DNA of 64,000 bases from Thaumasiovibrio occultus (lineage in GTDB: Bacteria; Pseudomonadota; Gammaproteobacteria; Enterobacterales; Vibrionaceae): NCBI GenBank assembly GCA_019703815.1, contig AP023052.1:558001-622000 (forward strand), written 5' to 3'. Both the position numbers and the translations under genes were made by a program. This document shows, one piece after another, positions 1-64,000 of the stretch; positions within the stretch are counted from its first letter, which is position 1; each line of letters begins with the position of its first letter. The notes under the pieces are model-generated. The model was not told the DNA's origin, did no database searches, and worked only from the letters and a program-made list of their open reading frames with translations.

Positions 1-2
1 CG

Positions 3-206
3 ACCTTGGGGATCGTGAGTTTGCCGGGGATGATGACGGGTCAAATATTGGCAGGGGCTGCGCCTTTGCAGGCGGTGCAATACCAAATTCTGATCATGGT
101 GGCGATTTTTGTTTGCGCTTCAACCACTGTCGCGTTGAGCTTGATCATACTGAGCCGATCAAGCTGTGATGCCTATGGCCAAAGCACGTGGCTGTTTGAA
201 AAGTAG
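3..206 (+). CDS. fetB: FetB-type iron export ABC permease, C-terminal fragment
   Basis: The window opens inside this gene; only the last 67 or so residues are present, ending at the stop at 204-206. The fragment begins with a GIVSLPGMMTGQI segment followed by a hydrophobic helix, which matches the C-terminal part of the UPF0014/FetB (YbbM) family. FetB is the inner-membrane subunit of the FetAB transporter linked to iron export and oxidative stress resistance. The partner ATPase is outside the window. The residues after the last helix (SRSSCDAYGQ) are unlike the core family and are probably a variable tail. The assignment rests on the motif alone and the true start cannot be seen. Confidence 0.75.
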   Translation, partial: TLGIVSLPGMMTGQILAGAAPLQAVQYQILIMVAIFVCASTTVALSLIILSRSSCDAYGQSTWLFEK

Positions 207-251
207 CGAGTTAATCGATTTTAAGATTCTGGCTAGTCAAAGGCGCCGCGA

Positions 252-740
252 TCAGGACTCATCGCGGCAGACAGAAACCACAGTAGCATCGAATAAGCTA
301 AATAGATCGTCGCGTTTTAGCGCCAACCCTGCCATGGCATCACCACTGCTGATCGTGACCGTGGTGTGCGCCAGTAAGCTTGGGTCGACCAATACCGGTA
401 AGGGACGCGGCAGCGCCAATGGGGTGACGGTGCCCGGATGGTAGCCGGTAACCGCAAACACGCGCTCGGCTTTTACACACGTCATGCGTCGGCATTGGAA
501 ATGCGCCCGCACCTTGTTCGGATCGACTTGGCGGTTACCCGGCAGGCAAACCAAACTTAGCAATCCGCCCATGTCTTCCAGCAACATGGTTTTCACCATT
601 TGCGACGGACAGACACCACGCTGCGCCGCTGCATCATCAATGCTGGTGGCGGGGCGTTGGTGCCATAAGATCTCGTAGTCGATACCGGCCATCTCAAGGA
701 CTGCCATGACCGGTGTTTGCATCGCTAAATTAGGCTTCAT
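252..740 (-). CDS. YbaK/EbsC-family aminoacyl-tRNA deacylase
   Basis: A protein of 163 residues of the YbaK/EbsC/ProX editing-domain family, which removes wrongly attached amino acids from tRNA in the cytoplasm. Seen in the sequence are the conserved lysine in VKTML near residue 50, a GYHPGTVTPL loop near residue 100 and an ISSGD motif in the C-terminal part, all in the order expected for the fold. The frame is open back to 797, but the ATG at 740 gives the usual family length and an MKPNLAMQTP start, so it was chosen. The gene overlaps the end of ygfZ by 11 bp on the same strand, so the two are probably co-transcribed. The exact tRNA substrate (Cys-tRNAPro or another) cannot be read from the sequence. 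Confidence 0.82.
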   Translation of the reverse strand: MKPNLAMQTPVMAVLEMAGIDYEILWHQRPATSIDDAAAQRGVCPSQMVKTMLLEDMGGLLSLVCLPGNRQVDPNKVRAHFQCRRMTCVKAERVFAVTGYHPGTVTPLALPRPLPVLVDPSLLAHTTVTISSGDAMAGLALKRDDLFSLFDATVVSVCRDES

Positions 741-1698
741 CAGTGAGCGAATACGGCAAATCTGACAGCGCGAGCACATCGTCTGGTGCGGCGGCAAAGC
801 GCAATGCTGTATCGGCTTCTAAGTCGTTAGGCAAGACGACAAGCGCGGCCGCGTCGTTGTTTTCTAACTTGGCGGCGGCAATCACAGTACCACCACGACG
901 CCAGTTTTCACCGACTTGACGTTCAACATCATCACCCGCTTTGGCAAGGTAGGCCGATTGGCCAGTCACGAGCAGCATGGCACGCTTGTTGATGCCACGG
1001 TATTTAGCACGGGCAACGGTTTCTTGGCCGGTGTAACAGCCTTTATTGAAGCTGATGCCATCAAGCGCTTGCAGGTTCAATGCTTGAGGAATGTGCTCGC
1101 CTGCCGTGGTGTCATCGAGGCGTGGGATCCCCGCGAGGATGTCGGCAAAGTCCCATAACGCTTCGGCTGCCAGAGTGAATTCTTGATTGTCCGCAAGCTC
1201 GTTGGCCAAGCTTTCGTCCACCGAGAGCAACCAACGATCGCCCACTTGCAGCGCAGCGCCGTGCTCATGCGTGCGCAACGAACCTTCGCCGCTAAAGAGG
1301 CTGCTGACGAACGCGTTGGCATTTTCACCGCTGATACCGAGGATCACGCGCTCACTTGGGGTGATTTCCAGCTTGGAGAAAATGGCGTACTTTTTAAGCT
1401 CTGTGGTTTGTTTTTCCGTTACGCTGCGGCGCTGAATGTAGCCGACGCCACGCTCTTGCGGGAACAGGCGAAAGACGGAGTGCATTTTGCCTTTGGCATC
1501 ACAGTGCGCGGCAAAGGTGTAGCTGTCTGGCGCTAAAGAGATGACGTTGCAGGTGAGTTGTCCTTGCAGATAGCTGCGTGCATCCGGGCCAATTACGTCA
1601 ATCTGTTGCCAACCGCTAAGATAATGCAGTGCAAGGGCAGGCAACGGCAAGGTCGCAGGCAGGGATGAAAAACGGTCGTGATGAGTCCAAGTTGACAT
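730..1698 (-). CDS. ygfZ: tRNA-modifying protein YgfZ, folate-binding
   Basis: A protein of 322 residues resembling the aminomethyltransferase (GcvT) fold. YgfZ is a folate-dependent protein that supports iron-sulfur enzymes such as the tRNA methylthiolase MiaB. The diagnostic motif KGCYTGQE lies at residues 219-226, with the conserved cysteine at 221. Length is close to the E. coli protein (326 residues). Position next to sdhE-ygfX-nadB is the conserved gammaproteobacterial order, with ygfZ read away from sdhE. The shared 217-bp upstream region holds an 18-bp palindrome. Confidence 0.95.
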   Translation of the reverse strand: MSTWTHHDRFSSLPATLPLPALALHYLSGWQQIDVIGPDARSYLQGQLTCNVISLAPDSYTFAAHCDAKGKMHSVFRLFPQERGVGYIQRRSVTEKQTTELKKYAIFSKLEITPSERVILGISGENANAFVSSLFSGEGSLRTHEHGAALQVGDRWLLSVDESLANELADNQEFTLAAEALWDFADILAGIPRLDDTTAGEHIPQALNLQALDGISFNKGCYTGQETVARAKYRGINKRAMLLVTGQSAYLAKAGDDVERQVGENWRRGGTVIAAAKLENNDAAALVVLPNDLEADTALRFAAAPDDVLALSDLPYSLTDEA

Positions 1699-1818
1699 AA
1701 TGGTTCCAATTTGATGAACAATGACCTCATGGTAAAGCGCGAAACCGGGTTTGTCAGCATGGAAATCGTAGGGATATTGAATTGAAACTCTGCGAAAGAA
1801 TGATATGTATCATTGACT

Positions 1819-1836
1819 CAGTGACCTCGGTCACTG
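1819..1836. promoter_or_regulatory. 18-bp palindrome between ygfZ and sdhE
   Basis: CAGTGACC and GGTCACTG form a perfect 8-bp inverted repeat around a 2-base centre. The loop is too short for a good RNA hairpin and no T-run follows, so it looks more like a binding site for a dimeric protein than a terminator. It lies about 80 bp before sdhE and 120 bp before ygfZ, where it could act on either gene. No regulator is named from this sequence. Confidence 0.35.
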
Positions 1837-1915
1837 CTCCATCATAGCAGGCATAGCGAAATCAAAGCCCCCCTGATAGACTGCTTTAAGTACATAAACC
1901 TTGGAAGGAACTGCC

Positions 1916-2176
1916 ATGTATTCGGTTGAAGAAAAAGCACGCATTAAATGGTCTTGTCGTCGCGGCATGCTCGAGCTTGACGTTATCATCATGCCGTTTT
2001 TTGAAGAGTGTTTTGAGTCTTTGAGTGAAAAAGAGCAGCAAGATTTTGTCGCTCTGATGGAGTGTGACGATCCAGATCTGTTCACTTGGACGATGGGACA
2101 TGGCCGCAGTGACAATCTGGGTCTGGCCGCAATGGTAGATAAAATTGTCGCCCACAATCGCAGCAAATTGCGCTGA
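1916..2176 (+). CDS. sdhE: FAD assembly factor SdhE
   Basis: A small protein of 86 residues of the SdhE/YgfY family, which helps attach FAD covalently to the succinate dehydrogenase and fumarate reductase flavoprotein subunits. The family signature RRGMLELD is present near residue 18, with the RGxxE core needed for flavinylation, followed by a typical C-terminal helix ([12 protein letters not shown]). The ATG at 1916 is chosen over an upstream TTG at 1901 because an AAGGA ribosome site sits seven bases before it and family members start with a short M-x-S/E leader. ygfX follows with an overlapping frame, as in E. coli. Confidence 0.95.
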   Translation: MYSVEEKARIKWSCRRGMLELDVIIMPFFEECFESLSEKEQQDFVALMECDDPDLFTWTMGHGRSDNLGLAAMVDKIVAHNRSKLR

Positions 2177-2582
2177 TTGCTTACTTTCGCCCTCAGCGAG
2201 AGGCGGGCGCTGCTTACAAGGCGCGATGTCTGCTGGGAGCGTGTTGTTATTGATAAGTCCGCTACCTCTTGAGGTAGCGGCTTTTTTTATCGTCTGGCTA
2301 CAGCGCTGGGCGCAACCGATATTGGCTGAGATCTCACACGTATCGGGGCGATTACAGTTGTCGCGCGCCGGAAAAATCCAATGGCAAAGCCAAAGCGGCC
2401 GCTGGTGCGAAAAACGGACCGTGGTGCTTTCTCGGATGATCATGTTGGCGTGGTTGCCCGAAGGCGGAGATTGGCGCTGGTTGTGGATCTTTCCCTACAA
2501 TTGCAGAGACGAAGATTATCGTCATCTGCAATTGCTGGTGCGCTACCCAGATAGGGCGTCTAACAAGGACGCTTTGGGGTAA
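2145..2582 (+). CDS. ygfX: YgfX-like inner-membrane protein
   Basis: A protein of up to 145 residues directly after sdhE, matching YgfX (CptA) by position, size and layout: two short hydrophobic stretches (residues about 30-55) followed by a soluble, tryptophan-rich C-terminal half ([24 protein letters not shown]). In E. coli this protein was described as the toxin-like partner of SdhE, a role that is debated. The start is uncertain: TTG at 2145 lies inside sdhE, and an ATG at 2226 would remove the first 27 residues. The 3' end overlaps the nadB 3' end by 23 bp. A complete intrinsic terminator lies within the coding frame at 2259-2288. Confidence 0.7.
2259..2288 (+). terminator. Intrinsic terminator inside the ygfX frame
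   Basis: A perfect 10-bp stem (CCGCTACCTC with GAGGTAGCGG, two-base tip) is followed after one C by seven T. It has every feature of a strong Rho-independent terminator yet lies inside the ygfX reading frame, encoding the [11 protein letters not shown] part. It probably ends most sdhE transcripts and lets ygfX be made only when ribosomes or antitermination prevent folding. Confidence 0.75.
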
Positions 2583-4179
2583 GGATGGTAGGGTCGGCGC
2601 TCTCTTCCATCTCGGGGTAGTCGAGGGTGTAATGCAAGCCGCGGCTTTCTTTGCGCTCAAGGGCTGATGTGACCATCAATTCCGCCACTTCAACTAGGTT
2701 ACGTAGCTCTAGCAGGTTGTTAGAGACGCGGAAGAAGCTGTAGTAGTCGTGGATCTCTTGCTTGAGCATGTTGATCCGGCGCAGTGCCCTTTCCAAACGG
2801 CGGGTCGTACGCACAATGCCGACGTAGTCCCACATAAACAGACGCAGTTCGTGCCAGTTATGCTGGATCACCACCTCTTCATCGGAAATCGTGACCTGAC
2901 TTTCATCCCACGACGGCAGCAATGGCGGTTGCGGTGCATCAGCCAAGCTTTTCAGAATATTCTGCGACGCTGACCAAGCGTACACCACACATTCAAGTAG
3001 CGAGTTGGACGCCATACGATTCGCGCCATGCAAACCGGTGTAGCTGACTTCCCCAATCGCATATAAGCCCGGCAGATCTGTGCGGCCTTCGGTATCCACC
3101 ATCACACCACCACAGGTGTAGTGTGCAGCGGGCACGATAGGGATCGGCTGTTTGGTTATGTCGATATTAAAGGTAAGCAGTTTGTCGTAGATGGTCGGGA
3201 AGTGCTTGATAATAAATTCAGGATCTTTATGACTGATGTCGAGATACATGCAGTCTGCGCCTAAACGCTTCATCTCAAAATCGATCGCGCGAGCGACAAT
3301 ATCACGCGGCGCCAGCTCTTTACGCTCATCGAAATCTTCCATAAACCGACTGCCATCAGGGCGGCGCAGATATGCGCCTTCGCCACGCAGCGCTTCGGTC
3401 AGCAAGAAGTTACGCGCATCAGGATGATAAAGGCAGGTCGGATGGAATTGGTTAAATTCCATATTGGCCACACGGCAACCGGCGCGCCATGCCATCGCGA
3501 TCCCATCGCCTGACGAGACATCAGGGTTGGACGTGTACTGATACACTTTCGACGCGCCACCCGTTGCTAAAACCACAAACTTGGCATGAATGGTTTCAAC
3601 GCGCTCGAGCTCACGGTTCCAGACGTACGCACCTAATACACGGTTAGTCGCTTGGGTGTGGCCGAGTTTCTGGTGAGTAATTAAATCGAGCGCGTTATGG
3701 CGTTCAAGAATGGTGATATTAGGATGGTCGAGGGCGTTTTGCTGTAGTGACTTTTGCATCGCCATGCCCGTGGCATCAGCCGCGTGCAAAATGCGGCGAT
3801 GGCTGTGTCCGCCTTCACGGGTAAGGTGATATTGCGGATCGCCGTTAGGATCATCGTCCACTTTGTCAAAGGGGACGCCGCCATCAATCAACCATTGCAC
3901 GCAATGCTTGGCGTTTTCAGCGATAAAGCGAACGACGCTTTCATCACACAGATGGGCCCCCGCGATCTGGGTATCTTCCACGTGGGAGTCAACGCTGTCG
4001 GCTTCATCAAACACAGCAGCGATGCCGCCCTGTGCATAGAGGGTGGATCCTTCCGAATATGGCCCCTTACTCAGCACAGTTACCTGGCAAGTATGAGCCA
4101 ACTGCAGTGCCAGTGAGAGGCCGGCAGCTCCGCTGCCTACGACTAACACATCACAGTAATTGTCACGGTTCTCGTTCAT
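2560..4179 (-). CDS. nadB: L-aspartate oxidase
   Basis: A flavoprotein of 539 residues that oxidises L-aspartate to iminoaspartate, the first step of de novo NAD synthesis; NadA then makes quinolinate. The N-terminal FAD-binding motif [13 protein letters not shown] (glycines at 15, 17 and 20) is clear, as are the succinate-dehydrogenase-family segments [13 protein letters not shown]-like (QFHPTCLY) and [13 protein letters not shown], which carry active-site residues. Length equals the E. coli enzyme. It is read convergently with ygfX and divergently from rpoE, the usual vibrio and enteric order. Its own promoter must lie in the 344-bp gap before rpoE. Confidence 0.97.
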
Positions 4180-4523
4180 GTCGATTTCATATCCCTGTGG
4201 TAATCGGCGGTCATAATATCAAATTTTTTGAGAGTTGATGGTTTTTACTCGTCCATAACAGTAAATTATGTATCAAAGATTAAGCTGATGACCTTCGGGG
4301 TTGTGTCGCAGGATGGGGATGCTAATGTTGCAAACTGCCCACTAAATGCTCAGCTGCATATAAATATAAGGTTGTTGCCAGGGAGGCTGCCACGTTTTCT
4401 TAAAAATTAGATTTTTTTCGATGTGGTGGAACTTTACTCAAGCGGTAAAGTCAGAACTTATGCTCACCTCGTGTGTAGTGGCACGCAGCGGCAACAACAA
4501 ATACAACAGGAGTACCCGCTCGA
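4180..4523. other. nadB-rpoE divergent intergenic region
   Basis: This 344-bp gap separates divergently read nadB and rpoE. Apart from the sigma-E-type promoter at 4428-4455 it is rather AT-rich around 4200-4260 and 4360-4420, where nadB promoter elements are likely but not definable. No gene or RNA is recognised. Confidence 0.6.
4428..4455 (+). promoter_or_regulatory. Sigma-E-type promoter of rpoE
   Basis: GGAACTT at 4428-4434 and TCAGA at 4451-4455 are separated by 16 bases. This matches the known sigma-E consensus (GGAACTT, then TCAAA or TCTGA after 15-16 bases). It lies 69 bp before the rpoE start, so the sigma factor is likely to drive its own operon, as in E. coli and Vibrio. Confidence 0.85.
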
Positions 4524-5102
4524 ATGGGCGAGCAATTAAGCGATAAAGTATTAATAGAGAGAGTACAGCAGGGGGATAAACAAGCGTTTAACCTGTTAGT
4601 GCAAAAATACCAGACGAAAGTGTGTAACTTGATCTCTCGCTACGTTAGTAATAGCGGTGATGTCCCTGACGTCGCGCAAGAAGCCTTTATTAAGGCCTAT
4701 CGTGCGTTGCCTGGGTTTCGGGGTGAGAGTGCCTTCTATACCTGGCTCTATCGAATAGCGGTGAACACCGCGAAGAACTATCTCGTGTCTCAGGGGCGCC
4801 GGCCGCCTGCCTCTGATATTGATGCTGAAGATGCTGAATTTTACGAAAGTGGCAGTGCGCTGAAAGAAATATCGAACCCTGAGAATTTGATGTTGTCAGA
4901 AGAGATAAAGCAGGTGGTGTTTAACACTATTGATAATCTGCCAGAAGATTTAAAGACAGCGATTACCTTACGTGAGCTCGATGGACTAAGTTATGAAGAG
5001 ATCGCGGAAGTAATGGATTGTCCAGTGGGAACGGTGCGTTCGCGTATTTTCCGGGCCCGCGAGGCGGTAGAAAAACAGATCAGACCTCTACTACATCATT
5101 GA
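4524..5102 (+). CDS. rpoE: RNA polymerase sigma-E factor
   Basis: An extracytoplasmic-function sigma factor of 192 residues that directs transcription of envelope-stress genes. Region 2 (DVAQEAFIKAYRALPGFRGESAFYTWLYRIAVNT, around residues 53-90) and region 4 (LDGLSYEEIAEVMDCPVGTVRSRIFRARE, around 152-180) are nearly textbook. AACAGGAG supplies a good ribosome site before the ATG. It is followed by rseA and rseB, whose products hold it inactive at the membrane until the DegS and RseP proteases cut RseA. Confidence 0.98.
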   Translation: MGEQLSDKVLIERVQQGDKQAFNLLVQKYQTKVCNLISRYVSNSGDVPDVAQEAFIKAYRALPGFRGESAFYTWLYRIAVNTAKNYLVSQGRRPPASDIDAEDAEFYESGSALKEISNPENLMLSEEIKQVVFNTIDNLPEDLKTAITLRELDGLSYEEIAEVMDCPVGTVRSRIFRAREAVEKQIRPLLHH

Positions 5103-5131
5103 TGTAAGATTTTAATCGGAGCCCTAGTTTC

Positions 5132-5803
5132 ATGTTAAACAAGAGCAATATGGCTGATAAATTCGACAAGGAACTGTTGTCTGCTTTTATGGATGGTGAG
5201 TCGCAAGACCAATCCCTGCTCGAGCGCGTGGAAAATGATCCGGCGCTGGAAACGGTGTGGCAAGACTTCCATCTGATTGGCGACGTGATGCGCGGTGAAG
5301 GCGCTGTCGCAAAAGAGTGGGATATCGCTGGAAAAGTTGCCCTCGCCCTCGAAAACGAACCTGCCCATTCTGTGGTTGCTAAGCCGGTGGATGTATCACC
5401 TCAGGTGATCCCAATGGAGTCGCAACCGACCCCGTTTGAGAGTAAGCGTACTCTCCCTGCATGGTTACGTAATCTAGGTCAGGTGGCGACAGCCGCATGT
5501 GTGTCGTTAGTGGCGATTTTTGGTGTGCAGCAGTACAACAATAGCGCAGTGACTGACGCTGAGATCCCGTCTGCGGTGCCGGTACTTGAAACTGTGCCGT
5601 TTGCCGGCTCAGCCGAGCCAGTCAGTTTGACGGCGCATTCAGCGCAGCAAAGCGTGAATATCGCCCCAACAGAAGCGCAACTGATGGAGCAGCGCAAGCG
5701 TATCAACGCCATGCTGCAAGATTACGAACTACAACTTCGTTTGAACGCCTCTGAATTAGACGCGGATCAAACTCAGCAAGAGAATCAGGTACAGGTTGAT
5801 TAG
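5132..5803 (+). CDS. rseA: Anti-sigma-E factor RseA
   Basis: A single-span inner-membrane protein of 223 residues. The N-terminal cytoplasmic part has the RseA signature LLSAFMDGE near residue 16 and binds sigma-E; one membrane segment follows at about residues 118-132 (VATAACVSLVAIFGV), and the rest is periplasmic and would contact RseB. An ATG at 5150 is an alternative start; the one at 5132 was kept because GGAG sits about 10 bases before it. The stop overlaps the GTG start of rseB by one base, suggesting translational coupling. Confidence 0.93.
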   Translation: MLNKSNMADKFDKELLSAFMDGESQDQSLLERVENDPALETVWQDFHLIGDVMRGEGAVAKEWDIAGKVALALENEPAHSVVAKPVDVSPQVIPMESQPTPFESKRTLPAWLRNLGQVATAACVSLVAIFGVQQYNNSAVTDAEIPSAVPVLETVPFAGSAEPVSLTAHSAQQSVNIAPTEAQLMEQRKRINAMLQDYELQLRLNASELDADQTQQENQVQVD

Positions 5804-6834
5804 TGAAGGTCGTAAATAAAGGTAGTCTTGCTGCCCTTTGCTTATTCAGCGCATTGAGCTGGGCGGACAATGTCCCCCAGCCAGCCAGCGCCCCAGAGCA
5901 AGTTTCTTCGCAACAAAATACAGCCCCCCAGCCGCCGACGGTCGATGATTTGCTGCAAGCAATGGACGAGGCGAGCCGTACGCTCAATTATGAAATTTCA
6001 TATATCGTGATCCGCCAAAACAGCATTGAAACCGTGCGGTTTCGTCATGCGTTAGATAACGATACGCGTACGTTGGCGCACTTGGTGCATTTGAGCGGCC
6101 CCCCTCGCGAGGTGATCCAGCGCGGTGATGAAGTCAGTTATTTTGAACCGGGTGTTGAGCCGTTCACCATCGCGACTAACCGTATGGTGTCGTCACTGCC
6201 GCCGATCATGTCAGCGGATATTTATGAGCTGGCACATAGTTATGACTTTATTCCGATGGGACGAGATCGCGAGGCCGGTGTACCGTGCAGCGTGGTTCGT
6301 ATCGCACCGAAAGATGGCCGTCGTTACTCCTACTTGATCTGGGTGGATGAGAAATCAAAGCTGATCATGCGCGCCGATCTGCTTGACCGTGATGGTGAGC
6401 TACTAGAGCAATTTCGCGTAGTGTCGCACGTGGTTAATCCATTGATCATCGATTTAATGCGCGGCTTGGATGAAGTCACATTGCCACAAGCGCTGATCAT
6501 TCCGCAAAAGCCGTCTACCGACATGGGCTGGCAAGTGACTTGGTTACCGCATGGGTTTGAGTCTATCGCCGGTAATCGTCATCGTTTACTTAACTCTGAC
6601 CGTCCGGTAGAGAGCCAGCTGTATAGTGATGGCCTGTTTAGTTTCTCGATTTATGTCGCTGATGCCGATAATTACACCATTCGTGAACAAATGGTGCGTC
6701 AGGGGCGTCGAACCTTACATAGCCATGAGGTGCAAGGTCGCGAGATCTCTGTGGTCGGCGATATTCCGCCATCCACCGCGAAGCTGATTGCGGAATCGAT
6801 CAGTTTTGAGCCAGTGGCACAAGGCAGCCAGTAG
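5803..6834 (+). CDS. rseB: Sigma-E regulator RseB
   Basis: A periplasmic protein of 343 residues with an N-terminal signal peptide (LAALCLFSALSWA). The MucB/RseB N-terminal lipoprotein-like domain (around 45-215) and a smaller C-terminal domain (around 230-335) are both present. RseB binds the periplasmic part of RseA and blocks DegS cleavage until it senses lipopolysaccharide or misplaced lipoproteins. It starts with GTG overlapping the rseA stop. A terminator follows at 6861-6889, so rseC may not belong to the same transcript. Confidence 0.94.
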   Translation: MKVVNKGSLAALCLFSALSWADNVPQPASAPEQVSSQQNTAPQPPTVDDLLQAMDEASRTLNYEISYIVIRQNSIETVRFRHALDNDTRTLAHLVHLSGPPREVIQRGDEVSYFEPGVEPFTIATNRMVSSLPPIMSADIYELAHSYDFIPMGRDREAGVPCSVVRIAPKDGRRYSYLIWVDEKSKLIMRADLLDRDGELLEQFRVVSHVVNPLIIDLMRGLDEVTLPQALIIPQKPSTDMGWQVTWLPHGFESIAGNRHRLLNSDRPVESQLYSDGLFSFSIYVADADNYTIREQMVRQGRRTLHSHEVQGREISVVGDIPPSTAKLIAESISFEPVAQGSQ

Positions 6835-6860
6835 GCACATCCGTTCCGTAATACGTCTCC

Positions 6861-6889
6861 AAACCCGCGTCTCTACGCGGGTTTTTACT
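6861..6889 (+). terminator. Terminator between rseB and rseC
   Basis: A perfect 9-bp stem (AAACCCGCG with CGCGGGTTT, six-base loop) runs straight into a T-run. It should end rpoE-rseA-rseB transcripts at least partly before rseC. Confidence 0.8.
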
Positions 6890-6950
6890 TTGTAAAACAA
6901 AGTGACAATAACGCTTTGTCGGTAACTGAATGTTTAGGCGCAACATCAGG

Positions 6951-6956
6951 TATAAT
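6951..6956 (+). promoter_or_regulatory. Probable -10 element upstream of rseC
   Basis: A perfect TATAAT lies 32 bp before the rseC start and just after the rseB terminator. The -35 region is poor, so the promoter is only likely. Confidence 0.4.
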
Positions 6957-6987
6957 TGAGAAAGTAAATAAGACTGAGGAACCCATT

Positions 6988-7485
6988 ATGATGACATCAT
7001 TAGCGACGGTGGTAGATAACCTGCCGGGCGCAATTATTGTCAGCTGCCAGCAAAAGAGCACCTGTGGTCAATGTGGTCAACAGTCGAGCTGTGGTACTGG
7101 GATTGTGAGTAAAGCCCTGCCCGGTAAACAGCACCAAATTCGCGTCCCCTCTGCTGAACCTGTCGCAGAAGGGAGCATGGTGGAGATAGGGCTCACCGAG
7201 CGCAGTTTGCTGCAAAGCGCGGTGATAGTGTACCTTATCCCCTTGTTTAGCTTGCTAATAGGCGCAGTAGTAGGTCAGTGGTTATTCGTTGATCTTGCGG
7301 GAGCTGGCGAGGTAGGTGTGATCCTATCTGCGCTGGGCTTGGCAGGCGGTAGCTTATTGTTTGTAAAACGATTGGCGGCCAAATTGGCCAACCAAGAGAG
7401 CTACCAACCCAGCTTGATCCGCGTACTAGGTGAGCCGCTCGCGGCCACCATGGTGATAAATGCCGCAGATCAAGATAGCGAGTAG
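6988..7485 (+). CDS. rseC: SoxR-reducing system / sigma-E regulator RseC
   Basis: An inner-membrane protein of 165 residues of the RseC/MucC family. Four cysteines (20, 26, 29 and 35) form the expected C-x5-C-x2-C-x5-C cluster near the N terminus, followed by two membrane helices (about 75-95 and 102-120) and a short cytoplasmic tail. RseC is linked to SoxR reduction, thiamine synthesis and mild sigma-E control. The longer open frame from 6916 was rejected: GAGGA lies seven bases before the ATG at 6988 and the product then aligns with the family start. A terminator before it separates it from rseB. Confidence 0.9.
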
Positions 7486-7553
7486 CGGGGAAATTCGGTA
7501 GAATCCCGCTCTTATTGATCCCGATTTTAATTAACGAGTTAGTCACGCCATAC

Positions 7554-9350
7554 ATGAAGCACATTCGTAACTTTTCGATCATCGCCCATATCGACCACGG
7601 TAAATCGACCCTGTCGGATCGTCTGATCCAGACTTGTGGTGGTTTGTCTGACCGCGAAATGGCAGAGCAGGTTCTAGATTCAATGGATCTAGAGCGAGAG
7701 CGTGGTATCACTATTAAGGCTCAGAGCGTGACGCTCAACTATCAAGCCAAAGATGGTGAAACCTACCAATTAAACTTCATCGACACCCCAGGACACGTTG
7801 ACTTCGCTTATGAAGTATCGCGTTCACTGGCGGCTTGTGAAGGTGCACTGCTGGTGGTGGATGCCGGCCAAGGTGTAGAAGCGCAAACGCTAGCTAACTG
7901 TTACACCGCCATTGAAATGGACTTGGAAGTGGTGCCAATCTTGAACAAGATTGACCTTCCTGCGGCTGATCCTGAGCGCGTTGCCGAAGAGATCGAAGAG
8001 ATTGTCGGTATCGATGCCCTAGAGGCAACCCGTTGTTCAGCGAAAACAGGCTTGGGTGTTGACGATGTACTTGAGAACATCGTTCGAGCGATCCCTGCGC
8101 CAGAAGGCGATCCAGATGCGCCGTTGCAAGCGCTTATCATCGACTCATGGTTCGACAACTACTTGGGCGTTGTGTCGCTAGTGCGTATCAAAAACGGCGT
8201 ACTGAAGAAGAACGACAAGATCAAGGTAATGAGTACCGGCCAGATCGTAGGCGTTGACCGTCTCGGTATCTTCACGCCTAAACAAGTCGACACCACTGAG
8301 CTAAAAACCGGTGAGGTGGGCTGGGTCGTGTGTGGTCTGAAAGACATCACCGGCGCGCCAGTGGGCGATACCTTGACCTTAGGTAAAAACGGCGCAGAAA
8401 CGGCACTACCGGGCTTCCAGAAAGTAAAACCTCAGGTTTACGCTGGTCTGTTCCCTGTGTCGTCTGACGATTATGAAGATTTCCGTGATGCACTGGGCAA
8501 ACTCAGCCTGAACGATGCGTCACTGTTCTACGAGCCAGAAAGCTCAGCGGCACTTGGTTTTGGTTTCCGTTGTGGTTTCCTTGGCATGCTGCACATGGAG
8601 ATCATCCAAGAGCGTCTAGAGCGTGAGTACGATCTTGACCTTATCACCACCGCGCCAACGGTAGTGTATGAAGTCACCAAGACTGACAACGAAGTGATCT
8701 ATGTTGATAGCCCTGCAAAACTGCCAGCGGTTAACGATATTGAGAAGATCGGTGAACCAATTGCGCGCTGTAACATCTTAGTACCAAGTGATTACCTCGG
8801 TAACGTGATCACCTTGTGTGTTGAGAAGCGTGGTATGCAGGTTGATATGGTTTACCACGGTAACCAAGTGGCATTGACCTACGATATTCCGATGGCAGAA
8901 GTGGTTCTCGACTTCTTCGACCGTCTGAAATCGACCTCTCGCGGTTACGCGTCGCTAGACTACAATTTCCATCGTTACGAAGAGTCCAACATGGTGCGTG
9001 TTGATATTCTTCTTAATGGTGATCGCGTCGATGCGCTGGCTATCATTACCCACAAAGATCACGCACAAGGTCGCGGCCGTGACTTGGTTGAGAAGATGAA
9101 AGAATTTATCCCTCGCCAAATGTTCGACATCGCGATCCAAGCGGCGATCGGTAACCACATCATCGCGCGTTCGACCGTAAAACAGTTACGTAAGAACGTT
9201 ATCGCGAAATGTTACGGTGGTGACGTGAGCCGTAAGAAGAAACTACTGCAGAAGCAGAAAGAAGGTAAGAAACGTATGAAGCAGATCGGTAATGTTGAAC
9301 TGCCTCAAGAAGCGTTCTTGGCGATTCTGCACGTAGGTAAAGACAAATAA
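7554..9350 (+). CDS. lepA: Elongation factor 4 (LepA)
   Basis: A translational GTPase of 598 residues that assists ribosome function, notably under stress and during initiation or ribosome assembly. The start [19 protein letters not shown] contains the P-loop; [20 protein letters not shown] and the LepA-specific C-terminal domain (ending HVGKDK) follow. The open frame extends to 7515, but ATG at 7554 matches the known LepA start and length (599 in E. coli). lepB starts 17 bp after the stop, so the two form an operon as in E. coli. Confidence 0.97.
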
Positions 9351-9367
9351 TTAGTTAGGGAAAATCT

Positions 9368-10264
9368 ATGGCTGCTATGTTCTCGTTGTTTTTGGTCATC
9401 CTGACGTTCGTCACTGGCGTGATTTGGGTACTTGAGAAAAAAGTCTTTAAGGCGCGCCGTGAGGCAAAACTGCAGGAGACCATTGCTGCAGCGGGAGGTA
9501 GCATCGACGATGACACCGCAGAGAAACTCGCCAAACAACCTTGGTGGATTGAAAATGCGGTGTCGATTTTCCCTGTCATTACCATCGTATTGGTACTGCG
9601 CTCGTTTATTTACGAGCCGTTCCAAATCCCTTCAGGTTCAATGAAACCGACCTTATTGGTGGGTGATTTTGTGCTGGTGGAAAAATTTGCTTATGGCCTG
9701 CGCGATCCTGTGTTCCGCCATAAGTTTATTGAAACCGGTGAGCCTGAAGCGGGTGACATTGTGGTGTTTAAATTTCCGGAAGACACACGGTTTGATTACA
9801 TCAAGCGTGTCATTGGCTTACCGGGTGACATCGTGGCTTACCGCGATAAACAATTCTGCGTACAACGTCCGGGTGAAAGCCATTGTACGCCATTGCCGTT
9901 GAGTAACATCAACCGTGATAGCGGCCACTTTGACAAAGCAGATCAACTTATTGAGTTCACTGAAACGATGCCAACGCTGGAGCATCAGATCTTGGTGAAC
10001 CCTAACCCACAAACGAACATCAAATTCCCGTCGGCTAATTTGGCGGTGAACACCTGGGTAGTGCCAGAAGGTCATTACTTTGTGGTAGGGGATAACCGTG
10101 ATCAAAGTGCTGACAGCCGCTTCTGGGGCTTTGTACCTGAAGCGAACTTGGTTGGTAAAGCGACGGCTATCTGGATCAGCTTCGAATTCGGGCGTGATGA
10201 GAGCAGTGCTATCAGTTGGATTCCTACCGCAGTGCGTTTCAACCGCATTGGCGGGTTAACTTAA
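9368..10264 (+). CDS. lepB: Signal peptidase I
   Basis: An inner-membrane serine protease of 298 residues that removes signal peptides from exported proteins. Two N-terminal membrane segments (about 3-22 and 62-80) are followed by the catalytic Ser91 in PSGSMKPTL and the catalytic Lys146 in [12 protein letters not shown]; the later [14 protein letters not shown] box is also conserved. AGGGA precedes the ATG. The gene sits between lepA and rnc, the standard order. Confidence 0.97.
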
Positions 10265-10274
10265 TCGAGAGACA

Positions 10275-10949
10275 ATGATATCTCCTTTTCCAAAACTTGA
10301 GCGTATGCTCGGTTACACGTTCAAGCAACGTGATCTACTTGAACTGGCGCTGACACACCGCAGCGCCAATGGCACCCACAACGAACGCCTAGAGTTTTTG
10401 GGCGACTCTATTTTGAGCTTGGTCATCGCTGACGATTTATATCACCGTTTTCCTAAAGTGGATGAAGGCGATATGAGTCGTATGCGTGCAACTTTGGTAC
10501 GCGGTAAAACGCTGGCAGAGTTGGGCCGTGAATTCGCGTTAGGTGATGTGCTGAAACTGGGTCCAGGCGAGCTAAAAAGCGGCGGTTTTCGTCGCGACTC
10601 CATCTTGGCGGATGCAGTAGAAGCGATTATTGGTGCGATCTATCTCGACAGTGATATCGAAACCGTACGTCCTATCGTACTGAGCTGGTATCAGTCACGT
10701 CTGGATACCATCAAGCCGGGTGCAAGCCAGAAAGATCCAAAAACCCGTTTGCAGGAATTGCTGCAAGGGAAACGCGCGCCGTTACCTGTGTACACAGTGA
10801 CACACGTGAAAGGCGAAGCACATAACCAAGAATTTACGGTTCAGTGCGAAGTCACAGGGTTGGAGCAGCCTGTGGTAGGTAAAGGCAGCAGTCGGCGCAA
10901 GGCGGAGCAGGCAGCAGCAGAATTGGCGCTAGGACGCCTAGAATCATGA
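10275..10949 (+). CDS. rnc: Ribonuclease III
   Basis: A double-strand-specific endoribonuclease of 224 residues that processes rRNA precursors and many mRNAs. The catalytic signature [13 protein letters not shown] is near residues 36-48, and a double-stranded RNA-binding domain fills the C-terminal third ([11 protein letters not shown] through [11 protein letters not shown]). It overlaps era by four bases (ATGA), so the two are translationally coupled. In E. coli RNase III cleaves its own leader; here the short lepB-rnc gap (10 bp) leaves little room for that control. Confidence 0.97.
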
Positions 10950-11851
10950 CAGATAAAACACACTGCGGCTTTATTGCGATCGTTGGTCGTCCCAATGTCG
11001 GTAAATCGACCCTGCTTAACCGTTTAGTTGGTCAAAAGCTTTCAATTACTTCACGTAAGCCACAAACTACGCGCCACCGCATTATGGGCGTGGATACCCG
11101 CGATGGTTACCAAGCGGTTTACGTCGATACTCCGGGCCTTCACATCGAAGAAAAACGGACCATCAACCGTTTGATGAACCGTGCTGCGAGCAGTTCATTG
11201 ACCGACGTTGAACTGGTACTGTTTTTGGTTGACGGGACGATTTGGACCGAAGACGATGAGATGGTGCTGAACAAGCTGAAAAAAGCCCAGTTGCCGACCG
11301 TATTGCTGGTCAACAAAGTCGACAACGTGAAAGAAAAATACGATCTCTTTCCGCACCTTGAGCAACTGTCGAAGAAGATGGACTTCGTCGCAGTGGTGCC
11401 AGTGTCAGCCAAACATGGCGGCGGTGTTGATGCGGTTGAAAAGATTGTGCGCGATCACTTGCCTGAAGGTGAATACTACTTCCCTGAAGAGTACGTGACG
11501 GATCGCTCACAGCGCTTTATGGCATCGGAAATCATTCGTGAAAAACTCATGCGTTTCACCGGTGATGAACTGCCTTACTCGGTAACGGTGGAAATCGAGC
11601 GCTTCGATTACAACCCAGATACCGACGGTTTCCATATTAACGGTTTGATCTTGGTGGAACGCCAAGGCCAGAAGAAGATGGTGATCGGTAAAGGCGGCGA
11701 CAAGATCAAGACCATTGGCCGTGAAGCGCGCCTTGATATGGAAGAGCTGTTCGAGCGTAAGGTTTACCTTGAGCTTTGGGTGAAAGTGAAGTCGGGCTGG
11801 GCAGATGACGAACGTGCCTTGCGTAGCCTTGGCTATATCGACGATCTCTAA
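10946..11851 (+). CDS. era: GTPase Era
   Basis: An essential GTPase of 301 residues that binds 16S rRNA and helps 30S subunit maturation. The GTP-binding motifs [16 protein letters not shown] and NKVDNV are in order, and the C-terminal KH RNA-binding domain carries the [13 protein letters not shown] motif. The start overlaps the rnc stop by four bases; recO follows after about 50 bp. Confidence 0.98.
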
Positions 11852-11904
11852 TCATGTTATCAGCGCTGCGTTTTTACGCAGCGCTGTGCTTAAGGGAAGA
11901 TGAA

Positions 11905-12615
11905 ATGGAAGGCCTGCAGCGTTGTTTTGTGTTGCACTCCCGTCCTTACAGCGAGACTAGCCTGATCTTAGATCTGTTTACCGAGCACGAAGGCCGGTTA
12001 AGCATTATGGCGAAAGGCGCTCGCGGTAAGCGCTCCCCACTCAAAGGGGCACTTCAGCCCTTCACCCCCTTGCTCGCCAAATGGAGCGGCAAAGGCGGCA
12101 TGCGTACCTTGCGCCATGCTGAATCAATCACGTTAGGTATTCCCCTTCAGGGCGTCATGCTCTATTCCGCACTGTATCTCAATGAAATCGTGGTGCGCGT
12201 GCTGGAAGAAAACACCCCATACCCCCATGTGTTTATGGACTATCTCAACGCGCTGCGTGAACTGGCCCAGTCGAATAATCCTGAACCGGCGTTACGGCGT
12301 TTTGAGCTGGCACTGCTGGTTGAACTTGGCTATGGGGTCGATTTTCTTCACTGTGCTGGCAGTGGAGAAGAGGTCAGTGATACCATGACCTATCGCTTTC
12401 GCGAACAACAAGGTTTTACTGCGTCCTTGGTTAAAGGGCCGTTAACGTTCACTGGACGTCAACTGAAAGCCATGGCCGACAGGCGTTTTGAATCGGCGGA
12501 TCAACTACAGGCCGCCAAACAATTTACCCGGATGGCGCTCAAGCCTTACTTGGGGCCTAAGCCACTGAAAAGCCGGGAGCTGTTTATTCACCGGGCAAGG
12601 AGTACCGATAAATGA
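11905..12615 (+). CDS. recO: DNA repair protein RecO
   Basis: A recombination mediator of 236 residues that works with RecR to load RecA on gapped DNA. The N-terminal OB fold ([32 protein letters not shown]) is clearly RecO. The frame is open from 11854, but ATG at 11905 matches the family start ([11 protein letters not shown]) and has a TAAGGGA ribosome site, so it was chosen. The typical zinc-binding cysteines of some RecO proteins are not evident, as in other gammaproteobacteria. Its stop overlaps the pdxJ ATG. Confidence 0.95.
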
Positions 12616-13343
12616 ACCCAATCCTATTAGGTGTGAATATCGATCACATCGCCACCCTTCGTAACGCGCGTGGTACCAAGTACCCGGATCCTGTGCATGC
12701 AGCAGAAGTTGCCGAGCGAGCGGGCGCGGACGGCATTACCGTTCACCTGCGTGAAGATCGCCGCCACATTACCGATCGCGATGTGCGAATTTTGCGTGAA
12801 ACTATTCAAACGCGCATGAATTTGGAAATGGCGGTTACCGAAGAGATGATCGCAATTGCCCTCGAGGTGAAACCGGAGTTCGTTTGTTTGGTGCCAGAAA
12901 AGCGTGAAGAGCTGACCACCGAAGGCGGTTTGGATGTGGCCGGTAACGTCGCCAAGATCAAAGATGCCACTGAGCGCCTGAGCGCGGCAGGCATTTTGGT
13001 CTCGCTGTTTATCGACGCCGATCGCGAGCAAATTGATGCGGCCGTTGCCGCCGGTGCGCCCTTCATTGAATTGCACACAGGCCACTACGCTGAAGCAGCG
13101 ACGGAGACCGAGCAGCAAAGTGAGCTGAAAAAGATCGCAGCAGCAGCGACTTATGCCCACGATCAAGGTTTGAAAGTGAACGCTGGCCACGGTTTGACTT
13201 ATCACAACGTCCAAGCGATTGCGGCGTTGCCTGAAGTTATTGAGCTTAACATTGGTCACTCGATCATTGGTCGCGCCGCCTTTGATGGCCTAGCGACGGC
13301 AGTGGCTGATATGAAAGCGGAAATGCGTGAGGCGCGTCGTTAA
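12612..13343 (+). CDS. pdxJ: Pyridoxine 5'-phosphate synthase
   Basis: A TIM-barrel enzyme of 243 residues that condenses 3-amino-2-oxopropyl phosphate with 1-deoxy-D-xylulose 5-phosphate to pyridoxine 5'-phosphate, the last ring-forming step of vitamin B6 synthesis. The [13 protein letters not shown] start, the HLREDRRHI loop and the C-terminal [10 protein letters not shown] and [10 protein letters not shown] motifs are all present. Four-base overlap with recO and one-base overlap with acpS place it in the lepA to acpS transcript. Confidence 0.97.
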
Positions 13344-13723
13344 TGGCCATTTTGGGACTGGGTACTGACATCTGTCAGATAGACAGAGTTGAGCAAAGTG
13401 TTGGCCGTTTGGGTGATGCCTTTGCTAGCCGGATATTGACTGCGCAAGAAATGGCGGTCTATCAGTCCCGAATACAAGCACACCGCTACCTCGCTAAACG
13501 CTTTGCGGCCAAAGAAGCCGCCGCCAAAGCGCTTGGGACGGGGATCGCTGGCGGTGTGACGTTTCACGATTTTCAGATCAGTAACGATGAGCACGGCAAA
13601 CCCGTGCTAACCCTCCAAGGCGAAGCCAAGCGCCGTTTCGACGCCATGGGCGGGCGGCATGTCCATCTCTCTATTTCCGATGAAAAGCAGTATGCGGTGG
13701 CGACGGTGATCTTCGAATCTTAG
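13343..13723 (+). CDS. acpS: Holo-[acyl-carrier-protein] synthase
   Basis: An enzyme of 126 residues that transfers the 4'-phosphopantetheine arm from coenzyme A to acyl carrier protein. The metal- and CoA-binding motifs [11 protein letters not shown] and [16 protein letters not shown] are intact. The last 97 bp, encoding AKRRF to IFES, are repeated almost exactly 1,025 bp downstream at 14648-14744. It closes the lepA-acpS run; no clear terminator follows. Confidence 0.96.
13623..13719 (+). repeat. Direct repeat copy 1, acpS 3' end
   Basis: This 97-bp stretch of the functional acpS gene recurs at 14648-14744 with only a handful of differences by eye. It is the parent copy of a tandem duplication. 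Confidence 0.9.
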
Positions 13724-13859
13724 CCCGATGGCCGGTGCGAGGTATTTCGCATCAAAGGGATGAATTACCTGTAATTCTTTCCGTTACTCCTACCGTTTAT
13801 CGATGTTTTTCGCTGGTTATGTATAGTTCTGTCATTGTGATATCAAGGACAGTAAAACG

Positions 13860-14645
13860 ATGACGAGCGAAAAGAACGACTTCAAGCGCAGTGCAATTAG
13901 GTTAACTGCATTTCTCATGTCTCTGATCTGCATCCCCGCTTTTAGCGCATCGGATGCAGAAGAGCACGCCATCTTCCAGATCGTGCAAGAAAAATTAACG
14001 CCCCACTTTTCGATTCCCGTCACTATCGATGCCCACCATTTTGCACGCAAAGGCAACTGGGCATTGATTTCAGGTCTCGTGGTCGGCGTTGATCAAGAGA
14101 TTGATTGGTACCGTGAGGCGAGTGAGTTTCAATGCAATCCCGATATCGATGTGGGGTTATCTGTGTTGATGCGAAAAGACGCTGACGAATGGCAATTTGA
14201 AATATTTAACGTGTGTGATGTCGGCGCCTTGGAGTGGAAGTTGGAAGACTATGTCGCGCAACTGCCTTGCGGATTTTTAGAGCAGATTTCCAACGACTTG
14301 CCGGCTCACTATCTGGATTACTGCCCAGAAGTCGACACCAGCAAAGCACAAGATGAATTAACCAAAGCGCAAGCAGTCGTAATGGAACAGCTGCTGGCTA
14401 AGCTCGACACAAATTTTTCCGAGCAGATCCGATTTGACGCGTCTCGTATCGAGGTTGACGAAAATTGGGCCGTGGTGGCCGGTCATGTACATGGCATCGA
14501 TGGTGATATTGATTGGGATACGGAAGCGCTGAATTGTAGCGAGACGTTTTCTGGGGTGTGGGCCGCGATGCAAAAGGGGGTTGACGGGTGGCAGTTTACC
14601 GCGCTGAATATCTGCCCTCAAAGGCAAGCGGTTTGTTCTCTGTGA
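13860..14645 (+). CDS. Exported protein of unknown function, two internal repeats
   Basis: A protein of 261 residues with an N-terminal signal peptide (basic KRSAIR, then LTAFLMSLICIPAFSA). The mature part has two homologous halves, about 37-120 and 168-252; each carries NWA, a G-x-V-x-G-x-D-x-x-IDW-x-x-EA segment, a cysteine, a D-x-WQF motif and an N-x-C pair, suggesting a repeated, possibly disulphide-bonded fold in the periplasm. The family is not recognised and no function is proposed. The next gene (14887) is a paralog holding only the first half. A TATAGT -10-like box lies 33 bp before the ATG. Its position between acpS and a copied piece of acpS shows it was part of a tandem duplication. 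Confidence 0.8.
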   Translation: MTSEKNDFKRSAIRLTAFLMSLICIPAFSASDAEEHAIFQIVQEKLTPHFSIPVTIDAHHFARKGNWALISGLVVGVDQEIDWYREASEFQCNPDIDVGLSVLMRKDADEWQFEIFNVCDVGALEWKLEDYVAQLPCGFLEQISNDLPAHYLDYCPEVDTSKAQDELTKAQAVVMEQLLAKLDTNFSEQIRFDASRIEVDENWAVVAGHVHGIDGDIDWDTEALNCSETFSGVWAAMQKGVDGWQFTALNICPQRQAVCSL

Positions 14646-14647
14646 TG

Positions 14648-14744
14648 GCAAACCAAGCGCCGTTTCGGCGCCATGGGCGGGCGGCATGTCCATCTCTCTA
14701 TTTCCGATGAAAAGCAGTATGCAGTGGCGACGGTGATCTTTGAG
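14648..14744 (+). pseudogene. acpS 3'-end fragment (direct repeat copy 2)
   Basis: This 97-bp stretch repeats the last third of acpS about 95% identically, with the AcpS reading frame (KRRF through VATVIFES) still open and running on to a stop near 14835. It has no start and lacks the catalytic N-terminal part, so it cannot be a working synthase. Three of the few differences are silent third-position changes. It begins three bases after the stop of the first unknown gene, marking the junction of the duplication. Confidence 0.88.
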
Positions 14745-14886
14745 TCGTCATCCTTTCTTCGTGTTGCGAAGCGATTCGCACTACCTGCTTTAACTTCATT
14801 GAAATTGTCCGTAGTGCTGCTGTTGATCTCGCTGTAAATAGCGGTTTCGGTATAGTGAGGCCATGGTTTCTATGGATAGCGATACG

Positions 14887-15429
14887 ATGACAACAATGAA
14901 CTTCACACGTCTATGCCAAGCGGGCAGCACTAGCGGTCTTGGCCGAGCGCGCCGCGCTGGGCTAACCGCTCTTCTCTTCACCTTACCTTTCAGTGCCTCT
15001 GCTTCGCAGGCATTGGACGCAGAGCAACAAGCTTTTCTACAGATCGCGTTAGACAAAGTCCAACCCTACTTTTCTACGCAAGTAGATGTGGAGGATCATC
15101 TCACAGTCGCTCATCAAGGCCAGTGGGTGCTGATTTCTGGCGCGTTGAGGGGAGTGGATAAACCGATCGATTGGCAAACCGAAGCGAGCGAGTTTGAGTG
15201 TGACCATAACTTAGACAAAAGTTTGTGGGTATTGATGCAACAAGACGCCGATGAATGGCAATTTGAAATGCTCCATGTTTGTGCCACCGAACCGCTCTCT
15301 TGGCACTTAGATGACTATGCTGCCCAGCTGCCTTGTGGCATTTTAGAGCAGATCCTGAAAAGACCGCATGGCCTGTATCCGGATTATTGTCCTGATAAGG
15401 CCGGTGGCCGAGATCGTGCGGGGAAATAG
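14887..15429 (+). CDS. Exported protein of unknown function, single-repeat paralog
   Basis: A protein of about 180 residues with a signal peptide (RARRAGLTALLFTLPFSASA). Its mature part is clearly homologous to the first half of the protein at 13860 (shared ISG-x-x-x-GVD-x-x-IDW, EASEF-x-C, DADEWQFE, QLPCG-x-LEQI and DYCP), at roughly half identical residues by eye. The second half is missing. The frame is open from 14863; ATG at 14887 was chosen because it lies 1,027 bp from the paralog start, matching the 1,025-1,029-bp offset of the flanking repeat and of the TATAGT boxes. Function unknown. Confidence 0.75.
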   Translation: MTTMNFTRLCQAGSTSGLGRARRAGLTALLFTLPFSASASQALDAEQQAFLQIALDKVQPYFSTQVDVEDHLTVAHQGQWVLISGALRGVDKPIDWQTEASEFECDHNLDKSLWVLMQQDADEWQFEMLHVCATEPLSWHLDDYAAQLPCGILEQILKRPHGLYPDYCPDKAGGRDRAGK

Positions 15430-15498
15430 CGCCTTTCCTTGACCATAAATCGCAGAATGTTAGGGTATGGGCCACTTTGATTGCCACGAGACACGACA

Positions 15499-16026
15499 AT
15501 GACGTTACGGATTTTGCCTTATCAATTGACGGATGCCAGCTTTAAGCCTTGGCGTGAGATCTATTTGGATGTGGCGGCTCAGTTGACCGCGCAGCTGAGC
15601 ACGGCGCAATTTGACGTACTGCATTTTGGCTCAACGTCGGCCCACATTGGCGGTAAGGGGATCATTGATCTGTCGCTGCTGTATCCGAGTGGAAAATTAG
15701 ATGCCGCGATCATTCATCTTGAGTGTTTGGGCTTTCAGCCGCAGCACAGTCAGCGTCCGTTTCCGCCTACTCGTCCACGTAAAGATGGCGCGGTAGAGTT
15801 TAACGGCGAGCGATTTTTGATCCATGTCCATGTGATTGAAAAAGACAGCGAAGAGCATCAACGCCAAGTGAGCTACAAAGAATACATGCTGGCGAACCCA
15901 CAAGCACGCCTAGACTATGAGCAGAAAAAACAGCAGATCATCGCCGACGGTGGCTTGGATCAGGACGATTATGGCGATCAGAAAGGCTCGTTCGTCAAAG
16001 GGGTGCTGACGCTAATTAAAGGTTAA
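15499..16026 (+). CDS. GrpB (UPF0157) family protein
   Basis: A protein of 175 residues of the GrpB family, which has a nucleotidyltransferase-like fold but no settled role. The HFGSTSAHIGGKGIIDLSLLY segment near residue 50 is the family's GST-x-x-x-x-x-x-K-x-x-ID core. The C-terminal part (YKEYMLANPQARLDYEQKKQQI) is also family-typical. ATG at 15499 was preferred to the upstream TTG at 15481. It is a lone gene followed after 74 bp by a methyltransferase. Confidence 0.85.
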   Translation: MTLRILPYQLTDASFKPWREIYLDVAAQLTAQLSTAQFDVLHFGSTSAHIGGKGIIDLSLLYPSGKLDAAIIHLECLGFQPQHSQRPFPPTRPRKDGAVEFNGERFLIHVHVIEKDSEEHQRQVSYKEYMLANPQARLDYEQKKQQIIADGGLDQDDYGDQKGSFVKGVLTLIKG

Positions 16027-16100
16027 TCGCCGCAAGAGAAAGCCAACACCGAGTAAGTGCGTTCACCGATGGAGCGAACCGACAATAAAGGGATGAGTAG

Positions 16101-16718
16101 ATGACACCAATCAAAGCGAACTACGACGCGATTGCCTCCCATTGGCTCAAGGCGCGTAATCAGTTGCCAGCGGCCGATAATAGCTTGTTCGAGCAATTTA
16201 CCGAGATGCTCAAGCCCAATAGCCAGTTGTTAGATATGGGCTGTGGCTCGGGCAAACCTATCGCGGTAAAAATGGTGGCACGAGGCCATTCCATCACTGG
16301 TGTGGATCGCTCAAAAGCATTACTTGCCGAAGCGCGCAAGCTGATGCCAGCGCAAACGTGGATCCTCGATGAGATGGACAGTTACGTGCCTTTAGAGCGA
16401 TTCGACGGCGCAATTATGTGGGATTCGCTGTTTCATCTGCCGCGTGACGTGCATGGCTTGATCTTGTCGCGTCTGTTTGCCGCATTAGCACCGGGAGCGC
16501 CGCTGATCTTGTCGAGCGGTGGCTCGGCGCAGAGCATTCCCGCCTTTACGGATTTGATGTTTGGTGAGCTGTTCTACTATGACGCCATGCCTATCCCTGA
16601 GCTGTTAGCGTATTGCCAAGGCCTCGGTTGGGAGGTGATCACCCATACCTTAGTCAACAAGCCTGACGGTGGGCGAGATAAAGGCCGCGTGGGGATCATT
16701 TTAAGAAAGCCACTGTAG
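16101..16718 (+). CDS. SAM-dependent class I methyltransferase
   Basis: A protein of 205 residues with the S-adenosylmethionine-binding motif I LLDMGCGSGKP near residue 46, motif II GVDRSKALLAEA and a motif IV-like GAIMWDSLFHLPRD. The fold is a class I (Rossmann) methyltransferase; the substrate cannot be told from sequence. It stands between the GrpB-family gene and the barA terminator and is probably transcribed on its own or with GrpB. Confidence 0.85.
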   Translation: MTPIKANYDAIASHWLKARNQLPAADNSLFEQFTEMLKPNSQLLDMGCGSGKPIAVKMVARGHSITGVDRSKALLAEARKLMPAQTWILDEMDSYVPLERFDGAIMWDSLFHLPRDVHGLILSRLFAALAPGAPLILSSGGSAQSIPAFTDLMFGELFYYDAMPIPELLAYCQGLGWEVITHTLVNKPDGGRDKGRVGIILRKPL

Positions 16719-16810
16719 TCGTTTTCACCACATTGGAGCAACATGCGCCAAATTGGAAGCAGTATTCGCCGCCTTGGATTACTCGCACTAGCGCGGCGAA
16801 ATCGCAATAA

Positions 16811-16845
16811 AACAAAAGGGGCGTAAAGCCCCTTGTCGGTTTTTC
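16811..16845. terminator. Terminator between methyltransferase gene and barA
   Basis: AAGGGGC and GCCCCTT form a stem around GTAAA. On the minus strand it is followed by a T-rich stretch (TTTTGTTTT), suiting barA; on the plus strand by GTCGGTTTTTC, suiting the methyltransferase gene. It is probably bidirectional. Confidence 0.7.
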
Positions 16846-16861
16846 TTGTTTGCTGTTTTGC

Positions 16862-19630
16862 TTAGCTTAAAAACTCCGGCGACGCTTTCACCACGTTGTT
16901 CATTTCATCCACCAACTCAAACAGCTCAGGCTCAATTTCATCGAGGCTGGCTTCTTTTTTCAGTTGGGTTTCAATCTCATTGCACAGTTTTTTCAGCTTA
17001 GGCACACCCGAGTAGGCGCAGCTGCCGTGCAGCTTGTGGATTGGCGGCCAGAGATCAACCGTGTTGCCATCGAGCGCTTCGTTGACGAGCAATTCCACTT
17101 CCGGCATGTAATCGAGCAGCATTTGCAGCATATCTTTGGCGAGATCGGCTTTGTTCGCAGACTGTTGCAATGCCAGCGTCCAGTCGATACTGCCATTTTT
17201 ACTCACCAAGTGTGGCTCTTCGGTTTCTGCTGGTTTTGGTAAAGCGAACTCAGTCAACGGCAAAGGCTGATCGTTATCACCGCTGGTGATCCAATGGGCA
17301 AAAATTTGCTCTAGGATATGCTCTTCGATTGGCTTAGTGAGATAGTCATCCATGCCTTCGGCGATCAAGCGCTCGCGCTCGCCTGCCATCGCATGCGCTG
17401 TTACCGCCACAATCGGGGTGCTGTTATTGAGCGGGGTTTTACGGATCTCTTTACAGGCGGTGACGCCATCCATCTCTGGCATCTGAATATCCATAAAGAT
17501 CAGATCGTAAATATGCTGTGTCGCGTATTCCAGCGCTTGACGGCCATTGGTCGCGGTATCAACGTGCTCGACGCGCTCTTTAAGCAGGGCGGTGATCAGC
17601 TTCAAGTTGGCTGGATTGTCATCAACCGCCATGATCCGCAGTGGCTGAATCGTGGTGGTTGGTGTGTGCATAATGGTCAGGTTACTGGTGCTGATATCTG
17701 GATCCATAAGCAGTTCGAACAGCTTACGCGGCGCGATCGGTTTTGGCAGACAGCCGCTGATCCCGTGACTGAGTAGGTGCTCGGCTAGCGCAAGTTCGGT
17801 CGTTGGCAAGCTAACAAACACTTGTGGCGCGAATTGCTCGACGCGTTGTAACTCGGCTTCTAAACCGCACAGATCGGGAATTTGTCCCGGCGATAAGTTG
17901 TACAAGGCGAAATCATGTCGCTCGGCAGTTTCTGGGGTGCTCGAGCGGTAAGTCACATGCAGTCCGCCGCTGATCAGCACTTGCTGCACAATCGCCGCCG
18001 CTTGCATATTTGGCTCAATCAGGAGCACTTTCTTGCCGCGCAGTGGTTGCAGGTCGATAGGCGACGACACAGGCAATTCGGTGCGCATCAAGCGAACCGA
18101 GAACCAGAAGGTTGAGCCTTGGTGCAAGCGGCTGGTAAAGCCAACTTCACCGTCCATCTGTTTCACCAATTTTTGGGTGATCACAAGCCCCAAGCCGGTA
18201 CCGCCGTAGCGGCGAGAAATGCTGGCATCGGCTTGGCTAAAGGCTTGGAACAGCTGAGCTTGTTGGCGCTCTGAGATCCCGATCCCGGTATCGCGCACCA
18301 TAAATTGTAGCTCGACCGTATTGTCGCGATCTGATTTCAGTTCAACGGCAATATCAATGTTGCCGCGCTCGGTAAATTTGACCGAGTTACCAATCAAGTT
18401 GGTGAGGATTTGCTGAATACGCATCGGATCGCCAATCAAGCCCGGCGGGATCCGTGGGTCGACTTTCAAGGTTAGCTCCAGCTCTTTTTCGTGCGCGCTT
18501 GGCGCGAGCAGACGCATAACTTCATCGAGCGATTCACTGAAATCAAACGGAATATTTTCGAGCAGTAATTTACCGGCCTCGAGTTTCGAGAAATCGAGAA
18601 TGTCGTTGATGATTGTCAGCAGGTTATTTGCCGATTTTTCGATGGTTTGCAGGTAGTCTTGCTGGCTAGTGGTGAGCTGGGTTTTGAGCATCTGACGAGT
18701 AAAGCCAATAACGCCGTTCAGCGGAGTACGCAGCTCGTGCGACATGTTGGCCAAGAACTCGGATTTAACGCGCGCTGCTTCTTGGGCGCGTTTTTTCGCG
18801 ATATCAAGCTCAACGTTTTGGATCTCAAGCTGCTCAAGGGTTTCCAGCAAATCAGAGGTGGCTTGGTCGATGCTCTGTTGCATCTCGCCGTGGTAGTCCG
18901 ACAGTGAAATCGCCATCGCATTGATACCGTTTTTCAAGGTATCTAGCTCACCTATCATGCGCCCTTCAATACGGGTATCAAGGTGGCCGCGACGGATGCG
19001 GTCAACCATCGCCACCATGTCTGATATGGGGCCGGTAACTTCTTTGGTGAGTTTGAACGCAAATACAATGGAGATCAAAAGCCCAAAGGTGAGCACCGCC
19101 ATCGCGACAAATACTTCGTGGTATTGCTGCAAGCGCAAGGCGCTAAGGTCGAGTTCAAGTGCGATATAGCCCACAGTCGGCCCGATGCTGCCAGAGTTTG
19201 GCAAAAAGCCAAGTTGTTCTTCGGAGACGATCGGCGTTTTTAAGATCAGCGAGTTGTCGTGCCACACCGCCACGGTTTGGTCGGGGATCCCTTGATCGCT
19301 TGGGAACATTAGCAGTTCTTGATTGCGATAGAACGACGTCAGCAGAATTTGGTTATTGTTATCAAACACCGCAATGGTGCGGATCAGCTCTGAATATTTG
19401 CGGTGGGTAAAGTTAATCATGCGGCGGACAGCATCATGATTGTTAGTACTCATGCCATACTCAGTAGAGATCGCAAGGGGCTCAATGATATTTTGCCCGC
19501 TCAAAAAGAGTTGGTGCTCCAAATCTTGGTAGCGATTCAGCGCAAAATAGGCACTGAGCAGCATACCGATGATCAGGGTAGGTGCTAACGTCAGCGTGAA
19601 AACTCGTTTACGTAATCCGTGTTTGGCCAT
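16862..19630 (-). CDS. barA: Hybrid sensor histidine kinase BarA/VarS
   Basis: A tripartite hybrid kinase of 922 residues: two membrane helices (about 12-31 and 172-193) around a periplasmic sensor loop, a HAMP domain (about 195-250), the phosphorylated His298 in FLANMSHELRTPLNG, an ATPase domain with DTGIGIS and GGTGLGL, a degenerate receiver-like stretch, a true receiver domain (MAVDDNPANLK, YDLIFMDIQMPEMDG, then an AVTAHA loop) and a C-terminal HPt domain (IHKLHGSC). It is the BarA of E. coli and VarS of Vibrio cholerae, acting on UvrY/VarA and so on Csr small RNAs. The adjacent, divergent rlmD gene is the conserved neighbour. Confidence 0.95.
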   Translation of the reverse strand: MAKHGLRKRVFTLTLAPTLIIGMLLSAYFALNRYQDLEHQLFLSGQNIIEPLAISTEYGMSTNNHDAVRRMINFTHRKYSELIRTIAVFDNNNQILLTSFYRNQELLMFPSDQGIPDQTVAVWHDNSLILKTPIVSEEQLGFLPNSGSIGPTVGYIALELDLSALRLQQYHEVFVAMAVLTFGLLISIVFAFKLTKEVTGPISDMVAMVDRIRRGHLDTRIEGRMIGELDTLKNGINAMAISLSDYHGEMQQSIDQATSDLLETLEQLEIQNVELDIAKKRAQEAARVKSEFLANMSHELRTPLNGVIGFTRQMLKTQLTTSQQDYLQTIEKSANNLLTIINDILDFSKLEAGKLLLENIPFDFSESLDEVMRLLAPSAHEKELELTLKVDPRIPPGLIGDPMRIQQILTNLIGNSVKFTERGNIDIAVELKSDRDNTVELQFMVRDTGIGISERQQAQLFQAFSQADASISRRYGGTGLGLVITQKLVKQMDGEVGFTSRLHQGSTFWFSVRLMRTELPVSSPIDLQPLRGKKVLLIEPNMQAAAIVQQVLISGGLHVTYRSSTPETAERHDFALYNLSPGQIPDLCGLEAELQRVEQFAPQVFVSLPTTELALAEHLLSHGISGCLPKPIAPRKLFELLMDPDISTSNLTIMHTPTTTIQPLRIMAVDDNPANLKLITALLKERVEHVDTATNGRQALEYATQHIYDLIFMDIQMPEMDGVTACKEIRKTPLNNSTPIVAVTAHAMAGERERLIAEGMDDYLTKPIEEHILEQIFAHWITSGDNDQPLPLTEFALPKPAETEEPHLVSKNGSIDWTLALQQSANKADLAKDMLQMLLDYMPEVELLVNEALDGNTVDLWPPIHKLHGSCAYSGVPKLKKLCNEIETQLKKEASLDEIEPELFELVDEMNNVVKASPEFLS

Positions 19631-19741
19631 GCTTTGTTAAATTGCAAAAATTGCTGTCTGTGGGAAAATTGCTGACTAGCTTAATTTAACCAGCGTTGAG
19701 TAACAATCGGTCTCATCGCAAACAATGATGTGAAGGGTAAA

Positions 19742-21070
19742 ATGGCACAGTTTTTTAAGCCGCAACGACGTAAAGTGGCTGATAGTCGTCATCAAGCAGT
19801 CAAAATTGAACGGCTTGATAGCCATGGTGCTGGTATTGCCCTACAAAAAGGCAAGCCGCTGTTTATTGAAGGGGCCTTGCCTGGCGAAGAGGTGTTGGCC
19901 CAAGTGACGGAGCAAAAACGTGACTTTGGCCGTGGCAAGCTGATCAAAGTGCTTAAAGCCAGTGATGCGCGTTTAACGCCTTTTTGTGAGTATGCTAACC
20001 GCTGTGGTGGCTGTAGCTTGCAGCACATGGATGCGGATAAGCAACGCGAGCACAAGCAAGCGGCGATGGCGCACCTAATGACGCGCGTAGTGAGCCGGAC
20101 TTCACAGGCGGCGCCGGAACTTGCGGCGGCCATCACCTCCGCACCGCGCGGTTATCGTCGTAGCGCCCGCTTGAGCGTGTGGTTAGATAAGCAGCAACAA
20201 TTGCAGATCGGCTTTCGTCAAAAAGGCAGTAAAGCGGTGGTCGATATCAGCCACTGTGATGTGCTTGACCCGCAGCTGTCTGAATTAATCCCAGAACTTA
20301 AAGCATTATTGATCAGCTTCGGGCAACCGCGTGCGCTGGGTCATGTAGAATTGATCGCCGCAGAAAATGGCCGCGTGGTCTATCTGCGCCATACTGAGGC
20401 GTTAAAGCCCGCGCATCTCGATAGCTTATTGGCGTTTGCCAAACAGCACGATTTGTTGCTGTTTCACAGTAGTGATGGCACTACCGTTCATCAATTGCAT
20501 GGGGCGGCGTCGTACTATGTGATTGATGGTCAGCAGATCCACTTCTTGCCTGGCGATTTCATTCAGGTGAACGCGGCAGTGAACCAAGCGATGGTGACGC
20601 AGGCGCTGGCGTGGCTTGCCCCGAAGGCGACAGATCGGGTATTAGATCTGTTCTGTGGCCTCGGTAACTTCTCACTGCCGTTGGCGGCGAAAGTAGCGGA
20701 AGTGGTTGGCGTTGAAGGGGTGGAAGATATGGTGACGCGCGCCAGTGCGAACGCGGCGCATAACCAGCTGAGCAATGTCCATTTTTACCAAGCCAACTTG
20801 GAGCAAGATTGGCAATCTCAGCCGTGGGCGGCACAAGCGTTTGATTTGGTGCTGCTTGATCCGGCGCGCGCAGGCGCGGCGGGAATTATGTCGCATATTG
20901 TCGAACTTGCGCCAAAACGTGTGGTCTATGTGTCCTGCAATCCGGCCACGCTAGCACGAGATGCTGCGGCGTTGTTAGATGCGGGCTATACGCTGGATAA
21001 GCTCGGGATGATGGATATGTTCCCCAATACAGGGCATACCGAGTCCATGGCGTTATTCGTCAAGGTATGA
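19742..21070 (+). CDS. rlmD: 23S rRNA (uracil-1939-C5)-methyltransferase
   Basis: A methyltransferase of 442 residues with an N-terminal TRAM domain (VKIERLDSHGAGIA through GRGKLIKVL), an iron-sulfur cluster motif CEYANRCGGCSLQH, a SAM-binding segment DLFCGLGNFSLPLA and the catalytic cysteine in VSCNPATLARD. It modifies U1939 of 23S rRNA. Of two start codons, ATG at 19742 gives the family start MAQFF and has GAAGGG upstream; the one at 19730 would add four residues. It is divergent from barA and followed by the structured relA leader. Confidence 0.95.
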   Translation: MAQFFKPQRRKVADSRHQAVKIERLDSHGAGIALQKGKPLFIEGALPGEEVLAQVTEQKRDFGRGKLIKVLKASDARLTPFCEYANRCGGCSLQHMDADKQREHKQAAMAHLMTRVVSRTSQAAPELAAAITSAPRGYRRSARLSVWLDKQQQLQIGFRQKGSKAVVDISHCDVLDPQLSELIPELKALLISFGQPRALGHVELIAAENGRVVYLRHTEALKPAHLDSLLAFAKQHDLLLFHSSDGTTVHQLHGAASYYVIDGQQIHFLPGDFIQVNAAVNQAMVTQALAWLAPKATDRVLDLFCGLGNFSLPLAAKVAEVVGVEGVEDMVTRASANAAHNQLSNVHFYQANLEQDWQSQPWAAQAFDLVLLDPARAGAAGIMSHIVELAPKRVVYVSCNPATLARDAAALLDAGYTLDKLGMMDMFPNTGHTESMALFVKV

Positions 21071-21110
21071 GATAACTACAAATCGCTCTCTCTATCCCTG
21101 TAGTGACGGT

Positions 21111-21251
21111 GGCACGGCAAGTGAATGGCGTGCCTAAAGTGGGGTAGAGCGGTAAAACAGGTAGGTTTACCGTGAGCAAGTCGCGCGCCCATTGTCTTTA
21201 AAAATGGGCGACGACAACAGAAATGAAGCGTCTGCTACTGTGTGGTAGCAG
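21111..21251 (+). promoter_or_regulatory. Four-hairpin leader upstream of relA
   Basis: Four separate stem-loops lie in a row in the 211-bp rlmD-relA gap: GGCACG/CGTGCC (21111-21134), CGGTAAA/TTTACCG (21150-21172), CGCCCATT/AATGGGCG with an outer GTCG/CGAC pair (21180-21215) and CTGCTAC/GTAGCAG (21232-21251). None is followed by a T-run, so they are not plain terminators. The last ends about 30 bases before the relA ATG. They may be a structured 5' leader or a small RNA; this is inferred from base pairing only. Confidence 0.5.
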
Positions 21252-21281
21252 CAAAAATAAATCGTAAATTGGGAAGGAACG

Positions 21282-23492
21282 ATGGTCGCAATCCGTGGTG
21301 CTCATTTAACTAACGATAGCACCTTTGAAGTCACGACTTGGGTTGAGTCGCTGCATCAGAGTAAAGAAGGTCAACAACGTCTGCTTGAGGCGTATCGCCT
21401 GTGTGAAGAGCAGGTGGCCGATTCTGAGTATGCGGCCCTGGTCTTGTGGCGTGGGCGTGAGATGGTGGAGATCCTCGTCACCCTCAACATGGATATTCGC
21501 ACGCTAAAGGCGGCGCTACTGTTTCCGGTGGTGGAAATGGGGCTCTACAGCCATGAAGCGCTGCGCGAGAACCACAGCAAAGAAGTGGTCGCCATGATTG
21601 AAGGGGTTGAGCAGATGGCTGCGATTGGTCAACTCTCTGCCACCACAGGAGATACGGCAACCTCCGCGCAGGTGGATAATATCCGTCGCATGTTATTGGC
21701 GATGGTCGAAGATTTCCGCTGCGTGGTGATCAAGCTCGCTGAGCGGATTTGTCATTTACGGGAAGTGAAGGACGAGCCGGACGCGATCCGTCGGATGGTG
21801 GCAAAAGAGTGTGCCAACATCTATGCCCCACTGGCGAACCGATTAGGGATCGGTCAGTTAAAGTGGGAAATTGAAGATTACACCTTCCGTTATCAACACT
21901 CAGATACCTACAAGCAGATCGCCAAACAACTTTCCGAGCGCCGTATCGACCGCGAGCAGTATATTGAAGAGTTTGTCACCGATTTAGCCAGTTCAATGCA
22001 CGCCTCGAGCATCAATGCCGACGTGCAAGGACGACCGAAACATATCTACAGCATCTGGCGCAAAATGCAGAAGAAGAGCCTCGCCTTCGACGAGCTGTTT
22101 GATGTGCGCGCGGTGCGGATCATCGCCGACCAAATTCAAGATTGTTACGCCGCGCTGGGGATCGTTCACACCAAATACCGCCATTTGCCGAAAGAGTTTG
22201 ACGATTACATCGCCAACCCCAAACCGAACGGTTACCAGTCAATTCACACCGTGGTGCTAGGCCCGAACGGTAAAACCGTAGAGATCCAGATCCGCACCAA
22301 AGCGATGCACGAAGAGTCAGAGCTTGGCGTTGCGGCGCACTGGAAGTACAAAGAAGGCGGCAAAGACTCGGCCTACGACGAGAAAATCACCTGGCTACGT
22401 AAACTACTGGCATGGCAAGAAGAGATGTCAGACTCGGGCGATATGCTCGATGAAGTACGCAGCCAAGTGTTTGACGATCGCGTGTATGCGTTTACGCCAA
22501 AAGGCGATGTGGTCGACTTGCCGCTGGATGCAACGCCGCTCGATTTCGCCTATCACATTCACTCGGAAGTGGGCCATCGCTGCATTGGTGCCAAGGTGGA
22601 AGGACGAATCGTGCCGTTCACCTATAAGCTGCAAATGGGTGAGCAGGTGGAAATCATCACCCAAAAAGAGCCCAACCCATCACGTGACTGGTTGAACCCG
22701 AACTTAGGCTTTGTCACCTCAAGCCGTGCTCGCGCTAAAGTGCACGCGTGGTTTCGCAAGCAAGATCGCGATAAGAACATTCTCGCCGGTAAAGAAATTC
22801 TTGAAACCGAGCTCGCCAAAATGGGCGCCAAGCTCAAAGATGCCGAAGTCTATGCGCTAAAACGCTTTAATGTGAACAGTGCCGATGAGCTGTTTGCCGG
22901 TATTGGCAGTGGTGATTTGCGGATCAACCAAGTGTTGAACCACATCAACGCGATGCTCAACAAGCCGACGGCAGAAGAAGAAGATCAGCAGCTGCTCGAA
23001 AAACTCAGTGAGCATCACGACACCCGTCGTCATAAGCCAAGCAAAGATGCCATTGTGGTCGAAGGGGTCGATAACCTGATGACCCACTTGGCGCGTTGTT
23101 GCCAGCCTATTCCTGGCGATGACATTTGTGGCTTTGTCACCCAAGGCCGTGGCATTTCGGTGCATCGCTCGGACTGTGAGCAGCTTGAAGAGCTGCGCCA
23201 TCATGCACCTGAGCGGATCATCGATACGGTGTGGGGCGGGGGCTTTAGTGGCAAGTATCATATTACCGTGCGCGTATTGGCGACGGAGCGTGGCGGGTTG
23301 CTTAAAGATCTCACTACTACGTTTGCCAACGAAAAAGTGTCAGTCAAAGGGATGAAGAACCGCGTCGATCATAAAAAGCAGCTCAACGTGATGGACTTTG
23401 AGTTGGAGATGACGGATCTCGACACCTTGTCGCGGGTGCTTAAGCGGATTGAATCGCTGAAAGATGTCGCGCAAGCACGTCGCTTACACTAA
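21282..23492 (+). CDS. relA: GTP pyrophosphokinase RelA
   Basis: The ribosome-bound (p)ppGpp synthetase of 736 residues, switched on by uncharged tRNA during amino acid starvation. The order is a degenerate hydrolase domain (the HD of SpoT is replaced by FP at residues 81-82 in LLFPVVE, so it cannot hydrolyse ppGpp), a synthetase domain (GRPKHIYSIWRKMQKK, NGYQSIHT), a TGS domain (VYAFTPKGDVVDLP), a conserved-cysteine domain (ARCCQPIPGD) and a C-terminal ACT domain. AAGGAACG precedes the ATG. Genes rlmD before and mazG after are the normal neighbours. Confidence 0.97.
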   Translation: MVAIRGAHLTNDSTFEVTTWVESLHQSKEGQQRLLEAYRLCEEQVADSEYAALVLWRGREMVEILVTLNMDIRTLKAALLFPVVEMGLYSHEALRENHSKEVVAMIEGVEQMAAIGQLSATTGDTATSAQVDNIRRMLLAMVEDFRCVVIKLAERICHLREVKDEPDAIRRMVAKECANIYAPLANRLGIGQLKWEIEDYTFRYQHSDTYKQIAKQLSERRIDREQYIEEFVTDLASSMHASSINADVQGRPKHIYSIWRKMQKKSLAFDELFDVRAVRIIADQIQDCYAALGIVHTKYRHLPKEFDDYIANPKPNGYQSIHTVVLGPNGKTVEIQIRTKAMHEESELGVAAHWKYKEGGKDSAYDEKITWLRKLLAWQEEMSDSGDMLDEVRSQVFDDRVYAFTPKGDVVDLPLDATPLDFAYHIHSEVGHRCIGAKVEGRIVPFTYKLQMGEQVEIITQKEPNPSRDWLNPNLGFVTSSRARAKVHAWFRKQDRDKNILAGKEILETELAKMGAKLKDAEVYALKRFNVNSADELFAGIGSGDLRINQVLNHINAMLNKPTAEEEDQQLLEKLSEHHDTRRHKPSKDAIVVEGVDNLMTHLARCCQPIPGDDICGFVTQGRGISVHRSDCEQLEELRHHAPERIIDTVWGGGFSGKYHITVRVLATERGGLLKDLTTTFANEKVSVKGMKNRVDHKKQLNVMDFELEMTDLDTLSRVLKRIESLKDVAQARRLH

Positions 23493-23524
23493 ACAACAAG
23501 GCGGCGTTATCGCTGCACGTTAAC

Positions 23525-23579
23525 CTGCCATCCACGGCAGTTAGTCTATATCAATCGCGGGAGACTTCAGGTCTCCCGC
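23525..23579 (+). other. Two hairpins between relA and mazG
   Basis: CTGCC/GGCAG (23525-23540) and a strong 9-bp stem GCGGGAGAC/GTCTCCCGC (23557-23579) lie in the 104-bp gap. The second is followed by TGCGTTAAG, not a T-run, so it is unlikely to be a full intrinsic terminator; it could be an mRNA end stabiliser or processing site. Confidence 0.5.
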
Positions 23580-23596
23580 TGCGTTAAGGAATACTT

Positions 23597-24406
23597 ATGG
23601 CGAACTCATCGATTTCTCAACTTCTAGCGGTAATGGCCAAACTTCGCGATCCTGACGGCGGTTGCCCGTGGGATCTGAAGCAGAACTTTGACACTATTGC
23701 CCCGCACACCATTGAAGAAGCCTACGAAGTAGCCGAAGCCATCGCGCAGAAAGATTGGAATGAGGTGAAAGAAGAGTTGGGCGATCTCTTGTTTCAAGTG
23801 GTGTTTTACAGCCAGTTGGCGCAAGAGCAGGGCTTGTTTAGCTTTGACGAAATTGTCGATACCCTCAATGAAAAATTGATCCGTCGCCACCCGCATGTGT
23901 TTACCAGCACCGAGTTCGACAACGAAGAGCAAGTGAACGCGAATTGGGAAGCAGAGAAAGCCAAAGAGCGCGCCGGCAAAGGGCAAGAGAGTATTCTTGA
24001 TAACGTCCCGCATGCGTTGCCAGCGCTGATGCGTGCCGACAAGCTGCAAAAGCGTTGTTCACGCCACGGTTTCGATTGGGATACCTTGGGGCCGGTGGTC
24101 GATAAGGTACAAGAAGAGATCGAAGAGGTTATGGTCGAAGTGACCCAAATTGTGCCCGATGAAACCCGCGTTGAAGAAGAAATTGGCGATTTGTTGTTTG
24201 CGGTGGCGAACTTAGCGCGCCATGTCAACGTGAAGCCAGAGATGGCACTGATCAAGGCCAATCGTAAATTTGAGCGCCGGTTTCGCCAAGTGGAAAAAAA
24301 TGTGCTAGAACAAGGAAAGCGTTTGGAAGAGTGTGATCTCGATACGCTTGAGGCAGCATGGCAAACAGTGAAGCTGTCCGAAAAGTCGACGCAGGGCGAA
24401 AACTAG
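23597..24406 (+). CDS. mazG: Nucleoside triphosphate pyrophosphohydrolase MazG
   Basis: An enzyme of 269 residues that hydrolyses NTPs to NMP and pyrophosphate and is thought to limit ppGpp and toxic nucleotides. Two MazG domains are visible: the first with CPWDLKQNFDTI, EEAYEV and EELGDLLFQVVF near residues 24-75, the second with DKVQEEIEEV and EEEIGDLLFAVAN near 170-210, both with the metal-binding E-x-x-E...E-x-x-D pattern. It follows relA, the conserved arrangement in enteric bacteria and vibrios. Confidence 0.95.
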   Translation: MANSSISQLLAVMAKLRDPDGGCPWDLKQNFDTIAPHTIEEAYEVAEAIAQKDWNEVKEELGDLLFQVVFYSQLAQEQGLFSFDEIVDTLNEKLIRRHPHVFTSTEFDNEEQVNANWEAEKAKERAGKGQESILDNVPHALPALMRADKLQKRCSRHGFDWDTLGPVVDKVQEEIEEVMVEVTQIVPDETRVEEEIGDLLFAVANLARHVNVKPEMALIKANRKFERRFRQVEKNVLEQGKRLEECDLDTLEAAWQTVKLSEKSTQGEN

Positions 24407-24477
24407 CCTTGCGCCTTTGCGTGACCGCTATTGATTTGAGACAAGAAAAATAGCTGGTTACTGTGATACTTTTCACG

Positions 24478-24506
24478 TTGTGGCAATAAAGTGGCTCTGG
24501 TATAGT
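24478..24506 (+). promoter_or_regulatory. Sigma-70 promoter of pyrG
   Basis: TTGTGG at 24478-24483 and TATAGT at 24501-24506 are 17 bases apart, an optimal spacing. Transcription would start about 50 bp before pyrG. In enteric bacteria the pyrG leader is controlled by CTP level through the first transcribed bases; the run of C and T near the predicted start could allow something similar, but this is not shown. Confidence 0.6.
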
Positions 24507-24508
24507 AG

Positions 24509-27579
<3,071 letters not shown>

Positions 27580-27603
27580 TTCTTAAGCTGAACTAAACTT
27601 TGC

Positions 27604-27630
27604 AAACCCCGCTTCGGCGGGGTTTTTTTA
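27604..27630 (+). terminator. Terminator after eno
   Basis: AACCCCGC and GCGGGGTT form a tight stem around TTCG, followed by seven T. It is a canonical intrinsic terminator ending the eno transcript. Confidence 0.92.
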
Positions 27631-27728
27631 TGCCTGAATATCGCCAGCGGCGAATTGAGAACGCGATGTCTGGTTACGTTGCAGCGACGTCTTCCCAAAG
27701 AGATCGTTGGCGCTGTGTGGGTTGCGTG

Positions 27729-27815
27729 CTAGTCGATTACAGCGGAATTTCCACCTAAGGGTGGTGGGTGTTTGATTTCCTTTCAGTTAAGCAGGAATTT
27801 CCGCCTTGCGACTAG
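27729..27815 (+). other. Structured, repeat-bearing element between eno and ftsB
   Basis: CTAGTCG (27729-27735) pairs with CGACTAG (27809-27815). Inside, the 12-base sequence GGAATTTCC-R-CC occurs twice exactly 50 bases apart (27744-27755 and 27794-27805), and CCACC/GGTGG makes a small hairpin right after the first copy. It lies after the eno terminator and about 60 bp before ftsB. It could be an untranslated leader structure or a small RNA, but no known RNA family is recognised. Confidence 0.4.
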
Positions 27816-27875
27816 TCTATTGACCCAGATTATGGGATTATTCCTCCTCATTCTTTTTAGGCTGAGATAAGCAAA

Positions 27876-28154
27876 ATGCAGCGACTCACATTGATCCTGT
27901 TGGCAATTTTAGCCGTGCTGCAATGGACCTTGTGGCGCGGAAAAAACGGTATCTCTGACTATATTGAACTCAAACAATATGTCGAATTGCAGCAAGCCGC
28001 GAATGGCGAGTTGGAGCGGCGCAATGGGCAGATGTATGCCGAGATCACTGATCTTAACAGTGGTTCTGATGCCGTGGAAGAGCGTGCGCGCAATGAGCTT
28101 GGCCTGATCAAGCAAGGTGAAACTTTCATTCGCGTTATCGACCAAGAGCACTGA
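27876..28154 (+). CDS. ftsB: Cell division protein FtsB
   Basis: A small bitopic membrane protein of 92 residues that joins FtsL and FtsQ at the division site. A single membrane helix (residues about 3-20, LTLILLAILAVLQWTLW) is followed by a periplasmic coiled coil (ELKQYVELQQAANGELERRNGQMYAEI) and the conserved EERARNELGLIK...ETFIRV region. It is the first gene of the ftsB-ispD-ispF-truD-surE-pcm-nlpD-rpoS set. Confidence 0.94.
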   Translation: MQRLTLILLAILAVLQWTLWRGKNGISDYIELKQYVELQQAANGELERRNGQMYAEITDLNSGSDAVEERARNELGLIKQGETFIRVIDQEH

Positions 28155-28228
28155 TCCGCGCTGTTTACGTCGCGATAACCCACTGCCGTCATTATCACTG
28201 GCTGTATTTCTTCCACTGGATTTGTAAC

Positions 28229-28924
28229 GTGATAGATCAAAACCAAAGCATAGTCGCTGTTGTGCCGGCAGCCGGTGTCGGCAAGCGCATGGGCGCCGAT
28301 CGGCCCAAGCAATATCTTCTTCTCAATCAGACGACCTTGATTGAACATACGCTACACGTGCTGCTAAGCCACCCACAAATTGCCCGTGTTGTGGTGTCGT
28401 TAGGGGCAGAAGATCCTTATTTCTCCACCTTGGCGATCGCCAACCATCCGCGTATCACTCAAGTGGTGGGTGGTGCTGAGCGCGTTGATTCGGTTTTGGC
28501 GGGCCTTAAGGCGGTCAATGAGCCTTGGGTGATGGTGCACGATGCGGCGCGGCCATGTGTTCGCCACAGCGATATCGATGCCTTGATTGCCACGGCAATG
28601 AGCAGTGACAACGGCGCTATTCTGGCGGCACCCGTGAAAGATACGATGAAACGTGGCACTATGGATGGCACGATTGATAAAACCGTGTGCCGTGAGAATT
28701 TGTGGCACGCGTTGACCCCGCAAATGTTTCGCACGCCGCAATTGATTGAGGCGCTGACCCAAGCGATAGCTGCTGGGGTGAATGTGACTGATGAAGCCTC
28801 CGCCATGGAGCACTGCGGTATGTCACCGCGCATCGTTTCAGCGCGATCAGATAATATTAAAGTCACTAGCCCTGAAGACTTGGCGCTAGCGACGTTCTTT
28901 TTGCAACAACAGGAGAGGGTATGA
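28229..28924 (+). CDS. ispD: 2-C-methyl-D-erythritol 4-phosphate cytidylyltransferase
   Basis: An enzyme of 231 residues of the non-mevalonate isoprenoid pathway, joining CTP and methylerythritol phosphate. The nucleotide-binding start [19 protein letters not shown], the GGAERVDSV loop, VHDAARPCV and the C-terminal [10 protein letters not shown] are all diagnostic. Its stop overlaps the ispF ATG by four bases. ispF encodes the enzyme two steps later, so the pair is co-translated. Confidence 0.97.
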
Positions 28925-29403
28925 TTCGCATAGGCCATGGATTTGATGTGCATAAATTTGGTGGAGACGGTCCGGTGATTATCGGCGGCGTCGCTATCGA
29001 CTATCCTCAAGGCTTGATCGCTCATTCTGATGGTGATGTGGCCTTGCATGCGGTCAGCGATGCCCTGTTAGGTGCGATTGCACAAGGCGATATCGGTCGT
29101 CACTTCCCGGACACGGATGCGGAGTGGGAAGGGGCGGACAGTCGCGCGTTGCTGCGTGATGTGTACCAAAAAGTCCTCGCCGCCGGTTACAAACTGGGTA
29201 ATGTGGATGTCACCATCATGGCCCAAGCTCCGAAAATGGCACCGCACATTCCTGCAATGTGTGCAGCGATTGCTGATGATCTACAAACCGATATCGGCAA
29301 TGTTAATGTTAAAGCGACCACCACCGAAAAACTCGGTTTCACTGGTCGCAAAGAGGGGATTGCGTGTGAAGCCGTGGTCCTCATTTTAAAGGTAGATGCA
29401 TGA
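28921..29403 (+). CDS. ispF: 2-C-methyl-D-erythritol 2,4-cyclodiphosphate synthase
   Basis: An enzyme of 160 residues that forms the cyclodiphosphate intermediate of isoprenoid synthesis. The zinc-binding GHGFDVHKF motif at the start, [19 protein letters not shown], and the C-terminal [19 protein letters not shown] are conserved. It overlaps both ispD and truD by four bases. Confidence 0.97.
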
Positions 29404-30434
29404 GTTCTGTTCTCGATAACCTGCAGTATTTGCATGGTGCGCCTGAAAGCCGTGGAGTGCTAAAAGCACAACCCGAGCACTTTCAAGTCAATGAAGTTTT
29501 GGGTTTTGATTTTGCCGGTCAAGGCGAGCACTTTTTAGTGCACATTCGCAAGCGCGGCGAAAACACCAAGTATGTGGTTAACGAGTTAGCAAAAGCGTGT
29601 GGCGTGAAGTCACGCGATGTCAGTTGGGCGGGATTAAAAGATCGCCACGCGGTTACCGAACAGTGGATCAGTGTTCACTTGCCAGGTAAACCAGACCCAG
29701 ATTTGACAGAATTTGTTGAAACCCACCCTGGAGTGGAAGTGGTGGCAACCGCCCGTCACGACAAGAAATTGCGCCCGGGCGATCTGCAAGGTAACCGCTT
29801 TGTGATCACTGTGTCTGACTTCGAAGCCAGTGCTGATATTGAAACGCGCCTTGGCGCGATCCGCGAACACGGCGTGCCTAATTACTTTGGCGCACAACGC
29901 TTTGGTCGTGAAGGCAATAATATTACCTCAGCGCGTAACTGGGGCCGTGGTGAGTTTAAGGTGCGTGATAAGAGCAAGCGCAGTTTTTATCTCTCTGCGG
30001 CGCGTAGCTATTTGTTCAACATGGTGGCCTCTGCACGTCTAGAGCAAGGCAAATTTGCTCAAGCGATGCTGGGTGATTGCTTGCAATACGGCAACAGCGA
30101 AAACTGTGTAGTAGCAGAAACGGAGCAGCATTTAGCCGATGTGGCGAATGGCGCTGCCGTGATCACAGGTCCTATGACTGGTGACAACGCACTGCCAACC
30201 AAAGGCGACGCGCAAGCATTTGAGCAAAGTATTATCGATGTTGAGCCGGATTTGTTGGCGGTGATCCGTGATAACCGTATGCGTCACGATCGTCGTGCGC
30301 TGCGCTTGCTACCAACCGATATGGAATGGTCCCTTGCTGAAAACGCATTGACCGTCACATTCACCTTGCCTGCTGGTGCATTTGCGACAGCGGTGATGCG
30401 TGAACTTATTCAGGCGGGAGAGCTCGACGAGTAG
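29400..30434 (+). CDS. truD: tRNA pseudouridine(13) synthase TruD
   Basis: A pseudouridine synthase of 344 residues acting on U13 of tRNA-Glu. The catalytic aspartate lies in the motif [15 protein letters not shown] near residue 80, and [17 protein letters not shown] is the next conserved block. The gene overlaps ispF by four bases and is followed at once by surE. Confidence 0.96.
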
Positions 30435-30435
30435 T

Positions 30436-31179
30436 ATGCGAATACTGATCAGCAACGATGACGGCATCTTTGCCGAAGGGATCACTGTGCTAGCGGATGC
30501 GCTGGCACAATTTGGTGAAGTGTACATCGCCGCACCGGATCGTAACCGCAGCGGCGCATCGAACTCATTAACGTTGGAAACGCCGATCCGCGTTCACCGT
30601 CATTCCCCAACGCGAATTGCGGTGCAAGGCACACCAACGGATTGTGTTCATTTCGCTCTTAATGCGTGGTTGGATTTTACCCCTGATTTAGTGATTGCGG
30701 GGATCAACCATGGCGCGAATCTGGGTGATGATGTGCTTTATTCGGGCACCGTTGCAGCGGCAACCGAAGGCCATTTTTTGGGCGCGCCCGCCATCGCGAT
30801 GTCGCTGGTTGGGGCTACGCATTTTGCCACTGCCGCAGCCGTGGCGTGTAAAGTGATTGAGCGCATGCGCGAACAGCCTGTGCCAGAGAATCGTCTGCTG
30901 AATATTAACGTGCCGGATCGCCCGTACGATGAGCTCTCTGGCTGGGAAATTACTCGCCTTGGCGCGCGTCATCGTGCCGAATCGATGATCCGCGATGAAG
31001 ATCCGCGCGGGCATGAAATCTACTGGTTAGGCCCTCCAGGTGCACGCCAAGATGCGGGGCCGGGAACGGATTTCTATGCGGTCGATCAAGGCCGTGTTTC
31101 GATTACACCGCTACAGGTTGATTTGACGGCGCACCAAACGCTGTCAGCGGTAGATCAATGGATAAGTGGAGAGAAGTAA
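30436..31179 (+). CDS. surE: 5'/3'-nucleotidase SurE
   Basis: A metal-dependent phosphatase of 248 residues acting on nucleoside monophosphates and short polyphosphate, with a role in stationary-phase survival. The metal-binding start [28 protein letters not shown], and [21 protein letters not shown] are canonical. The frame is open from 30400 inside truD; ATG at 30436, one base after the truD stop, is the family start. Confidence 0.97.
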
Positions 31180-31182
31180 GTT

Positions 31183-31812
31183 ATGCACTCTGTGAGTGAC
31201 AGAGACGCACTCTATTTGCAATTACGTATTCAGGGGATCGCCGAAGCGCCTATTCTGGATGCGATGGCGAATTTACCCCGTGAGCATTTTATTGACGAAG
31301 CAATGGCTCACAAAGCGTACGAAAACAATGCCTTGCCTATTGGCTGCGGGCAGACCATCTCACAACCTTATATCGTCGCGAAAATGACGAGCTTGTTAAA
31401 GCTAGATCGTCGTAGCCGGGTATTGGAAATCGGGACTGGGTCAGGTTTTCAAACTGCAGTGCTGGCTCAGCTAGTGGATCACGTTTACTCTGTGGAACGG
31501 ATTAAAGCGCTGCAATGGCAAGCAAAACGCCGTTTTAAGCAGCTCGATCTGCATAATATTTCGACCAAACATGGTGATGGTTGGCAAGGTTGGCACAACC
31601 GAGGCCCGTTTGATGCCATTATTGTGACCGCAGCGGCGGTAGGAACACCTCCGGCTTTACTTGAGCAGCTTGCTGACGGTGGGCGTTTGGTGATCCCGGT
31701 TGGCGATAATCATCAAGTATTAAAACGCATTACCCGAAACGGTGATGACTATATCTGCGAAGATGTAGAAGTAGTAAAATTTGTCCCCCTTGTAGCTGGC
31801 GAAACGATTTAA
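31183..31812 (+). CDS. pcm: Protein-L-isoaspartate O-methyltransferase
   Basis: A repair methyltransferase of 209 residues that acts on damaged isoaspartyl residues. The SAM motif [18 protein letters not shown], the pre-motif [18 protein letters not shown] and post-motif YSVERIKAL are conserved. It follows surE by three bases and precedes nlpD by four, so the three are one transcript in the stationary-phase cluster. Confidence 0.97.
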
Positions 31813-31816
31813 GACG

Positions 31817-33028
31817 ATGAAATTAACAGGGAAGTGGAAAAAAACATTTCTTATTCAGTCTCTTAGTGCGTGTATTGTACTAGTGAGTGGCTGTGCGCCG
31901 TTGATCCCATTTGAGGAAGAAGTCGCGTCACAGCCGATCCCGCAAAGAAACTACGATACCATGGAGCGCGGCAGCTACCGTGGGAGTTACTATGAAGTGC
32001 AAAAAGGCGATACGCTGTATTTCATTTCTTATCTCACCGACAAAGATGTCAATGAACTCGTTGCGCTAAACAACCTTTCCGAGCCGTATACCATTTATCC
32101 CGGGCAACAAATTCGTTTATGGGCGAAGCAATATGTCGCGCCGGAATATGGCGAATCAGGTACGCCGGTTAGCAACTCATCGCAGAATGCGAATCATGCT
32201 GCAACCGGCGTGGTGATTGGCGCGGGCGCGGCAAGCACCACGGTCACATCAACGTCACAGACAGTGACTCCAACTGTAACGCCTCCTGGGAATAATGTAA
32301 CAACCACAACGCCTCAAACACAAGAAACGATACCTGAGGCACATAATTCAACCCCGAAAACAGTTGAATCGGCGAATACAGGAGAGTATTCTCAACAGCA
32401 AGTAACACAAAATGTTACAAATAACACACAAACTGGTAGCGACGGTAAAGGAAACGGTGACTCAACCAGCACTTCGACCACTACTGGCAGTACTTCGGCG
32501 AATACCACGGCGTCAACAACGCCTCGGCCAACGAGCCCGCCTCCGGCGACAAGTACCACCACGACGGCAAGCAGCAGACCGAGTAATGCAGGGAGTTCGT
32601 CAGCAACAACGACAACATCTAGCTCAACCGCAACCAGCAGTAGTTCGTCGAGCAACGCAGCGGTTACGTCATGGGGTTGGCCAACACAAGGGCGAGTGAC
32701 GGGTAAGTTCTCTAGTGCAACCAATGGCAATAAAGGCATAGATATTGCTGGACAGGAAGGTCAGCCTATTTATGCAACCGCAGGTGGTACTGTGGTTTAT
32801 GCGGGTAACGCGCTGCGTGGGTATGGCAATTTGATCATCGTTAAGCATAACAACGAGTATCTCAGTGCCTACGCCCATAACGACCAGATCCTTGTGAAAG
32901 AAAATGAGGCTGTGAACGCTGGTCAGCAGATAGCAACAATGGGCAGCTCCGGTGCACAAGATGTGAAATTGCATTTTGAAATCCGGCACAGAGGAAAGTC
33001 GGTGGATCCGCTGAAGTATTTGAAATAG
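31817..33028 (+). CDS. nlpD: Murein hydrolase activator NlpD (lipoprotein)
   Basis: An outer-membrane lipoprotein of 403 residues that activates the amidase AmiC at the septum. The lipobox LVSGC puts the lipidated cysteine at residue 26. A LysM domain follows (about 56-102, [13 protein letters not shown]), then a long serine/threonine-rich low-complexity linker (about 115-290), then an M23-type domain (about 295-403). The M23 domain is catalytically degenerate, with NKGIDIAG instead of H-x-x-x-D, as in E. coli NlpD. In relatives the main rpoS promoter lies inside this gene. Confidence 0.95.
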
Positions 33029-33077
33029 TTTTAGCGGGCCACCCATTTGTTGGGACACGCCACTTGGGAGGCGCGCT

Positions 33078-34070
33078 ATGACTAAAAGCAACACTCTGGT
33101 AAAAGAAGAGACCTTTGAAGTAGATGCAATGGAAGAGATGGAAGCGGATGCGCAAGCACTGACGGAAATCGAAGACATTGATGAGGCAGAGAGCGACGAG
33201 CAGAGTTTTGCTGCGGCCCAAAAAGCACTTGATGCAACTCAGCTTTATCTTAGCGAAATTGGTTTTTCTCCTTTGCTGACCGCAGAAGAAGAAGTGTTAT
33301 ATGCTCGCCGTGCGCTACGCGGTGATGAAGCAGCGCGCAAGCGTATGATTGAAAGTAACTTACGCTTGGTGGTGAAAATTTCTCGCCGCTACAGCAACCG
33401 TGGGTTGGCGCTGTTGGATCTGGTTGAAGAAGGTAACCTTGGCCTGATCCGCGCAGTTGAAAAATTCGATCCAGAACGCGGTTTCCGCTTCTCTACGTAC
33501 GCCACTTGGTGGATCCGCCAAACGATTGAGCGTGCGATCATGAATCAAACTCGTACCATTCGCCTACCTATCCACGTGGTGAAAGAGCTGAACGTTTATC
33601 TGCGTACTGCGCGTGAACTCGCGCAAAAGCTAGACCATGAACCTACCGCAGAAGAAATTGCATTGCAGCTTGATAAGCCGGTGGAAGATGTCAATCGTAT
33701 GCTACGTCTTAACGAGCGCGTCGGCTCGGTTGATAACCCTATCGGCGGTGACAGCGAAAAAGCGCTGCTAGACATTATTCCTGATGAGAAAAGCGGTGGC
33801 CCTGAAGGTTCTACCCAAGATGATGACATGAAATCGTCGATTGTGGGTTGGCTTGAAGAGCTCAATCCGAAGCAACGTGAAGTTTTAGCGCGTCGTTTTG
33901 GGCTGCTAGGCTACGAAGCTTCGACCTTGGAAGATGTCGGTCGTGAAATTGGTTTAACTCGTGAGCGTGTGCGCCAAATCCAAGTTGAAGGTTTACGTCG
34001 TCTACGTGACATGCTGACCCACCAAGGCTTGAGTGTGGAATCACTGTTCAACGTTGAGAGCTTTAACTAA
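33078..34070 (+). CDS. rpoS: RNA polymerase sigma factor RpoS
   Basis: The general stress and stationary-phase sigma factor of 330 residues. Region 1.2 ([16 protein letters not shown]), region 2 ([53 protein letters not shown]), region 3 and region 4 ([34 protein letters not shown]) are all intact. A strong GGGAGGC ribosome site precedes the ATG. It follows nlpD as in all enterics and vibrios. Confidence 0.98.
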
Positions 34071-34140
34071 CGTATTACCGCCTTTTGGCTCTCCCATTTG
34101 ATGTGTCAGTTAACGCACTAAAGTCAAAACGTACCAACAA

Positions 34141-34165
34141 AAAAAGCGCCTGAGGGCGCTTTTTT
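34141..34165. terminator. Bidirectional terminator between rpoS and mutS
   Basis: AAGCGCC and GGCGCTT form a stem around TGAG, with A5 before and T6 after, so it can end both rpoS and the convergent mutS transcript. Confidence 0.88.
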
Positions 34166-34177
34166 CATGGCTAATGT

Positions 34178-34210
34178 CCTGTCCCCAGTCTTTCCCGCCC
34201 TAATCTGGGG
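34178..34210. repeat. REP-like palindromic element after rpoS
   Basis: The 13-mer CCTGTCCCCAGTC (34178-34190) recurs exactly at 60416-60428, before dnaK. Here CCCCAG (34183-34188) pairs with CTGGGG (34205-34210). Short intergenic palindromes of this kind resemble REP sequences. Confidence 0.4.
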
Positions 34211-34258
34211 ATGAGCTTTGGTTTTTTAGCCTAACCCTTAGCGAGATTTGCGGTTCGA

Positions 34259-36829
34259 CTAGAGCAGTTTTTTCAAACGGTACAGCTCATCTAACGCCTG
34301 ACGTGGGGTAAGGTTATCGGGATCGATATCGGCCAGCAGGGTTTCAATCTCACTTGGCTCTGGTAGCAACGGCAGCTGCGCTTCTTGGGTTTCCGCCACA
34401 TGCACTTTCGGCTTTTGATGGGTTTCCAATTCACGCAGTTTGGCTTTGGCGTTTTTGATCACCATTTTAGGTACGCCAGCCAGGCTCGCAACAGCCAAGC
34501 CATATGACTTGCTGGCTGCGCCTTCCTGAACGGCGTGCATAAAGGCAATTTCATCGCCGTGCTCGACCGCATCAAGGTGGACGTTCGCTAAGCCTTTCAC
34601 CAATTTTGGCAATTCGGTTAACTCAAAGTAGTGAGTGGCAAACAGAGTGAGTGATTTGATGGTATTTGCTAACCACTCGGCACTCGCCCACGCCAGTGAT
34701 AAACCGTCGTAGGTACTGGTACCGCGACCGATCTCATCCATCAGCACTAAGCTATTTTGCGTTGCATTGTGCAAAATATTCGCAGTTTCGGTCATCTCGA
34801 CCATGAAGGTTGAACGGCCCGAGGCAAGATCATCGGAGGCACCAATACGGGTAAAGATCCGATCGAGTGGGCCGATGTTGGCTGATTCTGCAGGGACAAA
34901 ACTGCCGACGTGAGCCATCAACGCTATCAAGGCGGTTTGACGCATGTAGGTCGATTTACCGCCCATGTTCGGGCCGGTAATGATCAACATACGGCGATCG
35001 GGGTGCAGGTTTATCGGGTTGGCAATAAACGGCTCATCCAGAACTTGCTCAACCACAGGGTGGCGTCCGCCTAAGATCTCAACGCCTGGCGCTTCGCACA
35101 ACGTCGGGCGGCAATAGTTCAGGCTATCTGCACGCTCGGCTAAGTTACACAGCACATCAAGCTCCGACAGCGATGCGGCTAAGTCTTGTAGCGAGGCTAA
35201 CTCTGGTAGCAATTGATCAAACAGTTGCTCCCAAAGCTGCTTTTCCAGCGCCAGTGCTTTGGACTTTGAGTTTAGCACCTTGTCTTCGTGCTCTTTGAGC
35301 TCTGGAATGATGTAGCGCTCGGCGTTTTTCAGTGTTTGGCGGCGTACATAATGCGCCGGTACACGGTGGCTTTGGCCACGGCTGACTTGAATATAGAAAC
35401 CGTGTACCGCGTTATAGCCCACTTTAAGGGTGTCAATGTCGTGGTGTTCACGCTCGCGTGCTTCCAACTCTTCAAGGTAGCGAGTAGCACCGGCGGAAAG
35501 CTCACGCCATTCATCCAACTCGGCGTTGTAGCCCGGGGCGATCACGCCACCATCGCGGATGATCACGGGTGGGTTATCGATGATGGCATGCTCAAGCAAC
35601 GCGCACAGTTCAGGCAATGGCTGAGCTTTATCTTTTAACGTTTGTAAGCGGTCGGTATTGGCTTCTGCTAACAGTTGGCTCAGCTCTGGCAGTTGTTGCA
35701 GCGCATTACGCATCCGCGCCAAATCGCGAGGACGGGCAGAGCGCAGTGCCAAACGTGCCAGAATACGTTCAAGATCGCCAATATTACGCAATACGGGATG
35801 TAGCTCGGTAAACAGCGCACTGTCTTTCAGATCGCCAATTGCATCGAATCGCTGATTCAGCACGTCCTGTTGGCGCACGGGTTGGTGAAGCCAACGTTTG
35901 AGCAGGCGACTGCCCATCGGTGTCGCGGTTTGATCAAGCACTGACGCCAAGGTGTTTTCGGTGCCACCGGCCAGGTTAAGGGTGATTTCAAGGTTGCGAC
36001 GAGTCGCTGCATCCAAAATCACCGCATCGTCGCGGCGATCCAAGCCTAGGCTGCGAATGTGTGGCAGGGCAGTGCGCTGAGTGTCTTTCACGTATTGCAG
36101 CAAACACCCTGCGGCGCACAAGCCATGCTCGGCACTATCAACGCCAAAACCGATCAGATCACGGGTGCCGAATTGCTTGTTAAGTTGGGTGCGCGCGGTA
36201 TCGAGATCAAATTCCCACACCGGGCGACGACGCAAGCCGCGCTGGTTTTCAATCAGGTGCTGGTAGTCAAAATCTTCGGCGTACAGTAGCTCGGCAGGTT
36301 GAGTGCGTTGTAGCTCTGCGAGTAAGGTTTCTTCGGTCTCTGGCTCGCTGAGCATAAAACGGCCAGAGGTAATATCAAGGGTGGCGTAACCAAAACGCAC
36401 TTTACCTTTGTCGCTGTGAGCGAACACTGCCGCAATCAGGTTGTCTTGGCGCTCACTGAGCAGCGCTTCATCGCTGACTGTACCCGGAGTCACAATGCGA
36501 ACAACTTGGCGCTCAACTGGGCCTTTCGATGTGGCCGGATCTCCGATCTGCTCACAAATCGCTACCGACTCACCCAGTTGTACCAACTTGGCTAAATAGC
36601 CTTCGACGGCATGATACGGCACGCCCGCCATTGGGATCGGTTGTCCGTTGCTGCTACCGCGTTTGGTTAGTGAGATATCCAGTAACTGAGAAGCACGTTT
36701 CGCATCGTCATAAAACAGCTCATAAAAATCACCCATGCGATAGAACAGCAAGACCTCAGGGTTTTCAGCCTTGATCCTTAAAAATTGCTGCATCATAGGG
36801 GTGTGTTTTTCAGTCGATATTGTGCTCAC
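34259..36829 (-). CDS. mutS: DNA mismatch repair protein MutS
   Basis: The mismatch-recognition ATPase of 856 residues. The N-terminal mismatch-binding Phe-x-Glu motif lies in [17 protein letters not shown] near residue 36; the Walker A motif [13 protein letters not shown] (around residue 617), Walker B-type [16 protein letters not shown] and the following [10 protein letters not shown] are intact, and the C-terminal dimerisation/tetramer helix region is present. It is convergent with rpoS. In many vibrios recA lies upstream of mutS; here a DUF2339 gene takes that place. Confidence 0.98.
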
Positions 36830-37088
36830 AGGTGTGCCTACTTCTGATGGTTACTCTGGGGGCTTAGGATACGTGAAACCGCCCGATGGAGCAAAGCAAG
36901 ACAGAGCATGAGAGCAGGAATTTTACCGTGAAAAGCCGTTTGCAGTTTTGCGCCGAAAAGTTTGACCTCACCCGCGCTGCGAAAAGAGGAAGACAAATAA
37001 ACCCCTCAATTGAACAGTGTTCATTGAAGGGCGGTTTGATATGCGTATAATGGCATTATCATGAAGCGCGAGGCGAGGGATTGAGAAA

Positions 37089-39935
37089 ATGGAATTTGAG
37101 TTATTGGTGCTAGGGGTGTTTGCGATCGTATTTGGGCCGCTGATCGTTGCCATCACTGCGCATCAGAAAGCCAGTAAGTTGCAACGCGACTTGCTAAATT
37201 TACAGCAGCGCCTCAGGGCGGTGGAAAAAGCACAAGCGAGTCCTTCGCGTGAGCCACATGCGTCACTAGATACGAGTGAAGTGTTTCAGGCGCGCTCTGA
37301 TGACGAACTCAGTGCTGGACCTATTGATACCTCCCCGCACTCTTTTCCTGAGCAGACGTCCAGTACGCAATCTCACGCTGTCGCAGAGCCGGCGGATCTT
37401 ATCGCCGAGCAACATGAAGAGCCTCAGCTGCTTCAACCAGAAATTCAGAGCCTTCAGCCCGAGCATAAGAGCCTTCAGCACGAGCATAAGAGCGATCAGC
37501 CTGAATATAACAGCCCTCAGCGAGCCCCTGAATCGACCCTGCCTTCACACGATAAAGTGGGTGCCTCTTCACACGCGTCGCGTACAGAAACACCATGGGT
37601 CCCCTCATCGAGTATTGCTGATGAGCTGTTACACAAAGCGATGGCGCATTTACGTCGTCATTGGCTGGTGTGGATCGGGGCGATTGCGCTGCTGATCGGC
37701 ATGGGCTTTGTGGTGCAATTTATGGGGGATTGGGTGGTGTTATCGCCACCCGCGCGTATGGCATTAGCGGGGGGGATCGCCTTGCTCACGGTCGCCGCCG
37801 GTGAAGGATTGCACCGCAAGATCCAAGCGGGCCAGCTCTCTTTAATTGACCGCGCTGGCAAAGGGTACATTCCCGCTGGGGTTGTCGCAGCGGGGATGAT
37901 GGGGATCTACACCACAGTGATCCTATCGCGGACGCTGTATCAGTTAATGCCGGTGGGTATCGCGCTGGTTCTTGTTGGCGTCGCTTCTTTGCTCTGCTTA
38001 TGGCTAAGCCGACGCTTAGGGGTGTTGATGGCGGCATTAGGCGTTCTTGGCGGCTATTTGGCCCCCGTGATGATCGGCTGGCACAGCGTCGGTATTTGGG
38101 TGCAATTGAGTTACTTGTTGGCGATTGCTGGTGCGGCCGTAGCGACCGCGCGTTGGCAGCGGATTGATTGGTTACTATCGCTCAATATGGCGGCATTTTT
38201 TGCATGGGTGCTCGCGCTCAGCTTACCGTTAACGGCGGCTAAACAACCCGGCTATCTCTATTATCTCTTGCCTGTGGCGATTTACTTGCTGGCGTTGGTG
38301 CCGATCATGGGCTGGCGTCTGAGTTTGCGCTCGTCGTACCGCGCGACGATGCCGTGGTATCACCCCGCCATGGCGCTGGTTGGGCTATTTATCCCGCAAT
38401 TTATCATCGGCAGTGACACCGATTCCGTTTGGGTACTGGCGGTATTACTGCTGCAAATCGGCGTCGTGTTGGTGGTGCCGGCTATCAAGCGTGGATTCTC
38501 AATGGCGCCGTATCGCGAAGTCGTGCCGCTGATCGCACTGTTTACTATGCTACTGGTGATCAGTGGGATCAATCATGGCGGGATCAGCGTGGTGCCCGCA
38601 ATGAGCCTGCTCGGGATGAGTTTTGTGGCGGTGACTGTGCGTCAGTGGTGGCAGTACCGCGCTGAGGCAAAATCGCGGCAAGCTTATTGGCAAGCCATTC
38701 TTACTACGCCGTTGCTGACGGTGTTGACCTTATTGAGCACGTTGGATACCCATGACGGTCAATTGCCGACATGGCGCGCGGTGTTTGCGTTGTTGCTCGC
38801 AGGCCTTGTGATATTGGCGCGTGTTGAGTCTAAACTACGTCGCGATCTGCTGACGGCAGCGCATGCTATGGCGGCGATGTATTATCTCACCTGGGCTGAG
38901 GGGGTATGGCTGACCCTATTGCTGTCGGCACATGCGGTGGGTATTGCCTATCAGTGCCGAATGTATGCCGAAACCGTGCGCGTGGAAGCGCTAAAAGTGG
39001 CGCTAGGTTTACTGGTGCTGCGCATGACCTTGGTGCCCTTTATTCCGGCGTGGCAGTCACTGTCGGCAGGCTGGTTGTGGATTGATTACGCCCCAGCACT
39101 GCTCGCCGCTATCTTGGTGTGGTTGCAGATGCGCGCAACGGCGCTGCGTCCGTGGGTGGAAGGCAGCTTGGCGTACGTTGCCAGTTTATTGGTGCTATTC
39201 CAAACCCATGGGTGGATCACGGGCGAGAGCCACATCGCTGAGGGGACGAGTTTAGCCAGCGTGAGCTTGTGGTGTATTGAAGCGCTCTTGATGTCGGGTT
39301 TTTATCGCTATCGTATGCGCATCAGTGATTCGCTGGCGCGATTGTATCAAGTCTTTAGTGTTGCCGCCTTGGGTTGGGCGGGGCTTTGCTTGTTGGTGAT
39401 GAATCTCTTCTTCATGCCGCTATGGAGTGATTCGGTTTCGGGTAGTGACTGGCCTTTGCTTAACCTGATGCTGCTAGGCTGGCTTGTGCCGGCATTGTGT
39501 CTCGGCGGAATGGCGAAATATCAGTTAGTCCCGCGCCAACTTCCACGTTCGTGGGTCGTGACATTAGCCAGTGCTTTGCTTGGGTTGTGGGTACTGCTGA
39601 GTATTCGCCAGTTCTGGCAAACGGAGACGATGTTGCTGAGCGCGCCAACGGGGATGGCAGAGTGGCTTAGCTATTCAGTGGTATTGATGCTGGGCGGTGT
39701 ATTCGCCACTGTGATTGGCATTCGTATTTATCATCCGCAGTGGCAAAAAGTGGGACTGATCATCATGGCGATAGCGATTGCCAAGGTGTTCTTGTCCGAT
39801 GCCAGCTACCTTGATGGGCTCTGGCGAGCGATGAGCTTTATCGGATTGGGTATCGCCTTGATGGGCTTGGGCTGGTTGTTCCAGACCTTAAGACGACGTC
39901 AAGCCGCGTTGGACGAGGCCGACGACGAGAGTTGA
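37089..39935 (+). CDS. DUF2339 family multi-spanning membrane protein
   Basis: A protein of 948 residues. One membrane helix at the start (MEFELLVLGVFAIVFGPLIVAI) is followed by a coiled coil (KLQRDLLNLQQRLRAVEK), a variable proline/glutamate-rich stretch with four tandem heptads of the SLQPEHK type, and then a long series of membrane helices from about residue 195 to the C terminus (more than twenty by eye). This layout fits the DUF2339 family, whose role is unknown. It stands alone between mutS (divergent) and an exported unknown protein. Confidence 0.85.
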   Translation: MEFELLVLGVFAIVFGPLIVAITAHQKASKLQRDLLNLQQRLRAVEKAQASPSREPHASLDTSEVFQARSDDELSAGPIDTSPHSFPEQTSSTQSHAVAEPADLIAEQHEEPQLLQPEIQSLQPEHKSLQHEHKSDQPEYNSPQRAPESTLPSHDKVGASSHASRTETPWVPSSSIADELLHKAMAHLRRHWLVWIGAIALLIGMGFVVQFMGDWVVLSPPARMALAGGIALLTVAAGEGLHRKIQAGQLSLIDRAGKGYIPAGVVAAGMMGIYTTVILSRTLYQLMPVGIALVLVGVASLLCLWLSRRLGVLMAALGVLGGYLAPVMIGWHSVGIWVQLSYLLAIAGAAVATARWQRIDWLLSLNMAAFFAWVLALSLPLTAAKQPGYLYYLLPVAIYLLALVPIMGWRLSLRSSYRATMPWYHPAMALVGLFIPQFIIGSDTDSVWVLAVLLLQIGVVLVVPAIKRGFSMAPYREVVPLIALFTMLLVISGINHGGISVVPAMSLLGMSFVAVTVRQWWQYRAEAKSRQAYWQAILTTPLLTVLTLLSTLDTHDGQLPTWRAVFALLLAGLVILARVESKLRRDLLTAAHAMAAMYYLTWAEGVWLTLLLSAHAVGIAYQCRMYAETVRVEALKVALGLLVLRMTLVPFIPAWQSLSAGWLWIDYAPALLAAILVWLQMRATALRPWVEGSLAYVASLLVLFQTHGWITGESHIAEGTSLASVSLWCIEALLMSGFYRYRMRISDSLARLYQVFSVAALGWAGLCLLVMNLFFMPLWSDSVSGSDWPLLNLMLLGWLVPALCLGGMAKYQLVPRQLPRSWVVTLASALLGLWVLLSIRQFWQTETMLLSAPTGMAEWLSYSVVLMLGGVFATVIGIRIYHPQWQKVGLIIMAIAIAKVFLSDASYLDGLWRAMSFIGLGIALMGLGWLFQTLRRRQAALDEADDES
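37431..37514 (+). repeat. Four tandem 21-bp repeats in the DUF2339 gene
   Basis: Four adjacent 21-bp units (starting at 37431, 37452, 37473 and 37494) encode heptads LQPEIQS, LQPEHKS, LQHEHKS and DQPEYNS. Units two and three differ by one base, so copy number may vary between strains. Confidence 0.85.
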
Positions 39936-40055
39936 GCGGCTCAAAGTTCTGCAATGTAATGTGATGAAAAATCAACCAGCTTTCATCCGTCACACTCCTT
40001 ATCGGCAGCCGCGAGTAAAGTGAGTTTGCAGCCAGTGGGCAGAAAGGAGAGACGG

Positions 40056-40754
40056 ATGAAAGCAGGAATGATAAGGCTGAGTACTCTGGGTGTACTTAGC
40101 GCTCTGTGTTTAGTCGCTGCGCCAAGTTGGGCGCGGGATCAATCGATGCCGGGCGGTTACAGCCGCTTTGATATGGCGACCAATCAAATGTATCCGCTCG
40201 AACGTTTTCCTTTCAAAGAATACTTTGTCTGTATTGAGAAAAACGCGCCGGATCTGGCCGAATATTTACCTTATGACCCCGTGTTTAAAGATGCCTTGCG
40301 CCAAACGGCAGGGGAAATGGCGGCGAGCTGGTTCCGTTATTTTAAACGGCTTCCTGCCAAAGAGGCGCTGCGCGACAACGTAGTACATTCCGGTAGTTTC
40401 CCGCCAGTAGAAGCGCCGCCATTCCAAGTTGATGGCTATCAGCGTACCTACACCTACCAATACATGCGACAAGATAAAGCCCAATACCAGTACTCGACGC
40501 AGGTGCTCGATTTCTACGAGGAGCTGTGGGATCGCGGCGAAGATCGGCACTGGATGGCGACCACCTTTACCTTTTATCAGCGCGAGTCCGATTACAAGGT
40601 CGTCGAGCTGACGGAAATTGGTGATCTCTGGATCTTACTGTCGCTCGACATGGACAACATTCAACAGGCTCAAACGGAAGAGCAAGCTTACGCGATAGGC
40701 TATCAAGAGGTATTGGGCTATTACTACGCCGCTGATGTAGAAAAATGCCAATAA
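40056..40754 (+). CDS. Exported protein of unknown function
   Basis: A protein of 232 residues with a clear signal peptide (MIRLSTLGVLSALCLVAAPSWA, cut near residue 26). The mature part is rich in tyrosine and aromatic residues (FYEELWDRGEDRHW, YQEVLGYYYAAD) with only two cysteines. It resembles no family I can name. The longer frame from 40020 was rejected because AAAGGAGAG sits just before ATG 40056. It follows the DUF2339 gene by 120 bp on the same strand, but no link is shown. Confidence 0.7.
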   Translation: MKAGMIRLSTLGVLSALCLVAAPSWARDQSMPGGYSRFDMATNQMYPLERFPFKEYFVCIEKNAPDLAEYLPYDPVFKDALRQTAGEMAASWFRYFKRLPAKEALRDNVVHSGSFPPVEAPPFQVDGYQRTYTYQYMRQDKAQYQYSTQVLDFYEELWDRGEDRHWMATTFTFYQRESDYKVVELTEIGDLWILLSLDMDNIQQAQTEEQAYAIGYQEVLGYYYAADVEKCQ

Positions 40755-41922
40755 TCACCGAGGCTTAGTGGTATTTACCGATCTTTTTCTGCCCCTTAAC
40801 GGTTTAGGTATTCAGCATCGCTGCGTAGTTGTTCATTCTTTGACTCAAAGCGTGAACAACGGGCGGCGATGTTAGCGTGTCACAGGGTAATTTCGCGTCG
40901 AACGACAAATTCAGCATGGCGAGGTTAGGAAATTGTTATCAATTTCTTCTGCCCAATTGTCACGAAGTGGTATGATTTTCTGCCATTCATGGGGCAAATC
41001 ACGGCCTATTTAGACGTTGCGCTGTGATTGCTGGCGGTTAAAACCCCGATATCGGTTTTTCATTAGGTCTAATCATTTGACCTTCATTGTCTAAATATCT
41101 CATCTTTTTTATCGACCCAAGCCGTCGCGTTGCGATCTCATATGCTTTATGCAGTGTCTATTCAGTGGGTAAATATCGTGCTACAAAGTCAGCACCTGAG
41201 TAGGCGGTTCAAGCTGAATAACCACACCAAATAGAAAAAAGCCATTAACAAAGATTGTTATGATTAATAACTAGCTAACCAAATTACGCTTCGGTTTTTC
41301 TGGTTTTTAGGTGACTATTTTTATTGTTTAAGTGATGTTCTTTACTTAAATGTTATTCGTAATTTCTTGTTGTGTATGCGGGTTGTTTTTCCTAATTAAC
41401 ACTCCTGAATGGCGATAAAAATACATAATAAAATGCCGTAATTATTTTAATGAATATCTATTCTCAAAAAAGAGTAAATAAAGCCATTTATCTGACTAAA
41501 TATGTTTAGATGTTATTGAATTAGTTGATTATAAAAACTTGGGCTTTTTGTAGAGATATTAACACCTGATGTTTCCTACCTAGAATATTTGCAAATTCCA
41601 CAGCGACATCGGTGTGCCACAATAGTATTTTTATTTGTGTGGTTTTAGATGAATCAGTTATTCCGCCTTGTGATTGGTGCTGAAGGGTGTGTGAAATATA
41701 ACAGCAGCCGATGATGAGCAACGGAATGCAAGCTCGAAATAACGAGAAATCAGAAGGAGTGTTAGCAATTAGTAAACGAACGTCTGTGCAAATTTTCTAG
41801 GCAACACGTCATCATCTAGTTCAATAAATAACCTATTTTGTTGTTAACGAAATTTCAGATTGAACTAGAGAGGTATATTCGCTCATTAATGAGTAGCTGT
41901 TTATAAGAAAGGCTCAAGTAAC
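40755..41922. other. AT-rich 1.17-kb intergenic region before dcuC
   Basis: No convincing gene is present; one 66-codon frame on the minus strand (41521-41721) lacks a plausible ribosome site. Base composition is clearly more AT-rich than the flanks, chiefly from 41200 on. Several inverted repeats occur: CCGATATCGG with a T-run near 41048-41060, TTTAAGT/ACTTAAA near 41327-41350, CTAAA/TTTAG near 41496-41510 and an 11-bp pair at 41815-41869. It likely holds the regulatory region of dcuC. Confidence 0.6.
41815..41869. promoter_or_regulatory. 11-bp perfect inverted repeat before dcuC
   Basis: TCTAGTTCAAT (41815-41825) and ATTGAACTAGA (41859-41869) are exact reverse complements separated by 33 AT-rich bases, ending 53 bp before the dcuC start. 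They could be two operator half-sites about four helical turns apart, or the stem of a long leader hairpin. Confidence 0.5.
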
Positions 41923-43281
41923 ATGACCTATTTAGCTTTACCAATTATTGTTCTTGTCGGTTATTTAATTATTAAAAAATACAATACGCAGGCTGTGCTG
42001 TTCTTAGCGGGTCTGGGTATGATTGCACTTGGCGTTATTGCTGGTGATATGGAGTTTATGGCCAAAGGCGGTAAACCAACTGGCTCTATCGTTGTCGACT
42101 TCTTCGAAATTATCTCTGTGGTTTCATCAAGCACCCTGTCTAAACTGGGTCTGATCATCATGGCCGTGGGTGGTTTCTCTAAATACATGAGCCACATCGG
42201 TGCGGCGAATGCGATGGTACAAATCGCGACCAAGCCGCTTTCACTGATCAAGAACCCATACTTAGTATTGGCAATGGCGTACGTGATTGGTCAGTTGATC
42301 AACATCTTCGTGCCAAGTGCGACCGGTCTTGCACTACTTCTGTTGGTTGCGATGTACCCTGTACTGGTTGGCGTGGGTTGTAACCCAGCGGCAGCGGCAG
42401 CGGTGGTTGCTACCACAGGCTGTTTGGATATGGGCCCAGCGTCTTCGGCTGCAAACAAAGCCGCGGCCGTATCAGGTATTGATGTTGCGACTTACTTCGT
42501 AAACTACCAGTTACCGGTAGCGGTACCTACAATGCTAGTGATCGCGGGCCTACACTTTGTGTGTCAGCGTTACTTCGATAAGAAAGATGCTGAAGCGGGC
42601 GTAACGCACGAATTTAACCTAGAAAGCAAAGAACAACGTAAAGCGCCGAAGTGGTTTGCTATCTTGCCTGTATTGCCACTACTGCTTCTTCTAACGTTCA
42701 GTGAGTTCGCGATTGCGAGCATCAAGATGAACGTAACCACCGCTATGTTCATTGCGCTGTTTATCTCTATGCTGTGTGACTTTGCTTACACCCGTAAAGG
42801 TAAAGAAGTGATGGCATCGCTGAAAGTGTACCTAGAAGGGATGGGCGGCGTGTTCTCAAGCGTTGTTACACTGATCATCTCTGCACAAATTTTCGTTGAA
42901 GGTCTAAAGCACATCGGTTTCATCGACATGCTACTAGGCGGGGCAACCGGTGCAGGTTTTGGCTTCATGGCGATGGTGATTGTACTGGTTGCGATTATCG
43001 CTCTCGTCACCATGCTATCTGGCTCTGGTAACGCTTCATTCTTCAGCTTCTCTGAGCTGGCACCATCTGTGGCATCACAAGTGGGCGCATCAGCGGCAGC
43101 GGTAGCAATGCCAATGCAGCTAGCGGCAGGTATCATGCGTTCAGCATCACCGGTAGCGGGCGTGGTGATTGCGTGTGCGGGCGTTGCAAACGTCTCTCCA
43201 ATTGAATTGGCTAAGCGTACCATGATCCCAATGTTGGGCGGTCTGCTTACCGTTATGATCATGACAATGATTGTGGTTTAA
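41923..43281 (+). CDS. dcuC: DcuC-family C4-dicarboxylate transporter
   Basis: An inner-membrane carrier of 452 residues with about twelve hydrophobic helices. It matches the DcuC family (C4-dicarboxylate antiporter used in succinate efflux during anaerobic growth), with conserved segments such as FVPSATGLALLLLVAMYPVL, GCLDMGPASSAANKAA and the C-terminal MLSGSGNASFFSFSELAP. AGAAAGG lies before the ATG. A terminator separates it from pepT, which could still be reached by read-through. Confidence 0.87.
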   Translation: MTYLALPIIVLVGYLIIKKYNTQAVLFLAGLGMIALGVIAGDMEFMAKGGKPTGSIVVDFFEIISVVSSSTLSKLGLIIMAVGGFSKYMSHIGAANAMVQIATKPLSLIKNPYLVLAMAYVIGQLINIFVPSATGLALLLLVAMYPVLVGVGCNPAAAAAVVATTGCLDMGPASSAANKAAAVSGIDVATYFVNYQLPVAVPTMLVIAGLHFVCQRYFDKKDAEAGVTHEFNLESKEQRKAPKWFAILPVLPLLLLLTFSEFAIASIKMNVTTAMFIALFISMLCDFAYTRKGKEVMASLKVYLEGMGGVFSSVVTLIISAQIFVEGLKHIGFIDMLLGGATGAGFGFMAMVIVLVAIIALVTMLSGSGNASFFSFSELAPSVASQVGASAAAVAMPMQLAAGIMRSASPVAGVVIACAGVANVSPIELAKRTMIPMLGGLLTVMIMTMIVV

Positions 43282-43297
43282 CAACCGGTTTCATTCC

Positions 43298-43325
43298 ACA
43301 GGGCCTTAGGGGCCCTGTTTTTCTT
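43298..43325 (+). terminator. Terminator after dcuC
   Basis: ACAGGGCC and GGCCCTGT form an 8-bp stem, followed by TTTTTC. It lies in the 56-bp dcuC-pepT gap. Confidence 0.8.
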
Positions 43326-43337
43326 TAAGGACAACAT

Positions 43338-44573
43338 ATGGATATCGTAGAACGCTTTATTAATTACACCAAAATCAACACCACCACTGATCGTGCAAAA
43401 GGCGCGGCGGGCATCATGCCATCGTCGCCGGGCCAAATGGAGCTTGCTAAGTTCCTGGTCAGTGAAATGGAAGCGATGGGGTTAAGCGATATCACACTGC
43501 GTGACACGGCGATCGTCACCGCGACGTTACCGTCAAACATGGATAAGAAAGTACCAACCGTGTCTTTCTTTGGTCACCTTGATACCAGTGCAGAGCAAAA
43601 GGCTGATACTAAAGCGCACATTGTTAGCTACCAAAGCGGTGACATCTGCCTGAACGCTGAGCAAAACATCGTGATGAAGCGCTCTGAGTTCCCTGAGCTT
43701 GCGCAGTATGAAGGGCAAGACATCATCGTCACCGACGGCACAAGCTTGCTGGGTGCGGATGACAAAGCCGCGATCGCCGCAGCGATGGATGCGGTACAAT
43801 TCTTCTTGGACAACCCAGAAATTCCACACGGCGACGTGAAAATTGCCTTCGTTCCTGACGAAGAGCAAGGCCTGCGCGGCGCGAAAGCGTTTGACGTTGA
43901 AAGCTTCGGTGCAGACTTTGGTTACACCCTAGACTGCTGTGGTATCGGTGAATTCGTTCACGAGAACTGGAATGCGGGTAACGCGGATGTGACTTTCATT
44001 GGTCAATCAGCGCACCCAATGTCGGCAAAAGGCAAGCTGAAAAACTCGCTACTGATGGCGCACAAGTTCATTGCGATGCTACCTCCGGGCGAAGCGCCAG
44101 AGTACACCGATGGCCGTGAAGGTTACTTCTGGGTGAAAGAGCTGAGCGGTAACAGTGCGAAAACGGTACTGAAGATGGATATCCGCGATTTCGGTAAAGA
44201 CACTTACCGTCAACGTATGGACTTCCTGCAAAAGCTGGCTGACGGCTGTGAAGCCATTTGGGGTGAAGGTAGCATTCAGATCGATCTGTCTGATCGTTAC
44301 GAGAACGTGATGAACAGCCTAGAAGGCGATGCGGGCTTCCCAATTGATATCGCAAAAGAAGCTTATGAGCGCAACGGCATTGAGATGAAGTCTATCCCAA
44401 TGCGTGGCGGTTACGACGGTGCGGTACTTTCGCAAAAAGGCCTGCCATGTCCGAACCTGTTCACTGGCGCACACAACTTCCACTCGATTTACGAGTACCT
44501 ACCAGTCGACTCACTGCGTGCAGCGAGTAAAGTGGTGCAAGAGATTGTGAAAATCACCGCAGAGCGTGGTTAA
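43338..44573 (+). CDS. pepT: Peptidase T (aminotripeptidase)
   Basis: A zinc-dependent M20 peptidase of 411 residues that releases the N-terminal residue of tripeptides. Metal-binding motifs HLDTSAEQ (His and Asp), DGTSLLGADDKAAIAA (bridging Asp) and PDEEQGLRGA (catalytic Glu) are intact; the C-terminal GAHNFHSIYEYLP supplies the last histidine. In enteric bacteria pepT is induced without oxygen through FNR, fitting the dcuC gene just before it. Confidence 0.96.
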   Translation: MDIVERFINYTKINTTTDRAKGAAGIMPSSPGQMELAKFLVSEMEAMGLSDITLRDTAIVTATLPSNMDKKVPTVSFFGHLDTSAEQKADTKAHIVSYQSGDICLNAEQNIVMKRSEFPELAQYEGQDIIVTDGTSLLGADDKAAIAAAMDAVQFFLDNPEIPHGDVKIAFVPDEEQGLRGAKAFDVESFGADFGYTLDCCGIGEFVHENWNAGNADVTFIGQSAHPMSAKGKLKNSLLMAHKFIAMLPPGEAPEYTDGREGYFWVKELSGNSAKTVLKMDIRDFGKDTYRQRMDFLQKLADGCEAIWGEGSIQIDLSDRYENVMNSLEGDAGFPIDIAKEAYERNGIEMKSIPMRGGYDGAVLSQKGLPCPNLFTGAHNFHSIYEYLPVDSLRAASKVVQEIVKITAERG

Positions 44574-44583
44574 TCAGTCCGAT

Positions 44584-44616
44584 AACAGGGAGCGAAAGCT
44601 CCCTGTTGTGTTTTTA
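44584..44616 (+). terminator. Terminator after pepT
   Basis: A perfect 10-bp stem (AACAGGGAGC with GCTCCCTGTT, GAAA loop) is followed by GTGTTTTT. Confidence 0.88.
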
Positions 44617-44691
44617 GTCCGCTAGCGTCGATTCAACTATCTTCTTTGATGTACCCACTTTGACCGCCAACTCGCGTAAAGGACATGCTCT

Positions 44692-46053
44692 ATGTACGGC
44701 TCAAATGCGTCTGTTTTTGATTCTGCTCTCTACTCTCCCTTATTTACCCAAGCCGAGATGAAACGTATCTGGGCCGATGAAAACCTTATCCAAACGTGGC
44801 TGACCTTTGAGATCAGCATTGCCAAAGTGCAAGCGCAACTGGGGATTATTCCTAGCGACGCTGTGGCCTCGATTGAAGCGGTGTGCCAGCAAGACAACAT
44901 CGATTGGCCGCGCCTCGCCTTTGATACGGAAAAAGTCGGTATGGCGATTGCGCCGTTGGTCAGCCAGCTGAGCGAGCAGGGCGATGACAAGGTGAAAAAG
45001 TACCTTCATTGGGGCTGTACCACCCAAGACTTGCTCGATACCAGTTTGGCGATGCGGGTAAAACAGACGCTCGATGTGATTCGCCGTCAGCTGGTGGACT
45101 TAGGGCTTTCGCTAACCACGATGAGCAACCAACACAAAACGACAGTGATGGTGGCGCGCACCAATTCAATGGATGCCTTGCCAACCACGTGGGGGTTGCA
45201 AGTAAGCAGTTACTTACAAGAAATTACCCGTCATATCGTGCGGTTAGATAGCCTGTATCCGCGTGCTACCACTGGTTTGTATGGCGGCGCGGTAGGTAAC
45301 TTGTCGTCGCTGGGCGCCGACGGGCTGGCGGTACGTAAAGGCTTGTTTGCCGAACTGGGGCTGACTGAGCCAAAAGGGTTGGGCAATGCCAGTTTGGATC
45401 ATATCGTCGAAGTGGTGCAGTTCTTTGCTCTGATCCACGGCAGCTTGTGCCGGATGGCCAATGATGTGGAAAACATGGGACGAGCCAGCGTGGCCGAAGT
45501 GCGTGAAGGCGAGGGTGGCGGTGGCTCTAGCACCATGCCGCACAAAGCCAATCCCCGCGCCAGTAACATGATCCAAACCCTGTCGCGCATGGGGTGGATG
45601 TATGCCAGCAGTGCGCCCAATTTAATGGATCAAGCCGATGTCCGCGCGGCGTCGATGCGGGTATTAAACTGGACGCTCGTGCCAGAAGCGGCTTTGAGCG
45701 TGTCCACTTCGCTAGAGCGCGCCATTCGCTTGATGGATAACTTGGTGGTGAACCGCGATCGGATGCGAGAAAACTTTTCGGCTTCCCGTTACTTCATTAT
45801 GTCTGAAGCAGTGATGATGAAAGCGGCAGAGAAAGCGGGACGAGGTGAAGGCTATCAAACGCTAAAAGCGGCGATTGCCAATGCGCCAGCACAGGGGAAT
45901 TTGCTGGAGATCTTGCGCGCCGATAAAGCCGTCTGTGCGATCTTAACCGACGATGAACTGCAAGCGGCCTGCGATCCTGATAACTACTTGGGCTGCAATG
46001 AGGCATTAATTGAAGAAACGCTGGCCTATTTCCATGAGGTGATTGGCGCTTGA
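44692..46053 (+). CDS. Class II fumarase/aspartase-superfamily lyase
   Basis: A lyase of 453 residues of the fumarase/aspartase/adenylosuccinate lyase superfamily. The signature loop GGSSTMPHKANP is near residue 280, and the conserved TTQDLLDTSLAMR region near residue 110 carries the partner TTQD motif. It most resembles the 3-carboxy-cis,cis-muconate cycloisomerase-like and adenylosuccinate lyase-like subgroup, but no aromatic-degradation or purine genes lie nearby, so the substrate is open. Superfamily members usually release fumarate, which a DcuC carrier could move; this link is an inference from position. Confidence 0.8.
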   Translation: MYGSNASVFDSALYSPLFTQAEMKRIWADENLIQTWLTFEISIAKVQAQLGIIPSDAVASIEAVCQQDNIDWPRLAFDTEKVGMAIAPLVSQLSEQGDDKVKKYLHWGCTTQDLLDTSLAMRVKQTLDVIRRQLVDLGLSLTTMSNQHKTTVMVARTNSMDALPTTWGLQVSSYLQEITRHIVRLDSLYPRATTGLYGGAVGNLSSLGADGLAVRKGLFAELGLTEPKGLGNASLDHIVEVVQFFALIHGSLCRMANDVENMGRASVAEVREGEGGGGSSTMPHKANPRASNMIQTLSRMGWMYASSAPNLMDQADVRAASMRVLNWTLVPEAALSVSTSLERAIRLMDNLVVNRDRMRENFSASRYFIMSEAVMMKAAEKAGRGEGYQTLKAAIANAPAQGNLLEILRADKAVCAILTDDELQAACDPDNYLGCNEALIEETLAYFHEVIGA

Positions 46054-46109
46054 CTTACACGACGGCTGTCGGAACGCAGGGTTAGCTCTTGCTAGTCAGC
46101 TCTGACTGA

Positions 46110-47321
46110 TTAGCTCAGGGCGGTGCCCATCGCCCATAGCAGTGCCAGCGTGATCTCCGCACTGCCGCTTGTCGGCAGCATCGCCAAAGGGAAATCCCCA
46201 TGCAGGGTTTCACCCGCAGAGATCTGATAGGTAAACGGGGTGTGGTGATCTTCCGCACTCCTTACCTCGATACGAAATTTTTGCGAAGGACAGATCTCAG
46301 GCGTGACCGCGAAAGCAATGCCAGTGGCATGGGTAAACTGATAACTTTCACTGTCTAGCTCGGCGTTATCACAATACAAGCTCACCTTTGCCGCAGGTAA
46401 GTCCCACACATCGGTCAGGCGCAGCGAGATCGGGGGCAATACCTTGCTGGTGTCAACGACAAAGCAGTCGCTATCTTGGGCGTTATCAATTCGCCCGTCG
46501 TAGTCGCGATTATCCGCCAGCACAATCGTGCAGGCGTTGTTGTCGCCATGATCATCTGGCGCGAAATCCGCCACGATAAAACGCGCGCTTTCGGTGCGCA
46601 TAAAGTTCTCGTTGATGATCTCCGGTTCAAAGGGTGGGAAGGTACCATCGATAGTCGGCTCAAACAGCAAGCCTTCCAAGGTGGTTGCCGCGCTGCCATC
46701 GCGGTTGTCGACTTCAAACTTAACCCGGTATTCGCCGTTCATTTGGTAATGAAACTGCTGCGCATAAAACCCGTCGCTCGCCAGTCTATCGCCATGCAAT
46801 CCATCGTCATTGAGCACAACATGGTGCACCTTGCCGAGAGGATCGGTCACCTCAGCGCGAACATGTACCTGAGTGAGCGGATAATCACCTTGCACCGCCA
46901 CCGTCAGCACTAAGGGTTGCGGATAAAGATAACCCGCTTCACCTTGCTCAGTGCTGAGACCGATCATCACCGCGCTTTTATTGTGATAACCCATCACTTG
47001 AGTTTGCAGCAACGCGCTCTGTTCGCCGTTATTGGTGGTAACAAGCTGGTAATCCCCCTCCACAAAGGCCGAACCGGTTAGCAGGGTATAGCACAAGGTG
47101 CTTTCGTCTTGAGTTAGGCATTGATCCCACGCCAGCACTTGGTTTTGCTGGGTTAGGGTGGCGGTAACATCTGCGCCGGAGAATAGCACATTGACCCGCG
47201 CAGCAGACAACGCGGAGTCGAGCGGAAAGCTGGTTTGCAGCACATCACCCGCCGCGAGACTGTGATGTTGCGATAGGATCAGTGGTTGAGATCCCAATAC
47301 GGGAGGCAGTTGCAACGACAT
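46110..47321 (-). CDS. Beta-rich protein with possible choice-of-anchor domain, unknown function
   Basis: A protein of 403 residues. An Ig-like beta-rich segment (about 80-215) ends in a calcium-loop-like LNDDGLHGDRLASDGFY, typical of 'choice-of-anchor X'-type and related extracellular domains. Cysteines cluster in the C-terminal third. The protein ends LPTSGSAEITLALLWAMGTALS, a sorting-signal-like LPxSG plus hydrophobic tail but without the usual basic end. No signal peptide is visible from this start (ATG with GGAAA seven bases upstream), nor convincingly from the longer frame to 47525. The N-terminal export part may therefore be missing. Function unknown. Confidence 0.6.
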   Translation of the reverse strand: MSLQLPPVLGSQPLILSQHHSLAAGDVLQTSFPLDSALSAARVNVLFSGADVTATLTQQNQVLAWDQCLTQDESTLCYTLLTGSAFVEGDYQLVTTNNGEQSALLQTQVMGYHNKSAVMIGLSTEQGEAGYLYPQPLVLTVAVQGDYPLTQVHVRAEVTDPLGKVHHVVLNDDGLHGDRLASDGFYAQQFHYQMNGEYRVKFEVDNRDGSAATTLEGLLFEPTIDGTFPPFEPEIINENFMRTESARFIVADFAPDDHGDNNACTIVLADNRDYDGRIDNAQDSDCFVVDTSKVLPPISLRLTDVWDLPAAKVSLYCDNAELDSESYQFTHATGIAFAVTPEICPSQKFRIEVRSAEDHHTPFTYQISAGETLHGDFPLAMLPTSGSAEITLALLWAMGTALS

Positions 47322-47563
47322 GAGCTTTCCAGTTGAGAGACATAGATCTGATATCGTACGCTCAACCACCCATCGCACAATTATTCCCCACTGATCGCGC
47401 GTCAATTTGCGATCCATTCCGAGCGTCTGTGAAAACCGATTACTAACAACGAAGTAAATTGCGCGATTGAGTAAGCTATTGCTGCCAACAGCAAGTGACT
47501 GGTGGCGATCAGAGCGGAAAAACAAGCCCTGCGAGTTGGAACGTTAAAGGGATGATTAAAATA

Positions 47564-47590
47564 AAAACGGCAGCCTCGGCTGCCGTTTTG
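47564..47590 (-). terminator. Terminator after the BCCT transporter gene
   Basis: AAAACGGCAGCC and GGCTGCCGTTTT form a 12-bp stem around two bases; on the minus strand a T-rich tail follows. It ends the BCCT transcript before the next gene. Confidence 0.85.
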
Positions 47591-47626
47591 CTATCTCTTG
47601 AGATGCGCCTTTCGCGTCGCGCAGGG

Positions 47627-49270
47627 TTATTTTTTCGATACCCGCGGCTCGCTCATCAAGCCTTTAAGCAGCGAGAAGGTGGCGAGTAGCAGTACGACGG
47701 TAAACGGCAAGCCGGTGGCAACCGCCATTGCTTGCGCGGCAACCAAGCCACCACCTAGCATTAGTGCAATCGCTACTAGGCCTTCAAACGTACACCAGAA
47801 CACACGTTGTGGTACTGGCGAATCGACTTTACCGCCAGCGGCGATGGTATCGATCACCAATGAACCTGAGTCAGATGAGGTGATAAAGAACACCACCACC
47901 AGAATGATACCGACGAAAGAGGTCAGCTCTTTAAACGGTAGCGCTTCTAGCATCTTGAACAGTTTTAGCTCAATTGGGGCGTTAAATACCGCTTGGTAAC
48001 CGTCAACCACGTATTGGCTAATACCGGTACCACCAAACGCGGTCATCCAGAACACACATACGGTAGATGGGATCAAAATAACGCAGATGATGAACTCACG
48101 CACTGAACGGCCACGAGAGACACGTGCGATAAACATACCCACGAACGGTGACCAAGAGATCCACCATGACCAGTAGAACGCGGTCCACGCTTGCGAGTAG
48201 TTCACGTCTTCACGGCCAAATGGCATCGATAGCGCTGGCAGGTTAACCACGTACGCGGTGATGTTTTTGAAAAAGCCGGTCAGAATACCCAATGTTGGAC
48301 CCATGATAACCACAAACAGCAGCAGTAGCGCCGCGATCGCCATGTTGATCTCTGATAGCTTCTTCACGCCACCATCAAGCCCTTTCACCACCGAAATCAG
48401 GGCGAAAAGGGTAATGATGATAATCAGCACAATTTGAGTGGTGTTGTTGTTAGGGATACCAAACAGGAAGTCTAAACCGGTTGCGGCTTGTTGCGCGCCG
48501 TAACCGAGCGAGGTCGCCAAACCAAACACCGTAGCGATAACCGCAAGGGTATCAATGATGTGACCGGTCCAACCCCATACACGCTCACCAAATAGCGGGT
48601 AGAAGATAGAACGCATGGTCAGCGGCAGACCTTTGTTATAGGTGAAAATCGCTAGACCTAGCGCAAGCAGGGCGTAGATTGACCATGGGTGCAATGCCCA
48701 GTGGTAGATGGTTGCTGCCATGCCGAGTGCGGTGGCCGCATCAACATCACCTGTCGCGCCGCCAAGTGGGGCGTAGTCAGTACGCACGCCATTAGCAAAG
48801 ACTGGTCCTTCGAGTGCTGCACGGAAGTGCTCCATTGGCTCAGAAACGCCAAAGAACACCAAGCCGATACCCATACCCGCCGCAAACAGCATAGCGAACC
48901 AGCCTACATAGGAGTAATCCGGTTTCGCTTCGGTACCACCAATGCGAACGTTCCCCAATGGGGTAAGAATAAGGGCTAAGCAGACGAGAACAAAAATGTT
49001 ACCGGACGCGATGAAAAACCAGTCCATGCTGGAGCGTAGCCAACTGCCCAAATGGGTGAAGACCGGCTCAACGTGCTCTCGGAACAAAAGGGTAACGATA
49101 ACGAAAAGAATGATGCTTAAGCCTGAAATCGCAAATACACGGTTGTGAATATCCAAGCCGAAGGGACCGACTTTCAGGGCAATGTTGTCCTGACCGATTT
49201 GGTAATCGGTATCAATCGGTTTTACTTTACCATCGGGGCGCTGGATGCCACCGTTGCTGTCATTGCTCAC
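47627..49270 (-). CDS. BCCT-family (betaine/choline/carnitine) transporter
   Basis: A secondary transporter of 547 residues with about twelve membrane helices. The GMGIG motif in FAAGMGIGLVFFGVSEPMEHF and the WWISWSPFVGMFIARVSRGRSVREF signature mark the BCCT family; the GMGIG form is typical of sodium-coupled betaine carriers such as BetP. It probably imports compatible solutes against osmotic stress. The start is a GTG with AAGGAG seven bases before it. It is a lone gene with its own terminator. Confidence 0.92.
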   Translation of the reverse strand: MSNDSNGGIQRPDGKVKPIDTDYQIGQDNIALKVGPFGLDIHNRVFAISGLSIILFVIVTLLFREHVEPVFTHLGSWLRSSMDWFFIASGNIFVLVCLALILTPLGNVRIGGTEAKPDYSYVGWFAMLFAAGMGIGLVFFGVSEPMEHFRAALEGPVFANGVRTDYAPLGGATGDVDAATALGMAATIYHWALHPWSIYALLALGLAIFTYNKGLPLTMRSIFYPLFGERVWGWTGHIIDTLAVIATVFGLATSLGYGAQQAATGLDFLFGIPNNNTTQIVLIIIITLFALISVVKGLDGGVKKLSEINMAIAALLLLFVVIMGPTLGILTGFFKNITAYVVNLPALSMPFGREDVNYSQAWTAFYWSWWISWSPFVGMFIARVSRGRSVREFIICVILIPSTVCVFWMTAFGGTGISQYVVDGYQAVFNAPIELKLFKMLEALPFKELTSFVGIILVVVFFITSSDSGSLVIDTIAAGGKVDSPVPQRVFWCTFEGLVAIALMLGGGLVAAQAMAVATGLPFTVVLLLATFSLLKGLMSEPRVSKK

Positions 49271-49644
49271 GATTAATCTCCTTGAAAATGTGACAATCTG
49301 CCAATCATGAGTTATTGGAATGCTGCACCAGACTCTCTATTCCTCAGAGTAGGTGGGATTTATCAATCTGTCAGTGATGATTGATGAGGCATTAGGGCGA
49401 AATATCATACCTGTGACTTTGATAATTTGGAATAAAATAAAGTATTAAATCGCACTTTGTTAGATTTTTGTGCTGCCGTGGTTGGTAATTGGTTGAGGTA
49501 CTAGCGCGAACACATGATGCGGTGTAACAGTCGAATGCGAAGGTGTTACCAATAACAAACACAGGTGCATGTAAAAAAGGAAGCGCGTGGCTTCCTTTTT
49601 TGATGGGATAAAGGGGCTTAGAAAGCATCGCTATTGGATTTGGA
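49271..49644. other. Gap between exonuclease and BCCT genes
   Basis: About 370 bp without a credible gene. The right end of the exonuclease transcript is marked by a terminator at 49573-49601; the remainder is the AT-rich upstream region of the BCCT gene. No further structure is recognised. Confidence 0.5.
49573..49601. terminator. Terminator after the exonuclease gene
   Basis: AAAAAAGGAAGC and GCTTCCTTTTTT form a 12-bp stem around five bases. It can act in both directions and would end the minus-strand exonuclease operon. Confidence 0.85.
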
Positions 49645-50394
49645 TTACTGCCAGAGATCACCGATGGTGGCGTCATCGGGGTAGTGATGAGCCAGTTGTG
49701 CGATTAATAGCTCAGCGGTCGCCAGTGCATCGGTGAGGGCGTGATGCGGCTGATAGGCGGGTAAACCATAGCGTTCACGGCACTTACCTAAGCGCACTGA
49801 CTCCGGCTTTTTGCCGCGAAGACGGCTCCACCAACCAGAGGTTTGGCGGCGCTGCAACGCGTATTCGATATCTAAAGTATCGACCACCGGAAATTGGATC
49901 CCTTCACCGATCAGGTATTGCATCGCGGTATCGAGAAATTGGCGCTCAATGTTTTTGTAGTGCACCACCACAATCTTGCCAGCCAACGCTTCGAGCAGCG
50001 GGCCGATGATCGCGTTAAGGCGCGGTGCGTGCTCGACGTCAGAATCGGTGATCCCGTGGATCACTACCGATTCTTCATTGAGTGGTCGGTTTGGGTTAAC
50101 GACCCAGTGCGCCGAGCCATTGCACTGAATACGCGCCAGCGTAAACGGCACTAAGCCGACACTTAAGATCCGATCTTCGGCCGAGTTTAAGCCGGTGGTT
50201 TCAAAGTCCACCGACACAAACGGAACCTCTGCCAGTGGTGTGTCTTTGGCTACCGCTCCCGCTTGGTAGAATTTAACCAAACGCGGATCTTTCGCGTTGC
50301 TGGCCAGTTCACTGAACAAGCTCGGCCAGTCTGGCGTGTACTGGGTGTCGATAAGCGGCTGAGGGTGAGGCTCAGCCTTGAATAAGCTGAGCAT
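49645..50394 (-). CDS. DnaQ-like 3'-5' exonuclease
   Basis: A DEDDh exonuclease of 249 residues. ExoI motif SVDFETTGLNSAEDRILSVG (Asp, Glu) is near residue 62, ExoII near NIERQFLDTAMQYL, and ExoIII in HHALTDALATAELL (His, Asp). It resembles the epsilon proofreading subunit of DNA polymerase III but is not the replicative dnaQ by context. It starts two bases after the stop of the cNMP/CBS-nucleotidyltransferase gene and so shares its transcript; this pair also occurs elsewhere in gammaproteobacteria, from memory of the families. Confidence 0.88.
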   Translation of the reverse strand: MLSLFKAEPHPQPLIDTQYTPDWPSLFSELASNAKDPRLVKFYQAGAVAKDTPLAEVPFVSVDFETTGLNSAEDRILSVGLVPFTLARIQCNGSAHWVVNPNRPLNEESVVIHGITDSDVEHAPRLNAIIGPLLEALAGKIVVVHYKNIERQFLDTAMQYLIGEGIQFPVVDTLDIEYALQRRQTSGWWSRLRGKKPESVRLGKCRERYGLPAYQPHHALTDALATAELLIAQLAHHYPDDATIGDLWQ

Positions 50395-50396
50395 AA

Positions 50397-52280
50397 TTAA
50401 CTTCTCTGATAGCGATACTTAATGTAGTTCTGCGCATTGCTGAGGATCTGAAATGCAGCTTTGAGGTTGCGACGTTCAAAATCCGACATGTGCTCCGGCT
50501 CGATGTTGTTATCCGGCTCGTCGCCGTTTTCAATATCGAGCGCTTGGTGGCGGATCCTTACCATGTAGATCAGCTCCATTGCATCGCGCAAGTCTTGGCC
50601 ACGGCCTTTAGGTAAGATCCCCGCATCGATAATATCATCTAGGCGATCAAACGAGTTTTGTGAGCGTGAACCAATCGCGAGAGCGTGAACTCGGATCAGA
50701 TCGGCCAGTGGCGCAGTGCCGCGACGTTTTAGGTTGATCGAGTTTTTGTGGCGACCGTCTTTTTCCATCACAAAGTCTTTGAAAAAGCCCAACGGTGGCG
50801 TGCGGTTGATGGCATTGTGCGCCATGGCGGCGAGGAAGCGATTGTTCTTTTTCGCACGGCGAACAATAAAGCTGCTGAGCTGCTCCGCCCATTTGGTGCG
50901 GCCATAGATGCCCATGATATCGAAGAAAATCGAGCTATTGAGCAAGCGTTTCGGGTTCGGATCATCAATCCAGCGGGAAAAGCACTCTTCCCATTGCGTG
51001 TGGGTCATGCGCCATTCTGGGTTGGTCGCCATAATGTCACCGGTGCAATAGGTGTAACCGCACTCATCAAGGCCATCACAGACGAACTTGGCAAAGTTTG
51101 CAAAGTATTCGCCATGCAGCGCTTCGTCGTAGCTGTCATCGAGGATCAGTGCGTTATCTTGATCGGTAACGATCAGCTGTTCATCCCGCGCCATCGAGCC
51201 CATTGCAATCAAGCAGTACGGCACTGGCGGCGGACCAAATTGCTCTTCAGCTAACTCGGCCAAGCGCTGTTTAAAGCTGCTGCCGATCACCGACATCGCG
51301 CGGCCGACCATGTGGGCGTTGGCATCTTCGCGCACCATGCGCACAAAACAGTCTTTCACCTGCGCCGCGATCGCTTTGAGATCCTCGACGGTGGTTTGCT
51401 GAAAGATAGAGCTGACTAACAGCAAGCTGTTTTGCGATTCGTAACGGACGATATCCGTCATGCCGATGATCCCCACCGGCTTTTTCTCTTTTAAGATTGG
51501 CAAGTGGTGAACGTTGTAGCGCAGCATGGTGAGCATGGCTTCAAACACGTAGGCGTTATAGTTGAGCGAGACAATATCGGTGCTCATCACCTCGCTTACC
51601 GGTTGGGTGTAATCACCGCCAGCCGCCAGCACGCGCACGCAGAGATCGCGATCGGTCAAAATGCCGAGCAAGCGATCATCGTCTTCGTCATCGTTCGATT
51701 CTTCACTCATTACCAAAAGCGCGGTGGCGTTTTCATCGGCCATCAGTGTGGCGGCTTCTTGAATGGTGGCGCTGGCACTGATCGTGACGGGATCACGGCT
51801 TAAGATCTTGCGCGCTTTAGCGGTAGTGAGATCGTTTTCTTGCGAGTGGCTCGAAATCACGTTGCGCAGACGGGCGCTGTCTTCGAGCTCCATAAAATCC
51901 GCAAAGTGATCGAACTCATCACACAAGCTATCGAATAAGGTGTCCGGCAAGCAGTAGACCAAGGTGTCTTCAATCGCTTTCACCGGCATCCGCACGCGGT
52001 TGTTCATCAACAGGCCCATCTGGCCGAAAATCCCGCCCAAGGTGATGCGGTTATAAAGCTCGCCCTTACGGCGATAGACTTCGACCACGCCACTGCGCAC
52101 CATAAAGAGATCGTGAATTTTGTCGCCAAGGTTGAGCACCATGGTATCGGCGCGGTAGTAAGCGACTTCCATTTGACGCGCGATTTCGACCAGCTTCTCT
52201 TCTGGTAAGTCATCGAAAGGGGGATGTTGACTGATAAAATTGAGGACTTCGAGCTGTTCGGCTTCCATTAGCGTATCCAT
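50397..52280 (-). CDS. Cyclic nucleotide-binding/CBS/DUF294 nucleotidyltransferase-like protein
   Basis: A multidomain regulatory protein of 627 residues: an N-terminal cyclic-nucleotide-binding fold (about 15-130, with GGIFGQMGLLMNNR), two CBS domains (about 155-285), a DUF294 nucleotidyltransferase domain with MGSMARDEQLIVTDQDNAL near residue 360, and a DUF294 C-terminal domain. The GS...D-x-D pattern is of the GlnD/GlnE type, so it may modify a partner protein, but no substrate is known. It is co-transcribed with the exonuclease gene that follows. What ligand the sensor domains bind cannot be told. Confidence 0.9.
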   Translation of the reverse strand: MDTLMEAEQLEVLNFISQHPPFDDLPEEKLVEIARQMEVAYYRADTMVLNLGDKIHDLFMVRSGVVEVYRRKGELYNRITLGGIFGQMGLLMNNRVRMPVKAIEDTLVYCLPDTLFDSLCDEFDHFADFMELEDSARLRNVISSHSQENDLTTAKARKILSRDPVTISASATIQEAATLMADENATALLVMSEESNDDEDDDRLLGILTDRDLCVRVLAAGGDYTQPVSEVMSTDIVSLNYNAYVFEAMLTMLRYNVHHLPILKEKKPVGIIGMTDIVRYESQNSLLLVSSIFQQTTVEDLKAIAAQVKDCFVRMVREDANAHMVGRAMSVIGSSFKQRLAELAEEQFGPPPVPYCLIAMGSMARDEQLIVTDQDNALILDDSYDEALHGEYFANFAKFVCDGLDECGYTYCTGDIMATNPEWRMTHTQWEECFSRWIDDPNPKRLLNSSIFFDIMGIYGRTKWAEQLSSFIVRRAKKNNRFLAAMAHNAINRTPPLGFFKDFVMEKDGRHKNSINLKRRGTAPLADLIRVHALAIGSRSQNSFDRLDDIIDAGILPKGRGQDLRDAMELIYMVRIRHQALDIENGDEPDNNIEPEHMSDFERRNLKAAFQILSNAQNYIKYRYQRS

Positions 52281-52755
52281 TGCTTAAGGTATTGGCAGTG
52301 GTTTATCACTAATAGTGTAGGCTGGCAATGGAATTTTATGCTGGCGAATCAGTGAAATTTGTTACTTGCTGGTGGCAAACACTTTGACCGGATGCAACGC
52401 AGGCTTTATCAAACTGAAAACAAAAGGCGCATAAATCCGGTTTTCGAAAGGCAAAAGCCGACATCGATAAAACCGGCTTATGACGGCAGAATATCTCACT
52501 TTGCCAGCACGTCTGTGCTCTGCGTGCACGTATTTACGGGCGTTGTTGGGTGGCTAATTAGTCCGGGTTAAGGCTTTTTGCGGCGTCAGTCGCAGTTGCT
52601 GGTATTTGCGGTTATCTCCCTAAATATCAGCACTAAGATGAGGGTAACTGCCACCTTTGTCGGGTATTGCGCTGATGGGATGTCGCGCGATGTTCGCAGG
52701 CATTGTCTGAAAAGATAAAGGTGGGCGATTCAATACTAACAAGAAGAAGACAGGT
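52281..52755. other. Gap between cNMP/CBS gene and PAS chemoreceptor
   Basis: This 475-bp divergent region has no credible gene. It must hold promoters for both flanking genes, but no element is clear enough to name. A purine-rich GAAGAAGACAGG lies just before the chemoreceptor ATG. Confidence 0.5.
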
Positions 52756-54038
52756 ATGTTTTTCAATAAAAAAGTCAGCCAACCCGTAGCCAAAGTTGCG
52801 CGCGAAGTGGCCATTGTCGAGTCGATGTCAAATGCCATGGCGATGGTGGAGTTTGATACGCAGGGCATCGTCGTGGAGGCCAGCGCGAACTTTTTGAATG
52901 CCATGGGCTATGAGCGCGCTGAAGTAGTGGGGCAGCACCACCGCCAGTTTTGTAGCCGCAGTGAAGCCTCGTCTATTAAGTACCAGCAATTTTGGCGCGA
53001 TATCGCCAGCGGCCAGCCGCAAAGTGGTCGGTTTACCCGTTACCGCAAAGACGGCGGAGAAGTGGTGATTGAGGGGAATGACTTTCCGATCAAACAAGAC
53101 GGTAAGGTGATCGGCGCGATGAAGCTGCCACCGACATTACAGCGATGTACCAAGAAGCGCAGCGCAAGCAAGATCTGATCAACGCCATTAATAATATCTA
53201 TGCGGTGATTGAGTTTGACAATGACGGCACCATTATTCGTGCGAACGACAATTTCCTCGGCGCGGTGCAGTATGAGTTAGCCGATATTGTTGGTCAGCAT
53301 CACCGGATCTTCTGCTTCGACGACTTTTACCAAGCCCATCCTGATTTTTGGCAGAAGTTGGTGCAAGGCGTCGATTTTTCCGGCCGTTTTAAGCGCAAAA
53401 ATCGCCACGGCGAGGAGATTTGGATCCAAGCCTCGTATTGCCCGATCCGTGACGCCAACGGCACGGTGTACAAGATTGTCAAATTTGCCGCCGATATTAC
53501 CGCTGATGTGCAACGTGAGCAGTCAGTCCAAGAAGCCGCGAACGTGGCGTATCGCACTTCGGTGCAGACATTAGAATCCGCTACGCAAGGCCATAGCGCG
53601 TTGCGCGAATCGGTGGATTTGTCGGAACAAGTGCGTGGCAGCGTGAGTGACTCGCTGGGCAAATTAAACGAGCTGGTGGAGTTGTCGAGTCATATCTCTG
53701 AAATCGTTAAAACTATCAGTGGCGTCGCGGAGCAAACGAACTTGCTGGCATTGAATGCAGCGATTGAAGCGGCCCGCGCGGGCGAGCAAGGACGGGGTTT
53801 TGCGGTCGTGGCCGATGAAGTGAGAAAACTCGCCACCCGCACGTCTACAGCGACAGAGGAGATCAATACCGTGGTGAATCAGAACATCTCCCTCACTGGA
53901 GATATGTCCAAAGCCATCGCCGCTGCCGAGCGTATCTCCCACGATGCCGACAATAAAATCGCTGAAGTGGTCGAGTTTATGGCCGCGATCCGCGACGGCG
54001 CTGAAAATGTCTCCAATGCGGTGAGCAATTTGAAGTAG
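52756..54038 (+). pseudogene. PAS-PAS methyl-accepting chemotaxis protein, frameshifted
   Basis: One gene split in two frames. The first frame (52756-53178) encodes a PAS domain ending ...KVIGAMKL; the second (entered by 53130, listed from ATG 53145 to 54038) continues with a second PAS domain and an MCP signalling hairpin containing [35 protein letters not shown]. Adding one G in CTGCC at 53125-53129 (CTGGCC) restores [13 protein letters not shown], exactly the usual PAS end. No membrane segment is present, so it is a soluble receptor of the CheA-CheW pathway. Either a true inactivating mutation, a phase-variable site or a sequencing error. Confidence 0.85.
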
Positions 54039-54162
54039 TGATGAACAAGGAAAATGCGTAGGAACCGTAAACGGAGCTTCTCGACCGAGTGGTTCCTTTG
54101 TCGGTTCCTTCCCTTCATGAAATTGGGTGGTAAACGCGTATTTCTCGCTGAAAATTCAAACA

Positions 54163-54197
54163 AAAAAGGCGGTAACCTTTCGGTTACCGCCTTTCCC
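54163..54197 (-). terminator. Terminator of the tmRNA gene
   Basis: A 13-bp perfect stem (AAAGGCGGTAACC with GGTTACCGCCTTT, TTTC loop on the plus strand) is followed on the minus strand by six T. It lies just after the tmRNA 3' end. Confidence 0.92.
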
Positions 54198-54204
54198 AAA
54201 CGTT

Positions 54205-54572
54205 TGGTGGAGCTGGCGGGAGTTGAACCCGCGTCCAAAACCAGTCTAACTGATGGCGCTACATGCTTAGTTTGTCTTTATTCTCGTCAATGCACTGCGG
54301 ACAAACACGCCATACAGAGACATACCTAAATCGAGTTTAACGCTTCAGATCTCAGGTCAAATCATCCACGCGATTCTGTTTGGGTTTGACTGCCCTGATT
54401 CCCCGTCCTACAGACTAAGGCTAGGGAGGGCAGGCTCTAAGCAGGTTATTAAGCTGCTAGTGCGTAGTTTTCGTCGTTTGCGACTATTTTTTTGCGGTTT
54501 TTTAGCGAGGCCAACCGCACCTCGGCATGCTCCATGAGCCTTCTTGATCCTGTCGAATCCTGAATCAGCCCC
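54205..54572 (-). ncRNA. ssrA: Transfer-messenger RNA (tmRNA)
   Basis: A tmRNA of about 368 bases that rescues stalled ribosomes and tags the broken protein for proteolysis. The 5' end starts GGGGCTGATTC and the 3' end reads ...CCCGCCAGCTCCACCA, together forming the tRNA-like domain with a T-loop (GGTTCAACTCC). The tag frame at 54481-54452 encodes ANDENYALAA followed by two TAA stops, the common gammaproteobacterial tag (the first alanine comes from the tRNA part). smpB, its protein partner, lies just upstream. Confidence 0.97.
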
Positions 54573-54596
54573 TGAATATTACCCAGAGGTTAACAG

Positions 54597-54636
54597 AAAA
54601 AACGGTAGCGTCAATGGCTTTGACGGCTACCGTTTA
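54597..54636 (-). terminator. Terminator after smpB
   Basis: A long imperfect stem (AACGGTAGC-GTCAA with TTGAC-GGCTACCGTT) is followed on the minus strand by TTTTTT. It separates smpB from ssrA. Confidence 0.85.
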
Positions 54637-54669
54637 GTAAGTGCTTAAATTTTCAACGCTTAAAGGCGA

Positions 54670-55152
54670 TTAGCGGTGGCTATGCTTCATAATGCGTTGT
54701 TTATCACGCTGCCAATCACGATTTTTGGCGTCAGCGCGTTTGTCATGCATCTTTTTACCGCGCGCGGTACCGATCTTCATTTTCACCCATGAGCCTTTCC
54801 AGTACATGGTGAGTGCGACGATCGTTTGGCCTTCGCGGTTAACTGCGCCGGCGAGTTTATCCAGCTCGCGACGGTTTAAAAGCAGTTTACGTACGCGCGT
54901 AGGATCCGCCACAACGTGGGTTGAGGCCGCTTGCAGCGGGGTGATAGTAACGCCCGAGATAAATGCTTCGCCGTTACGCAAGAAAACGTAACTCTCAGTA
55001 AGGTTCACTTTACCGTGACGGATCGCTTTGATTTCCCAGCCTTGCAGCTCCATGCCTGCTTCGTATTCGTCTTGAATCGCAAATTCATGACGGGCAGAGC
55101 GGTTTTTCGCAATGGTATTGTCGGCTGGCTTTTTACTTGGTTTCTTCGCCAT
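54670..55152 (-). CDS. smpB: SsrA-binding protein SmpB
   Basis: A small protein of 160 residues that binds tmRNA and places it in the stalled ribosome. The conserved N-terminal [33 protein letters not shown] and C-terminal [12 protein letters not shown]...RDWQRDK tail are complete. It is read towards ssrA, divergent from ratA, the normal order. Confidence 0.97.
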
Positions 55153-55330
55153 TTGTTCTTCTTCCTGATTCCCGGAATGTCCGGTCGATATGCTGGGTTT
55201 ACACGCGCCCAGTCACTATGCGACACGCCTGCTTTGGCGTTGTTGCAGGCTAATGGTATCATCGGCGTTAAGGTTGTCATAGCTTTGTCATCAACCGAGA
55301 ACTCGCAAATTCGAACCTGTAGGAGAACCT

Positions 55331-55765
55331 ATGCCTCAAATTAACCGTACTGCTTTGGTGCCGTACAGTGCGCAACAGATGTTTGAGCTGGTAAACGATG
55401 TCAATGCGTATCCTGAGTTTTTACCGGGGTGTGTGAGTAGCCAAATTTTGGAGCAGTCTGACGCGCATATGACAGCGTCGTTGGATGTTGCTAAGGCGGG
55501 CGTGCGTAAAACGTTCGTGACTCACAACGTGCTGCAGGAATTTAATCAAATCGAAATGCGTTTGGTTGATGGGCCATTTAAAAAGTTAGTGGGTGGTTGG
55601 AAATTTATCGAGCTGGATGCACAGGCCTGTAAGATTGAGCTTGTGCTCGATTTTGAGTTTAAAAATAGCGTAGTGGAGCTGGCGTTTGGTCGGGTGTTTA
55701 AAGAGCTGACCAACAGCATGGTGCAGGCTTTCACTAAGCGAGCGAAAGAAGTATATGAGTTCTGA
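55331..55765 (+). CDS. ratA: RatA-type polyketide cyclase-like protein (START fold)
   Basis: A protein of 144 residues of the RatA/Coq10-like family. In E. coli RatA was reported to bind 50S subunits; relatives act as ubiquinone-binding proteins, so the role is debated. The NRTALVPYSAQQMFELVNDVNAYPEFLPGC start is diagnostic. It overlaps the next gene by 11 bp and is divergent from smpB; 'ratA-ratB (rnfH)' is the standard pair. Confidence 0.92.
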   Translation: MPQINRTALVPYSAQQMFELVNDVNAYPEFLPGCVSSQILEQSDAHMTASLDVAKAGVRKTFVTHNVLQEFNQIEMRLVDGPFKKLVGGWKFIELDAQACKIELVLDFEFKNSVVELAFGRVFKELTNSMVQAFTKRAKEVYEF

Positions 55766-56063
55766 AAACATGATCCACGTTGAGGTGGCGTTCGCGTTAC
55801 CAAATGTGCAGCGCGTGATTAAAGTGATCGCTAAAGACGACAGCAGCGTGGAGCAGATCATTCGACAATCGGGGATTTTGGCGATGTTCCCTGAGATTGA
55901 CTTGTCAAAAAACAAGGTCGGTATCTATAGCCGTAATGTGAAGTTGGATGCGAATGTGCGCGATGGCGATCGGATTGAAATTTATCGTCCGTTGGTTGCG
56001 GATCCGCGTGAAATTCGTCGTAAACGCGCAGAAAAAGCCAAACAGGCAGAGGCGAAGAAATAG
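55755..56063 (+). CDS. rnfH: RnfH family protein (RatB)
   Basis: A ubiquitin-fold (beta-grasp) protein of 102 residues. The block VEVAFALPNVQRVIKV, the GIYSRNVKLD and the RDGDRIEIYRPLVADPREIRRKRA end are RnfH hallmarks. Its role is unknown; it overlaps ratA and is co-translated with it. It converges on bamE. Confidence 0.92.
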   Translation: MSSENMIHVEVAFALPNVQRVIKVIAKDDSSVEQIIRQSGILAMFPEIDLSKNKVGIYSRNVKLDANVRDGDRIEIYRPLVADPREIRRKRAEKAKQAEAKK

Positions 56064-56107
56064 CAGGACCTGCTAGGGGTTTCCTTTTAAATGCCAATGA
56101 AATTAAT

Positions 56108-56134
56108 AAAAAAGCAGCCTAGGCTGCTTTTTTT
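56108..56134. terminator. Bidirectional terminator between rnfH and bamE
   Basis: AAAAGCAGCC and GGCTGCTTTT form a near-perfect palindrome with T and A tails on both sides, ending both convergent transcripts. Confidence 0.9.
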
Positions 56135-56181
56135 GTGTTTTGGCGTAAAGAGCATGCTCTTATCGCAATGCACTAACGGTA

Positions 56182-56532
56182 TTACCGAAGCGGTTTATAG
56201 AAGGCTTCGGTGGGTGTGAAGTCACCGCTGAAGTTGGCTAACAAACCTTTGTCATCAAATTCGACGATCAAGTTTTGCTGCTCTGCTGGATCGTGCCCTG
56301 GTTTTAGGTAGTGAACGTAATACCAAGTGAGAGGATCGTGACTTTCCACTAGCATCGGTGAGCCCAGCACGTAGCTGACTTGCTCGAAGTTCATGCCAAA
56401 GCGCAGCTTCTCAACATCTTCTTTTACTAGATAGTTGCCTTGGTTGATATCGATACGATAAACCAGACGTTCTGCAAGGGAGCAGCCTGATAGTAGGCCC
56501 ATAACCATTGCGACTAAAACAAACTTCTTCAT
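56182..56532 (-). CDS. bamE: Outer membrane protein assembly factor BamE (SmpA)
   Basis: A small lipoprotein of 116 residues of the BAM complex, which inserts beta-barrel proteins. The signal VLVAMVMGLLSGC gives a lipidated cysteine at residue 17; the QGNYLVKEDVEKLRFGMNFEQVSYVLGSP core is the SmpA/OmlA fold. The ATG at 56532 was chosen over the open frame to 56607, whose first 25 residues precede the signal peptide. It is convergent with rnfH, and its 5' neighbour recN is on the same strand. Confidence 0.95.
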   Translation of the reverse strand: MKKFVLVAMVMGLLSGCSLAERLVYRIDINQGNYLVKEDVEKLRFGMNFEQVSYVLGSPMLVESHDPLTWYYVHYLKPGHDPAEQQNLIVEFDDKGLLANFSGDFTPTEAFYKPLR

Positions 56533-56672
56533 TGTCACGGTTGCTTCTTTCACCTTTTCCTTTGACGCTGACGCCAGATGATAGCCCAATTCTGCCGTAA
56601 TTGGCACAACTGTTCGACCACAACCGTGTTAATCAGTTCACGCAATTGCATGAATAAGAAAAGATCGCATTG

Positions 56673-58337
56673 TTATGCCGCGATCAATAGTTCACGCGCG
56701 TTGGCCAGCGTTGAAGCGGTAATTTCGCTGCCACCAAGTAGGCGCGCCAATTCGCTCACTCGCGCTTCGGTATCCAATGGGCGCATTTGGGTTTCGGTTT
56801 GTCCTTTGGTGGTCTTCTTCGCGACAAACATTTGTTGATGACCACAGCCAGCGACTTGCGGTAAGTGGGTGACACACATGACTTGGGTCGAATTGCCCAA
56901 CTGGCGCAGCAATTTGCCCACCACAGCGGCTGTTGGACCACTGATCCCCACATCGACTTCATCGAAGATCAGGCTTGGCGTTTCCACTTTTTGCGCGGTG
57001 ATCACTTGGATCGCAAGTGAAATGCGGCTGAGCTCGCCCCCTGACGCCACTTTCGCTAACGGTGATAGGGGCTGCCCTGGGTTGGTTGAGACTAAAAATT
57101 CAATTTTATCAAAGCCATTTGGAGTCAGTGATTGCTCACTTGGGGCGACATCAATACTGAACTGACCGTGCTCCATACTCAGTTGGTGCATGCTGTCGGA
57201 AATTTTCTTGTTGAGCTCTTTGGCATAGCGCAGGCGGCTCTTGCTGAGTTTTTCACAGGCGGTGATATAGATAGCTTTAAAGCCGTCGACTTCTTCCTGC
57301 AAGGCGTCCATGCGCTCGTCGCTGCAATCTAATGAGTCAAGTTCTTCGAGCAGTTGCTGGTGCTTGCTGTACAGCTCGCTCGGTTGCACGAGATGTTTGC
57401 GCGCTAGCGACATGATTTTGCCCATACGCTCGTCGAGGTAGTGAAAACGCTCTGGATCCATATCCATGCTGTCGAGGTAGTAACGCAGCTCGCTACTGGC
57501 TTCTTGCACTTGGATCACCGCTTCTTCGATCATGTTAGGCAAGCTTGCCAACGCAGGATCCATTTCTGCCAATTCACTCAAGGTGTGACTGGCATTTTGG
57601 AGTAATTGCAGCGCGTTGACATCATCGCCATCAAAGAGAACGTTCAGTGCATGTTGGCTGCTGGTCGCGATTTCGCCGCTGTTGGACAGACGCTTGTGCT
57701 CTTCTTCGATCTCTTCAAACTCACTTTCGGCAAGGTTGAGTTCGTTGAGCTCTTTGACTTGATATTCCAGCAGCTGCTTTTGCGCCAAGTTGTTGTCGCG
57801 GTTTTTCAACAAACTTTTCAAGTTGTTGTGGGCTTGGCGCCAATGCTGGTAGGTGCTGCGGGTCTTATCCATTAATGCAATATGACCGGCGTATTGATCC
57901 AGCATATCGATTTGGTGCTCAGGCTTTAGCAGCTGTTGGTGGGCATGTTGACCGTGAATGTTGATCAGCAATTGTCCGAGTGCTTTTTGTTGCGATGCTG
58001 GCACTGGGCTGCCATTGATAAAGCCACGCGAACGGCCTTCTTTAGTGATCACGCGGCGCAAAATGCACTCATCGCCATCGGCTAGTTCGTTATCTTCTAA
58101 CCAACGACGTGCCGCTTGGTTTTGCTCCAAGCTAAACGTTGCGTTGATTTCTGCTTTGTCTTCACCGGGGCGGACCATGCCTGCTTCGGATCGGTCTCCT
58201 AGACACAAACCTAGCGCGTCAATTGCGATAGATTTACCGGCTCCGGTTTCACCTGTAATTGTCGTCATGCCGGCTTTTAGTTCAAATTCCAACGCTTTGA
58301 CAATGGCAAAGTTAGAGATGGTCATGTGGCTAAGCAT
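56673..58337 (-). CDS. recN: DNA repair protein RecN
   Basis: An SMC-like repair ATPase of 554 residues for double-strand breaks. The Walker [14 protein letters not shown] near residue 30, coiled-coil middle, ABC signature [15 protein letters not shown] and Walker [14 protein letters not shown] are in order. Three LexA-type boxes in front of it indicate strong SOS control. nadK lies upstream on the same strand. Confidence 0.97.
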
Positions 58338-58346
58338 CTGAGTTCA

Positions 58347-58403
58347 CCTGTTTTAATAAACACCTGTATTGATGAACAGTATATACTGTGTGTTCATACA
58401 GTA
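58347..58403 (-). promoter_or_regulatory. Three LexA-type SOS boxes before recN
   Basis: Two perfect CTGT-N8-ACAG sites at 58364-58379 and 58386-58401 have centres 22 bp apart; a third (CTGT-N8-ACAC, 58348-58363) lies closest to the start and matches seven of the eight conserved bases. Two or more boxes before recN are known in E. coli. Repression by LexA and SOS induction are expected. Confidence 0.85.
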
Positions 58404-58458
58404 AATAAAAAAGTGATACGAATGACGGGAAATTTTCACCACTGAGACTAAGGCAACA

Positions 58459-58486
58459 AAAAAGCCAGCAATAATGCTGACTTTTC
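58459..58486 (-). terminator. Terminator after nadK
   Basis: On the minus strand AGTCAGCA and TGCTGGCT form an 8-bp stem (one G-T pair) around TTAT, followed by six T. Confidence 0.85.
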
Positions 58487-58520
58487 ATTCGGCTTCAGAG
58501 CGTTAGCCTGGCGTGTTGTT

Positions 58521-59402
58521 TTAAAACAGCTTGCTAGACCAACCCAGTTTGTTTCGCAGTACGTTGTAGTAGCTGTAAGAAAGGGGGTGGATCAGGTGCA
58601 GTTGCTCTGGGCTGCGATATATATGAATTTCGTCGCCTGGGTTGACTGGCAATGAGACTTGCCCATCACAACGCACTTCGAGCGAGTCGTTAACGCCCGG
58701 TGGCACAACCAATTTGATCCGGCGGCTGGAATCGACCACCAAGGGGCGGCTCGATAATGTATGCGGGAACTTGGGCACTAAGGTGATCGCGCTAATGCTA
58801 GGAGATAAAATAGGGCCGCCCGCAGAGAGCGAATAAGCGGTTGAGCCTGTCGGGGTGGCGATGATCAAACCATCAGAGCGCTGTGAAAAGGCAAAGCGGT
58901 CGTCAATGTAGACTTCAAACTCAATCATGTGAGCAACTTTGCCCGGGTGGAGTACACATTCGTTGAGCGCGCTGTTGCGGCTTTTCAATTGGCCGTGGCG
59001 ATAGACTTCAGCTTCTAGCAAGAAGCGATATTCATCTTGAAATTCGCCACTGAGTACCGCTTCAAGTTCAGTTTCAAACGCATCGGGGTCGAGATCGGTA
59101 AGAAAGCCCAAGTTGCCGCGATTCACCCCAATGACAGAGATCTCAAATCGCGACAAAACTCGCGCCGCGCCCAACATGTTGCCATCACCACCCACGACGA
59201 TGGCCAAATCGGCTTGCTGGCCCAGCGCGATAAGATCGCGAAAGCAAGAGTCTGGTAAATCCAGCTCACCGCTGAGGCGACGTTCGACCAGCACGCTGTA
59301 ACCGCGCTCGGTCAGCCACTCGTAAAGGTTTTGATGCGTTTGCAGCGCTTCTGGGTTTCTTGGTTTTCCAATAAGGGCAATGGTTTTAAAAATGCGCTCC
59401 AT
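58521..59402 (-). CDS. nadK: NAD kinase
   Basis: An enzyme of 293 residues that makes NADP from NAD and ATP. The [13 protein letters not shown] motif near residue 70, GFLTDLDP and the C-terminal [16 protein letters not shown] loop are the family marks. The frame is open to 59528, but ATG at 59402 gives the normal length with AAGGA upstream. It is divergent from grpE; the sigma-32-type promoter of grpE lies within the longer frame. Confidence 0.95.
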
Positions 59403-59502
59403 CTTATTGATCCTTAGCGTCTTAGTGCAGCCAGTATAGCGGTGCTGTGGGGCAATGTCGCCTGTCGTTGCTTCTTTTCTAGGCAATTGCAACAGCTTGG
59501 TG

Positions 59503-59528
59503 CTTGAATCGTGAAACTTCATCCCCAT
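59503..59528 (+). promoter_or_regulatory. Sigma-32-type heat-shock promoter of grpE
   Basis: CTTGAA (59503-59508) and CCCCAT (59523-59528) are 14 bases apart, fitting the sigma-32 consensus. It lies about 120 bp before grpE. Confidence 0.8.
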
Positions 59529-59646
59529 AATAAGCTACAAAGGTTTTGAACCATGGTATGGCGCAAGGTAGCAGGCTGGTATAATTGCTCGCTACAAGAG
59601 TGCCACAAAGACCCATCACCCAATTCAGATTCTTGGCGGAGTACAC

Positions 59647-60270
59647 ATGAGCAAAGAAGAAAACAAGGTACAAGAAGAGCAGCTAGACGAGGTTGTTGAA
59701 ACCACTGAAGAAGTGGAAGCGACCGAAGTAGACGTTGAGGAAGTACAAGACGAAACCAGCCTACTGCTAACCAAGATTGAAGAGCTAAAAACAGCTCTAG
59801 CGCAATCTGATGCAACCGTACAAGAGCAACGCGACAGCGTACTGCGTGCGAAAGCAGAAGTGGAAAACATGCGTCGCCGTACTGAGCAAGAAACCGAAAA
59901 AGCGCGTAAATTCGCACTTGAGCGCTTCGCGGGTGAATTGTTGCCGGTGATCGACAACATGGAGCGCGCGGTTGAGATGGCGGATAAGAACGATGAAACC
60001 ATCAAGCCAATGGTTGAAGGTGTTGAGCTAACGCTGAAAACCATGGTTGATGCGGTTGAGAAGTTCGGCCTGAAAGCGATTAACCCAGTGAACGAAACGT
60101 TCAACCCAGAATTGCACCAAGCAATGGGCATTCAAGAAAGTGCCGATCACGCGCCAAACACCGTGATGTTTGTGATGCAAAAAGGCTATGAGCTGAACGG
60201 CCGCGTTGTGCGCCCAGCGATGGTTATGGTGTCTAAAGCGGCATCGGGTAACGTTGATACCCAAGCGTAA
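59647..60270 (+). CDS. grpE: Nucleotide exchange factor GrpE
   Basis: The exchange factor of DnaK, 207 residues. An acidic, glutamate-rich N terminus is followed by a long coiled coil (about 38-95) and the conserved [23 protein letters not shown] and C-terminal NPELHQAMG...[23 protein letters not shown] terminator follows before dnaK; each gene has its own heat-shock promoter. Confidence 0.97.
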
Positions 60271-60286
60271 GCTTAAATTTGCGTCA

Positions 60287-60315
60287 AAGAGCCCGCCCCT
60301 CGGCGGGTTTTTTTA
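60287..60315 (+). terminator. Terminator after grpE
   Basis: CCCGCC and GGCGGG form a stem around CCTC, followed by seven T. It separates grpE from dnaK. Confidence 0.85.
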
Positions 60316-60354
60316 TGGTTTCGGAAAAATTTCGTATTTTTTTTAAAGCCAGCC

Positions 60355-60380
60355 CTTGAAAAGGGGTTTGTCGCCCTTAT
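60355..60380 (+). promoter_or_regulatory. Sigma-32-type promoter of dnaK
   Basis: CTTGAA (60355-60360) and CCCTTAT (60374-60380) are 13 bases apart, close to the sigma-32 consensus, about 105 bp before dnaK. Confidence 0.7.
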
Positions 60381-60410
60381 CTATGAGTCAGACAAGACAT
60401 TAACTGAATT

Positions 60411-60428
60411 TGGGGCCTGTCCCCAGTC
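60411..60428. repeat. REP-like element in the dnaK leader
   Basis: TGGGG and CCCCA pair around CCTGT; the 13-mer CCTGTCCCCAGTC (60416-60428) is identical to one after rpoS (34178-34190). It lies between the heat-shock promoter and the dnaK ATG, so it would be in the mRNA leader. Confidence 0.4.
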
Positions 60429-60485
60429 GCTGGTTTGCATCGCAACCGGTGAACGATAAGAACAACGAATTTCGGAGAAAACCTA

Positions 60486-62402
60486 ATGGGTAGAATCATT
60501 GGTATCGACTTGGGTACAACCAACTCTTGTGTAGCAGTACTGGATGGTGACAAACCACGCGTTATCGAAAACGCTGAAGGTGAGCGTACCACCGCATCGG
60601 TTATCGCTTACACCCAGGACGGTGAAATTTTGGTTGGCCAGCCGGCGAAACGTCAGGCGGTAACTAACCCTGAAAACACCCTGTTTGCTATCAAGCGTTT
60701 GATTGGTCGTCGTTTCGAAGACGAAGAAGTACAGCGCGATATCGAAATCATGCCTTACAAAATCGTTAAGGCTGACAACGGTGATGCTTGGGTAGAAGCG
60801 AAAGGCCAAAAAATGGCAGCGCCTCAAGTTTCAGCTGAAGTTCTGAAAAAAATGAAGAAAACCGCAGAAGATTTTCTGGGTGAGCCAGTAACGGGTGCGG
60901 TGATCACGGTTCCTGCATACTTCAACGATGCACAGCGTCAAGCAACCAAAGATGCTGGCCGTATCGCAGGTCTAGAAGTTAAGCGTATCATCAACGAACC
61001 AACCGCAGCAGCGCTAGCGTACGGCCTTGACAAGTCAGGCGGCGATCGCACTATCGCAGTTTACGACCTAGGTGGTGGTACGTTCGATATCTCAATCATC
61101 GAAATCGATGAAGTTGAAGGCGAGAAAACCTTCGAAGTACTAGCGACTAACGGTGACACTCACCTGGGTGGTGAAGACTTTGATAACCGTCTAATCAACT
61201 ACTTGGTTGACGAGTTCAAAAAAGAGCAAGGCATCAACTTGAAGAACGATCCGCTAGCAATGCAGCGTCTAAAAGAAGCAGCAGAAAAAGCGAAGATCGA
61301 ACTGTCTTCTGCACAGCAAACTGATGTGAACCTACCGTACGTGACAGCGGACGCGACGGGTCCTAAGCACATGAACATCAAGGTAACTCGTGCAAAACTA
61401 GAGTCACTAGTTGAAGATCTAGTTCAACGCTCTCTAGAGCCAATGAAAATTGCACTTGCTGACGCCGATTTGTCAGTAAACGACATCACTGACGTTATTC
61501 TTGTTGGTGGTCAAACACGTATGCCTATGGTTCAGCAAAAAGTGGCTGAGTACTTCGGTAAAGAAGCGCGTAAAGACGTGAACCCTGATGAAGCCGTTGC
61601 TGTTGGTGCTGCGGTTCAAGGTGGCGTTCTTGCTGGTGACGTTAAAGACGTTTTGCTACTAGACGTTACTCCACTGTCTCTAGGTATCGAGACAATGGGC
61701 GGCGTAATGACCAAGCTAATCGAGAAAAACACTACTATCCCAACTAAGGCTAGCCAAGTGTTCTCGACAGCAGAAGACAACCAAAGCGCAGTAACTATCC
61801 ACGTGCTTCAAGGTGAGCGTAAGCGCTCTCTGGATAACAAATCTCTGGGTCAGTTCAACCTAGAAGGTATCCAAGCTGCGCCACGTGGTATGCCACAAAT
61901 CGAAGTAACTTTCGACCTTGATGCGGACGGTATCCTACACGTATCAGCGAAAGACAAGACAACCGGTAAAGAGCAGAAGATCACTATCCAAGCGTCTGGC
62001 GGCCTAAGCGAAGAAGACATCAACAAGATGGTTCAAGATGCGGAAGCTAACGCAGAAGCGGATAAGAAGTTCGAAGAGCTGGTTTCTACTCGTAACCAAG
62101 CTGACCAACTAGTTCACGGTACCCGTAAGCAAGTTGAAGAAGCAGGCGAAGCACTTCCAGCAGAAGACAAAGAGAAGATTGAAGCAGCAGTTGCAGCGCT
62201 TGAAACTGCGTCGAAAGGCGAAGACAAAGAGTCAATTGAAGCGAAAATCAAAGAGCTTATTGAAGCGTCTCAAAAGCTGATGGAAATTGCTCAGCAGCAA
62301 GCTCAAGCGCAACAAGGTGGCGCGGAAGGCCAACAACAAGCATCACAAGATGACGACGTTGTTGATGCAGAGTTCGAAGAAGTAAAAGACGACAAGAAGT
62401 AA
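60486..62402 (+). CDS. dnaK: Chaperone DnaK (Hsp70)
   Basis: The main Hsp70 chaperone, 638 residues. The ATPase start [38 protein letters not shown], the linker [12 protein letters not shown] and a lid ending with a [17 protein letters not shown]-like tail are complete. Codon use is more biased than in its neighbours, fitting high expression. GGAGAAAACC precedes the ATG. dnaJ follows after 232 bp with a hairpin between. Confidence 0.98.
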
Positions 62403-62473
62403 TTTCTGACTCGTTATATTAAAGGCATGCGCATACCCCTGTAAGCAAGTGCTTTTAATACAAAAACTATGAC

Positions 62474-62512
62474 ACGGGCGTTTGGGGCAACTCTAACGCC
62501 CGTCTGTTTGTT
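62474..62512 (+). terminator. Hairpin/attenuator between dnaK and dnaJ
   Basis: ACGGGCGTT (62474-62482) and AACGCCCGT (62495-62503) form a perfect 9-bp stem with a 12-base loop, followed by a T-rich but broken tail. It probably lowers read-through from dnaK into dnaJ, giving less DnaJ than DnaK. Confidence 0.65.
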
Positions 62513-62588
62513 TAAAAACGTGTCGTTATAGGTAAAGCAAACCACGTTGGCGATAGCCTTGGCAGCTTTAGCTATATCGATATAAACA

Positions 62589-62609
62589 CAAACGGTAAAC
62601 CGCCGTTTG
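62589..62609 (+). promoter_or_regulatory. Hairpin in the dnaJ leader
   Basis: CAAACGG and CCGTTTG form a 7-bp stem around seven bases, about 25 bp before the dnaJ ATG. It may shape translation of dnaJ; role unknown. Confidence 0.35.
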
Positions 62610-62634
62610 CCAAAGATCAGTGGTGACGAGAAGC

Positions 62635-63771
62635 ATGTCAAAACGCGATTATTATGAAGTATTGGGCGTCGCACGTGACGCCTCTGAGCGCGACATCAAA
62701 AAGGCGTACAAACGCCTAGCGATGAAATTCCACCCGGACCGTAACGCCGGTGATGCGAGCGCGGCAGATAAATTCAAAGAAGTGAAAGAAGCGTATGAGA
62801 TCCTAACGGATTCGCAAAAGCGTGCTGCTTATGATCAATACGGCCACGCGGCGTTTGAGCAAGGTGGTTTTGGCGGTGGCGGCTTCGGTGGCGGCGGTGC
62901 AGATTTCGGTGACATCTTCGGTGATGTGTTTGGTGATATCTTCGGTGGCGGCGGTCGTCGTCAGCAACGTGCGCAACGCGGCTCTGATCTGCGTTACAAC
63001 ATGGAGCTCACACTAGAAGAAGCGGTTCGCGGTATTACCAAAGAAATCCAAGTGCCAACCATGGCGCATTGTGATACCTGTGATGGTAGCGGCGCGAAAA
63101 AAGGCACCTCAGCAACCACCTGTGGCACCTGTCATGGTCACGGCCAAGTGCAGATGCGTCAGGGCTTCTTTGCGGTACAGCAAACCTGTCCAACCTGTCA
63201 CGGTCGCGGCAAGATTGTCAAAGATCCGTGTAACGCATGTCATGGTCAAGGTCGAACGCAAAAGACCAAGACCTTGTCAGTGAAAATTCCTGCCGGTGTC
63301 GATACGGGCGATCGCATTCGTCTATCTGGTGAAGGTGAAGCCGGGGAGTTTGGCGCGCCAGCGGGTGATTTGTACGTTCAAGTCCACGTGCGTGAACACC
63401 ATATTTTCGAGCGTGATGGCAACAACCTGTACTGCGAAGTGCCAGTGAGCTTCACAATGGCGGCATTGGGCGGCGAAGTCGAAGTGCCGACCCTTGATGG
63501 TCGCGTCAACCTGAAAGTACCAGCGGAAACCCAAACCGGTCGCATGTTCCGTATGCGTGGTAAAGGTGTGAAGTCGGTACGCAGCGGCGCAGTGGGCGAT
63601 CTGATGTGCAAGCTAGTGGTTGAAACCCCAGTGAACCTAAGCTCGCGTCAAAAAGAATTGCTTCGTGAGTTGGAAGAGTCTTGCGGCGGCGCAGCAGCCA
63701 CCAAGCATAAGCCAAAATCTGAAGGTTTCTTCAACGGCGTGAAGAAGTTTTTCGATGATCTAACGGGTTAA
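62635..63771 (+). CDS. dnaJ: Chaperone DnaJ (Hsp40)
   Basis: The DnaK co-chaperone, 378 residues. The J domain carries the HPD tripeptide at about residue 33; a glycine/phenylalanine-rich linker (about 75-110) follows, then a zinc domain with four C-x-x-C-x-G-x-G repeats ([32 protein letters not shown]), then the C-terminal substrate-binding part. ATG at 62635 was chosen because it yields the standard [12 protein letters not shown] start; the frame is open from 62620. Confidence 0.97.
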
Positions 63772-63801
63772 TCTCGTTACAGTACGAAAAAGCTCAAATA
63801 A

Positions 63802-63838
63802 AAAACGCTGCGTCCGAAAGGGCGCAGCGTTTTTTTTG
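63802..63838 (+). terminator. Terminator after dnaJ
   Basis: AAAACGCTGCG and CGCAGCGTTTT form an 11-bp stem, followed by a run of T. It is a strong intrinsic terminator. Confidence 0.93.
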
Positions 63839-63869
63839 TATCACAGGATATTGAATAGATAGTAACTCG

Positions 63870-64000
63870 TTACCAACAGTTCGCAGGGGCGGTATCGCCA
63901 TTGCCTTTCATGGTCAATGCGCTGCACTCATCACCAAGTTGCGTACCTTTCGGTGTGGCCGTTAGTACATAGAGTTCGTCACCCGTTTTGCCTTCAATTT
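63870..64000 (-). CDS. Type IV pilin-like (PilE-type) protein, C-terminal fragment
   Basis: The last 43 residues of a gene that continues past the right edge, on the minus strand. The fragment reads GDELYVLTATPKGTQLGDE, then C-x-x-LTMKGNGD, then ends in CW. The spaced pair of cysteines with a terminal Cys-Trp after a beta strand is the disulphide-bonded end typical of PilE-like minor pilins. The N-terminal methylated helix, which would prove it, is outside the window. Confidence 0.65.
   Translation of the reverse strand, partial: IEGKTGDELYVLTATPKGTQLGDECSALTMKGNGDTAPANCW

Follow-up and report, generated by a model that had tools for sequence, protein, structure and literature searches.

The 211-bp gap between rlmD and relA in Thaumasiovibrio occultus carries four consecutive hairpins of mutually unrelated sequence (H1 to H4), and we consider it, with a probability of about 0.55, to be a lineage-specific non-coding spacer between the two cistrons. 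On this reading, which also covers a negligible effect on relA, any influence of the hairpins on mRNA decay or read-through would be passive. The palindromes are present, they exceed what shuffled sequences produce, and they are absent from the relatives examined. The genome comprises 4.5 Mb in two contigs, and the locus lies in the 64-kb stretch of it studied here (hereafter the window). The collection used for comparison contained one other genome of the genus, and the named RelA relatives come mostly from Photobacterium, Vibrio and kin. The local gene order is rlmD, relA and mazG (23597–24406), followed by two genes that we take from their translations to be pyrG and eno; the name rlmD is likewise presumed, from its Pfam domains and the gene order. 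The rlmD stop codon ends at 21070 and the relA ATG lies at 21282, and the features discussed below are as follows.

19730–21070, plus strand: presumed rlmD (rumA), 23S rRNA uracil-5-methyltransferase, a 446-aa ORF with Pfam tRNA_U5-meth_tr and TRAM that adjoins relA in relatives
21071–21281, plus strand: rlmD–relA intercistronic gap, 211 bp, 48% G+C; the median gap in relatives is 65 bp (128 loci)
21085–21177, plus strand: possible enclosing helices around H1 and H2 in the predicted fold of the whole gap, varying with the ends chosen
21111–21134, no strand assigned: hairpin H1, 6-bp perfect arms GGCACG/CGTGCC plus two inner pairs in the fold
21150–21172, no strand assigned: hairpin H2, 7-bp perfect arms
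21180–21215, no strand assigned: hairpin H3, 8-bp perfect arms at 21186–21210 plus outer GTCG/CGAC
21232–21251, no strand assigned: hairpin H4, 7-bp perfect arms, eight pairs in the fold
21270–21279, plus strand: relA Shine-Dalgarno region, mean unpaired 0.60–0.66 in predicted ensembles
21282–23492, plus strand: relA, (p)ppGpp synthetase, a 736-aa ORF with Pfam HD_4, RelA_SpoT, TGS, RelA_AH_RIS and ACT_4

A sequence-only reading of this DNA had pointed to four non-overlapping stems of 6–8 bp before relA, one of them extended by an outer GTCG/CGAC pair, and to the lack of a T-run. We recovered the stems as perfect inverted repeats of 6, 7, 8 and 7 bp within 21111–21251, the extended one is H3 (GTCG at 21180–21183 paired with CGAC at 21212–21215 in the minimum-energy fold), and the relA strand of the gap contains no run of four T. 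When the whole gap is folded, bases before 21111, which that reading had missed, are predicted to pair into the string, with CTCTATCCC at 21090–21098 joined to GGGGTAGAG at 21141–21149 in one enclosing helix and GCTC at 21085–21088 joined to GAGC at 21174–21177 in another. The details of the predicted folds shift with the sequence ends chosen, and in some of them part of the H2 arm is drawn into the helix that encloses H1. Of the four hairpins, H4 pairs most consistently across these predictions, and the relA Shine-Dalgarno is predicted to be mostly unpaired in all four sequence contexts folded.

The same reading had held such a string to be more than expected in 141 bases, and this was borne out by dinucleotide shuffling: none of 3000 shuffles contained four non-overlapping perfect repeats of at least 6 bp (the mean was 0.19 per shuffle), and none of 200 shuffled controls folded as well on either strand. 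The folding energy of the 141 bases is −51.2 kcal/mol on the relA strand, where shuffles average −40.1 (z = −3.0), and the fold of the other strand reaches z = −5.4; the corresponding values for the whole gap are −2.8 and −5.0. These results support a strong structure, beyond what dinucleotide composition explains. The stronger antisense-strand fold is as expected for DNA palindromes and fits them better than an RNA selected on the relA strand, whereas the family-wide trend is the opposite, with z ≤ −3 on 14 sense vs 4 antisense strands among 102 unique gaps of at least 45 bp (the query's included).

Within the window, the place before relA is the only one with four such repeats per 141 bp (scan step of 5). 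A wider sample of 464 kb, consisting of the window and 20 segments of 20 kb and amounting to about a tenth of the genome, yielded one other four-repeat place, intergenic and A+T-rich by eye, in a scan whose step of 3 misses exact fits and scores the relA place itself at three. Measured by folding, 21111–21251 is not the most structured intergenic stretch of the sampled genome. Among 407 intergenic 141-bp segments of the same 464 kb, one of which (at 21071) overlaps the query, six equal or exceed the query in structure on both strands, two have a lower best single-strand z, and 38 of 814 single-strand values lie at or below the query's relA-strand z; the query was taken at its best register and the other segments at fixed steps, which flatters its rank in these counts.

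The gap sequence is single-copy in its own genome, where 13 other matches span 15–27 nt at E > 0.8. BLASTN against 196 other genomes of the family, with at most four candidates scored per genome, returned no homologue; matches of any kind occurred in only three genomes, and the longest covered 34 bases. The other genome of the genus has an 81-bp rlmD–relA gap, 130 bp shorter than the query's, with a different main hairpin, and the two gaps can be aligned mainly at both ends. A covariance model derived solely from the window sequence (its two rows come from the same genome and carry no evolutionary information) matched nothing in 39 of the 40 other genomes searched. Its single match, at E 0.0165 per genome under stricter filters, is at about chance level for 40 genomes, and within the window it recovered itself and a second place at E 0.29. 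Rfam gave no match in 21040–21320 at the gathering threshold or at E ≤ 5. No covariation was found, as no examined relative has the sequence and there were no pairs to count; its lack thus reflects missing homologous sequence in the relatives and not stems that break. As far as sampled, the hairpin string looks private to this lineage. A literature search, judged by titles and abstract starts, returned nothing on arrays of hairpins in relA leaders of Vibrionaceae, and a word search of PMC3505737 found no relA as a whole word.

We compared the rlmD–relA gap across 128 relative loci, made up of 79 of the 80 loci in the RelA relative set, 29 from a genome survey and 20 regions; L025, in which no rlmD was found, was left out. 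Of the 121 genomes surveyed 120 had relA, and the gap was read at 30 of these loci, one of them this genome's own. Gap length ranges from 26 to 372 bp with a median of 65, the two longest having uncertain ends: gaps of at least 211 bp occur only in L123 (372 bp) and L128 (261 bp), and a weak rlmD match leaves the gap ends uncertain in L123, L127 and L128. Some species occur twice between sources, and the unique gaps number 117 with the query's. At least one perfect repeat of at least 6 bp is present in 38 of these 117, and the sense-strand z is ≤ −2 in 28 of the 102 that reach 45 bp, the query's being included in both counts. The named Photobacterium loci, which have the highest RelA identity in the RelA relative set, mostly have short gaps, many of them weakly structured or unstructured. 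Hairpins in the rlmD–relA gap are frequent across the family, but lineage-specific in kind.

The relA–mazG gap is more structured than the rlmD–relA gap, with z ≤ −2 on the sense strand in 54 of 68 unique gaps, among which the window's is counted, in a count that covers only loci of the RelA relative set and the window and that used 60 shuffles vs 100 for the rlmD–relA gap. A structured gap at this locus therefore does not by itself point to control specific to relA. In the window the relA–mazG gap (23493–23596, 104 bp) holds a 9-bp perfect hairpin at 23557–23579 with a sense z of −5.0, and it leaves no room for mazEF, the genes that lie between relA and mazG in E. coli.

Other lineages have structures of their own in the rlmD–relA gap. 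Grimontia and Enterovibrio carry one 9-bp hairpin after rlmD, with changes on both sides in five of nine pairs among eight chosen sequences (L037, L051, L054, L057, L059, L061, L068 and L071), a count that favours the structure in that the structure was named from the same sequences and divergent rows were omitted. Twelve gaps were listed and nine aligned before these eight were taken for the pair count, with the divergent L109 and L118 dropped, L057 added and three rows trimmed. The gap of the Enterovibrio locus L057 contains a further, long hairpin of about 55 nt (L057:1885–2000), for which we rejected a MITE-like origin, its genome holding no second full copy and one 23-nt match at E 0.68. 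In many Vibrio gaps (L016, L040, L043 and others) we observed the arms GAACTAAC-N9-GTTAGTC, nearly invariant around a free loop in 13 sequences that were picked from 17 of the type for bearing arms seen by eye and were cut to 27 nt. These arms look like a conserved palindrome or hairpin, and they are absent from the window's gap. Elsewhere in the window, the tmRNA gene (54205–54572, minus strand, tag ANDENYALAA) has a 13-bp hairpin just downstream, at 54165–54194.

rlmD and relA are probably co-transcribed, and by analogy with the relA promoters of E. coli the gap is probably transcribed as part of the relA 5′ leader. In E. coli, three relA promoters lie within rlmD and one at its end, and the relA mRNA made from a sigma-54 promoter in rlmD has a leader of unusual length (PMC7593582, PMC4591121); if this promoter arrangement holds, the gap would lie in relA mRNA here as well. 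A sigma-54 candidate in the gap itself was rejected on comparison with the consensus: its −24-like TGGCACG at 21110 (21110–21125) overlaps H1, and its −12 half has two mismatches, including the C of GC.

Under the spacer reading that we prefer, transcripts starting in or before rlmD would carry the gap as part of a long relA leader, where the hairpins may retard 3′-to-5′ decay of the rlmD segment, protect the relA segment at its 5′ side or damp read-through, while they are predicted to leave the relA Shine-Dalgarno largely open. RNA structures that set differential decay of segments are established in E. coli operons, with protective 5′ structures that lay within the upstream coding region and not in the gap (PMC5927463), which counts against the analogy. 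A papBA-like cut before the hairpins is unsupported, since no RNase E-type RN|WUU site occurs between 20990 and H1; the two such sites in 20990–21300 are at 21164 (in H2) and 21266 (beside the Shine-Dalgarno). A further point against a passive spacer is that even this genome seldom has four stems in a row within 141 bp, which is more than such a spacer needs. As nothing points to selection for any one structure, the string may have no function beyond spacing.

The main rival, unlikely in our judgement though well ahead of the others, holds that the palindromes have no function, having arisen and persisted by chance or through DNA-level processes in an unconstrained spacer. No copy was found in the same genus or family, the antisense fold is the more extreme, as for DNA palindromes, and six of the 407 intergenic segments of this genome are as structured on both strands; the absence of four stems from all 3000 shuffles and the mostly unpaired Shine-Dalgarno in the predictions point the other way.

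The sequence-only reading had likened the string to a structured 5′ leader or a small RNA. Of this, a strong structure in a probably transcribed gap is supported, and a dedicated regulatory leader or small RNA is not, no homologue, Rfam match, strict sigma-70 match or relA-strand terminator-like site having been found; the observation was true, correctly located and statistically unusual, and is without evidence of conserved function. A relA-specific cis-regulatory leader, in which alternative folds would tune relA read-through or translation, appears improbable, even though structure extends over the whole 211-nt gap, the predicted folds differ with different ends, and RNA-level control of relA is reported in another bacterium, Legionella, where CsrA binds relA mRNA at a site over the RBS/start codon (PMC5338858). 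Apart from the lack of any conservation found, the relA strand has no ORF of at least 20 aa confined to the gap that could serve as a leader peptide (a 38-aa ORF, 21192–21076, lies within the gap on the other strand), and no stem followed by a T-run, as in an intrinsic terminator or attenuator, occurs on it in 20900–21400. CsrA target leaders carry GGA in hairpin loops. None of the hairpin loops here does, the only GGA motifs of the gap being those at 21272 and 21276 in the Shine-Dalgarno, which leaves room for CsrA binding at the relA Shine-Dalgarno itself. Less probable again is the more specific proposal that a structured leader of about 170 nt arose recently in this species alone and, by switching between folds, tunes RelA synthesis at the RNA level.

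We regard a separate small RNA in the gap, sense or antisense, as very improbable. Neither strand has a strict sigma-70 match in 20900–21400, which is weak evidence with 0.7 expected by shuffles, and loose matches of 7–8 of 12 positions were uninformative. The relA strand is without a run of four T, and the covariance model found no relative beyond its one chance-level match. In its favour are the strong antisense fold and, at H4, a single weak minus-strand site that resembles a terminator (21255–21231), of a kind for which 0.4 are expected in the region's shuffles. Just as improbable, and disfavoured, is a mobile or repeat element (REP, MITE or integron attC) inserted between rlmD and relA, which would suit the 130 bp by which this gap exceeds that of the other genome of the genus, but not a sequence that is single-copy, unlike dispersed REP/MITE/ERIC-like repeats, that matches nothing in the plasmid collection at E ≤ 1 and, in the phage collection, three records over just 25 nt at E 0.2, and that contains neither of the attC core motifs, RYYYAAC and GTTRRRY.

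This case shows that a conspicuous run of hairpins ahead of a key gene can be confined to a single lineage, and that the gap upstream of relA changes in both length and structure between lineages. Were the leader to control relA, the stringent response would have gained an RNA-level input within a single genus.

Several known arrangements bear comparison with this one. The papBA-type stabilising hairpins of E. coli likewise lie in the gap between two genes of the same direction, ahead of the ribosome site of the second gene (PMC5927463), with co-transcription of the pair probable here, and here too we find stable structure between co-directional genes, with predicted folds beyond those of shuffles. 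Unlike that system, the string before relA has no RN|WUU cleavage motif ahead of its first hairpin, and it consists of several hairpins in a row, known from sequence and predicted folds, with no conservation found. The Grimontia/Enterovibrio hairpin occupies the same gap, upstream of an A-rich ribosome site, but is one 9-bp stem with paired changes, whereas here there are four unrelated stems without relatives. The long relA leader of E. coli shares the rlmD–relA order, and here also the gap is probably in the relA leader; the two Escherichia gaps in our set (L079 and L080), in contrast, are 47 bp long and hold one longer and one short stem.
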